Source of the DNA: an uncultured Alphaproteobacteria bacterium
Lineage (GTDB): Bacteria > Pseudomonadota > Alphaproteobacteria > Pelagibacterales > Pelagibacteraceae
Length of the DNA: 38,854 nucleotides
NCBI GenBank assembly: GCA_903869725.1
Contig: CAIQAD010000015.1
Location: 1-38,854 of the forward strand
Direction: 5' to 3'
Shown piece after piece: positions 1-38,854 of the stretch. Numbering within the stretch: the stretch's first letter is position 1; each line of letters starts with the position of its first letter. Made by a program: the position numbers and the translations under genes. The notes beneath the pieces were generated by a model, which ran no database searches, had not been told where the DNA came from, and was given only the letters and a program-made list of their open reading frames with translations.

Positions 1-1
1 A

Positions 2-385
2 ATATTTACTCTTTTTCAAAATAATATTAATTTTATTTATGGAATAAATATAAAATATTTAATTACTTTATTAGTATTTTCGTTTTATTTTGCATTTAGA
101 TTATTATTTGTCCTTCCTTGCGCATCTATTAATCTTCCTATTAATTTTTCTAGAATTAATTCTTCACCTTTTAAATTATTTCTTATCTTTGCAACTATCA
201 CCTTAATGTATGTGTTGCCAACATACGTAATTTTTGTATTACAATTTAATTTTTTGGAAAATTCAGAAAATTTATTTAAGATTTTTAAACCTTTTTTTGA
301 TTTTATAAGTTTTTATATTTCTTACTTTAATTATTTGACTGTATTTTCTGCTTTATCTTATTCTTTTAAGTCTAGTTATTTATAA
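2..385 (+). CDS. C-terminal part of a hydrophobic membrane protein (cut by left edge)
   Basis: An open frame enters from the left edge and runs 127 codons to a TAA at 383-385; no start lies in the window, so this is the 3' end of a longer gene. The translation is very rich in Phe, Ile, Leu and Tyr. It has two clear hydrophobic stretches (about residues 15-40 and 58-75) and a third weaker one near the C-terminus. This suggests an integral membrane protein. I do not recognise the family. The last ten bases overlap the 3' end of the convergent transglycosylase gene, which is in keeping with the tight packing elsewhere. The long open frame in sequence this AT-rich, where TAA is common by chance, supports it being coding. 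Confidence 0.6.
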   Translation: MFTLFQNNINFIYGINIKYLITLLVFSFYFAFRLLFVLPCASINLPINFSRINSSPFKLFLIFATITLMYVLPTYVIFVLQFNFLENSENLFKIFKPFFDFISFYISYFNYLTVFSALSYSFKSSYL

Positions 386-2697
386 TTATCATAAATTAAT
401 TTTCCAATCATATTATTTGAATTGCTAGGATCGTTAAGGTATTCATAAACGCTAATATTTTCACAAACTCTTTGAACATAATTTCTAGTCTCTGAAAAAG
501 GTATGAGTTCTATAAAATCTATAGGATCAATTTGTTTTTTTCTTGGATCACCATTTGCTTTTAACCATTTATCAACTTTTGCTCCACCAGCATTGTAGGC
601 GGCAAAAGCTAAATAATAAGAATTGAAATCACTAACTAATCCAGAAATATGATATGATCCTAAGTCTACATTGTACTCTTGGTTTTTAAGTTTATCTCTT
701 GAGAAATCTAAGTGTACAGCTTTGCTTATTAACCTTGCGGTTGCTGGCATAATTTGCATCAATCCGCGTGCACCAACTCTACTGTTTGCAGAAGTATCGA
801 ATTCACTTTCTTGTCTTATGATTGATAAAATAATTGAAGTTTCTAAAATTTCTTTGCTTCTAACATTTTTTGGCGTGTCTATTGTTGGATAGCCGATGTT
901 TAATAAAATTATATTTTTATACGAGGCGTTTTTGCCAATTTGAATAGCATAGTCTAATCTTCCAATTTCTTGTGCCAGTTTACCTGCCATAGAAATTTCT
1001 CTATCCGATCTATTGCGTTCAGGATCACCTAAAAATTTTAAAATATCTTTTGTATATTTTGTTCGATTAAGTTCTTTTAAAAGTAATACTGATTTAGCTA
1101 ATGGGTTATTCTTCTTAAAGTCTTCATAGGAATTATCGCTTAATGAATAATCATTTTTTGTGCTAAATCTTTTTTCACCAAGTTCATAACTCGCCAATTG
1201 TCCATAAAATGTAGTTCCATAACGAGAAGCAGTTCTAAACCAGTCGTTTGCCTGACTTGTTTGACCAAGTTTTTTATATGCTCGTCCAGTCCAATATGCA
1301 CCACGTGATTTTGAAACTGGATAAGATACAGCGTTGTACATTTTAGTAAAATGTTCGATAGATTTATCTGGCTGATTTAAAAAACTTAAAGATAACCAAC
1401 CTAAATGCCATTCAATTTCAGCATAATCTGATCCTTCTGTTAATCGATGATCTTTTAAAATATCAAAAGCGCCCTGATAATCTTTATCTTGAATCTTATC
1501 TCGAGCAACTGACAGTCTTTCTTTAGCTAAGTATTGATTTCGCATTAATGAATTAGAGGCGCTCTCATTAATTAAAGTTAAAGCATCTGCAAATTTGGAC
1601 TTTTTTCTTCTCCATTTAATTCTGTCGTAAATTAATCCAGGATCCTCTTTTAAATTGGTTGGAATTTCAGAAATAAGTTTATCAGCAGGATGTTTGGTAA
1701 AAAGTGCAAATCTTGCTCTATACAGTTTTTGATAATCTGATGGTAAATATTCTATTAAGTCATTAACTTCTTTAGGTTTTGCCTCATAGGAGTAATAATC
1801 AACCCTGTTTAAATAATCGTCTTGAGTTAAGTATTTTTTAAATATTTTAATAAAGTATTTAAGATTATTTTTAGTGAGTTCTGCATCTTTAAATCCATCT
1901 TTAATAAGTGTTTTTGCTTTTTCTGTTTGACCGTTATCAAGTAAAGCCTCAGCATATCTTAATTTGCCATACCCGCTTAATGGAGGATTGCTATTAAAAT
2001 ATTCAATAATTTGTTTCTTGCCAGTATCGTCAAAATTAATTTTTTGTTCAGCTAAAAATTTTAGTCTATTTATTCTTGGCCAGTCTTTATTTGTATTTAT
2101 GAATGATTGGTAATCACTAAAACTAGCTGTATTTACGGGTTCAATTAAATATAGCCAATTAATTAAAATGCGAACCTCCTTATCATCCATTTTTTGAGAT
2201 TCATAAAGTGCGTTGTTCCATTTCTTTCTATCAACGTAATCGAAAGCAGTTTTGGCAATTTCAAAATCTTTAGTGTTTAAAATTTTACTTTCAATTTGTG
2301 GAACCTGAACTTTGCTTGGCTTTTTGAAATCCCATGGTTTTAATTTTGGCTTAAGGTCTTCGTCTTGGCGAGTATCTTTTTTAGCTTGTGTATTTTTATC
2401 AGGTTTTGTTTCTTTAATTATTATGTTTTTAACTGATATTTTTTTATCAGTATTAGATGAAGTTTTAGTAGGTGTTACTTTTGTTTTTTTTTGATCTTCA
2501 GTTTTTTCAACTATATCCTTTTTTTTATTTTCTGGAGAAATTTTTTTAAAAAGAACACTCATTTTTGAATTAGACTTGTAAGCAGCTTTATCTATAAATT
2601 TTTCAGGTTTTAATTTTGGTATAATTTCTCGCGCCAAAACAAAGTTTGTTAAAAGCAAGATCAAAATGTTAATAATAAAGAGGAATTTTAATTTCAT
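376..2697 (-). CDS. slt: Soluble lytic murein transglycosylase, Slt type
   Basis: Cleaves the MurNAc-GlcNAc bond of peptidoglycan, forming 1,6-anhydromuramic acid, in the periplasm. Residues 1-22 form a signal peptide (hydrophobic core then FVLAR). Residues about 45-138 are a low-complexity Lys/Thr/Asp/Pro linker. The middle is an all-helical superhelical region with TPR-like segments ending with features such as GAYWTGRAYKKLGQ. The C-terminal SLT domain (from about residue 615) carries the catalytic Glu in IIRQESEFD, followed by GARGLMQIMPATA and the AYNAGG motif. The length (773 aa) is somewhat above E. coli Slt70, explained by the linker. It is divergent from dapA across a 62-bp gap, a gene order common in Alphaproteobacteria. 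Family assignment is firm; the exact subfamily is less so. Confidence 0.93.
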   Translation of the reverse strand: MKLKFLFIINILILLLTNFVLAREIIPKLKPEKFIDKAAYKSNSKMSVLFKKISPENKKKDIVEKTEDQKKTKVTPTKTSSNTDKKISVKNIIIKETKPDKNTQAKKDTRQDEDLKPKLKPWDFKKPSKVQVPQIESKILNTKDFEIAKTAFDYVDRKKWNNALYESQKMDDKEVRILINWLYLIEPVNTASFSDYQSFINTNKDWPRINRLKFLAEQKINFDDTGKKQIIEYFNSNPPLSGYGKLRYAEALLDNGQTEKAKTLIKDGFKDAELTKNNLKYFIKIFKKYLTQDDYLNRVDYYSYEAKPKEVNDLIEYLPSDYQKLYRARFALFTKHPADKLISEIPTNLKEDPGLIYDRIKWRRKKSKFADALTLINESASNSLMRNQYLAKERLSVARDKIQDKDYQGAFDILKDHRLTEGSDYAEIEWHLGWLSLSFLNQPDKSIEHFTKMYNAVSYPVSKSRGAYWTGRAYKKLGQTSQANDWFRTASRYGTTFYGQLASYELGEKRFSTKNDYSLSDNSYEDFKKNNPLAKSVLLLKELNRTKYTKDILKFLGDPERNRSDREISMAGKLAQEIGRLDYAIQIGKNASYKNIILLNIGYPTIDTPKNVRSKEILETSIILSIIRQESEFDTSANSRVGARGLMQIMPATARLISKAVHLDFSRDKLKNQEYNVDLGSYHISGLVSDFNSYYLAFAAYNAGGAKVDKWLKANGDPRKKQIDPIDFIELIPFSETRNYVQRVCENISVYEYLNDPSNSNNMIGKLIYDNYK

Positions 2698-2759
2698 TTA
2701 ATTTTATTAATTAAAAAAACAGTGTAATATAAAAAAATACTTTTATAGAAAATTAATAT

Positions 2760-3644
2760 ATGTTTAAAGGATCATTTGCTGCGCTGATTACTCCATTTAA
2801 TAATAATCGTTTGGACAAAGAAGCTTTTGTTAGATTAATACATCATCAAATTGATAATGGTACACATGGTTTAGTTCCAGGCGGTACCACGGGTGAATCT
2901 CCAACTTTAAGTCACAAAGAACATAGAGAGATAATTAATATTTGCGTAAGAGAATCTAAAGACAAAATTCCTGTTATGGCTGGAACAGGTTCTAATTCAA
3001 CAGAGGAAGCCATTGAACTTACAAGATTTGCAGAAAAGGCAGGGGCAAAAGCTGCTTTGATTGTCACTCCTTATTACAATAAGCCAACACAAGAAGGTCT
3101 ATATCAACATTACAAAGCTATAAATAATAAATGTGGCATTCCAATTTTTATCTATAACATTCCAGGTCGATCAGTGATTGATATGAGTGTTGATACAATG
3201 GCAAGACTTTATGAACTTAAAAATATAGCAGGAGTTAAAGACGCTACAGGAGATTTAAAAAGAGTTATTTTGCAAAGAAAAAAACTTGGAAAAAATTTTA
3301 TCCAATTTACTGGTGAAGATCTTAACGCATTTGAATTTAATTTAAGAGGAGGAATAGGATGTATTTCGGTAAGCGCGAATGTTGCTCCAAAATTATGTTC
3401 TGATTTGCAAACCTTGATGTTTTATAAAGAAGACAAGTTGCTTTTAAAAAAAGCTAAAGAAATAAATCAAAAACTAATCCCACTGCATCATTTAATGTTT
3501 ATTGAAACAAATCCAGCGCCCGTCAAATATTCTGTGAGTTTACTAAAAATATGTAAGCCAGACTTACGTTTGCCTATGGTTACTATTGCAAAAAAAAATC
3601 AAATTAAAATTAGAAAAATTTTAAAAAAACTTTCATTAATATAA
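2760..3644 (+). CDS. dapA: 4-hydroxy-tetrahydrodipicolinate synthase
   Basis: Condenses pyruvate with aspartate semialdehyde, the first committed step to diaminopimelate and lysine. The 294-residue protein is full length. It shows the substrate motif GTTGESPTLS near residue 43, the Tyr of the proton relay in YNIPGRS, and the Schiff-base Lys in GVKDATGD. The C-terminal barrel helix sequence ETNPAPVKY is also typical. It heads the long plus-strand run, with smpB starting three bases after its stop codon. Together with hom and argC further along, the window holds branch enzymes for lysine, threonine/methionine and arginine. Confidence 0.97.
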   Translation: MFKGSFAALITPFNNNRLDKEAFVRLIHHQIDNGTHGLVPGGTTGESPTLSHKEHREIINICVRESKDKIPVMAGTGSNSTEEAIELTRFAEKAGAKAALIVTPYYNKPTQEGLYQHYKAINNKCGIPIFIYNIPGRSVIDMSVDTMARLYELKNIAGVKDATGDLKRVILQRKKLGKNFIQFTGEDLNAFEFNLRGGIGCISVSANVAPKLCSDLQTLMFYKEDKLLLKKAKEINQKLIPLHHLMFIETNPAPVKYSVSLLKICKPDLRLPMVTIAKKNQIKIRKILKKLSLI

Positions 3645-3647
3645 TTA

Positions 3648-4121
3648 ATGAACAAAGATAAAGATGAAGGCAATTATCACGTAGTTGCAAATAATAGAAA
3701 AGCAAGTTTTAACTATTTTTTTATAGAAACTTTAGAAGCTGGTATAGTTTTAGAAAGCTCAGAGGTTAAATCTTTACGAGAGGGCAAAGGTAACATTTCT
3801 GAATCGTACGCAGTTGATAGTGCCGGTGAACTTTTTTTACAAAATTCATATATTCCTGAATACAAACAATCCTCATACAACAATCACAACCCAAGAAGAT
3901 TAAGAAAATTACTTCTTAAAAAAAAAGAAATTAACAAACTGTTGGGTAAAATTAATCAAGATGGACTTACTGTTGTTCCTATAAAAATGTATTTTAATCA
4001 TAAAGGTATTGCAAAAGTCCAAATAGCAGTAGCGAAAGGAAAAAAGAGTCATGATAAACGAAACGTCAAAAAAACTAGAGATTGGGACAGAGAAAAATCT
4101 CGAATTTTCAGAAAAAATTAA
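3648..4121 (+). CDS. smpB: SsrA (tmRNA)-binding protein
   Basis: Binds tmRNA and delivers it to stalled ribosomes for trans-translation. The 157-residue length is normal. Visible family features are the N-terminal NRKASFNYF, the beta-barrel segment [21 protein letters not shown], the ARG-like conserved region [11 protein letters not shown], and the basic C-terminal tail [20 protein letters not shown] that reaches into the decoding centre. It follows dapA directly and is followed after two bases by the proposed GTG start of folK, so the genes are almost certainly co-transcribed. The tmRNA gene itself is not in this window. Confidence 0.96.
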
Positions 4122-4123
4122 TT

Positions 4124-4627
4124 GTGGTTATATTATCTTTAGGCTCTAATTTAACTTCGAAATGGGGTACTCCAAAAGAAACTTTACTTAAAAGTTATAA
4201 ATATTTTAATTCAAAAGATATTAAAATTGTAAAAAAATCAAGTTTTTACGAAAGCGAAGCAATACCTAACAAAACCGACCCAAAATTTATTAATAGCATT
4301 ATAGTCGTAGAGACATCATATACTCCATTTAAATTGATTAATTATATTTTATCAGTAGAGAAAAAATTTCTTCGAGTTAGAAGCGAACCAAATTCTCCGA
4401 GAACTTTAGATATAGATATTATTGATTTTAAAAATAAAATTGTAAATATTAAAACTTCCTTACTAGATCTTCAGATTCCACATCCGCGATTAGAGAATAG
4501 AAATTTTGTTTTGTATCCAATCAAGGAAGTGTTTAATAAATGGAAAAGCCCATTATCCGGAAAATCAATTGATCATTTAATTGATAAATTAGACTCTAAG
4601 TCTAAGAAGAATATTACAATTATCTAG
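4124..4627 (+). CDS. folK: 2-amino-4-hydroxy-6-hydroxymethyldihydropteridine diphosphokinase (HPPK)
   Basis: Transfers pyrophosphate from ATP to 6-hydroxymethyl-7,8-dihydropterin in folate synthesis. Family motifs are the N-terminal LSLGSNL, SSFYESEA, the signature RSEPNSPRTLDIDIIDF with the two metal-binding Asp residues, and PHPRLENRNFVLYP. I chose the GTG at 4124 because HPPK proteins begin directly with the strand leading to LGSN. The ATG at 4082 would add 14 non-family residues inside smpB. This gives 167 aa, the normal size. In many Alphaproteobacteria rpoZ sits between smpB and the RSH gene; here folK occupies that place and there is no room for rpoZ. Start choice is inference. Confidence 0.9.
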   Translation: MVILSLGSNLTSKWGTPKETLLKSYKYFNSKDIKIVKKSSFYESEAIPNKTDPKFINSIIVVETSYTPFKLINYILSVEKKFLRVRSEPNSPRTLDIDIIDFKNKIVNIKTSLLDLQIPHPRLENRNFVLYPIKEVFNKWKSPLSGKSIDHLIDKLDSKSKKNITII

Positions 4628-4649
4628 TTTCTTTGCTATATTAAGATTT

Positions 4650-6365
4650 ATGCTCGATCAGCAACAACTTCTTGATAAAGTTAAAATATATAACAGTAAC
4701 ATTAATGAAGATATTTTAAAAAAAGCTTATAATTTTGCTGCTAAAGCTCACGAAACACAAACCAGACATTCAGGAGATCCTTATATTAGTCATCCAATCG
4801 CTGTTGCATCTATTTTATGTGATTTAAAAGTTGATACAGCAACAATTACCACTGCTTTGTTGCACGATACTATAGAAGACACAGAGGCTACATTCGAGCA
4901 AATTGAAAAATTATTTGGAAAAGAAATTGCAGAGCTGGTTGAAGGTGTTACCAAAATTTCTAAATTAGAGGATAAATCATTAGAATACTCAGCTGCTGAA
5001 AATTTTAGAAAATTAATATTAGCTACATCAAAAGATATTCGAGTCTTGCTTGTTAAACTAGCTGATCGTTTGCATAACATGCGAACTATTAATAATATTA
5101 AAGATTTGAACAAAAGAATTAGAATTTCTAAAGAAACTATGGAAATTTATTCGCCTCTTGCAGAGCGAATGGGAATGCATAATTTCAGAGATGAATTAGA
5201 AGATTTAGCATTTGGTGTTTTAAATCCAGAAGCTAGAAAATTAATTACAGATCGTTTAACTTTAATTAAAGAAACCTCTAATATTACTTTTTCTGAAATA
5301 TCAAAAAAAATTACTAATTTATTAGATATAAAAGGAATTAAGGCTAAAGTTACTGGAAGAGAAAAAACTCCTTTTTCAATATGGAGAAAAATTCAAAATA
5401 AAAGAATATCGCTTGAACAGTTAACAGATATTATAGGTTTTAGGGTTATTCTAGACTCTGTTGATCTTTGTTATTTAAGTCTTGGAATATTTCATACTGA
5501 ATGGTCAATGGTTCCTGGTCGTTTCAAAGATTATATTTCATTGCCTAAATCTAATAATTATCAGTCATTACATACTGCTGTTATTGGTCCAAAAAGACAA
5601 AAAATGGAAATTCAAATAAGAACAAAAGAAATGCATGAATTCGCAGAAAGAGGTATCGCTGCACATTGGAATTATAAAGCAAATGAAAAACTAAATCAGA
5701 ATTCAATCCAACAGTATAATTGGCTTAAAGATTTAGTTGAGCTGATTGAAAGCGGAGATAGCAACGAGCATTACCTTGAATATACAAAAATGCAGTTATT
5801 CCAAGATCAAGTTTTTTGTTTTACACCAAAAGGAGCTCTAATTAGATTACCATCACAGGCTACCCCAATTGACTTTGCCTATGCAGTGCATACAGAAATA
5901 GGTGATAAATGTATTGGTTGCGAAATTAATGGAAAAGAGTCTCCAGTTCAGAGTATTTTGCATAACGGTGATGTTGTAAAAATTATAACTTCTTCTAAGC
6001 CGTCGCCGTCAATGTATTGGTCTAATGTTGCAAAAACTGGAAAAGCACGTGCTGCTGTTAGAAGATTTTGGTCTTCAAAATCTGAAAACAAAGAGCATAA
6101 TAAAATGTACGACACCAGTTTATGGGTTTTACTGAGCCACAAGGCGGGAACTTTAGGGATGGTTGCGACTATGATTGGAAGAAATCATTGTAATATTTCT
6201 AATATTGAATTGGTAGACAAAAAAGATGATTATTTAAGTTTTATATTTGATCTCCAAATTAAAAATTTAAAAGATTTTACACTTTTAATTTCCGAGATTA
6301 AACAACATGGAATTAATTTTAAAATTATAAGAAATAGACATAATGCTGTCAGAAAAGAAAACTAA
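4650..6365 (+). CDS. Bifunctional (p)ppGpp synthetase/hydrolase, compact RSH family
   Basis: Makes and degrades the stringent-response alarmone (p)ppGpp. The N-terminal HD hydrolase domain is intact: RHSGDPYISHP, LLHDTIEDT and KLADRLHNMRT. The synthetase domain (about 230-345) keeps GREKTPFSIWRKI, DIIGFRVIL, GRFKDYISLPK, YQSLHTAV and EIQIRT, so both activities are expected. A TGS domain follows (about 385-447) and an ACT domain ends the protein (about 489-571). At 571 residues it is well short of the roughly 700-750 of typical RSH proteins: only about 40 residues lie between TGS and ACT, where the helical and zinc-finger sections normally sit. The gene overlaps pyrE by 23 bases. It is the single RSH gene in the window; I cannot say whether others exist. 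Confidence 0.93.
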   Translation: MLDQQQLLDKVKIYNSNINEDILKKAYNFAAKAHETQTRHSGDPYISHPIAVASILCDLKVDTATITTALLHDTIEDTEATFEQIEKLFGKEIAELVEGVTKISKLEDKSLEYSAAENFRKLILATSKDIRVLLVKLADRLHNMRTINNIKDLNKRIRISKETMEIYSPLAERMGMHNFRDELEDLAFGVLNPEARKLITDRLTLIKETSNITFSEISKKITNLLDIKGIKAKVTGREKTPFSIWRKIQNKRISLEQLTDIIGFRVILDSVDLCYLSLGIFHTEWSMVPGRFKDYISLPKSNNYQSLHTAVIGPKRQKMEIQIRTKEMHEFAERGIAAHWNYKANEKLNQNSIQQYNWLKDLVELIESGDSNEHYLEYTKMQLFQDQVFCFTPKGALIRLPSQATPIDFAYAVHTEIGDKCIGCEINGKESPVQSILHNGDVVKIITSSKPSPSMYWSNVAKTGKARAAVRRFWSSKSENKEHNKMYDTSLWVLLSHKAGTLGMVATMIGRNHCNISNIELVDKKDDYLSFIFDLQIKNLKDFTLLISEIKQHGINFKIIRNRHNAVRKEN

Positions 6366-6927
6366 AAAAATATTTTTAAAAACAAATGCCTTATTATCAG
6401 GGCATTTTATTTTATCTTCAGGATTAAGAAGTGCTAATTATTTACAGTGTGCCAAATTGTTAATGCACCCAATTTATTCTGAAAAAGTTTGTAAATCTTT
6501 GGCAAAAAAAATAAAAAAAGAATTTAATAAAATCGATTTAGTTGTTTCTCCAGCTATGGGCGGAATAGTAGTTGGTTATGAAGTCGCAAGACAACTTGGA
6601 AAATCCTCAATATTTACTGAAAGAGTTAATGGAGAATTTCAACTAAGAAGGGGATTTGAAATTAAACCTAATATGAAAGTTTTAATTGTAGAAGATGTTA
6701 TTACAACAGGAAAATCTAGTATTGAATGCGCTAAAGTAGTTGAGCAATTGAATGCGAAAGTAATTGGATTTGCTTGTATTGTAGATCGATCAAATAATAA
6801 AAGTCTAATCAAACAAAAAATAGTATCGCAAATAAAATTTAATTTTCCAACTTATGAAGTAAATAATTTACCTAAAGAGTTAAAAAAAATTCCTGCTATA
6901 AAACCAGGTAGTCGTAATCTTGTTTAA
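6343..6927 (+). CDS. pyrE: Orotate phosphoribosyltransferase
   Basis: Joins orotate and PRPP to form orotidine monophosphate in pyrimidine synthesis. The 194-residue protein has the type-I PRTase PRPP loop VLIVEDVITTGKSS (about residues 112-125), the SGxxSxxYxxC-like N-terminal sequence SSGLRSANYLQC, and SPAMGGIVVGYEVARQL. The start lies 23 bases inside the preceding RSH gene. The stop overlaps the pdxJ start (TAATG). The size is close to the short alphaproteobacterial form. The position after the RSH gene and before pdxJ is a familiar alphaproteobacterial order. Confidence 0.95.
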   Translation: MLSEKKTKKIFLKTNALLSGHFILSSGLRSANYLQCAKLLMHPIYSEKVCKSLAKKIKKEFNKIDLVVSPAMGGIVVGYEVARQLGKSSIFTERVNGEFQLRRGFEIKPNMKVLIVEDVITTGKSSIECAKVVEQLNAKVIGFACIVDRSNNKSLIKQKIVSQIKFNFPTYEVNNLPKELKKIPAIKPGSRNLV

Positions 6928-7652
6928 TGAAAAATAAAATTAGACTAGGAGTGAATATTGATCATGTTGCTACTCTTAGAAATGTAAGAGGGGAAAATTA
7001 TCCATCTCCATTACAGGCGGCACAAATTGCTGAAAAAAATGGAGCAGACTTAATCACTGTTCATCTACGAGAGGATAGAAGGCACATCCAATATAAAGAT
7101 GTTTTTTTATTAAAAAAATATCTTAAAATTCCAATTAATTTAGAAATGGCATTAACAAAACCAATGATAAATATAGCGCTTAAATTAAAACCTAATTTTG
7201 TATGTATTGTTCCGGAAAAAAGAAAAGAAGTTACTACAGAAGGCGGACTAAATCTTAATTATAAAAAAGATTTTTTAAAAGAATCAATTGAATTACTTCA
7301 AAAAAAAAAAATAAAAGTTTCCTTATTTATCGAACCTAATACTAAATCTGTTAAAGCAGCTAGTGAATTGAAAGCTAATAATATTGAAATTCATACAGGA
7401 AAATTTGCCAAAAATTATAAAAAAAAACTTAATAATTTAGAATTTAATAAAATTAAAAGTGCAGCAATACTTGCAAAAACTTTAGGATTAGGAGTTCACG
7501 CTGGCCACGGCCTGACGTACGAAAGTGCTAAAAAAATTACTCAAATCAAAGAAATAGTTGAATTCAACATAGGGCATTTTATCGTATCGGAGTCAGTTTT
7601 TTTTGGTATAGCTAGTGTTCTTAAAAAATTTAAAAAAATTTTAAATTCATGA
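6927..7652 (+). CDS. pdxJ: Pyridoxine 5'-phosphate synthase
   Basis: Condenses deoxyxylulose 5-phosphate with 3-amino-2-oxopropyl phosphate to give pyridoxine 5'-phosphate (DXP-dependent vitamin B6 route). The protein is a 241-residue TIM barrel. Diagnostic segments are LGVNIDHVATLRNVRG at the N-terminus, GADLITVHLREDRRHIQ, CIVPEKRKEVTTEGGL, and LGVHAGHGLTY near the C-terminus followed by EFNIGHFIVSESVF. The start codon shares a base with the pyrE stop, and the stop overlaps acpS by four bases (ATGA). Translational coupling across pyrE-pdxJ-acpS-lepB-rnc is likely. Confidence 0.97.
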   Translation: MKNKIRLGVNIDHVATLRNVRGENYPSPLQAAQIAEKNGADLITVHLREDRRHIQYKDVFLLKKYLKIPINLEMALTKPMINIALKLKPNFVCIVPEKRKEVTTEGGLNLNYKKDFLKESIELLQKKKIKVSLFIEPNTKSVKAASELKANNIEIHTGKFAKNYKKKLNNLEFNKIKSAAILAKTLGLGVHAGHGLTYESAKKITQIKEIVEFNIGHFIVSESVFFGIASVLKKFKKILNS

Positions 7653-8041
7653 AAATTCTAGGACTAGGGACAGATATTGTTAATCTTGCAAGAATAAAAA
7701 AAATACAACTTAAATACGGTCAGAAATTTGTAAATAAAGTTCTTACTAAAAATGAAATTAAAATAGAAAAAAAAAAATTTCAAACTGTGCGATCAGAAAC
7801 ACTTGCGAAAAGATTTGCAGCTAAAGAAGCGATATCAAAAGCAATTGGTTTTGGAATGTCTAAGGGAATTTATTTTAAAAATATTGAAATTATTAATAAT
7901 AAACACGGAAAACCTTGTGTTAATCTTTATGGAAAAACTAAGGCTATTCTTAAAAAAATATCCAAAAAATATGATATTTTTTTAACTCTTTCAGATGATA
8001 AGCCTTGGTCTGTTGCGACTGCATTAATTACCTCAAAATGA
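7649..8041 (+). CDS. acpS: Holo-[acyl-carrier-protein] synthase
   Basis: Transfers 4'-phosphopantetheine from CoA to apo-ACP, activating fatty acid synthesis. The 130 residues include the metal-binding LGLGTDIVNLARI at the N-terminus and the signature KRFAAKEAISKAIGFG with the catalytic Glu. The conserved HGKPCVNLYG and the late LSDDKPWSVATALI follow. It overlaps pdxJ upstream and lepB downstream by four bases each. The gene order pdxJ-acpS-lepB-rnc-era is highly conserved. coaD at 34913, which supplies dephospho-CoA, is in the same window but a separate transcription unit. Confidence 0.95.
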   Translation: MKILGLGTDIVNLARIKKIQLKYGQKFVNKVLTKNEIKIEKKKFQTVRSETLAKRFAAKEAISKAIGFGMSKGIYFKNIEIINNKHGKPCVNLYGKTKAILKKISKKYDIFLTLSDDKPWSVATALITSK

Positions 8042-8763
8042 AAAAAACAATTATAGAAAATCTAAAAACTTTAATTTTTGCTTTTGTTGTTGCAATAATT
8101 ATTAGGACTTTTTTATTTCAACCTTTTTACATTCCCTCATCTTCAATGGAAGAAACTCTATTAGTTGGTGATCGTTTATTTGTTACTAAATTTTCTTATG
8201 GATATAGCAAACATTCCTTTCCATTCAGTTTAGGTTTTTTTGAAAATAGAATCTTGTATTCAGTTCCTAAGAGAGGCGATGTTATAGTTTTTAAAACACC
8301 AGAAGACAATGATACAGATTACATCAAGCGTTTAATAGGTTTGCCAGGTGACAAAATTCAAATGAAAGAAGGTGTTTTGTATATAAATAATCAACCTGTT
8401 AAAAGACAACTGATTAAAAAAGGACTAGTTTTGTGTGGCGGACAAAAAGTTCAATCTATTTTTTACAAAGAAACCTTAGAAAATAATAAGTCCTATGTAG
8501 CGGCTTATGCAGAACAGCATTCATCCAAAAATACTGATGTCTACATTATACCATCAGATAAATATTTCTTTATGGGAGACAATAGAGATTGTTCTTTAGA
8601 TAGCAGATATTTAAACCATGTTGGATATGTCGATAAGATTAATTTAGTTGGTAAGGCTCAATTATTATTTTTTTCTAACAATGAAACAATTGGTAATTTT
8701 TTTACATTCTGGAGGTGGCCTCAATCCATTCGCTTTAATAGAATTTTAAGATTTATTGAATGA
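8038..8763 (+). CDS. lepB: Signal peptidase I
   Basis: Membrane-bound serine protease that removes signal peptides from exported proteins. I place the start at the ATG at 8038, which overlaps the acpS stop as ATGA; an upstream ATG at 8005 would only add a cysteine-rich stretch read in a second frame of acpS. The resulting 241-residue protein has one N-terminal membrane segment (about 8-28). The catalytic Ser is in IPSSSME (Ser36), the conserved RGDVIVF is present, and the catalytic Lys lies in DYIKRLIGLPGD. The C-terminal box FFMGDNRDCSLDSR is also present. It is the expected partner of the secreted proteins in the window (Slt, cyclophilin). Confidence 0.96.
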   Translation: MKKTIIENLKTLIFAFVVAIIIRTFLFQPFYIPSSSMEETLLVGDRLFVTKFSYGYSKHSFPFSLGFFENRILYSVPKRGDVIVFKTPEDNDTDYIKRLIGLPGDKIQMKEGVLYINNQPVKRQLIKKGLVLCGGQKVQSIFYKETLENNKSYVAAYAEQHSSKNTDVYIIPSDKYFFMGDNRDCSLDSRYLNHVGYVDKINLVGKAQLLFFSNNETIGNFFTFWRWPQSIRFNRILRFIE

Positions 8764-9440
8764 GCTTAGATAGTCATATTAGTGACATTGAAAAAATAAT
8801 TAAGATTCAATTTTCAGATAAAAAACTTCTTCAACAGGCATTAATTCATAAAAGTTATTCAGATGATAATAAGATTAATAATGAAGTTCTTGAATTCTTA
8901 GGAGATAGAGTTTTAGGATTAGTTTTAGCAAAAAAATTAATAAGTCTTTATCCGCAAGATAAAGAAGGCCAACTAGACAAACGTTTGGCTTCTTTGGTTA
9001 ATAAAAAAGTGTGCGCTAAGGTCATTTCTAGTTTAGATATCATTAACTTTCTTGTAACCAGCAAATCTCAAAAAAAAGTTAAATTAACTAACGTTAAATT
9101 ATACGGTGATTTATGCGAGTCAATTATTGGAGCTATTTACATAGATAAAGGTTTTAAAACTTGTGAAGAGTTTATTTTAAATTTGTGGAAATATGAACTT
9201 GAAAAATCTTCAGATATTAAAATCGACGCTAAAACAAAATTACAGGAATTGTCACTAAAATTATACAAAGAATTACCAAAGTATAAAGACTTGTCCCAAA
9301 GCGGTCCTGCGCACAAACCAATATTTAAAGTTTCTGTTAGTATAAAAAAATCTAAATCTTTTATTGCTGAAGGATCATCCAAGCAAAATGCGCAATTAAA
9401 AGCAGCTGAACTATTATTAAATAATATAAAAGATGAATAA
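8760..9440 (+). CDS. rnc: Ribonuclease III
   Basis: Double-strand-specific endoribonuclease for rRNA and mRNA processing. The nuclease domain (about 1-150) carries the signature NEVLEFLGDRVLGLVLA with the catalytic acidic residues, and GDLCESIIGAIYID supplies the second acidic cluster. The C-terminal double-stranded-RNA-binding domain (about 155-226) begins with AKTKLQELSLK and ends with SKQNAQLKAAELLLNNI. The 226-residue length is standard. The gene overlaps lepB by four bases and era by eight. Confidence 0.96.
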   Translation: MSLDSHISDIEKIIKIQFSDKKLLQQALIHKSYSDDNKINNEVLEFLGDRVLGLVLAKKLISLYPQDKEGQLDKRLASLVNKKVCAKVISSLDIINFLVTSKSQKKVKLTNVKLYGDLCESIIGAIYIDKGFKTCEEFILNLWKYELEKSSDIKIDAKTKLQELSLKLYKELPKYKDLSQSGPAHKPIFKVSVSIKKSKSFIAEGSSKQNAQLKAAELLLNNIKDE

Positions 9441-10263
9441 AACAAAATCAGGCTTTGTTTGTATAGTAGGACCAACTAATGCAGGCAAATCTACATTGCT
9501 AAATACGATCTTTAAAAAGAAAATTTCAATTGTTTCTAATAAAGTTCAAACAACAAATTTTGCAATTGAAGTAACAAAATATTACAAAAATAATCAAATT
9601 ATTTTTATTGATACTCCTGGACTTTATAGCAAAAGAAACGATACTAATTTTCTCACAAATATATTTGAAGAAGTTGAAAGAGCAGATGTACTGGTTATTA
9701 TTTTAGATATTTCAATAAATTTATATTATGAGGAAATGATTGAAAAAATTTTAAACAAGACAGTTAAACCTAAATTACTTATTTATAATAAAGTAGACAA
9801 AATTACACAAAGTTCGGTAGTAAAAAAAATTCTTGATAATGAATTCGTGAATAAATTCGATGAAATATATTACGTTTCTGCTTTAAAGAATAAGAATATC
9901 GAAACTTTATTAGATGGTATTGTAAAATATTTACCGATAGGATCTTTTGAAAAAAGTCTATCTTTTGAAACTAATGTATCAAAACAACTTTTTTTTTCAG
10001 AATTAACGAGAGAAGCAATTTTTAAATATTTAAATCAGGAAATACCTTATCAAATATTAGTTAAAACTGTAAGTTATGAAAAGGTTTTAAGAAATTATAA
10101 AATTTCACAAATTATTTATGTAAAGAATGAAAACCATAAAAAAATTATTTTAGGTAAAAATGGTAGTGTTATTAAAAAAATTGGAACATCGTCACGTAAG
10201 CAAATAGAAAAAGTTCTAAAACATAAAGTTAGTTTATTTTTAGAAGTGCAGATAACAAAGTAA
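9433..10263 (+). CDS. era: Ribosome-associated GTPase Era
   Basis: GTPase that binds the 3' end of 16S rRNA during 30S subunit maturation. G-motifs are visible: P-loop GPTNAGKST, the G3 motif DTPGLYS, the G4 motif NKVD and a G5-like VSALK. The C-terminal KH domain shows IILGKNGSVIKKIG. The length of 276 residues is slightly shorter than the roughly 300 of typical Era. The start is eight bases inside rnc, and recO begins on the last base of the stop codon. Pairing with rnc is nearly universal in bacteria. Confidence 0.95.
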   Translation: MNKTKSGFVCIVGPTNAGKSTLLNTIFKKKISIVSNKVQTTNFAIEVTKYYKNNQIIFIDTPGLYSKRNDTNFLTNIFEEVERADVLVIILDISINLYYEEMIEKILNKTVKPKLLIYNKVDKITQSSVVKKILDNEFVNKFDEIYYVSALKNKNIETLLDGIVKYLPIGSFEKSLSFETNVSKQLFFSELTREAIFKYLNQEIPYQILVKTVSYEKVLRNYKISQIIYVKNENHKKIILGKNGSVIKKIGTSSRKQIEKVLKHKVSLFLEVQITK

Positions 10264-10919
10264 TGAACTGGACTGATGAAGGATATATTCTAAATATCAA
10301 TTTATATGGCGAAAATTCAAGTATTGTTAGTATTCTTTCTAAAGATCACGGTCATCACAAAGGTGTTGTTTATGGCGCAACATCAAGCAAGATTAAGAAA
10401 TTACTACACATTGGTAACAAGATAAAAGTTCAATGGAAATCTAAATCTGAAAATGCAGTCGGATATTATAATTTTGAATTATTAGAGGCGATAACCCCTA
10501 AATATTTTGATGATATCAAACGATTACATGCGATACTTTCAGCAACTAACATATGTTTAAAAACTTTACCTGAGCGGAATAAATATCTGCTTATTTATGA
10601 AAATTTTGAAAATCTACTAAATCAATTAAGTAATAATTTTTTCTTTAAAGAGTATGTATTGTTCGAGAAAATACTTTTATCTGAGTTAGGTTATAATCTA
10701 GATATTAATGATGAGACTAAAAATGATTTTATTAAAATTTTTAATAAAACTTTAACTTATCCACAATTTTTTATTGATAAAACTTTATCATTTAATAATA
10801 AAGATATTTATAATGGTTTGTTAATTAATAAATTTCAATTTTTAAATTATATTTTTGAACCAAACAAAATTAAATTTCCAAATTGTAGAATAAAATTAGA
10901 AAATTTTTTTAATGAATAA
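10263..10919 (+). CDS. recO: DNA repair protein RecO
   Basis: Helps load RecA onto gapped single-stranded DNA with RecF/RecR. The N-terminal OB-fold is recognisable from WTDEGYILNINLYGENSSIVSILSKDHG and from the GHHKGVVYGA segment. The C-terminal half is helical and divergent. The 218-residue length is at the short end for the family. The C-terminal zinc-binding cysteines seen in some RecO proteins are not evident. The assignment leans on the N-terminus and on the conserved era-recO-parC order. It overlaps parC by eight bases. Confidence 0.88.
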   Translation: MNWTDEGYILNINLYGENSSIVSILSKDHGHHKGVVYGATSSKIKKLLHIGNKIKVQWKSKSENAVGYYNFELLEAITPKYFDDIKRLHAILSATNICLKTLPERNKYLLIYENFENLLNQLSNNFFFKEYVLFEKILLSELGYNLDINDETKNDFIKIFNKTLTYPQFFIDKTLSFNNKDIYNGLLINKFQFLNYIFEPNKIKFPNCRIKLENFFNE

Positions 10920-13158
10920 TAAAAATATCCTTAACGCCACTTTAGCAGCAGAATTTAGTCACAAGTATTTAGCTTATGCTTTATCAACCATTACTCATAG
11001 AGCACTTCCGGATGTTCGGGATGGACTAAAACCAGTTCATCGTAGACTTTTGTATGCGATGTATCTTTTAAATCTAGGTTCTAAATTACAACCTAAAAAA
11101 TCAGCAAGAGTAGTAGGTGATGTTATCGGTAAGTTTCATCCTCATGGGGATCAATCCGTCTACGATGCATTAGTAAGATTGGCTCAAGATTTTTCAATAC
11201 GATATCCATTAATTAATGGCCAGGGAAATTTTGGGAACATTGACGGAGATAACGCTGCCGCGATGCGTTATACAGAAGCAAAGTTAACAGAAATTTCAGA
11301 ACTTCTTTTAGAAAATATCGATGAAGAAACAGTAGATTTTCAAAGTACTTACGACGGAGATTTAAAAGAGCCGCTTGTTTTTCCAGCAAAGTTTCCAAAT
11401 TTACTCGCTAATGGCGCATCAGGAATTGCAGTGGGCATGGCAACAAGTATACCTCCCCATAATATTATAGAAATTTGTGAAGCATTAAAAATTATAAATA
11501 ATAATAAAAACGTAACAATAAAAGATTTATTAAAAGTTTTACCAGGGCCTGATTTTCCTACAGGTGGAATTTTAAATAATAATAAATCAGAAATTGTAAA
11601 AGCTTATACCTCTGGAAAAGGTTTTTTTGAGTTAAGATCTTCTTATAAAGTGGAGGATTTAGGTAGAGGGCAATATCAGATTTCCATAAGTGAAATTCCT
11701 TATCAAGTTAACAAATCAACTCTTATTGAAAAAATTGCAGATTTAATAATTAATAAAAAAAACAAGTTAATAGACAATGTAATCGATGAATCTGATCAGT
11801 TGGTTAGAATTGTAATTAGACCTAAAAATCGTAACGTTAAGCCAGAAGTTTTAATGGAAAGCTTATTTAGACAAACAGATCTTCAAGTTAGGATTTCTCT
11901 TAATATGAACGTTTTAAATTCTAAACTTCAGCCAAAAGTAATGTCTTTGAAAGAAGTTTTAAGTAATTTTTTAGCTCATCGTTATGAAGTTCTTTTAAGA
12001 AAATCAGAATTTAGACTTACAAATATTAAAAATAGAATAGAAATTTTAACTGGTTTTATCAAAGTTTATCATAACTTAAATGAAATTATAAAAATTATAA
12101 GAAACGCTGAAGATCCAAAAACAAAATTAATTCAACGTTTCAAATTTACTCAAAATCAAGTGAATGCAATTTTAGACATGCGTCTTAGAAATCTAAGAAA
12201 ATTAGAAGAAAAAGAAATCAAGCAAGAATTTAAAGACTTAAGTATAGAAAAATCTTATTTAACTAAATTACTATCCTCAAAAGGATTACAAAAAAAGGAA
12301 ATAGACCAAGAAATTGAATTTCTTACTAAAAAATTTAAAAACGATTCTGCACTTGGGAAAAGAAGAACTAAACTAGATAAATTTAATAATATTAACGAAG
12401 AGTCTTTTGATAGCGAGGTTAAATCAAATGATCCTCTAACAATTAGTTTATTAAATAATGGCTTTATAAAATCTCAAAAAACATTTGTAAAAGATTTAGA
12501 CCAATTAGTTTCTAATAATAATAATTTTATTGTTATGCACGCTAGATCAAGTGATAAAATTATTCTAAGCTCAAATATTGGAAAATTTTATACTTTGTCA
12601 GCCGATAGTATATTATCAGGATCTTCAACTGGTCGACCAATATCTTCGTATCTTACGCTGACTGACAATGAAAAAATTGCAGATGCATTTGTATTGCAAA
12701 ATGAAAAAGCATTATTTCTTTATACTAAAAATGGTTTTGGATTTATTGCTCAGCAAAAAAATCTAGAGTCCAATAAAAAAAGCGGAAAGAAAATAATGAA
12801 CGTTAAAGGAGATGATCAGTTAATCGGAGTAGTAGAAATTAATAATAATTCTAACAACATAGCAATAGTATGTGACAGTGAAAGCAAATTTAAAGTATTA
12901 TGTTTTGATTTGAAAGAATTGCCAATTTTAGACAAAGGAAAAGGAGTTACATTAATAAAAGGCAAGAATTTAAAAATTAAATCTGCAACTGTTTTTGACA
13001 CAAGTTCCAGTATTAAAGATCAATTCAATAAAACAATTATAGACAAAACCTCAGTTAACCAGTTCTTAAGTAGTAGGGCAAAAGCTGGTAAAGTATTTAA
13101 AAATTACAAAAACCAAATTTTAGCTAGAAATTTCGAAAATAATTTTAAATCCCTATAA
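10912..13158 (+). CDS. parC: DNA topoisomerase IV subunit A
   Basis: Catalytic DNA-cleaving subunit of topoisomerase IV, which decatenates daughter chromosomes; acts with ParE (not in the window). The N-terminus has RALPDVRDGLKPVHRRLLYAM, then VGDVIGKFHPHGDQSVYDAL and the active-site Tyr120 in AAAMRYTEAKL. A coiled-coil tower region spans about 365-470, followed by a C-terminal beta-propeller-like domain. I call ParC rather than GyrA because there is no GyrA-box-like QRRGGKG and the 748-residue size fits alphaproteobacterial ParC, which commonly follows recO. A remaining chance that it functions in a gyrase complex cannot be excluded from sequence alone. Confidence 0.93.
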   Translation: MNNKNILNATLAAEFSHKYLAYALSTITHRALPDVRDGLKPVHRRLLYAMYLLNLGSKLQPKKSARVVGDVIGKFHPHGDQSVYDALVRLAQDFSIRYPLINGQGNFGNIDGDNAAAMRYTEAKLTEISELLLENIDEETVDFQSTYDGDLKEPLVFPAKFPNLLANGASGIAVGMATSIPPHNIIEICEALKIINNNKNVTIKDLLKVLPGPDFPTGGILNNNKSEIVKAYTSGKGFFELRSSYKVEDLGRGQYQISISEIPYQVNKSTLIEKIADLIINKKNKLIDNVIDESDQLVRIVIRPKNRNVKPEVLMESLFRQTDLQVRISLNMNVLNSKLQPKVMSLKEVLSNFLAHRYEVLLRKSEFRLTNIKNRIEILTGFIKVYHNLNEIIKIIRNAEDPKTKLIQRFKFTQNQVNAILDMRLRNLRKLEEKEIKQEFKDLSIEKSYLTKLLSSKGLQKKEIDQEIEFLTKKFKNDSALGKRRTKLDKFNNINEESFDSEVKSNDPLTISLLNNGFIKSQKTFVKDLDQLVSNNNNFIVMHARSSDKIILSSNIGKFYTLSADSILSGSSTGRPISSYLTLTDNEKIADAFVLQNEKALFLYTKNGFGFIAQQKNLESNKKSGKKIMNVKGDDQLIGVVEINNNSNNIAIVCDSESKFKVLCFDLKELPILDKGKGVTLIKGKNLKIKSATVFDTSSSIKDQFNKTIIDKTSVNQFLSSRAKAGKVFKNYKNQILARNFENNFKSL

Positions 13159-13161
13159 TTT

Positions 13162-13605
13162 ATGGATCCAAAAAATTATAAAAGAGTTTTGTCAAGGTAC
13201 GCTACTGGAATAGCGATAATTGTAACTAAAATTGATAAATATTCTGTTAACGCGATCACGATTAATTCTTTTTCTTCAATATCATTAAATCCGCCGTTTA
13301 TTTCCTGGAGCTTAGATAAGTACAGCTCAACTTATTCTAACTTCCAAAACATTAAGTTATTTGATGTTTATATTTTATCATTTAGACAAAAAAAAATTTC
13401 CAATTTCTTTTCATCTAATACTCAAGCTTTATTTAATTCCAAAGTTATTAAGGATTTGCAAAAATTTTCTTTAGCAAAATTAAGCTGCGCAACTATTAAG
13501 AAATATACGTTTGGCGATCATTTATTTTTTTTAGCAAGGGTTAAAAAATATAAATTAAATAGCAATATAAGACCTTTAATTTATTTTTCCGGAACGTATA
13601 AATAG
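13162..13605 (+). CDS. Flavin reductase-like (FMN-binding split-barrel) protein
   Basis: The 147-residue protein resembles the flavin reductase domain family that binds FMN and uses NAD(P)H. It has the N-terminal RYATGIAIIVTK, then a segment of the form NAITINSFSSISLNPPFISWSLDKYSSTY, which is the classic 'G.T..S..S.S..PP.v...l...s.t' pattern. GDHLFFLARVKKY near the C-terminus matches the 'GDH.i..G.V' strand. It is slightly shorter than common members. It starts three bases after parC and ends at the hemB 3' end with no gap (convergent). The real substrate or partner oxygenase is unknown. Confidence 0.8.
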   Translation: MDPKNYKRVLSRYATGIAIIVTKIDKYSVNAITINSFSSISLNPPFISWSLDKYSSTYSNFQNIKLFDVYILSFRQKKISNFFSSNTQALFNSKVIKDLQKFSLAKLSCATIKKYTFGDHLFFLARVKKYKLNSNIRPLIYFSGTYK

Positions 13606-14589
13606 TTAATCTTGTAAAAACTTTTCTACTACTTCATTAGCGAAGTAACTTACAATTGCATCAGCGCCAGCTCTTTTCATGCTATATAAAACTTCCATAA
13701 TTATTTTTTCATCAGCTAAAGAATTATTTATTCCATTCTTAATTAAACTATATTCACCAGAAACATTGTAAGCAAATACTGGAACGTTAAAATCTTGTTT
13801 TACTTTATAAATTATATCGAGATAACTAAGAGCAGGTTTTACCATAACCATATCAGCTCCTTCATCGATATCTAATCTAACTTCATTAATAGCTTCATAA
13901 GAATTTCTATAATCCATTTGATAAGTCTTTTTATCAAATTTAAGAGTTTTATTTGTTCCTATTGCATCTCTAAATGGAGAATAGAAATTAGAAGCGTACT
14001 TCACTGCGTATGAAAGTATTTGTGTGTTATAAAATTTATTTTTTTCAAGTATTTCTCTGATAATTTTAACTCTTCCATCCATCATGTCCGAAGGTGCAAT
14101 GATGTCACAACCCGCTTGTGCTAAAATTAATGCTTGTTGTGAAAGCACTTTGTTAGTTTCGTCATTGTTAATTTCATTATTAATTAATAATCCGTCATGA
14201 CCATGAGATGTATAGGGATCTAGTGCTACATCACAAATTACTCCAATTTTTTTGTTATATTTTTTAATTTTAGAAATCGCGTTACAGACAATGTTATTTT
14301 TATTTAAAGCTTCACTACCTTTGTTATTTTTTTTAGAATTATTAATTAACGGAAATATTGCTACGGCTGGTATAGAATTATTAGATATTCTATCGATTAC
14401 TTTTTCTAAATTATCAACAGAGTAGCGATAAATGCCAGGCATACTATCAATTTTTTCTTTTTTATTTTTGCCCTCACATATGAAAATTGGCATGATAAAA
14501 TCTGATTTATTGATAGACACGTCGTTAGTTAACTTACGTGACCATTCAGATTTTCTATTTCTTCTAAGTCTTGTATAGGGAAATTTCAT
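13606..14589 (-). CDS. hemB: Porphobilinogen synthase (delta-aminolevulinic acid dehydratase)
   Basis: Condenses two 5-aminolevulinate molecules to porphobilinogen in heme synthesis. The start at 14589 (MKFPYTRLRRNRKSEW) matches the family N-terminus; an upstream ATG at 14616 would place the start inside the hemA/hemB promoter region. The 327-residue protein has the two active-site lysines, in SYAVKYASNFYSPFRDA and MVMVKPALSYLD. The metal site reads DVALDPYTSHGHDG: Asp replaces the zinc-binding cysteines. This is known for magnesium-type HemB of many Alphaproteobacteria and pseudomonads. It is divergent from hemA, which makes its substrate. Confidence 0.96.
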   Translation of the reverse strand: MKFPYTRLRRNRKSEWSRKLTNDVSINKSDFIMPIFICEGKNKKEKIDSMPGIYRYSVDNLEKVIDRISNNSIPAVAIFPLINNSKKNNKGSEALNKNNIVCNAISKIKKYNKKIGVICDVALDPYTSHGHDGLLINNEINNDETNKVLSQQALILAQAGCDIIAPSDMMDGRVKIIREILEKNKFYNTQILSYAVKYASNFYSPFRDAIGTNKTLKFDKKTYQMDYRNSYEAINEVRLDIDEGADMVMVKPALSYLDIIYKVKQDFNVPVFAYNVSGEYSLIKNGINNSLADEKIIMEVLYSMKRAGADAIVSYFANEVVEKFLQD

Positions 14590-14660
14590 TATTTTATTTT
14601 TGGTGCGACAATACATTAAATGTATATATTTGGAAAAAATTTTCTTAAGCTATTTTTTAT
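14590..14660. promoter_or_regulatory. Divergent hemB/hemA promoter region with a perfect palindrome
   Basis: This 71-bp region contains ATACATT-A-AATGTAT at 14611-14625, a perfect inverted repeat with a one-base centre. On the plus strand TTGGTG (14600-14605) and TATATA (14623-14628) are 17 bases apart and could drive hemA. On the minus strand TTTCCA (complement of 14631-14636) and TATTGT (complement of 14608-14613) are also 17 bases apart and could drive hemB. The palindrome overlaps both proposed -10 boxes, so a bound protein would affect both genes. It does not match the Irr or Fnr site consensus I know. The promoter boxes are inferred by eye, and such matches arise easily in AT-rich DNA. 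Confidence 0.45.
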
Positions 14661-15878
14661 ATGATAAATTACGATCAAATCTTTAATAATGCTTTGAAAG
14701 ACCTTAGACAGGAAGGTCGCTATAGAACATTTAATAATATTACTCGAAAAAAAGGAGAATTTCCTAAAGCAGTTTATAACAATCAATTTGGAATTAAGAG
14801 CGATGTTACTATTTGGTGCAGTAATGATTATTTAGGTATGGGTCAAAACTCTTCAGTTGTGGATGCGTTTGTAAATGCTGTTAATTTAGTTGGTGCTGGG
14901 GCAGGAGGTACCAGAAATATTTCCGGAACATCTAATTATCATGTAGAATTAGAAAATGAACTTGCTAAATTTCATAAAAAAGATGCTGCGTTAATTTTTA
15001 CATCCGGTTACATCGCAAATGAATGTGCATTAAGCACCTTAGCTAAAATGTTGCCTGATTGTATAATTTATTCTGATGAAAATAATCACGCTTCAATGAT
15101 TGAAGGTATTAGAAAAGGTAATTCTGATAAATTTATTTGGAAACATAATGATATCAATCATTTAGAAATGTTATTAAAAAAATCTAACCCAGCATTGCCG
15201 AAAATTGTTGCATTTGAGTCTGTTTATTCAATGGATGGTGATTTTGCTCCAATTAAAGAAATAATAGATGTTTCAAAAAAATATAATGCTTTAACTTATT
15301 TGGATGAAGTCCATGGTGTTGGTTTGTACGGAAAAAATGGTGGTGGATTGGCGGAAGAATTAAATGTTATTGAAGATATTGATATTTTTGAAGGTACTTT
15401 AGCCAAAGGTTTTGGATTGATGGGAGGATATATAACTGCCAAAAATAATATTATTGATGTGATAAGATCTTATGCGCCAGGATTTATTTTTACCACTTCT
15501 TTGCCGCCAAGCTTAGCAGCAGCAGCTATCGCAAGTGTCAGATATGTTAAAAATAACCACAGTTTAAGAGAAGCTCTGTATGAAAGAGCAAATAAATTAA
15601 AAAAACTTATGTTAAAAAAAAATTTACCTATTATTCAAAATAACAGTCATATTGTTCCACTGTTAGTTAAAGACCCAGCAAGATGTAAAGAAATCTCTGA
15701 TATTTTGCTTAACAATTATTCCATTTATGTTCAACCCATTAACTACCCAACCGTACCTAAAGGATCTGAAAGACTAAGATTTACACCAACGCCTTTGCAT
15801 GATGATTCTAAAATTGAATTTTTAGTAAATAGTTTAGATGCTATCTGGAATGAGTTAAAACTTTCTAGAGCTGCATAA
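14661..15878 (+). CDS. hemA: 5-aminolevulinate synthase (C4 pathway)
   Basis: PLP enzyme that joins glycine and succinyl-CoA to 5-aminolevulinate, the C4 route to heme found in Alphaproteobacteria. Features across the 405 residues are GAGAGGTRNISGTSNYH, DENNHASMIEGIR, the PLP-contacting Asp in YLDEVHGVGLYG, and the Schiff-base Lys in GTLAKGFGLMGGY. The late RLRFTPTPLHDD is typical of ALAS rather than other alpha-oxoamine synthases. It starts 71 bases from the divergent hemB start, with a palindrome between. Its presence is a strong alphaproteobacterial marker. Confidence 0.96.
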   Translation: MINYDQIFNNALKDLRQEGRYRTFNNITRKKGEFPKAVYNNQFGIKSDVTIWCSNDYLGMGQNSSVVDAFVNAVNLVGAGAGGTRNISGTSNYHVELENELAKFHKKDAALIFTSGYIANECALSTLAKMLPDCIIYSDENNHASMIEGIRKGNSDKFIWKHNDINHLEMLLKKSNPALPKIVAFESVYSMDGDFAPIKEIIDVSKKYNALTYLDEVHGVGLYGKNGGGLAEELNVIEDIDIFEGTLAKGFGLMGGYITAKNNIIDVIRSYAPGFIFTTSLPPSLAAAAIASVRYVKNNHSLREALYERANKLKKLMLKKNLPIIQNNSHIVPLLVKDPARCKEISDILLNNYSIYVQPINYPTVPKGSERLRFTPTPLHDDSKIEFLVNSLDAIWNELKLSRAA

Positions 15879-15923
15879 TATCTTTTTATATACAAGCTTT
15901 TTTGAAATTGGTAATTAGGTAAA

Positions 15924-16367
15924 GTGTCAAAAATATTAATAAAATCATTATTTTTAGCTTCAGATCATGCTGGTTTTTTAATGAAGGAAAAAATTAAATT
16001 TTTTCTTAAAAGAAGTAAAATTAAATACAAAGATCTAGGCTGTTATTCTGATGATCGAGTTGATTATCCTGATTACGCAAAAAGAGTTGTTAAACAGATG
16101 AAAAAATCTAGTGATTTTGGAATGCTTATTTGTGGTTCTGGAATTGGAATTTCAATTGCAGCTAATAGATTTAAAAGAATAAGAGCAGCTAATTGTTATA
16201 ACGTGTTATCTGCCTCATTGGCAAGAAAACACAACAATGCGAATATATTATGTCTCGGAGCTCGATTAACAACGTATAAAAACGCTACAAAAATTATCAA
16301 AACTTTTGTAAGTACTAGATTTGAAGGTGGAAGACATACCGATCGTATTTTAAAACTAGATAAATAA
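15924..16367 (+). CDS. rpiB: Ribose-5-phosphate isomerase B
   Basis: Interconverts ribose 5-phosphate and ribulose 5-phosphate. The 147 residues include LASDHAGF near the N-terminus, CYSDDRVDYPDYA, and the active-site loop LICGSGIGISIAANRFKRIRAA. LARKHNNANILCLGAR follows. The start is a GTG: a TAA lies in frame at 15912-15914, and the first downstream ATG (15981) would delete the DHAG motif, so GTG is required. It lies four bases before glyA; rpiB-glyA-nrdR is a common alphaproteobacterial order. Confidence 0.94.
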   Translation: MSKILIKSLFLASDHAGFLMKEKIKFFLKRSKIKYKDLGCYSDDRVDYPDYAKRVVKQMKKSSDFGMLICGSGIGISIAANRFKRIRAANCYNVLSASLARKHNNANILCLGARLTTYKNATKIIKTFVSTRFEGGRHTDRILKLDK

Positions 16368-16370
16368 ATT

Positions 16371-17669
16371 ATGAGCTCAGCAGAAAAATTAAATAAAAAA
16401 ATTATCGAAAATTTTTTTAAATCGAATTTAGAAACTGTTGATACTGATCTCTTTAAAGTAATTAAAGATGAAAAAAAACGTCAACAAGATCATATTGAAT
16501 TAATTGCTTCAGAAAATATCGTCTCAAAAGCAGTACTTGAAGCGCAAGGATCGGTACTTACAAATAAATATGCCGAAGGTTACAGCGGTAAAAGATATTA
16601 CGGTGGATGTGAATTCGTTGATGTCGCAGAAGATTTAGCTATTGAAAGGGCTAAAAAACTTTTCAATTGTAAATTTGTAAATGTGCAACCTCATTCAGGC
16701 GCACAAGCAAATGGTGCAGTATTTTTAGCTTTACTTAAGCCAGGCGATACAATTTTAGGAATGTCTATCGACCAAGGAGGACATCTTACGCATGGAGCTC
16801 CTCCAGCTATGTCTGGAAAATGGTTTAAGGCAATTGGATACGGTGTAAGAAAAGATAATGGTTTAATAGATTACGATTCAGTTAGAGATTTAGCAAAAAA
16901 AAATAAGCCTAAATTAATTATTGCAGGTGGTAGTGCTTATTCAAGAATAATAGATTTTAAAATTTTTAGAGAAATCGCTGATGAAGTGGGCGCTTATCTT
17001 TTAGTCGATATGGCTCATTTCTCAGGTTTAGTTGCAGGAGGAGTTTATCCAAATCCAGTTGATCATGCCCATGTAACTACAACTACTACTCATAAAGTTT
17101 TAAGAGGACCAAGAGGAGGAATGATTTTGACAAATGATGAGGAGCTTTCTAAAAAATTTAATTCTGCTGTATTTCCAGGATTGCAAGGTGGTCCATTAAT
17201 GCATGTTATAGCGGCAAAAGCTGTATGCTTTAAAGAAGCTTTAACAAATGACTTTAAATCTTATGCAAGAGAAGTTGTTCAAAATGCCAAAACGTTATCT
17301 GATACACTAAAAAATTTAGGTTATAAAATTTTCTCAGGCGGAACGGATACTCATTTATTACTTTTAGATTTAAGACCAATGAAATTAACAGGCAAAGATG
17401 CATCAATAGCTCTGGAACGAGCTCATATTATCTGCAACAAGAATGGAATTCCTTATGATGAGGAAAAACCATGGATTACATCGGGTATAAGACTTGGATC
17501 TCCAGCCTGCACAACAAGAGGTTTTTCAACTGAAGAATTTAAAACTATTGCGATTTTAATTGATAAAGTTTTGAAAGGGTTGATAAATAATAATTCTGTA
17601 AAAATAGAAACAGAAGTAAAAGCAGAAGTGCTTAAATTATGTTCTGTTTTTCCTATATATAATTTTTGA
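16371..17669 (+). CDS. glyA: Serine hydroxymethyltransferase
   Basis: Converts serine and tetrahydrofolate to glycine and 5,10-methylene-tetrahydrofolate. The 432-residue protein has [40 protein letters not shown], and the PLP-lysine motif [32 protein letters not shown] lies near the C-terminus. Glycine from this reaction can feed the adjacent ALA synthase, and the one-carbon unit connects to folK upstream. No glycine riboswitch is visible in front of it; only three bases separate it from rpiB. Confidence 0.97.
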
Positions 17670-17673
17670 TTTT

Positions 17674-18135
17674 ATGATTTGCCCATTTTGCAAAGAAAAG
17701 GAAACCTCAGTAATAGACTCTCGACCAACAGAAGATGGCACAGTTATAAGAAGAAGACGAGAGTGTGGTTGTGGTAAACAGCGATTTACTACATTTGAAA
17801 GAGTTCAATTAAGAGAAATGGTTGTTGTTAAAAAGAACGGAAGAAAATCTCCATTTGATAGAGAAAAACTTTCAAAATCTATTAATATTGCCCTAAGAAA
17901 AAGACCAGTTGATGTTGATACAATAGAAAAATTTGTATCTAGAATTTATAGAAATCTAGAGGATCTTGGGCAGGCCGAAATTTCATCTACTATAATCGGT
18001 AAATATGTGATGGAAGGATTGAAAGAACTTGATCCAGTTGCTTACGTACGTTTTGCTTCTGTCTACACTAATTTTAAAGAAGTTAAAGATTTTGAGCAAT
18101 TTGTAGATCAACTAAATGTTCCTGGTAAAAAGTAA
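17674..18135 (+). CDS. nrdR: Transcriptional repressor NrdR
   Basis: ATP/dATP-sensing repressor of ribonucleotide reductase genes. The 153 residues comprise an N-terminal zinc ribbon ([22 protein letters not shown]) and an ATP-cone domain (from about 47, [20 protein letters not shown]). [13 protein letters not shown] lies near the end. The usual second zinc knuckle C-x-x-C is here C31-G-C33-G, i.e. C-x-C, with the fourth cysteine moved by one residue while the overall length is unchanged. The gene follows glyA by four bases and overlaps the proposed ribD start. Confidence 0.94.
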
Positions 18136-19222
18136 TATAAAAAATCTAAAATCTTATTTTATGTCTTTGGCTTTTAAGTTAGCCAATTTGCATAACGGAA
18201 TAACTTTTAACAATCCTTCCGTTGGCGCACTAATTTTATATAAAAATAAAATAATTAGCTACGGCATTACAGGTATAGGAGGAAGTCCGCACGCTGAATA
18301 CGATGCACTAAAAAAAATTAAAAGTAAGAAAAATAAATATAGTCTTTATTCAACATTAGAGCCTTGTCATCATGAAGGAAAAAATCCCTCTTGTTCTGAT
18401 TTTATTAAAAAGAAAAATATTACCAGGGTTTTATACTCAGACAAAGACTGCAATATAAAAGTTAGTGGAAAAGGTTTAAGATACTTATCTAATAATAAAA
18501 TAAAAATTAATAATATTAAAAATAATTTTGCTAATAATTTCTACAAAGAACACAATGATTTTAGCGAAAATTACTATCCAAAAGTTTTTGCTAAAATTGC
18601 GACGACCAAAAATTACTACTCTTTTATTAAAGGCAGAAAAAAAATTACTAATGTTTATTTAAATAAATATACCCACTTATTGAGATCTCAGATTAACGCT
18701 ATATTAGTTGGCGTTTTAACAGTAAATATAGATAATCCAATATTGAATTGCAGAATAGAAGGTTTTGATAATTTAAGTCCAGCTCGGTTTATTATCGATC
18801 CTAGGTTAAATATTAATACAAACTCTACAATTGTTAAGACGTCAAAACATATACCAACTTATATTTTTTATTCATTTGAAAATAATTATAAAATTAAATT
18901 TCTTAGCAAAAAAAATGTTAAACTTATTTATATTCCAAACAATAATAAGTTCTTAATGGATCCTAAGGAGATTTTATATTCTATTGGTTTATTGGGTTAT
19001 AAAAATGTGCTTATAGAAGGCGGATTAAAGACAATAGAACTTTTTCTTAAAGATAAATTAATCGACCGTTTTTATTTTTTTAAAAATAATGATTTAATCG
19101 ATAAAAATGCATCACATTCTTTTAATAAAGTTCATTCTTATCTAAAAAATAATTTTAAAAGAAATAAAGTTTTAGAACAGGTATATATAGCTGATAATAG
19201 TATTGAAGTGTATCAAAGATAA
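18116..19222 (+). CDS. ribD: Bifunctional diaminohydroxyphosphoribosylaminopyrimidine deaminase / 5-amino-6-(5-phosphoribosylamino)uracil reductase
   Basis: Carries out the second and third steps of riboflavin synthesis from GTP. The deaminase domain (about 10-150) has [10 protein letters not shown], the zinc His-Ala-Glu in SPHAEYDAL, and [13 protein letters not shown] with the two zinc cysteines. The reductase domain (about 155-368) has [15 protein letters not shown] and [21 protein letters not shown] keep the ATG at 18116, which gives the short N-terminal helix expected before the FMSLAFKLA segment. ATG at 18161 is the alternative and would avoid the 20-base overlap with nrdR. The translation is rich in Lys, Asn and Ile, more so than the neighbouring glyA, but both domains appear intact. 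Confidence 0.92.
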
Positions 19223-19227
19223 TTTTT

Positions 19228-19821
19228 ATGTTCACAGGAATCATCAAAGACGTTGGTCAAATTTCTAGATTTTATAAATTTAAGAATGGCTATAATTTAA
19301 ATATTACAACAACTTTGAATTTTACAAACAAAGAAATAGGAAATTCAGTTAGCTGTTCTGGAGTTTGTTTAACACTTATTAAAATAATAAATAAAAATAA
19401 AAAACGAGAAATATGTTTTTTTTTATCTAATCATACATATAAAACTTCAGCATTTATAAAATTTAAAATTGGTAATATTATAAATTTAGAAAAATCACTT
19501 AAATTGGGAGATGAAATTGGCGGACATATTGTCCAGGGGCATGTTGATACGACATTAAAGGTTATTTCAATTTTAAATTATAAATCTACTAGCTGGGAAA
19601 TTTTTTTTAATGTACCAAAAAAATTTAAAAAGTTTTTGATTGAGAAGGGATCAATTTCTATCAATGGTATATCATTGACTATTGCAAAGATTTTAAAAAA
19701 TAAATTCAAAGTAGTTATAATTCCTCACACTCTAAAAAATACAAATTTACTTGATTTAAAGACCAATGACTATGTCAATGTTGAATTTGATTTAATTACC
19801 AAAACTTTATTGAATAAATAA
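19228..19821 (+). CDS. ribE: Riboflavin synthase, alpha chain
   Basis: Dismutates two 6,7-dimethyl-8-ribityllumazine molecules to riboflavin. The 197-residue protein shows the two-fold lumazine-binding repeat. Repeat one starts with MFTGIIKDVGQI and contains NSVSCSGVCLTL. Repeat two contains GGHIVQGHVDTT and GSISINGISLTI, followed by VVIIPHTLKNTNL. It lies five bases after ribD. Length and motifs are as expected. Together with ribD, ribB and ribH it gives a near complete riboflavin pathway, lacking only a functional GTP cyclohydrolase II at this locus. Confidence 0.96.
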   Translation: MFTGIIKDVGQISRFYKFKNGYNLNITTTLNFTNKEIGNSVSCSGVCLTLIKIINKNKKREICFFLSNHTYKTSAFIKFKIGNIINLEKSLKLGDEIGGHIVQGHVDTTLKVISILNYKSTSWEIFFNVPKKFKKFLIEKGSISINGISLTIAKILKNKFKVVIIPHTLKNTNLLDLKTNDYVNVEFDLITKTLLNK

Positions 19822-19825
19822 GTAT

Positions 19826-20881
19826 ATGTTTTCTTCTATGAAAAAAATTATTCAAGATGCTAAAAAAGGCAAAATGTTTATTTTGATTGATGATAAAAAT
19901 AGAGAAAACGAAGGTGATCTAATTATTCCTGCATCCAAAATTGATCATAAAAAAATTAATTTTATGGCAACACACGCAAGGGGATTAATCTGTCTCGCTA
20001 TAGATAAAAAAAAAGCAAAGGCGCTTAAACTTTCGCTAATGCCAAATAGAAATTCGTCTCGTTTACAAACAGCATTTACCGTTTCGATAGAAGCTCGCAA
20101 AGGAGTGACGACCGGTATATCAGCGAAAGATCGTGCTCTTACAATTAAAACAGCCATTAGAAAAAATTCTTCATCTAAGGATATATCAACTCCGGGTCAT
20201 ATTTTTCCTTTAGTAGCAAAAGACGGGGGTGTACTCGAAAGAGCTGGTCATACAGAAGCTGCGGTTGATATTTCTAAATTATCAAATTGTGGTTCAAGTG
20301 GAGTTATTTGTGAAATTATGAATGAAGATGGTTCTATGGCTAAGGGTAAATCCCTCTTAAAATACGCTAAGAAATTTAAATTAAATATTGCACGTATAGA
20401 AGACCTCATTGCTTACCGTTTAAAGCGTGAAACCTTGATTAAGTTAAAGAGAGTTGAAGAAGTAAATATTACTCCTAATGAAAAATATAAGGTTAAAATT
20501 TATGAAAATAAGTTAGATGGCAAAGAGCACATTGCTTTGATTAAAGGAAAAAAAATAAGAGGGCTACCACGAGTTAGAGTAATCTCATCTAATATAGTTA
20601 CAAGCTTTTTATCTCGTAACAAAGATAATTTATCTATTAATAAAACCTTTAAGTATTTTGAAAAATTTCAAAATTGTATTTTAATTATTATAAGAGATGA
20701 AGTAATTAATAATAAAGACAAACGCAATAATGATAGTGGTTTAAGAAATTACGGTATTGGAGCCCAAATTTTGAGAAATTTAAATGTCAAAAAAATGATT
20801 TTGATAACTAAATTTAAGAAAAATATTATCGGATTAAAAGGATTTGGTATTAAAATTATTAAACAAGAAATAATTAAATGA
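19826..20881 (+). CDS. ribB: 3,4-dihydroxy-2-butanone 4-phosphate synthase fused to a degenerate GTP cyclohydrolase II domain
   Basis: The N-terminal domain (about 1-205) makes 3,4-dihydroxy-2-butanone 4-phosphate from ribulose 5-phosphate. It has IDDKNRENEGDLIIPA, ATHARGLICLA, GVTTGISAKDRALTI, TPGHIFPL and RAGHTEAAVD, all conserved. The C-terminal domain (about 210-351) is related to GTP cyclohydrolase II: it keeps GLRNYGIGAQILRNL and IGLKGFGIKII. It has lost the zinc cysteine cluster, since VRVISSNIVTSFLSR stands where C-x-x-G...C-D-C would be. Such RibB fusions with a non-catalytic RibA-like domain (often called RibBX) are known in Proteobacteria. A separate ribA would then be needed elsewhere. 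It overlaps ribH by four bases. Confidence 0.93.
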   Translation: MFSSMKKIIQDAKKGKMFILIDDKNRENEGDLIIPASKIDHKKINFMATHARGLICLAIDKKKAKALKLSLMPNRNSSRLQTAFTVSIEARKGVTTGISAKDRALTIKTAIRKNSSSKDISTPGHIFPLVAKDGGVLERAGHTEAAVDISKLSNCGSSGVICEIMNEDGSMAKGKSLLKYAKKFKLNIARIEDLIAYRLKRETLIKLKRVEEVNITPNEKYKVKIYENKLDGKEHIALIKGKKIRGLPRVRVISSNIVTSFLSRNKDNLSINKTFKYFEKFQNCILIIIRDEVINNKDKRNNDSGLRNYGIGAQILRNLNVKKMILITKFKKNIIGLKGFGIKIIKQEIIK

Positions 20882-21291
20882 AAAAAAAAATTCTAATCGT
20901 AAGTTCTTCCTTTTATAAAAAATTTGAATCAAATTTATTAAATGGAGCTCTTAAAAAATTAGACAAAAATAAATTCAGTATTGATCATTTTTCAGTACCA
21001 GGCGCTTTTGAAATTCCTCAACTTTTAAATATATTATTGCAAAAAAATAAATATTCATTTTGTATTGCTTTAGGTTGTATCATTAAGGGGCAAACTCCGC
21101 ATTTTTATATTATTAGTCAATCAATTTCAGATAAGCTTTTAGAACTTTCTTTTAAATATAATCTTCCCATTTCAAATGGAGTGTTAAATTGCAATAATTC
21201 TAAACAAGCAAAAGAAAGATGTGATCCTAAAAAGAAAAACAAAGGTGGAGAAGCAGCCCTGGCTGCATTAAGTGTTTATAATTCTATTTAA
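20878..21291 (+). CDS. ribH: 6,7-dimethyl-8-ribityllumazine synthase
   Basis: Condenses the products of RibD and RibB to lumazine. The 137-residue protein keeps the substrate-binding PGAFEIP, then GCIIKGQTPHFYIISQ with the catalytic His. PISNGVLNC and KNKGGEAALAAL close the protein. The start overlaps the ribB stop (ATGA), which suggests translational coupling. nusB follows after nine bases, the usual ribH-nusB pairing. Confidence 0.96.
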   Translation: MKKKILIVSSSFYKKFESNLLNGALKKLDKNKFSIDHFSVPGAFEIPQLLNILLQKNKYSFCIALGCIIKGQTPHFYIISQSISDKLLELSFKYNLPISNGVLNCNNSKQAKERCDPKKKNKGGEAALAALSVYNSI

Positions 21292-21300
21292 TAAACACCT

Positions 21301-21681
21301 ATGAAATTAAATAAAAACAATCCAAGACTGATTATCGTTCAGCTTCTTTATAGTTATTCTTTAAACAGCCAAAAACTTTTATTTGATTTTAAAAATCCAT
21401 ATAAAAGATTTATTAAAAAAATGTGTAATGGCGTTATTGAAAATGATTCAGTTTTAGAAAAAAAACTTATCGAATTTTTAGATCAAAAATTTGATATAAA
21501 AAAATTTGAAGTAATATTTACTTTAATTCTTAAATCGGCAATTTATGAAATTTTTTTTTACAAAAAAACTCCTTTTAAGGTAGTGATTGATGAATATTTG
21601 AATATTTCGAAAATGTTTCTAAACGACAAGCAAAAGAATATTGTTAATGCGGTGTTGGATAAGATCGCTAAAACTACTTAA
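21301..21681 (+). CDS. nusB: Transcription antitermination protein NusB
   Basis: Small helical RNA-binding protein that joins NusE (S10) on boxA in rRNA antitermination. The 126 residues are divergent and Lys-rich but fit the family. The N-terminus has RLIIVQLLYSYSL, the middle helix has AIYEIFFYKKTPFKVVIDEYLNISKMF, and the C-terminus has KNIVNAVLDKIAK (family: FINAVLDKI). Its position directly after ribH is the standard one. No thiL follows; the next gene, hppA, is separated by 109 bases and is probably its own unit. Confidence 0.9.
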   Translation: MKLNKNNPRLIIVQLLYSYSLNSQKLLFDFKNPYKRFIKKMCNGVIENDSVLEKKLIEFLDQKFDIKKFEVIFTLILKSAIYEIFFYKKTPFKVVIDEYLNISKMFLNDKQKNIVNAVLDKIAKTT

Positions 21682-21790
21682 TTTGCTTAATTTATTCTAA
21701 GTTTTTAGCTATTTTGCTTAAAAAAGGTTGATTTTACTTACATTTTTTGGCAATTACGTGTGCTTAACAACTTAAATAGTAGATCAAAAT

Positions 21791-23893
21791 ATGCTTAATC
21801 CAAGTTACGTTCTTAATTTAATAATACTTTCAGGTTTAATTTCTATTGCGTTTGCTTTTATTACGGGCAAACAAATTATGTCAGCTAGTGCCGGCAATGC
21901 AAAAATGAAAGAAATTGCAGGTGCAATTCAAATTGGCGCTAAAGCATATTTAAATCGTCAATATAAAACAATTTCTATAGTTGGAATTGTTGTTCTTGGT
22001 TTAGTTATTTATTTATTTAGTTATTGGGTTGGACTTGGATATTTTATTGGAGCGTTTCTATCGGGCATAGCAGGGTATGCTGGCATGTTGGTGTCAGTTC
22101 AAGCTAACGTTAGAACAGCTGAAGCTTCAAGAAAAAGTTTAGCTTCTGGTTTAAGTATTTCTTTCAAATCTGGCGCATTAACTGGAATGTTAGTTGCAGG
22201 TTTAGCTTTGCTTGCTATCGCAGTTTATTATTGGATACTTTTGCAATACAACATTGAACAAAGAGTAATCTCTAATGCGTTAGTTGCTTTAGGATTTGGA
22301 GCTTCTTTAATTTCAATTTTTGCTAGACTTGGTGGCGGTATATTTACAAAAGGTGCTGATGTTGGAGCTGATTTAGTTGGTAAAGTCGAAGCTGGAATAC
22401 CAGAAGATGATCCTCGTAATCCAGCAGTTATAGCAGATAACGTTGGTGATAACGTAGGCGATTGCGCTGGTATGGCAGCGGATTTATTTGAAACATACGT
22501 TGTGACAATTGTTGCGACTATGGTTCTTGCGCAAATATTTTTCTCTGGAAATTTAAACATGCTTATTTATCCATTATCAATTGCTGGCAGTTGTTTAATC
22601 ACATCGATTATTGGAACTTATTTTGTAAGACTTGGAAAAAGTAAAAATATTATGGGTGCTTTATATAAAGGATTTATAGTTTCTGCATTATTGTCTCTCG
22701 TGGTCTTGTATTATGTGACTCAAAAAGTAGTTGGGTTTAATATTGTCTATAAAGTAGGAGTCAAAAATTTTACTGGCTTTAGCTTGTATGAATGCGGTGT
22801 CATTGGACTTGTAATAACTGGACTATTAATTTGGGTAACAGAATATTACACTAGCACAGCATACAATCCTGTAAAATCAATTGCAAAATCCTCAACTACC
22901 GGCCATGGAACTAATGTAATTCAAGGTTTAGCTGTATCAATGGAAGCAACAGCATTACCAGCTTTAATTATCGTTTGTGGAATATTATCAACTTATTTAA
23001 TCGCAGGATTATACGGAATAGCTATTGCGGTAACCACAATGTTAGCATTAACAGGAATGGTTGTAGCTTTAGATGCTTATGGTCCAGTTACAGATAACGC
23101 CGGTGGAATTGCGCAAATGAGCAATCTTCCATCAAATGTTAGAAAAGTAACTGATGCATTAGATGCTGTAGGAAATACTACTAAAGCAATTACAAAAGGA
23201 TATGCGATTGGTTCAGCTGGTTTAGGAGCTTTGGTTTTGTTTGCTGCTTACACTGAAGATATAAAACATTTTTCAGCAATTAGTGGATCTGCATTAAAAG
23301 GAGTTGTCGTAAGCTTTGATTTATCAAATCCTTATGTTGTGATCGGTTTATTGATCGGTGGGTTATTACCTTATTTATTTGCTTCTATGGGAATGCAAGC
23401 GGTCGGCAGAGCAGGTGGCGCAGTTGTTGTTGAAGTTAGAAGGCAATTTAAAAAATGGCCAGGCATTATGAAAAATAAACAAAAGCCTGATTATAGAAAT
23501 GCAGTTGATATTTTAACTAAAGCTGCAATTAAAGAGATGATAATACCATCTTTGCTTCCAGTTTTATCACCAATCATTTTATACGTGATAATTTATTATA
23601 TCGCTGGAACATCTTCAGCTTTATCTTCGCTTGGCGCGATGTTGCTAGGAGTAATTATCACAGGCTTTTTCTTAGCTGTTTCAATGACAGCTGGTGGTGG
23701 AGCTTGGGATAATGCAAAAAAATATATTGAAGATGGACATTACGGCGGAAAAGGTTCGGATGCTCATAAAGCTGCTGTCACAGGTGATACAGTTGGAGAT
23801 CCTTACAAAGATACTGCTGGGCCAGCGGTTAATCCAATGATCAAAATAACCAATATCGTGGCATTGTTATTATTGGCTATTGTTGCTCGGTAG
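21791..23893 (+). CDS. hppA: Membrane-bound proton-translocating pyrophosphatase, K+-independent type
   Basis: Couples hydrolysis of pyrophosphate to proton pumping across the membrane. The 700 residues contain many membrane helices (about 16 expected for the family). The substrate loop has [30 protein letters not shown] in part, the [19 protein letters not shown] region, and [15 protein letters not shown] near the end. [17 protein letters not shown] has Lys and Thr at the positions that mark K+-independent enzymes (K+-dependent ones have Ala and Gly). This points to an H+ pump rather than a Na+ pump. A possible promoter lies at TTGGCA (21747-21752) with TTAAAT (21772-21777), but the spacing of 19 is long. 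The 3' end overlaps bamE by 17 bases (convergent). Confidence 0.96.
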
Positions 23894-24332
23894 ATTTTCC
23901 AAAATCTGCAACTCGTTTTCTTACGCTAGACAGGAAGTCAGTCATGAAATCCTGTTTCTGAGTTAGTGAAGTTGTTTTTTCTTGATCGAAATTATTTTTT
24001 GAAAGAAGATCTTTATTAAGTAAATCTTTTTTTCTTAAAACTCCTAAATTATCGAATTCTAATCTTAGAGTGTCATTAATAGTAACTTGTTTTTCACCTA
24101 GTTTGCTAATAGTCGTTCTAACTTCGTTATAAATCCAAACATTTTTGTTTGTCACATCTATATTTTGAGGCGATCCAATTAACATAACTACATCATTCAC
24201 ATTTGTTTCATTAGGCAATAAACTTTCTGACTTATCTTTTAAATGATCTATCCCATGTAATTGATCAATGGGCACACAATTAGTTATTGTTAGTAGCGCT
24301 AATATTGAAAATATTTTTGAATAATTATTCAT
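23877..24332 (-). CDS. bamE: BamE/SmpA-like outer membrane assembly lipoprotein
   Basis: Probable lipoprotein subunit of the BAM complex that inserts beta-barrel proteins in the outer membrane. The 151-residue protein has a short signal sequence with a candidate lipobox ending LTITNC (Cys19; Asn at -1 is less usual). The core has [37 protein letters not shown], the family pattern of a helix, 'G.P' turn and strands with [15 protein letters not shown] follows. The C-terminal tail (about 105-151) is polar and of low conservation. It is convergent with hppA and divergent from rpmF. Confidence 0.82.
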
Positions 24333-24466
24333 TGTCTATCTGTAACATATAAAATTAATATTAAACATTTTTAGAGATATTTTAGACATTATTAATCTTT
24401 TATTCATAAACTATGTTGATTTATTGTTTTTAAATGGTACCAAAGGCATTTAATTATATATAAAAA

Positions 24467-24646
24467 ATGGCTGTTCCTAAACGTAAAACCTCAAAATCAA
24501 GAAGAAATCTGAGAAGATCACATCATGCCGCTGTATTTAAAAATGTGATTGAAGATAAAAAAAGTGGAGAATATAGACTTTCGCATCATGTGGATGAAAA
24601 AACGGGGATGTATAATGGAAAACAGATTTTTAAACCAAAAATTTAA
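24467..24646 (+). CDS. rpmF: 50S ribosomal protein L32
   Basis: A 59-codon gene starting ATG GCT GTT CCT with the unmistakable L32 N-terminus [20 protein letters not shown]. It then reads through [22 protein letters not shown] to a TAA at 24644-24646. It lacks the zinc cysteines found in some L32 proteins. It stands 24 bases before plsX, the classic rpmF-plsX pairing that links ribosome and membrane lipid synthesis. The 134-bp gap upstream is shared with bamE and probably holds the promoter, but I see no box clear enough to name. Confidence 0.95.
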
Positions 24647-24670
24647 TTTTATTATCAATTTTTTATTTAA

Positions 24671-25675
24671 ATGAAATTCACTGTTGCTGTAGATGCAATG
24701 GGAGGTGATGACTCCCCTTTAAAAGTAATAAAAGGTCTAAATTTATTTTTAGAGAAAAATAATAATTTAAATTTTTTGATTTTTGGAAATAAAGATTTAA
24801 TAAATCCAATTTTATCTAAATATCCATTAGTTACTTCAAGCAGCACTATCATTCATACAAACGAAAGAGTAAAAGATGATCTTTCACCATTAGAAGCAGT
24901 AAAAAAAGGTAAAAATTCTAGTATGTTTTTAGCCTTAACAGCTTTGAAAGACAATAAAGCTCAAATAGCGATATCTGCAGGCAATACAGGAGCATTATTA
25001 GTCATGTCTAGACTTGTTTTAAATACAATGGAGGGAGTAGATAAGCCAGCGCTCGCATCTATGTGGCCAAATCATAAAAATATGAGTGTTGTTTTAGATC
25101 TTGGAGCAAATATCGAATGTAGCACTAAAAACTTAATAGATTTTGCAAAATTAGGGTCAGCATTATTTAAATCTATTTTTAAAAAAGAAAAACCAACAGT
25201 TGCTTTATTAAATATTGGAACGGAAGAAACTAAAGGAACAGATTTATTAAAAAAAACATCTAAATCACTCAGAGAACTTGATAGTAAAAATTTTAATTAT
25301 ATGGGATTTATTGAAGGAAGCGATATAAAAGATGGTAATGCTGATGTTGTTGTGACTGATGGATTTTCAGGCAATATAGCTTTAAAAACTGCCGAGGGGA
25401 CTGTTAAATTTTTTGCAAACAAATTAAGAGAAAAGTTTAAAAACTCTTTTTACGCGAAATTAATTTATTTAATATCATTTAAAATTTTTAAGGATATCAG
25501 AAATGATCTTGACCCGAGAAAATATAACGGAGGAATATTTGTTGGCTTAACATCTCCAGTTGTTAAAAGCCATGGTGGAACTGATTACATAGGTTTTTAT
25601 TACTCTGTCTTGTTGTGTTATAATATCCTAAATGGTAATTTTCAGGAACAAATACAAAATAATTTTTTAGATTAG
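24671..25675 (+). CDS. plsX: Phosphate acyltransferase PlsX
   Basis: Converts acyl-ACP and phosphate to acyl-phosphate, the first step of phospholipid synthesis with PlsY/PlsC. The 334 residues begin VAVDAMGGDDSPL and continue with AISAGNTGALLV, VLDLGANIEC, LLNIGTEETKGTDLLK and DVVVTDGFSGNIALKTAEG. GGIFVGLTSPVVKSHGG lies near the C-terminus. Only six bases separate it from ihfA. In many Alphaproteobacteria fabH lies between these genes; here it is missing from the locus. Confidence 0.96.
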   Translation: MKFTVAVDAMGGDDSPLKVIKGLNLFLEKNNNLNFLIFGNKDLINPILSKYPLVTSSSTIIHTNERVKDDLSPLEAVKKGKNSSMFLALTALKDNKAQIAISAGNTGALLVMSRLVLNTMEGVDKPALASMWPNHKNMSVVLDLGANIECSTKNLIDFAKLGSALFKSIFKKEKPTVALLNIGTEETKGTDLLKKTSKSLRELDSKNFNYMGFIEGSDIKDGNADVVVTDGFSGNIALKTAEGTVKFFANKLREKFKNSFYAKLIYLISFKIFKDIRNDLDPRKYNGGIFVGLTSPVVKSHGGTDYIGFYYSVLLCYNILNGNFQEQIQNNFLD

Positions 25676-25681
25676 TAATAG

Positions 25682-25993
25682 ATGAATACTGGAGTAACCA
25701 GACAATACTTGTCTGATTTAGTTTATAAAGAACTTGGTATATCAAAAGCTCAAGCTTCAAATTTTATTGATGATATTTTTGAGTTTATTTCACTTCAGTT
25801 AGAAAAGAAAAGCAAAGTGAAGATTGCAAATTTTGGTTCTTTTAATATTCGGGAAAAGAAAGAAAGAGTAGGGCGAAATCCTAAAACCAAAGAAGAAAAA
25901 ATCATATCGAGTAGAGTAGTTGTAACTTTTAAACCCTCTAAAATTTTAAAAAATAAAATTAACAAAAATATAAATGCTAACGAAGTCGCCTGA
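25682..25993 (+). CDS. ihfA: Integration host factor subunit alpha
   Basis: DNA-bending HU/IHF family protein that works as a heterodimer with IHF beta. The 103 residues contain TRQYLSDLVYKELGISKAQA, the core KVKIANFGSFNIREKKERVGRNPKT, and the beta-arm region ending RVVVTFKPSKILKNKIN. The position after plsX and before a MerR gene identifies it as the alpha subunit rather than HU. The gene overlaps the MerR start by 20 bases. Confidence 0.93.
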   Translation: MNTGVTRQYLSDLVYKELGISKAQASNFIDDIFEFISLQLEKKSKVKIANFGSFNIREKKERVGRNPKTKEEKIISSRVVVTFKPSKILKNKINKNINANEVA

Positions 25994-26360
25994 AGCATTA
26001 AAAACGATAGGTGAAGTTGCAAAAGAATTAAACCTTGTCGAAGAAGAAACTGGAAAACCCAAGACTCATATTCTAAGATTTTGGGAAAAAGAATTTCCAC
26101 AACTAAAACCAAAACTTAGAGCAAAAGGCAGAAGATACTATACTGCTGAAAATATTAAAGTTTTGAAAAAAATATATTTTTTATTAAAAGATAAAGGTCT
26201 AACTATCAAAGGTGCTAAAAAAGTAATGCAAAAAAACGTTAATGATATTCAAGTTGACGACTTTGATAGACAAGATATAAACAGCCAAACTTTATTTGAT
26301 AAAAAAAATAAACTTATTAAAATTAAAAAAATTATTAACGATATTAAAAATTTAACTTAA
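25974..26360 (+). CDS. MerR family transcriptional regulator
   Basis: The 128-residue protein has an N-terminal MerR-type winged helix: KTIGEVAKEL, then HILRFWEKEFPQLKPKLRAKGRRYY and IKVLKKIYFLLKDKGLTIKGAKKVM. The C-terminal part (about 88-128) is short, Lys/Asp/Asn-rich and lacks a recognisable effector domain or metal cysteines. A MerR gene directly after ihfA is conserved in Alphaproteobacteria, but its targets are not known to me. The MLTKSPEALKTIGEVA start matches family members and entails the 20-base overlap with ihfA. Confidence 0.88.
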   Translation: MLTKSPEALKTIGEVAKELNLVEEETGKPKTHILRFWEKEFPQLKPKLRAKGRRYYTAENIKVLKKIYFLLKDKGLTIKGAKKVMQKNVNDIQVDDFDRQDINSQTLFDKKNKLIKIKKIINDIKNLT

Positions 26361-26361
26361 A

Positions 26362-26553
26362 ATGGCTAAAAAAACTTCAGTTAAAGTTAGATTAGTTCCT
26401 GAATTGAAACCCGACAGTGCTTTTAATTATTACGTAAAAAAACCAACCGCTGGTGAAAAAGCAAAAGTAAAACTAAGAGTTAAAAAATACAATCCTTCTA
26501 CAAGAAAACATGAATGGTTTGTAGAGAAGAAGCTTCCTCCTCATAGTAAATAA
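26362..26553 (+). CDS. rpmG: 50S ribosomal protein L33
   Basis: The 63-residue basic protein matches cysteine-free L33: SVKVRLVPEL, NYYVKKPT, and the diagnostic end VKKYNPSTRKHEWFVEKKL (family: KYDP..RKHV.F.E.K). It is a few residues longer than E. coli L33, with a C-terminal LPPHSK tail and a small insertion before the basic segment. It begins one base after the MerR stop and ends one base before the 3' end of the convergent chorismate mutase gene. Confidence 0.92.
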   Translation: MAKKTSVKVRLVPELKPDSAFNYYVKKPTAGEKAKVKLRVKKYNPSTRKHEWFVEKKLPPHSK

Positions 26554-26554
26554 A

Positions 26555-26827
26555 TTATTTTACTAATTTTCTTTCAATTTTAATCGAGTAATTAATTAAT
26601 TGTTTCCAAAATTTTATAACTAATTTTGGATCAATTTTATTTTTAATTGCTTCTTTTCTAATTTTTGTAAGAATAAAATTAATACGTTTCTTATCAACTA
26701 TTGTTTTTTTGCTTTTATATTTTGCAATTTGTAATACATATTTTTTTCTACTCCCTAATAACTGAATAATTTTATTATCAATATTATCAATATTAGAGCG
26801 AATTTTTTTAATTTGGTATAAAGACAT
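26555..26827 (-). CDS. Chorismate mutase, AroQ class (stand-alone)
   Basis: Rearranges chorismate to prephenate on the way to phenylalanine and tyrosine. The 90 residues form the three-helix AroQ fold: IRSNIDNIDNKIIQLLGSRKKYVLQIAKYK contains the conserved Arg, the 'ID.ID..I..LL..R' heptad pattern and the catalytic Lys. VDKKRINFILTKIRKEA then supplies the 'D..R' segment, and KFWKQLINYSIKIERKL the last helix with the Glu. It is not fused to prephenate dehydratase or dehydrogenase. It is divergent from ctaA and convergent with rpmG. Confidence 0.88.
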   Translation of the reverse strand: MSLYQIKKIRSNIDNIDNKIIQLLGSRKKYVLQIAKYKSKKTIVDKKRINFILTKIRKEAIKNKIDPKLVIKFWKQLINYSIKIERKLVK

Positions 26828-26869
26828 CTGCTGTGTTTATAATTATTTATTAATGAATTAATATTTAAA

Positions 26870-27898
26870 ATGGTTAAATTAAACAACCCAAATAAAGATC
26901 CGTATTTAACATACTGGTTATATAGTTCTTTATTAGTTGTTATCTTACTTATTACAGTTGGAGGTTTAACTAGACTTACAACCTCAGGACTTTCAATAAC
27001 AAATTGGGAATTATTTAAAGGTATCTTACCACCACTAAACGCAGAACAGTGGCAAAACTATTTTTCTCTTTATAAAAAAATACCTCAGTATCAAAAGTTA
27101 AATGCCGGTATGTTATTAAATGAGTTTAAATATATTTTTTGGTGGGAGTATATTCATAGAATTTTAGCTAGATTATCTTTTTTTGTTTTTGCAATCCCAT
27201 TTATTGTATTTCTTTTTAAAAATAAATTAACAGCAAGTGAAAAAATATTTTGCTCATTAATAGCTATTTTATTTCTGAGCCAAGGAGCAGCTGGTTGGTA
27301 TATGGTAAAGAGCGGCTTAAATTCTAACGTCTTAGTTAGTCATTTTCGTTTATCGATCCATCTTTTATTGGGTGAATTTATTATTTCTTTAATTTTTTTT
27401 ACAGCGTTATTAGTAAAAAGGGAGAAAATTAAATTAAATAAGTATTCTTATTTAATTTTAATTTTTTTAATAATAGTATTTATTCAAATAGGAGTTGGTG
27501 CCTTTGTGTCAGGACTTAATGCAGGCTTAATCTACCAAACTTGGCCATTAATGAATGGAGATTATATTCCTAAAGATATATATATAATTAAATATTTTAA
27601 AGATTTAAAAGTTTATTCAATTCCGTATTATGTACAATTTTTACACAGAAATATTGCTTACTTAATTTTTTTATTTTTTCTTACAATATTTTATTTAACT
27701 AAAAATTTTTCTAAAATTAGAAGTTTTGTAAAATACGTTTTTGGTGTTCTGTTATTACAAATAATTTTAGGTATTTGCACTTTGTTAAGTGGTATTAATA
27801 TTTATTTAGCTATTTTTCACCAAATAGGTTCTGTGCTTTTAATTTTGTCTATAGTGCTTTTATTTTATAAAATTTCAACTTTATCTATAAAAGATTAG
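26870..27898 (+). CDS. ctaA: Heme A synthase (COX15/CtaA family)
   Basis: Oxidises heme O to heme A for aa3-type cytochrome c oxidase in the inner membrane. The 342-residue protein has about eight membrane segments and the family histidines: WWEYIHRILAR, SHFRLSIHLLLG, QFLHRNIAY and AIFHQIGSVLL. GGLTRLTTSGLSITNW near the N-terminus and QIGVGAFVSGLNAGLIYQTWPLMNG in the middle are strongly diagnostic of the alphaproteobacterial/mitochondrial type. The presence of heme A implies aerobic respiration and links to hemA/hemB in the same window. Confidence 0.96.
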   Translation: MVKLNNPNKDPYLTYWLYSSLLVVILLITVGGLTRLTTSGLSITNWELFKGILPPLNAEQWQNYFSLYKKIPQYQKLNAGMLLNEFKYIFWWEYIHRILARLSFFVFAIPFIVFLFKNKLTASEKIFCSLIAILFLSQGAAGWYMVKSGLNSNVLVSHFRLSIHLLLGEFIISLIFFTALLVKREKIKLNKYSYLILIFLIIVFIQIGVGAFVSGLNAGLIYQTWPLMNGDYIPKDIYIIKYFKDLKVYSIPYYVQFLHRNIAYLIFLFFLTIFYLTKNFSKIRSFVKYVFGVLLLQIILGICTLLSGINIYLAIFHQIGSVLLILSIVLLFYKISTLSIKD

Positions 27899-27928
27899 CA
27901 AATTATTTCTTTTTTTTGCTTTAAATAT

Positions 27929-27964
27929 TTGACTTATTCCTAGCCTAAATATAGGTATTCGACT
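27929..27964 (+). promoter_or_regulatory. Candidate promoter of rplM-rpsI
   Basis: TTGACT at 27929-27934 is a good -35 match. TATAGG (27950-27955, spacing 15) or TAGGTA (27952-27957, spacing 17) could be the -10. Either would start transcription only a few bases before the rplM ATG at 27970, so the leader would be very short and without room for a Shine-Dalgarno sequence. Assigned by eye in AT-rich sequence; treat as a hint. Confidence 0.3.
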
Positions 27965-27969
27965 TCATT

Positions 27970-28425
27970 ATGACAGTATTTATTAAAAAAAGAGACGTTA
28001 AAAAAAATTGGTATAAAATCGATGCAACAAATTTAATTGTCGGAAGGCTTGCGTCCGAAATATCAAAAATTCTCAGAGGAAAGAAAAAAACTAATTTCAC
28101 TCCAAATATGGATGATGGAGATTTTGTTATAGTTACAAACGCTAGTAAAATTAAATTTACTGGAAAAAAATTTGATAAAAAAATTTATTATAAACACACT
28201 GGATTCCCTGGTGGAATTAAAGAAACAACGCCAAACAAAATTTTAGAAAAAGATCCTTCGAGAATTATCAAATTGGCTGTTAAAAGAATGTTGCCAAGAG
28301 GGCCATTGGGTCGCAAACAGTTAGGAAATTTAAAAGTTTATAATGATGAAAATCATCCTCACGCTACACAGAAAGCTTTAGATTTTGATTTTAAATCTTT
28401 GAACCGTAAAAATTCTTTAAATTAA
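27970..28425 (+). CDS. rplM: 50S ribosomal protein L13
   Basis: The 151-residue protein is full length and shows [26 protein letters not shown], then [18 protein letters not shown] and [33 protein letters not shown] and the C-terminal [11 protein letters not shown] are also classic L13 features. It is followed after five bases by rpsI, the universal L13-S9 pair. The 71-bp gap upstream of it, after ctaA, is a likely promoter site. Confidence 0.97.
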
Positions 28426-28430
28426 TATAT

Positions 28431-28856
28431 ATGGCTCTTATTATAGAAACTTCTAAAACCAAAATAATTGGCGATCATTTTTACGCAACTGGTAGAAGAA
28501 AAAGTTCTATAGCAAGAGTTTGGTTAAAAACAGGTTCTGGATCTATCGTTGTTAATGGAAAAAAATATAACGAATATTTCAAAAGACCAGTGTTGCAATT
28601 AAGTATTGAAAAACCTTTTAACGTTATTAACAAAGCTAATAGTTATGATGTTAAGTGTACAGTTAAAGGTGGTGGATTAACTGGTCAAGCAGGAGCAATT
28701 TCTTTAGGAATTTCTAGAGCACTTTTCGTGCATGATAATACTTTAAGAAAAGGCTTAAAAAAAGAAGGTCTACTAACAAGAGATTCTAGAAAAGTAGAAA
28801 GAAAGAAATACGGACAGAAAAAAGCAAGAAGAAGATTCCAGTTCTCTAAGAGATAA
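28431..28856 (+). CDS. rpsI: 30S ribosomal protein S9
   Basis: The 141-residue protein has the S9 core [31 protein letters not shown], the conserved [19 protein letters not shown], and the basic C-terminus [22 protein letters not shown]. That tail reaches the P-site tRNA. It is paired with rplM. argC follows after 56 bases. Confidence 0.97.
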
Positions 28857-28912
28857 TTTGCATTATTTATTTTAGTCTTTAAGTCATAATAAAGTTCTTA
28901 TAAAACGTAAGC

Positions 28913-29944
28913 ATGTCGAATAAGTTTAATGTTTTGATAAATGGTGCTTCAGGTTTTGTAGGCTTAGAATTAGTTAAAATTTTAAGCAATCATAAATATA
29001 TAAATCTTAAATATTTGTGCTCAAGAAGTTCTATTGGAAAAAGCGTTAATCATTTTTTAGATCAAAAAATTAGAAAAAAATTACCTCTAATATCAGATAT
29101 TAATAAAGTAGATTTTGAAGATGTAGACATTGTCTTTTCTGCATTACCACACGGTCAAGCCCAGGATTTGTTAAATAAATTAGGACATTCAAAAATTTTT
29201 ATAGATTTATCTGCTGATTTTAGATTTTCAAATTCTGATACTTTTGCAAAATGGTATGGATTCGAACACAAATCAAAAGCGTATCAAAAATTTGCAGTTT
29301 ATGGACTTTCTGAATTTGCTAAAGATGCAATAGAAAAATCAAATGTAATTGCATGTCCTGGTTGTTACCCTACATCAATACAATTACCTTTAGTACCTTT
29401 GTTACTTAAAAAATTGATTAAAACTAATAAGATTATTATAGATTCTAAGTCTGGTTATTCAGGAGCTGGAAAAAAAGTTTATGATAAAAAATTATATCCT
29501 AATCTTAAAAAAAATATTGCAGTCTACGGCGTTGGAAAGCACAGACACATGCCTGAAATTGATCAAGGTTTAAAATTTTTTGGAAAAGTTAAGTCAAAAA
29601 TTCAAGTTGAGTTCACGCCACATTTAATCCCAACATTTAGAGGAATGATGTCAACAATTTATGTCGAAGCAGCTAAAAATTCTAATGTTTTTAAAATTTA
29701 CGAATTCTTAAAAAAATTTTATAAAAAAAGTAGTTTTGTTAGAGTTCTGCCTAAAAATGTTTTTCCAAATACAAACAATGTTATGAATAATAATTTTTGT
29801 GACATTAATGTGTTTTCAGGAAGAGATAGTAAGCAAATAATAATAGTAAGCGCCATTGATAATTTAGTCAAAGGTGCTGCTGGTCAAGCAGTTCAAAATA
29901 TGAATTTAAGAATTGGTGTTGATGAAATTGCTGGATTAAAATAA
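28913..29944 (+). CDS. argC: N-acetyl-gamma-glutamyl-phosphate reductase
   Basis: NADPH-dependent third step of arginine synthesis. The 343-residue protein has the dinucleotide-binding start LINGASGFVGLELVKIL, the active-site Cys in ACPGCYPTSIQLPL, and SGYSGAGKK. It also has the His-containing GKHRHMPEIDQ and the late SAIDNLVKGAAGQAVQNMN. The rplM-rpsI-argC order is common in Alphaproteobacteria. hom follows after four bases. Confidence 0.96.
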   Translation: MSNKFNVLINGASGFVGLELVKILSNHKYINLKYLCSRSSIGKSVNHFLDQKIRKKLPLISDINKVDFEDVDIVFSALPHGQAQDLLNKLGHSKIFIDLSADFRFSNSDTFAKWYGFEHKSKAYQKFAVYGLSEFAKDAIEKSNVIACPGCYPTSIQLPLVPLLLKKLIKTNKIIIDSKSGYSGAGKKVYDKKLYPNLKKNIAVYGVGKHRHMPEIDQGLKFFGKVKSKIQVEFTPHLIPTFRGMMSTIYVEAAKNSNVFKIYEFLKKFYKKSSFVRVLPKNVFPNTNNVMNNNFCDINVFSGRDSKQIIIVSAIDNLVKGAAGQAVQNMNLRIGVDEIAGLK

Positions 29945-29948
29945 TTCT

Positions 29949-31247
29949 ATGAAAAATCATTTTAATATAGCTATAGTGGGCCTTGGTAATATTGGCTCTG
30001 AAGTTTTAAGATATTTAAATAAAAATAAAAAGAATATAGAAAGAACTACTAACTCTACATTTTCTATTAATTATTTATCTGCAAGAAATTTAAAAAAAAA
30101 AAGAGGGTCGTCAATTAGTAAAAAGCTATGGATTAAAAATCCTGTAGATTTAGTTAAAAAAAAAAATGTTGATGTAATTATCGAACTTGTTGGTGGAGCA
30201 GAGGGTATTGCTAAAAAATTAGTTTTTGGTGCTTTAAAAAATAAGAAACACATTATTACTGCTAATAAATCTTTAATATTCAAATATGGTAATCAACTTG
30301 CGCAAATTGCTGAAAAAAATTCAGTTAATTTATTATTTGAAGCTTCAGTTGGTGGGGGCATTCCAATTATTAAATCTATTAAAGAAAGTTTAGTTGGAAA
30401 TAAAATATTTCATATTTACGGAATACTAAATGGTACTACAAATTTTATTTTAACTGAAATTGAGAAAACAAAAAAAAGTTTTAAAGAAATTCTAAACAAA
30501 GCACAAAAATTAGGATATGCAGAACCAGACCCGAAATTTGATTTAAACGGAGATGACGTAAAATCAAAAATTTCTATTTTATCTAGCTTATGTTTTAAAA
30601 CTGCTATTTTGAATAAGCCATTTTTAACTGAAGGAATTGAGAATATAGATCTAGAAGATATTAATTATGCAAAAAGATTTGATTATAAGATTAAATTACT
30701 TGGAATTTCTGAAATTGTTAATAATCAAGTTAAAATAAGAGTTCATCCATGTCTAATTCATAAAAATTCTGATCTTGCAAAAGTTAACAGTGTTAATAAT
30801 GCAATTATGGTTGAAGGTTCTCCCATTGGAAAAATCGTATATCAGGGTTTAGGAGCAGGTAAGGGTCCAACTACCTCATCTGTTATTTCTGATCTAAATT
30901 CTATTTTAAGAAATAATTTAAGTAACCCATTTGGATTTAGTTATAAATCTGCAAGAAAGTTAAAACTTTTTGATTTTAGAAAACATACTTGTAAATATTA
31001 TCTTAGATTATCGGTTGAGGATAAGCCAGGAGTGTTGTCAAAAATTACATCTATCTTATCAAAAAGCGGAATATCTATCCAAAACTTTTTGCAAAAACCA
31101 GTTAACAAAATGTATTCTAGCTTAGTGATCATTACTCATCTTGCTGTTGAGAAAAGGATTCAATTTGCACTCAAAATGATTAGTAAGCAAAAATTTGTAA
31201 AAGAAAAAATAGTAATGATCAGAATTAGAGACGACAAAAAATTATGA
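29949..31247 (+). CDS. hom: Homoserine dehydrogenase
   Basis: Reduces aspartate semialdehyde to homoserine, towards threonine and methionine. In the 432 residues the NAD(P)-binding IVGLGNIGSEVLRYL is at the N-terminus. VDVIIELVGG and ITANKSLIFKYG come next, then GILNGTTNFILTEI and GYAEPDPKFDLNGDDVKSK with the catalytic Asp/Lys region. A C-terminal ACT domain starts near YYLRLSVEDKPGVLSKITS (about 350-420), normally the site of threonine feedback. It overlaps glpX by four bases. Confidence 0.96.
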   Translation: MKNHFNIAIVGLGNIGSEVLRYLNKNKKNIERTTNSTFSINYLSARNLKKKRGSSISKKLWIKNPVDLVKKKNVDVIIELVGGAEGIAKKLVFGALKNKKHIITANKSLIFKYGNQLAQIAEKNSVNLLFEASVGGGIPIIKSIKESLVGNKIFHIYGILNGTTNFILTEIEKTKKSFKEILNKAQKLGYAEPDPKFDLNGDDVKSKISILSSLCFKTAILNKPFLTEGIENIDLEDINYAKRFDYKIKLLGISEIVNNQVKIRVHPCLIHKNSDLAKVNSVNNAIMVEGSPIGKIVYQGLGAGKGPTTSSVISDLNSILRNNLSNPFGFSYKSARKLKLFDFRKHTCKYYLRLSVEDKPGVLSKITSILSKSGISIQNFLQKPVNKMYSSLVIITHLAVEKRIQFALKMISKQKFVKEKIVMIRIRDDKKL

Positions 31248-32191
31248 TATTTGATGAAAAATTTATTGATTTATTTGTCAATACAACAAGTGAAGCTGCT
31301 TACGCCTCTTCTTTACTAAAAGGTAAAGGTAATAAAATTGCAGCAGATCAAGCAGCTGTAGATAAAATGCGTTTTCATTTAAATAAGATCCCTATGAAAG
31401 GAAGAATTGTCATCGGTGAAGGAGAAATGGATGAAGCTCCAATGTTATATATTGGAGAGATTTTAGGAACAGGAGGCGGAGATGAAGTTGATATTGCAGT
31501 TGACCCTTTAGAAGGCACTAATTTAACTGCTAAAAATTTGCCCAACGCATTATCGGTTCTGGCCGTCTCTAAAAAAGATAATTTATTAAATGCTCCAGAT
31601 ACTTATATGGATAAAATTGCTGTAGGTAAAAATGTTCCAAAAGGTGTTATCGATCTTGATAATTCAGTTAAGAAAAATATTTTAAACTTGGCAGACCATA
31701 AAAAAACTTCTCCCACTAAACTAACCGCTTGTCTTCTTGAAAGAGAACGTCACAATAATATTATTGCCGATCTAAAAGCTTTGGGAGTAAAAATTAAATT
31801 TATATCTGATGGTGATGTAACAGGAGCAATTTATGCTGGCTTGCCTGAATTTAATGTCGATATTTATCTTGGAATAGGTGGAGCTCCAGAAGGTGTTCTT
31901 GCTGCCGCAGCATTAAAATGTCTTGGAGGACAATTTCAAGCAAGATTAATTCTGAATAATGAAGATGAAATTAAAAAAGCAAAAAAGTTAGGTATTAAAG
32001 ATCTAAATAGAAAATATGATACCGACGATTTAGTCAAAGATGATGTATTTTTCTGCGCAAGTGGTGTTACTGATGGAGATTTAGTCAAAGGTATTAAAAT
32101 TTTAGATAATACTTATTACGAAGCTCAAACTTTAGTTCTTCATTACAATTCTAAAATGAATAAAAAAGTTACTAATAAATATTCCCTATGA
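31244..32191 (+). CDS. glpX: Fructose-1,6-bisphosphatase, class II
   Basis: Dephosphorylates fructose 1,6-bisphosphate in gluconeogenesis. The 315 residues have DKMRFHLNKIPMKGRIVIGEGEMDEAPMLY in part, the metal-binding DIAVDPLEGTNLTA, FISDGDVTGAIYA, and GIGGAPEGVLAAAALKCLGG. VFFCASGVTDGDLVKGI lies near the end. It overlaps hom and recJ by four bases on each side (ATGA). The hom-glpX-recJ order is conserved in Alphaproteobacteria; a functional reason is not obvious. Confidence 0.95.
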   Translation: MIFDEKFIDLFVNTTSEAAYASSLLKGKGNKIAADQAAVDKMRFHLNKIPMKGRIVIGEGEMDEAPMLYIGEILGTGGGDEVDIAVDPLEGTNLTAKNLPNALSVLAVSKKDNLLNAPDTYMDKIAVGKNVPKGVIDLDNSVKKNILNLADHKKTSPTKLTACLLERERHNNIIADLKALGVKIKFISDGDVTGAIYAGLPEFNVDIYLGIGGAPEGVLAAAALKCLGGQFQARLILNNEDEIKKAKKLGIKDLNRKYDTDDLVKDDVFFCASGVTDGDLVKGIKILDNTYYEAQTLVLHYNSKMNKKVTNKYSL

Positions 32192-33939
32192 GCTACCAGT
32201 CAGTTACTGGTAAAAATTGGGCGTTAAATGAATTTAATTCTAATGAAGTTTTAGAGTACTCACAAAAAAAAGGGTTTAGTTCTCTTTTATCTAAACTTTT
32301 ATCAATTAGAAAAATTACTATTGATAAATCAGATTTATTCTTGGATCCTAAAATAAAAGATTTTTTACCTAATCCTAATGTTTTAAAAGATATGGAATTA
32401 GCTTCTAATCTTTTAATTAATGCAATTTTAAATAAAAAAAAAATTTGTGTGTTTGGAGATTACGACGTTGATGGTGCATCTGCGACTGCAATAATAATTA
32501 ATTTTTTGAAAAATTTTTACGACAATTATATAATTTATATTCCTGATAGAATAACAGAAGGGTATGGACCAACTCTTGAAGCTTTTAAGAAAATTATAAA
32601 TGACGGCATAAATTTTATTATAACTGTTGATTGTGGTACTACATCTTTTGAGGCAATTGATTATGCCTACAATAACAATACTGAGGTAATTATTCTAGAT
32701 CATCATCAGGCAGATATTAGTATTCCAAAATGTAAAGCATTAGTTAATCCTAAACAAATTAATGACAGTTCTAATTTAAACTATTTATGTGCTGCTGGAG
32801 TTGCCTTTTTATTTATTGTTTCAACAAATAAAATATTGCGAGAAAAAAAATATTATACTGAGAATAATATTAAAGAACCTGAGCTTTTAGATTTTTTAGA
32901 TCTAGTCGCTTTAGGGACGGTTTGTGATGTAGTTCCTTTGTTGCAACTTAATAGAGCTTTAGTTTATCAAGGTCTTAAAATTCTAAAAAAAAGAAAAAAT
33001 ATAGGTATAAAAACCCTATTTGACCTCTTAAATGTTAGTGAAGCACCAAATGCTTATCAATTAGGGTTCGTTATTGGACCTAGAATTAATGCAGGGGGCA
33101 GGATTGGAAAATCAAACCTTGGATCATTGCTACTTACAACTGAAGATGCAAAAACCGCTTACCAAATCGCAAATCAATTAAATGAATTAAATGTAAAAAG
33201 AAAATCTATAGAGGAAAATATTCTAAAAGAGGCTTTTGCACTTGCTGAAACAGAGAAAAATAATGATGTAATTATAGTATCTAGTAAATTATGGCACGAA
33301 GGATTGATTGGTATTATAGCTAGCAGAATAAAAGAAAAGTATTCAAAACCAACAATCGTAATTACTGAAACCAATATAATTGCAAAAGGATCTTGCAGAT
33401 CCATTGTAGGTTTTGATATCGGATTAAACATAGTTCTTGCCAAACAAAATAATCTAATTTTAAAAGGAGGTGGCCACGTTATGGCAGCAGGTTTTAGTAT
33501 TAATAAAAATAAAATATCTGAATTTAAAAATTTTATTTTTCAATCTTACTCAAAAACCAAAAAAAATATAAATATTAATCTAGACATGAATATTGATGAA
33601 ATTATAACCGCAAACTCTGTTAATGAAAAAACTTTTGAAGAAATTGATAAACTAGCCCCCTTTGGGTCTGGTAATCCTGAACCAAGATTTATGATAGAAA
33701 ACTTAACGCCTTTAAAAATAAATTTTGAAAATGAAAACTTAATAAAATATTTATTTAAAGATAATTCAAATATTTATCTAACCGCTTTGTGTTTTAAAAA
33801 TAATAAAGAAAATATTATTGATTATTTAAAAAATTTAAAAAATAATAAATTTAATATTATTGGGAGAATAAATAAGAATGTTTGGAATAAACAAAAAACG
33901 TTTGAATTTTTAATTGATGATTTGTGTTTAGTAAGTTAA
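32188..33939 (+). CDS. recJ: Single-stranded-DNA-specific exonuclease RecJ
   Basis: 5'-3' exonuclease in recombination and mismatch repair. The 583-residue protein has the DHH-family motifs: FGDYDVDGASATAI (motif I), FIITVDCGTTSFEAI (II), and VIILDHHQAD (III). ALGTVCDVVPL (IV) follows. The DHHA1 domain shows GFVIGPRINAGGRIG, SSKLWHEGLIGIIASRIKEKY and GGGHVMAAGFSI. The C-terminal OB-fold begins near IDKLAPFGSGNPEPRF. Length and motif order are normal. Confidence 0.96.
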   Translation: MSYQSVTGKNWALNEFNSNEVLEYSQKKGFSSLLSKLLSIRKITIDKSDLFLDPKIKDFLPNPNVLKDMELASNLLINAILNKKKICVFGDYDVDGASATAIIINFLKNFYDNYIIYIPDRITEGYGPTLEAFKKIINDGINFIITVDCGTTSFEAIDYAYNNNTEVIILDHHQADISIPKCKALVNPKQINDSSNLNYLCAAGVAFLFIVSTNKILREKKYYTENNIKEPELLDFLDLVALGTVCDVVPLLQLNRALVYQGLKILKKRKNIGIKTLFDLLNVSEAPNAYQLGFVIGPRINAGGRIGKSNLGSLLLTTEDAKTAYQIANQLNELNVKRKSIEENILKEAFALAETEKNNDVIIVSSKLWHEGLIGIIASRIKEKYSKPTIVITETNIIAKGSCRSIVGFDIGLNIVLAKQNNLILKGGGHVMAAGFSINKNKISEFKNFIFQSYSKTKKNININLDMNIDEIITANSVNEKTFEEIDKLAPFGSGNPEPRFMIENLTPLKINFENENLIKYLFKDNSNIYLTALCFKNNKENIIDYLKNLKNNKFNIIGRINKNVWNKQKTFEFLIDDLCLVS

Positions 33940-33955
33940 GTTTTGTATATATTAG

Positions 33956-33984
33956 TTGATTATTAATCTTAAACACTCTAAATA
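33956..33984 (+). promoter_or_regulatory. Candidate promoter of tRNA-Glu
   Basis: TTGATT (33956-33961) and TAAATA (33979-33984) are 17 bases apart, placing the transcript start about five bases before the mature tRNA-Glu 5' end at 33996. The boxes lie between recJ and the tRNA, so the tRNA need not depend on recJ transcription. Found by eye. Confidence 0.45.
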
Positions 33985-33995
33985 ATCTTGCTTAT

Positions 33996-34070
33996 GGTCC
34001 CTTCGTCTATCGGTTAGGACACGTGGTTTTCATCCATGAAAGAGGGGTTCGATTCCCCTAGGGACCGCCA
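33996..34070 (+). tRNA. tRNA-Glu (anticodon TTC)
   Basis: A complete cloverleaf. The acceptor GGTCCCT pairs with AGGGACC, the D arm contains TCGGTTAGGA, and the anticodon stem CGTGG/CCATG carries the loop TTTTCAT with anticodon TTC. The T arm is GGGGTTCGATTCCCC. The CCA end is encoded (34068-34070). It lies between recJ and the 3' end of the NifU-like gene on the opposite strand, which begins two bases on. Confidence 0.97.
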
Positions 34071-34071
34071 T

Positions 34072-34464
34072 TTAAAAAGATTTTATAAAAGCATTAAATG
34101 GCATTAATATACAGTCTTTTCTATTTATATATTTTTGATTTTTGAATATTGAAAATTTTTTCCATTCTATAGATGTTTTTAGAATTTTATTATTAAAATC
34201 ATGAATAAAAATTCTCGAAAAATTTTTTATTTTTTGAATACTTTTATTAGTTATGTGGTGACAGAAAAACATTGTAGAAACCTGACAAATTAAACAAGAT
34301 TCGCACTCAAAAGTGACATTAGCTAATATTTTTTTTTTAATTTGTAAGTATAAAGTTATTTTATCGCCACAAATATTGTTTTTATGAGTAATTTTCTTTG
34401 TGTAATTTTTTATTTTTCCATAATTCTCTAAATTACCAGCAAGACTTAGTAATCTTTTATCCAT
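34072..34464 (-). CDS. NifU/SufU-like iron-sulfur cluster scaffold protein (divergent)
   Basis: The 130-residue, Lys/Ile/Asn-rich protein resembles the NifU N-terminal (IscU/SufU) scaffold family. It has ICGDKITLYLQI (Cys32 and Asp34, as in the CGD motif), then FECESCLICQVSTM (Cys57 at the position of the conserved GxGC). RKDCILMPFNAFI follows (Cys118, as in the SufU R-x-x-C-x-x-x-P/W ending). All three ligand cysteines and the Asp are thus kept. The surroundings are unusual: Cys54, Cys60 and Cys68 are extra, and the family's glycines around Cys57 are replaced. No cysteine desulfurase or suf gene is adjacent. Function as a scaffold is inference from these motifs; the overall similarity to canonical members is low. 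Confidence 0.68.
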   Translation of the reverse strand: MDKRLLSLAGNLENYGKIKNYTKKITHKNNICGDKITLYLQIKKKILANVTFECESCLICQVSTMFFCHHITNKSIQKIKNFSRIFIHDFNNKILKTSIEWKKFSIFKNQKYINRKDCILMPFNAFIKSF

Positions 34465-34659
34465 TAAAATTTATTTTAAATTTTTTTTGTTAAATACATA
34501 TTATTTTAGCCTATAGCAGTATTTCGTAAATATACTATTTAGATATTGTCGTTCATTAGCTACAAGCTAATCATTGTATTTTTATTAAACTAAATTTTTT
34601 TTAGTTTTCATCTATCATTTCTACAATTGTTGTTGTAAAACCTTGCTAACTAGTTTGAT
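34465..34659. other. Non-coding gap between the NifU-like gene and tRNA-Pro
   Basis: AT-rich sequence with no open frame I would call a gene. It holds a perfect 7-bp inverted repeat with a 3-base loop (ATTAGCT-ACA-AGCTAAT, 34555-34571). There is also a weaker AT-only hairpin (AAACTAAA 34587-34594 with TTTAGTTT 34600-34607). Promoters for the NifU-like gene (leftward) and tRNA-Pro (rightward) should be here, but I see no convincing pair of boxes. Confidence 0.5.
34555..34571. repeat. Short perfect inverted repeat
   Basis: ATTAGCT and AGCTAAT are separated by ACA. It is not followed by a T-run on either strand, so it is not a typical intrinsic terminator. It could be an operator for the divergent NifU-like gene (start at 34464) or simply chance. 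Confidence 0.4.
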
Positions 34660-34736
<77 letters not shown>

Positions 34737-34912
34737 ATTAAGTTCTAAAAGTTTAGTTTTTTTGCAAACTCTATGTTATTTAGCTAGCCATTATTTGTTG
34801 TGATCATTTATGGTGAGTTAATTCGACCAATTACGCTGTTAGTTTATGTACTTGTACTTGAGTTATTATTTTTTTTGAAAAAGTGATAAGTTAAAATTTT
34901 AAAAATTAAATT
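34737..34912. other. Non-coding gap between tRNA-Pro and coaD
   Basis: 176 bp without a credible open frame. It contains a weak AGTTT...AAACT inverted repeat just after the tRNA, followed by no clear T-run, and the short palindrome GCTAGC. The coaD promoter is expected in the right half. I see nothing else that I can support. Confidence 0.5.
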
Positions 34913-35404
34913 ATGAAAAAAATTGGTTTATACCCAGGTTCATTTGATCCTATAACTTTTGGACACATTGATATTATAAAAAGGGCATCCAAAATTGTAG
35001 ATAAATTATTTATTGGCGTTCCTTTAATAAACAAAAAAAAAACTATTTTTACTATAACTGAAAGAGTGAATTTAATTAAAGCAGTAGTTAATGATTTTAA
35101 TCCCGATTTAAAAAAAAGAATTGAAGTAGTATCTTTTGGAGGATTAACCACAAATTACTGCAAAAAAATATCAGCAACAGTTATTTTTAGAGGTCTAAGA
35201 GTTGCTTCAGACTTTGAATATGAATTTCAATTAGCTGGTATGAACTATAAATTAAATAGTAATCTAGAGACTGTTTTTTTGATGGCCGAAATACAAAACC
35301 AGATTATTTCTTCAAATTTTGTAAAAGAAATTGCAAGTTTAAAAGGAGATTTAGTGCAATTTGTTCCAAATGTTGTTATTAAAGCTCTGAAAAAGAAATT
35401 TTAA
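34913..35404 (+). CDS. coaD: Phosphopantetheine adenylyltransferase
   Basis: Transfers AMP from ATP to 4'-phosphopantetheine, the penultimate step of CoA synthesis. The 163 residues begin GLYPGSFDPITFGHIDII with the nucleotidyltransferase T-x-G-H motif. ATVIFRGLRVASDFEYEFQLAGMN and a C-terminal part with ISSNFVKEIASLKGD (ISS-x-x-x-R/K-like) follow. Length is standard. It is followed by the cyclophilin gene after three bases and then tgt, an order seen in other Alphaproteobacteria. Confidence 0.96.
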   Translation: MKKIGLYPGSFDPITFGHIDIIKRASKIVDKLFIGVPLINKKKTIFTITERVNLIKAVVNDFNPDLKKRIEVVSFGGLTTNYCKKISATVIFRGLRVASDFEYEFQLAGMNYKLNSNLETVFLMAEIQNQIISSNFVKEIASLKGDLVQFVPNVVIKALKKKF

Positions 35405-35407
35405 ACA

Positions 35408-35998
35408 ATGTTTATTAAAAAAATATTTTTATTTATCAGCATCCTTACTATTTTTTTTTCATCAACTATTAACGCACAGGAGAAAAGAACAATTATGCTA
35501 ATGAAACTTAAATACGGTGATGTAAAAATTGAGTTATTTGATGATCTTGCCCCTAATCATGTAAAAAGAATTAAATCTTTGGCTGATCAAGGTAAATATG
35601 ACGGCGTTGCTTTTCATAGAGTGATAGATGGTTTTATGGCTCAAACAGGCGATGTTCAATTCGGAAATACTAAAGATCAAGGTGAAGTTAAAGCAAATTA
35701 CAATGAACAAAGAGCAGGAACAGGTGGATCTAAATTTCCAAACCTTAAAGCTGAATTTAATAATTTGCCACATGTAAGAGGAACTCTTTCGATGGCAAGA
35801 GCACAAGATCCTGATAGTGCTAATAGTCAATTTTTTATCTGTTTTGACTCTCAACCAAGTTTAGATAGACAGTATACTGTTTTTGGTAGAGTTATAAGCG
35901 GCATGGAATTTGTTGATAAAATTAAAAAAGGCGTACCAGGCTCAGGTGCTGTAAGTAATCCGGATATCATAATAAGTTTCAAATCTATAAAAAACTAA
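35408..35998 (+). CDS. Periplasmic peptidyl-prolyl cis-trans isomerase, cyclophilin type
   Basis: Catalyses cis-trans isomerisation of proline bonds during protein folding. The first 23 residues are a signal peptide (hydrophobic core, then STINAQ), so the enzyme acts in the periplasm. The cyclophilin domain shows YDGVAFHRVIDGFMAQTGD, with the catalytic Arg in FHRV. RGTLSMARAQDPDSANSQFF and RQYTVFGRVISGMEFVDKI are also typical. It has 196 residues and no extra domains. It sits between coaD and tgt, separated by 3 and 15 bases, and probably shares their transcript. Confidence 0.95.
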   Translation: MFIKKIFLFISILTIFFSSTINAQEKRTIMLMKLKYGDVKIELFDDLAPNHVKRIKSLADQGKYDGVAFHRVIDGFMAQTGDVQFGNTKDQGEVKANYNEQRAGTGGSKFPNLKAEFNNLPHVRGTLSMARAQDPDSANSQFFICFDSQPSLDRQYTVFGRVISGMEFVDKIKKGVPGSGAVSNPDIIISFKSIKN

Positions 35999-36013
35999 AA
36001 ATTGCATACTTAA

Positions 36014-37129
36014 ATGCGATCGATTTCATTTAATTTGTTAAATGAAAATAATGGCGCTCGTTTAGGGAAAATAATTACTCCAAGAGGTGTGATTGACACT
36101 CCTGCTTTTATGCCTGTTGGTACGGCTGCAACTGTAAAAGCAATGTACGTCGATCAAGTTAAAGATTGTGGTTCACAAATTTTACTTGGTAATACCTACC
36201 ATTTAATGATCAGACCAGGAACCCAGAGAATAATAGAAGCTGGGGGGTTACATCAATTTATGAATTGTAATTTACCAATATTGACTGACTCAGGTGGATT
36301 TCAGGTAATGTCTTTATCTAAATTAACAAAAATAACAGAGGATGGGGTTATATTTAATTCTCACCTTGATGGTAAAAAGTTTTTCCTAACCCCAGAGGAA
36401 AGTATTGATGTTCAGTTAAAATTAAATTCAGATATCGTGTTGGTTTTTGACGATTGTCCAAAATATTCATTTGATAAAAATAAGATAATAGAATCTATGA
36501 ATTTATCTTTAAGATGGGCAAAACGTTCTAAAGATAAATTTGCAAATCAAAATTCTAAATGGCTTTTTGGAATAGTGCAGGGTGGTGTTTTTTCAGACCT
36601 GAGACGTGAATGTCTTAATAAATTGATAGATATTGGCTTTGATGGATATGCAATTGGAGGTCTTGCCGTTGGAGAAAAGCAAAGAGAAATGTTTGATGTT
36701 TTAGATTGTGTAAAAGATTTAATGCCAAAAGATAAACCTCATTATTTAATGGGCGTTGGTACTCCTGAGGATATTCTAGGGGCTGTTAAAAGAGGAATTG
36801 ATATGTTTGACTGTGTTTTACCAACAAGATCTGGCAGAACAGGCTTAGCTTTTACTTGGAAAGGCAGAGTCAATATTAGAAATTCTAAATATTCAAAAGA
36901 CCAAACTCCGCTTGATGATAGTATAGATTGTCCAGCTTCCAGATTATATTCAAAGAATTATTTAAATCATCTAGTTAACTCTAATGAGATTTTAGGTTCA
37001 ATGTTGCTGACTTGGCACAATATTGCTTTTTACCAAGATTTAATGAAAAAAATTCGTAAATCTATCGAAGAAAACAGATTCGATGAATTTTATAAAAAAT
37101 CTTTAGCAATGCTAGTAAATGAAAATTAA
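36014..37129 (+). CDS. tgt: Queuine tRNA-ribosyltransferase (Tgt)
   Basis: Exchanges guanine-34 of GUN-anticodon tRNAs for the queuosine precursor preQ1. The 371-residue TIM barrel has the catalytic Asp in LTDSGGFQVMSL, then LVFDDCPKY, GIVQGGVFSDLR, GYAIGGLAVGEK and LMGVGTPEDIL. The nucleophile region is DMFDCVLPTRSGRTG. The zinc site is altered. Where E. coli Tgt has C302-x-C304-x-x-C307 and H333, this protein has Ile304, Cys306, Ser309 and His335, so only one of the three cysteines and the His remain. queA, often next to tgt, is not in this window. Confidence 0.95.
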   Translation: MRSISFNLLNENNGARLGKIITPRGVIDTPAFMPVGTAATVKAMYVDQVKDCGSQILLGNTYHLMIRPGTQRIIEAGGLHQFMNCNLPILTDSGGFQVMSLSKLTKITEDGVIFNSHLDGKKFFLTPEESIDVQLKLNSDIVLVFDDCPKYSFDKNKIIESMNLSLRWAKRSKDKFANQNSKWLFGIVQGGVFSDLRRECLNKLIDIGFDGYAIGGLAVGEKQREMFDVLDCVKDLMPKDKPHYLMGVGTPEDILGAVKRGIDMFDCVLPTRSGRTGLAFTWKGRVNIRNSKYSKDQTPLDDSIDCPASRLYSKNYLNHLVNSNEILGSMLLTWHNIAFYQDLMKKIRKSIEENRFDEFYKKSLAMLVNEN

Positions 37130-37133
37130 AATA

Positions 37134-37162
37134 TTGCTTTCAAATAACTCTTAAACTATATA
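37134..37162 (+). promoter_or_regulatory. Candidate promoter of tRNA-Lys
   Basis: TTGCTT (37134-37139) and TATATA (37157-37162) are 17 bases apart, placing the start about eight bases before the tRNA-Lys 5' end at 37177. The -35 box begins five bases after the tgt stop codon. This is one of the better promoter matches in the window, but still by eye. Confidence 0.5.
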
Positions 37163-37176
37163 AACCTCTTTTTGTT

Positions 37177-37252
<76 letters not shown>

Positions 37253-37256
37253 TTTC

Positions 37257-38084
37257 CTATAAATCGGAAATTTTAGGATATTGTAATTTTACGTAAGGTA
37301 ACCAAGCTCTTAAATCGTGAATTCTAGTTTCCGAAGAAGGGTGAGTGCTCATATACTGAGGTATTTCTTTTCCTTTCATTTTTTCCTGCATTCTTTGCCA
37401 AACTTCAATAGCACCATTAGGATCATATCCACTTAATGAAGAAAAAATTATACCTAAATGATCAGCTTCAGACTCTTGAACTCTACTAAATGGATTTAAT
37501 ATTCCAAGTTGAAGAATATCCATACCAGTTACTTGACCAACAGTGTTATTAACTCTTGAAATGGCTCCGCCTGTTGCTATATCGGCTGCCATTGATCCGA
37601 TACCAAGTGTCATTGCTTGACTAGCGCGTTCTAAAGAATGTTTGGCTACAGCATGTGATATTTCATGCCCTAATACAGCAGCTAAACCATTGTCATCTTT
37701 CGTAATTTCAAGAATACCAGAGTAAACAGCTATTTTTCCGCCTGGCATACACCAGGCATTAAGGATTTTTGGTTCATCAATTAATATAAATTCCCACTCA
37801 TAATTTTGGGTAGGGTCCTTTATTTGTTTACTCTGAAAATAATAAGCAATTGCTTTTTCAATTCTTGTTCCTACTCTTACAATCGGATCTAATTTTTCTG
37901 GTTCTGTAATTAATTTAGATTTTTTTTTAACTTCTTTATAAGCTGCTAAAGATTGCTTATTTATGAAAGATTCAGGCAGGATGGTAAATTGACTTCTTCC
38001 AGTTATTGGGGCTGTTGAGCAAGAATCTAAAAAAAAACAACAACAACTACAACCTGCGAACGATAAAAAATCTCTCCTATTCAT
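37257..38084 (-). CDS. M48 family zinc metalloprotease, predicted lipoprotein
   Basis: The zinc-binding motif HEISHAVAKH with the downstream Glu in QESEADHLG identifies peptidase family M48 (the periplasmic LoiP/BepA/Oma1-like branch). The 275-residue protein has no membrane helices of the HtpX type. The N-terminus MNRRDFLSFAGC resembles a twin-arginine signal. It is followed by an unusual cysteine cluster, GCSCCCFFLDSCSTAP, whose last Cys (LDSC) fits a lipobox. Lipid anchoring and Tat export are inference. WCMPGGKIAVYSGI and THPSSETRIHDLRAWL are typical family sequences. It is divergent from the DUF502 gene. Confidence 0.9.
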   Translation of the reverse strand: MNRRDFLSFAGCSCCCFFLDSCSTAPITGRSQFTILPESFINKQSLAAYKEVKKKSKLITEPEKLDPIVRVGTRIEKAIAYYFQSKQIKDPTQNYEWEFILIDEPKILNAWCMPGGKIAVYSGILEITKDDNGLAAVLGHEISHAVAKHSLERASQAMTLGIGSMAADIATGGAISRVNNTVGQVTGMDILQLGILNPFSRVQESEADHLGIIFSSLSGYDPNGAIEVWQRMQEKMKGKEIPQYMSTHPSSETRIHDLRAWLPYVKLQYPKISDL

Positions 38085-38104
38085 TTTTTTTAATTATTTT
38101 TAAG

Positions 38105-38134
38105 ATTCATGTATTTTTTATCGAATATATGAAT
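38105..38134. repeat. Imperfect inverted repeat between the M48 and DUF502 genes
   Basis: ATTCATGTATT (38105-38115) pairs with AATATATGAAT (38124-38134) with one mismatch and an 8-base loop. It lies in the 85-bp divergent gap and could be an operator or part of overlapping promoters. No known regulator site is recognised, and AT-rich sequence makes chance likely. Confidence 0.35.
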
Positions 38135-38169
38135 TATATCACAATAAAAAACCAATATTTGAATATTCA

Positions 38170-38778
38170 ATGAAAAACTCTATTTTTTTAAGATTAAGAA
38201 ATTACTTTGCAACTGGCGTAATAACTACTATTCCAATTTTCATTACAATATACGTAGTTTTATGGATTATAGACGTTTTTTCTAGATTATTACCTGATCT
38301 GATAAATCCAAATAAATACCTACCATTTAAAATTCCAGGTATAGAAATACTAATAGCGTGCATCCTTCTAACCATATTAGGTATGATTTCAGCAACTTTA
38401 TTTGGACGTAGATTGCTGAGGTTTAGTGAAACAATTCTCGAAAAAATACCTGTTTTAAGAACTATCTATTCTAGCGTCAATCAACTAACACAAAGTTTTG
38501 GTGGAAAAGATAATAATTCTTTGAATAAAAAGGTTGTTTTAGTTGAATTTCCTTCAAAAGGAAGCTGGGCAGTAGGGTTTACTACTTCTGAACCTAAAAA
38601 CTATAATTTAGGCAGATTGCAAGGAAATTTTGCCTCTGTTTTTGTTCCTACGACACCAAATCCAACTGGCGGATATCTATTAATTGTTGAGAAAACTTCT
38701 TTAATTTATTTAAATATGAATTTTGAAGAGGCTTCTAAATTTGTAATTTCCGCTGGATCTGTTGGAAATATTAGTTAA
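38170..38778 (+). CDS. DUF502 family inner-membrane protein
   Basis: The 202-residue protein belongs to the DUF502 (COG2928) family of unknown function. The N-terminal RNYFATGVITTIPIFITIYVVLWIID holds the first membrane segment. A second spans about 55-80 (GIEILIACILLTILGMISATLFGR). ILEKIPVLRTIYSSVNQLTQSF is highly characteristic, and FVPTTPNPTGGYLLIV marks the soluble domain. The C-terminus ends FVISAGSVG. The start ATG is 85 bases from the divergent M48 protease gene. No function can be assigned from the sequence. Confidence 0.93.
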   Translation: MKNSIFLRLRNYFATGVITTIPIFITIYVVLWIIDVFSRLLPDLINPNKYLPFKIPGIEILIACILLTILGMISATLFGRRLLRFSETILEKIPVLRTIYSSVNQLTQSFGGKDNNSLNKKVVLVEFPSKGSWAVGFTTSEPKNYNLGRLQGNFASVFVPTTPNPTGGYLLIVEKTSLIYLNMNFEEASKFVISAGSVGNIS

Positions 38779-38854
38779 TTTATTGTTTACTATTAATTAA
38801 TTAATTACATTAAGTTATTTATTAAAGTTATTGTTTTATATAACTAATTTAATT

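Follow-up and report, generated by a model that had tools for sequence, protein, structure and literature searches.

The window, a stretch of 38,854 nucleotides from what is probably a marine bacterium with a tiny genome, contains a short gene for a NifU/SufU-like protein. The original prediction was that this gene stands alone between two tRNA genes, without a desulfurase, and the surroundings are as it described (Table 1): the tRNAs are tRNA-Glu and tRNA-Pro, and inspection of the window ORF list by eye showed no desulfurase gene beside it. The question raised by the locus is what such a protein does outside a SUF operon, and whether it is a working protein at all or a scaffold in decay.

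Table 1 Features of the window at and around the NifU/SufU-like gene (copy A)
Feature	Position	Strand	Basis or remark
NifU_N/SufU-like gene, 130 aa from ATG, CxxC subfamily, copy A of the genus	34072..34464	-	ORF list, Pfam, predicted fold, orthologues
tRNA-Glu(ttc), convergent with copy A; 1 base from copy A stop codon	33996..34070	+	
tRNA-Pro(tgg), divergent from copy A	34660..34736	+	
recJ, conserved neighbour of copy A, beyond tRNA	32188..33939	+	
coaD-like gene, conserved neighbour of copy A, beyond tRNA	34913..35404	+	
C32 codon, first ligand	34369..34371	-	Cys in 55/55 family orphans
D34 codon, ligand Asp of CGD motif	34363..34365	-	Sequence and alignment
C54 codon, variable	34303..34305	-	Thr in other 7 copies A; Cys in 31/47 other orphans
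C57 codon, second ligand	34294..34296	-	Sequence and alignment
C60 codon, extra Cys, family trait (C57-x-x-C60)	34285..34287	-	Ser in 12/12 SufU controls
C68 codon	34261..34263	-	Cys in window protein only, among 55 family orphans
C118 codon, third ligand	34111..34113	-	Sequence and alignment

Results and discussion

The sequence of the protein was compared with Pfam, which gave NifU_N (PF01592) at 34.0 bits (gathering score 22, E 3.8e-8); all eight members of alignment A2 match the same family at E <= 0.01. A further Pfam match, to MCP_C (20 bits, cut-off 27), was taken as chance. When the PDB was searched with phmmer, SufU and NifU entries were matched with E-values down to 4.6e-8. The protein reached 59 bits with the SufU model TIGR01994 (NCBIfam), below its cut-off of 92.5, whereas the SufU of the SUF operon in the same genome scored 145.3 bits; with the IscU model TIGR01999 it scored 13.6 bits, far below the cut-off of 192.4.

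An AlphaFold model built from a 59-row alignment (mean pLDDT 90.7, pTM 0.87) overlaid on Bacillus subtilis SufU 6jzv_A with a TM score of 0.84. Against SufU crystal structures the predicted model gave Z scores of 15.4-18.2 over 125-130 residues (18.2 for 6a6f_A, 18.1 for 6jzv_A), and against most IscU crystal entries, which share the fold mostly over a shorter stretch, 12.0-14.5 over 105-112 residues. The titles and types of the entries do not follow the scores throughout: a Thermus entry titled IscU (2qq4) is, with Z 18.1, as good a match as SufU, whereas for the B. subtilis protein the NMR model (1xjs) gave a Z of only 12.3. The segment between the second and third Cys that is found in SufU and absent from IscU is present in the predicted window model. 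The prediction of a NifU/SufU-like protein was thus borne out by the Pfam score, the PDB matches and the predicted fold. These, with eight copies of equal length in the genus, rule out a chance ORF: since every one of the eight, that of the window and the seven orthologues, is open and encodes 130 aa, copy A is a gene. It is a SufU-like paralogue.

The window protein has Cys at positions 32, 54, 57, 60, 68 and 118, within which C32-G-D34 and the core C54ESC57LIC60 are exactly as first described. These positions were examined in an alignment of 55 orphans of the family, 35 CxxC proteins collected at class level, outside the family, and 12 SufU proteins of the CAIS type as controls. Six rows were dropped from it, four of SUF type and two distant; a contig scan for P0001 had given only two distant Patescibacteria/Paceibacterota loci, which were used in the first tree below and dropped here. 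All three sets keep C32, G33, D34, C57 and C118 without exception, so that the Cys, Asp, Cys, Cys ligands of SufU are found in the window protein as C32, D34, C57 and C118. At the place of C60 there is Cys in all eight copies A and in 45 of the 47 other family orphans (53/55 in total; Thr in L042 and L049) and Ser in every SufU control, the class-level CxxC set being defined by this motif, so that C60 is present in it by definition, and including one SUF-operon protein, L164. C54 is Cys in one of the eight copies A, that of the window, and in none of the 35 class-level CxxC proteins (other orphans in Table 1). C68 is Cys in the same single copy A, in none of the 47 other orphans and in one of the 35. 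The expectation that the extra cysteines would be conserved therefore held for C60 and failed for C54 and C68. In these alignments C60 is the only extra cysteine that is a family trait, and with the loosened Gly described below it is a trait of the subfamily; C68 is a local feature, and C54 is frequent in the family, copies A excepted. As neither is conserved among the orthologues, a function for C54 and C68 in copy A is not supported.

The predicted loss of the normal Gly was confirmed for the residue beside the core Cys, which is S56 in the window and Gly in 12/12 SufU-type controls; the family mostly has Ser here, and the class-level CxxC set is divided between Ala (17), Gly (17) and Ser (1). 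Immediately before the third Cys, IscU has His and SufU has Lys (PMC10216065, in part). The window protein has D117 at this place, and Lys occurs here in 12/12 SufU controls but in 0/55 orphans. We define a CxxC SufU-like subfamily in this analysis by CGD, C57-x-x-C60, the third Cys and a Pro four residues later, all of which the window protein has, Pro122 being fixed in the orphans. It shares C-x-x-C, CGD, R-x-x-C-x-x-x-P and a similar length with the class-level CxxC proteins encoded beside genes for XdhC, a MobA-like fusion or CoxE and a SufS-like protein, and differs in having Lys116 where most of these (25/35) have His.

The genome assembly (1.08 Mb, 55 contigs, 96.8% completeness) contains three NifU_N genes. 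One, near C23:42120-42590 (L057:8121-8591), lies in a SUF operon that encodes SufU, SufS, FeS_assembly_P (SufT-like), Fe-S_biosyn and SufBD proteins; a second SufBD protein is encoded on contig C45 near another class-V aminotransferase match, one of seven in the genome, and a search of the window genome found no SufE. The genome thus has its own scaffold in a SUF operon with SufU and SufS, a point that the original prediction had proposed to check, and copy A is ruled out as the main scaffold. Copy A is a paralogue of this SUF-operon SufU; it lies outside the SUF operon and, unlike SufU, is not adjacent to sufS. The SufS of the window genome has a His 19 residues before its catalytic Cys, which agrees with SufS of B. 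subtilis. We take this to be the place of the zinc-swapping His of SufU-dependent SufS (B. subtilis numbering), so that a partner of the SufU kind is also encoded.

The remaining NifU_N gene, copy B (C23:11449-11847 in G000), is a second orphan. It lies between divergent MobA-like/MoeA genes and fdhD, which is followed by genes for a NuoF-like protein and a molybdopterin-oxidoreductase subunit, interpreted as formate dehydrogenase. Both copies belong to the CxxC subfamily and have all ligands, but they are only 30% identical, and copy B adjoins molybdenum-cofactor sulfuration genes whereas copy A does not: its neighbours in the window are the tRNAs, recJ and the coaD-like gene. One clade for copies A and B of the genus was weakly rejected (p-AU 0.032), and with it the idea that copy A arose recently by duplication of the fdhD-linked copy. 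Joining copy A with three genes of genus g5 that are linked to gpx, a glutathione-peroxidase gene, was allowed (p 0.346), but is not thereby shown.

Copy A is present in eight of 13 genomes of the genus. In all seven other carriers it is followed directly by gpx, with 94 bp between the match edges; in the window this neighbour has been lost and gpx survives on contig C11, where it adjoins an Nramp metal transporter gene (L106:1495-3536). The wider loci read in G005, G037 and G085 show the same tRNA-Glu/tRNA-Pro frame, and in G005 (by Pfam) and G037 (by eye) there is also an FAA-hydrolase gene. In the first tree, rooted towards SUF-type proteins, the window protein was placed beside the remaining orphans (95/79), apart from the other seven copies A. 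In the second, in which class-level CxxC rows were used instead, it grouped with six orthologues (98/83). The case for orthology is therefore built on synteny, on highest identity and on the second of these trees.

Selection on copy A was examined in all pairs. There are no indels among the eight genes, and dN is less than dS in every pair, from 0.04/0.56 for G028-G076 (ratio about 0.07) to dN 0.41-0.44 and dS 0.92-1.84 for the window against the other copies (ratio 0.23-0.46). Copy A is under purifying selection. It is also the fastest-diverging of six genes compared at its locus: the window and G005 proteins are 46% identical for copy A and 63-80% for RecJ, CoaD and three proteins named by eye, GlpX, PPIase and Tgt; the corresponding figure for copy B is 74%.

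The genomic contexts of the relatives were then collected. The 121 orphan matches of the family were hand-picked among the matches listed, with SUF-type rows left out and the weakest matches outside the listing; 34 precede fdhD, 32 gpx and 13 sufE, and since 42 lack all of these partners, the family cannot be accounted for by one client. Almost all fdhD genes of the family (34/36) have an adjacent NifU-like gene. The gpx and sufE rows left out of the orphan count were also checked and none is near a NifU-like gene, gpx being common in the family without one. The 13 listed sufE-linked orphans lie just upstream of sufE and outside the SUF operon in genera g7, g9 and g12; at the four loci read the NifU-like gene overlaps the start of sufE (L042:7141-7921, L044:6365-7169, L049:6388-7171 and L051:6279-7089; SufE identity checked with Pfam for L042 and L049). 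At three fdhD loci a gene for a TM_HPP membrane protein lies between the NifU-like gene and fdhD (L040:7200-7673, L067:7733-8242 and L073:6850-7329; checked with Pfam for L040 only).

All 25 listed orphans of genus g5 are followed by gpx. A search of 147 family genomes gave FdhD in 36 and MoeA in 54, with no match to either in any g5 genome, so that, within the reach of these searches, the form linked to gpx in g5 operates where molybdenum cofactor genes are missing. MoeA was matched in five of the eight copy-A genomes and FdhD in four. Given the g5 genomes, molybdenum sulfuration as the job of copy A itself is not supported.

At class level 60 loci were read. The first 20 were chosen after a prior look, with SufU- and YidD-type rows left out, and the other 40 were taken by rank, some rows being skipped, without a prior look at the motif; neighbours were labelled by phmmer with reference proteins, some being checked with Pfam. 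Sorted by the core motif, the 60 loci comprise 35 CxxC, 12 CAIS, 10 CGS/CALG and three others, and the 40 taken by rank 16, 12, 10 and two. The contexts divide in the same way. XdhC or a MobA-like fusion is found within 4 kb at 28/35 CxxC loci (12/16 of those taken by rank) and at none of the CAIS (0/12), CGS/CALG (0/10) or other loci (0/3). SufT/SufA-like genes are adjacent at 11/12 CAIS loci, at 1/35 CxxC loci (L164, a SUF operon) and at no CGS/CALG (0/10) or other (0/3) locus. YidD is adjacent at 9/10 CGS/CALG loci and at no CxxC (0/35), CAIS (0/12) or other (0/3) locus. As the SUF-operon SufU-like protein at L164:4930-5370 has the core CSLC, CxxC is not exclusive to the molybdenum-linked group, and the window gene, for its part, does not lie in a molybdenum-enzyme maturation cluster as most class-level CxxC genes do.

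A SufS-like neighbour was recorded at 17 of the 35 CxxC loci by a distance filter that misses overlapping ORFs, and 20 desulfurases were seen at these loci. The His 19 residues before the catalytic Cys is present in all 11 desulfurases from CxxC loci that were aligned, and by motif in that of L164. At L114:7464-11466, and likewise at L112, L120 and L125, a compact cluster has the order CoxE, XdhC_N, XdhC_C, MobA-like fusion, SufS-like and CxxC NifU-like; from its gene content it looks like a complete cassette for sulfuration of the molybdenum cofactor, desulfurase and carrier included.

A PDB match had suggested that the window gene might be an orthologue of the Brucella NifU-like protein 5uft, of the YidD-linked type. 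The fold is the same as that of the window model (Z 16.1), but that type has a CALG core and CGS (once CGE), with the third Cys missing in the three proteins read fully, whereas the window protein has CLIC and CGD; as motif and context both differ, orthology was ruled out. NifU_N proteins with CGS for CGD and a CALG core were seen, mostly beside yidD, at L095, L098, L104, L129, L137, L148, L153 and L155, those lacking the third Cys being L095, L098 and L104. Judged by its motifs, this subfamily looks like a non-metal-binding relative.

The reading that we prefer, at a probability of roughly 0.5, is that copy A is a SufU-fold persulfide carrier fed by SufS. The SufU of Mycobacterium tuberculosis, a zinc-binding protein that requires the metal, engages SufS through an exchange of ligands and accepts the persulfide on the conserved Cys40 (PMC10216065, in part). 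The same source gives the equivalent of C32 as the persulfide-accepting Cys in both B. subtilis and M. tuberculosis SufU, reports that a different Cys had been put forward as the sulfur site in Enterococcus faecalis SufU, and describes the role of the zinc-swapping His in SufU-dependent SufS. By analogy, a metal, probably zinc, held by C32, D34, C57 and C118 would dock copy A on the SufS encoded on contig C23, and C32 would take the persulfide by ligand swapping. The C57-x-x-C60 pair, which is absent in SufU, might then keep the sulfur or pass it on, or protect the site by a reversible disulfide. In favour of such a carrier are the purifying selection, the fold predicted for the protein, its ligand residues and conserved C60, and the presence in the genome of a SufS that has the zinc-swapping His; the metal, the persulfide transfer and the role of C60 in copy A are inferred. 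The score below the SufU cut-off, the absence of Lys in front of the third Cys and the fast divergence of copy A speak against it.

With respect to the client, the relatives point by their neighbours to molybdenum-cofactor sulfuration (XdhC and the MobA-like fusion in the class, fdhD in the family). The step served by copy A is most likely another one, perhaps linked to peroxide or thiols, since it travels with gpx and the gpx-linked genes of g5 are in genomes in which no moeA or fdhD was found. The idea of a new role in the original prediction is compatible with these contexts.

Several other readings were weighed against a persulfide carrier. Copy A could be an Fe-S scaffold or carrier for particular Fe-S enzymes, with C60 as an alternative fourth ligand: it keeps the three Cys and the Asp, its predicted fold is that of IscU and SufU, the structural matches include an M. 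tuberculosis structure titled '[2Fe-2S] SufU' (9dcl), and the enzymes encoded near its relatives at fdhD and XdhC loci (formate dehydrogenase and molybdenum hydroxylases) contain Fe-S clusters. Against this, position 117 carries Asp, unlike IscU with its His or SufU with its Lys, the neighbours are more often sulfuration factors (FdhD, XdhC, SufE, SufS-like) than Fe-S factors, and the SufT/SufA-like genes adjoin nearly all CAIS-type SufU and, among CxxC loci, only L164. We regard an Fe-S role as unlikely, with perhaps one chance in a few, and a SufU-type sulfur carrier appears from these comparisons to fit copy A better.

The constant company of gpx in the other carriers and in g5 invites the further idea that the two genes form a thiol-redox or peroxide unit, in which the CxxC protein reduces a thiol system, is oxidised by it or supplies it with sulfur. 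Both genes are found in the same eight of 13 genomes and neither is above the cut-off in the other five (G059 has a Gpx match of 20.6 bits, below it), and both persist in the window genome though apart. This co-occurrence is weak evidence, however, since the genes are adjacent in seven of the eight genomes, so that their losses are mostly not independent, and completeness is only 73-78% in four of the five genomes without copy A; gpx is also common in the family without a NifU-like neighbour, and its product may be outside the cytosol, since its start resembles, by eye, a signal peptide. Such a unit seems improbable. Least credible is a decaying duplicate, a relic without its own function, as in the degenerate scaffold once envisaged. 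Its fast divergence relative to five neighbours, its absence from the matches in five genus genomes and the loss of its gpx neighbour in the window could all be read in this way, but eight open copies of equal length without indels, invariant ligand residues and dN below dS in every pair largely refute it.

How far the carrier idea extends to the relatives was considered in the light of published work. In Rhodobacter capsulatus, NifS4 is partnered by SufE and feeds the molybdenum cofactor of xanthine dehydrogenase (2018 study, PMC6239281, in part), and in that study NifS2, NifS3 and NifS4 are stimulated by neither FdhD nor FdsC. FdhD may need no carrier, since E. coli FdhD binds IscS directly (PMC6239281, in part) and the five FdhD proteins of the family that were read all keep the CGVC motif. 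In a word search NifU and SufU are absent from two recent papers on formate-dehydrogenase maturation (PMC12140954, PMC13197769), and a literature search found no paper linking the CxxC SufU-like subfamily to molybdenum-enzyme maturation, a weak absence as subscription papers lay mostly outside its scope and some papers that it listed may mention the link. Judged by their gene neighbourhoods, the CxxC proteins sit where a carrier for molybdenum sulfuration could act.

Conclusions

A broader and more tentative proposal, which we hold to be possible at somewhat worse than even odds, is that the CxxC SufU-like subfamily would be dedicated to relaying sulfur from desulfurases of the SufU type to XdhC and FdhD, the chaperones by which molybdenum enzymes are sulfurated. 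In this streamlined lineage a second copy would have left that pathway and become paired with a peroxidase, and it would now stand alone in the species of the window, a carrier moving between clients.

The analysis bears on the route by which sulfur reaches the cofactors of formate dehydrogenase and xanthine-dehydrogenase-like enzymes in bacteria with a desulfurase of the SufU-dependent kind. The split of motif with context (CxxC with XdhC or the MobA-like fusion, 28/35; CAIS with SufT/SufA, 11/12; CGS with YidD, 9/10) gives a candidate gene for such sulfur delivery, and the window gene is a side branch of this story of sulfur delivery to molybdenum enzymes.
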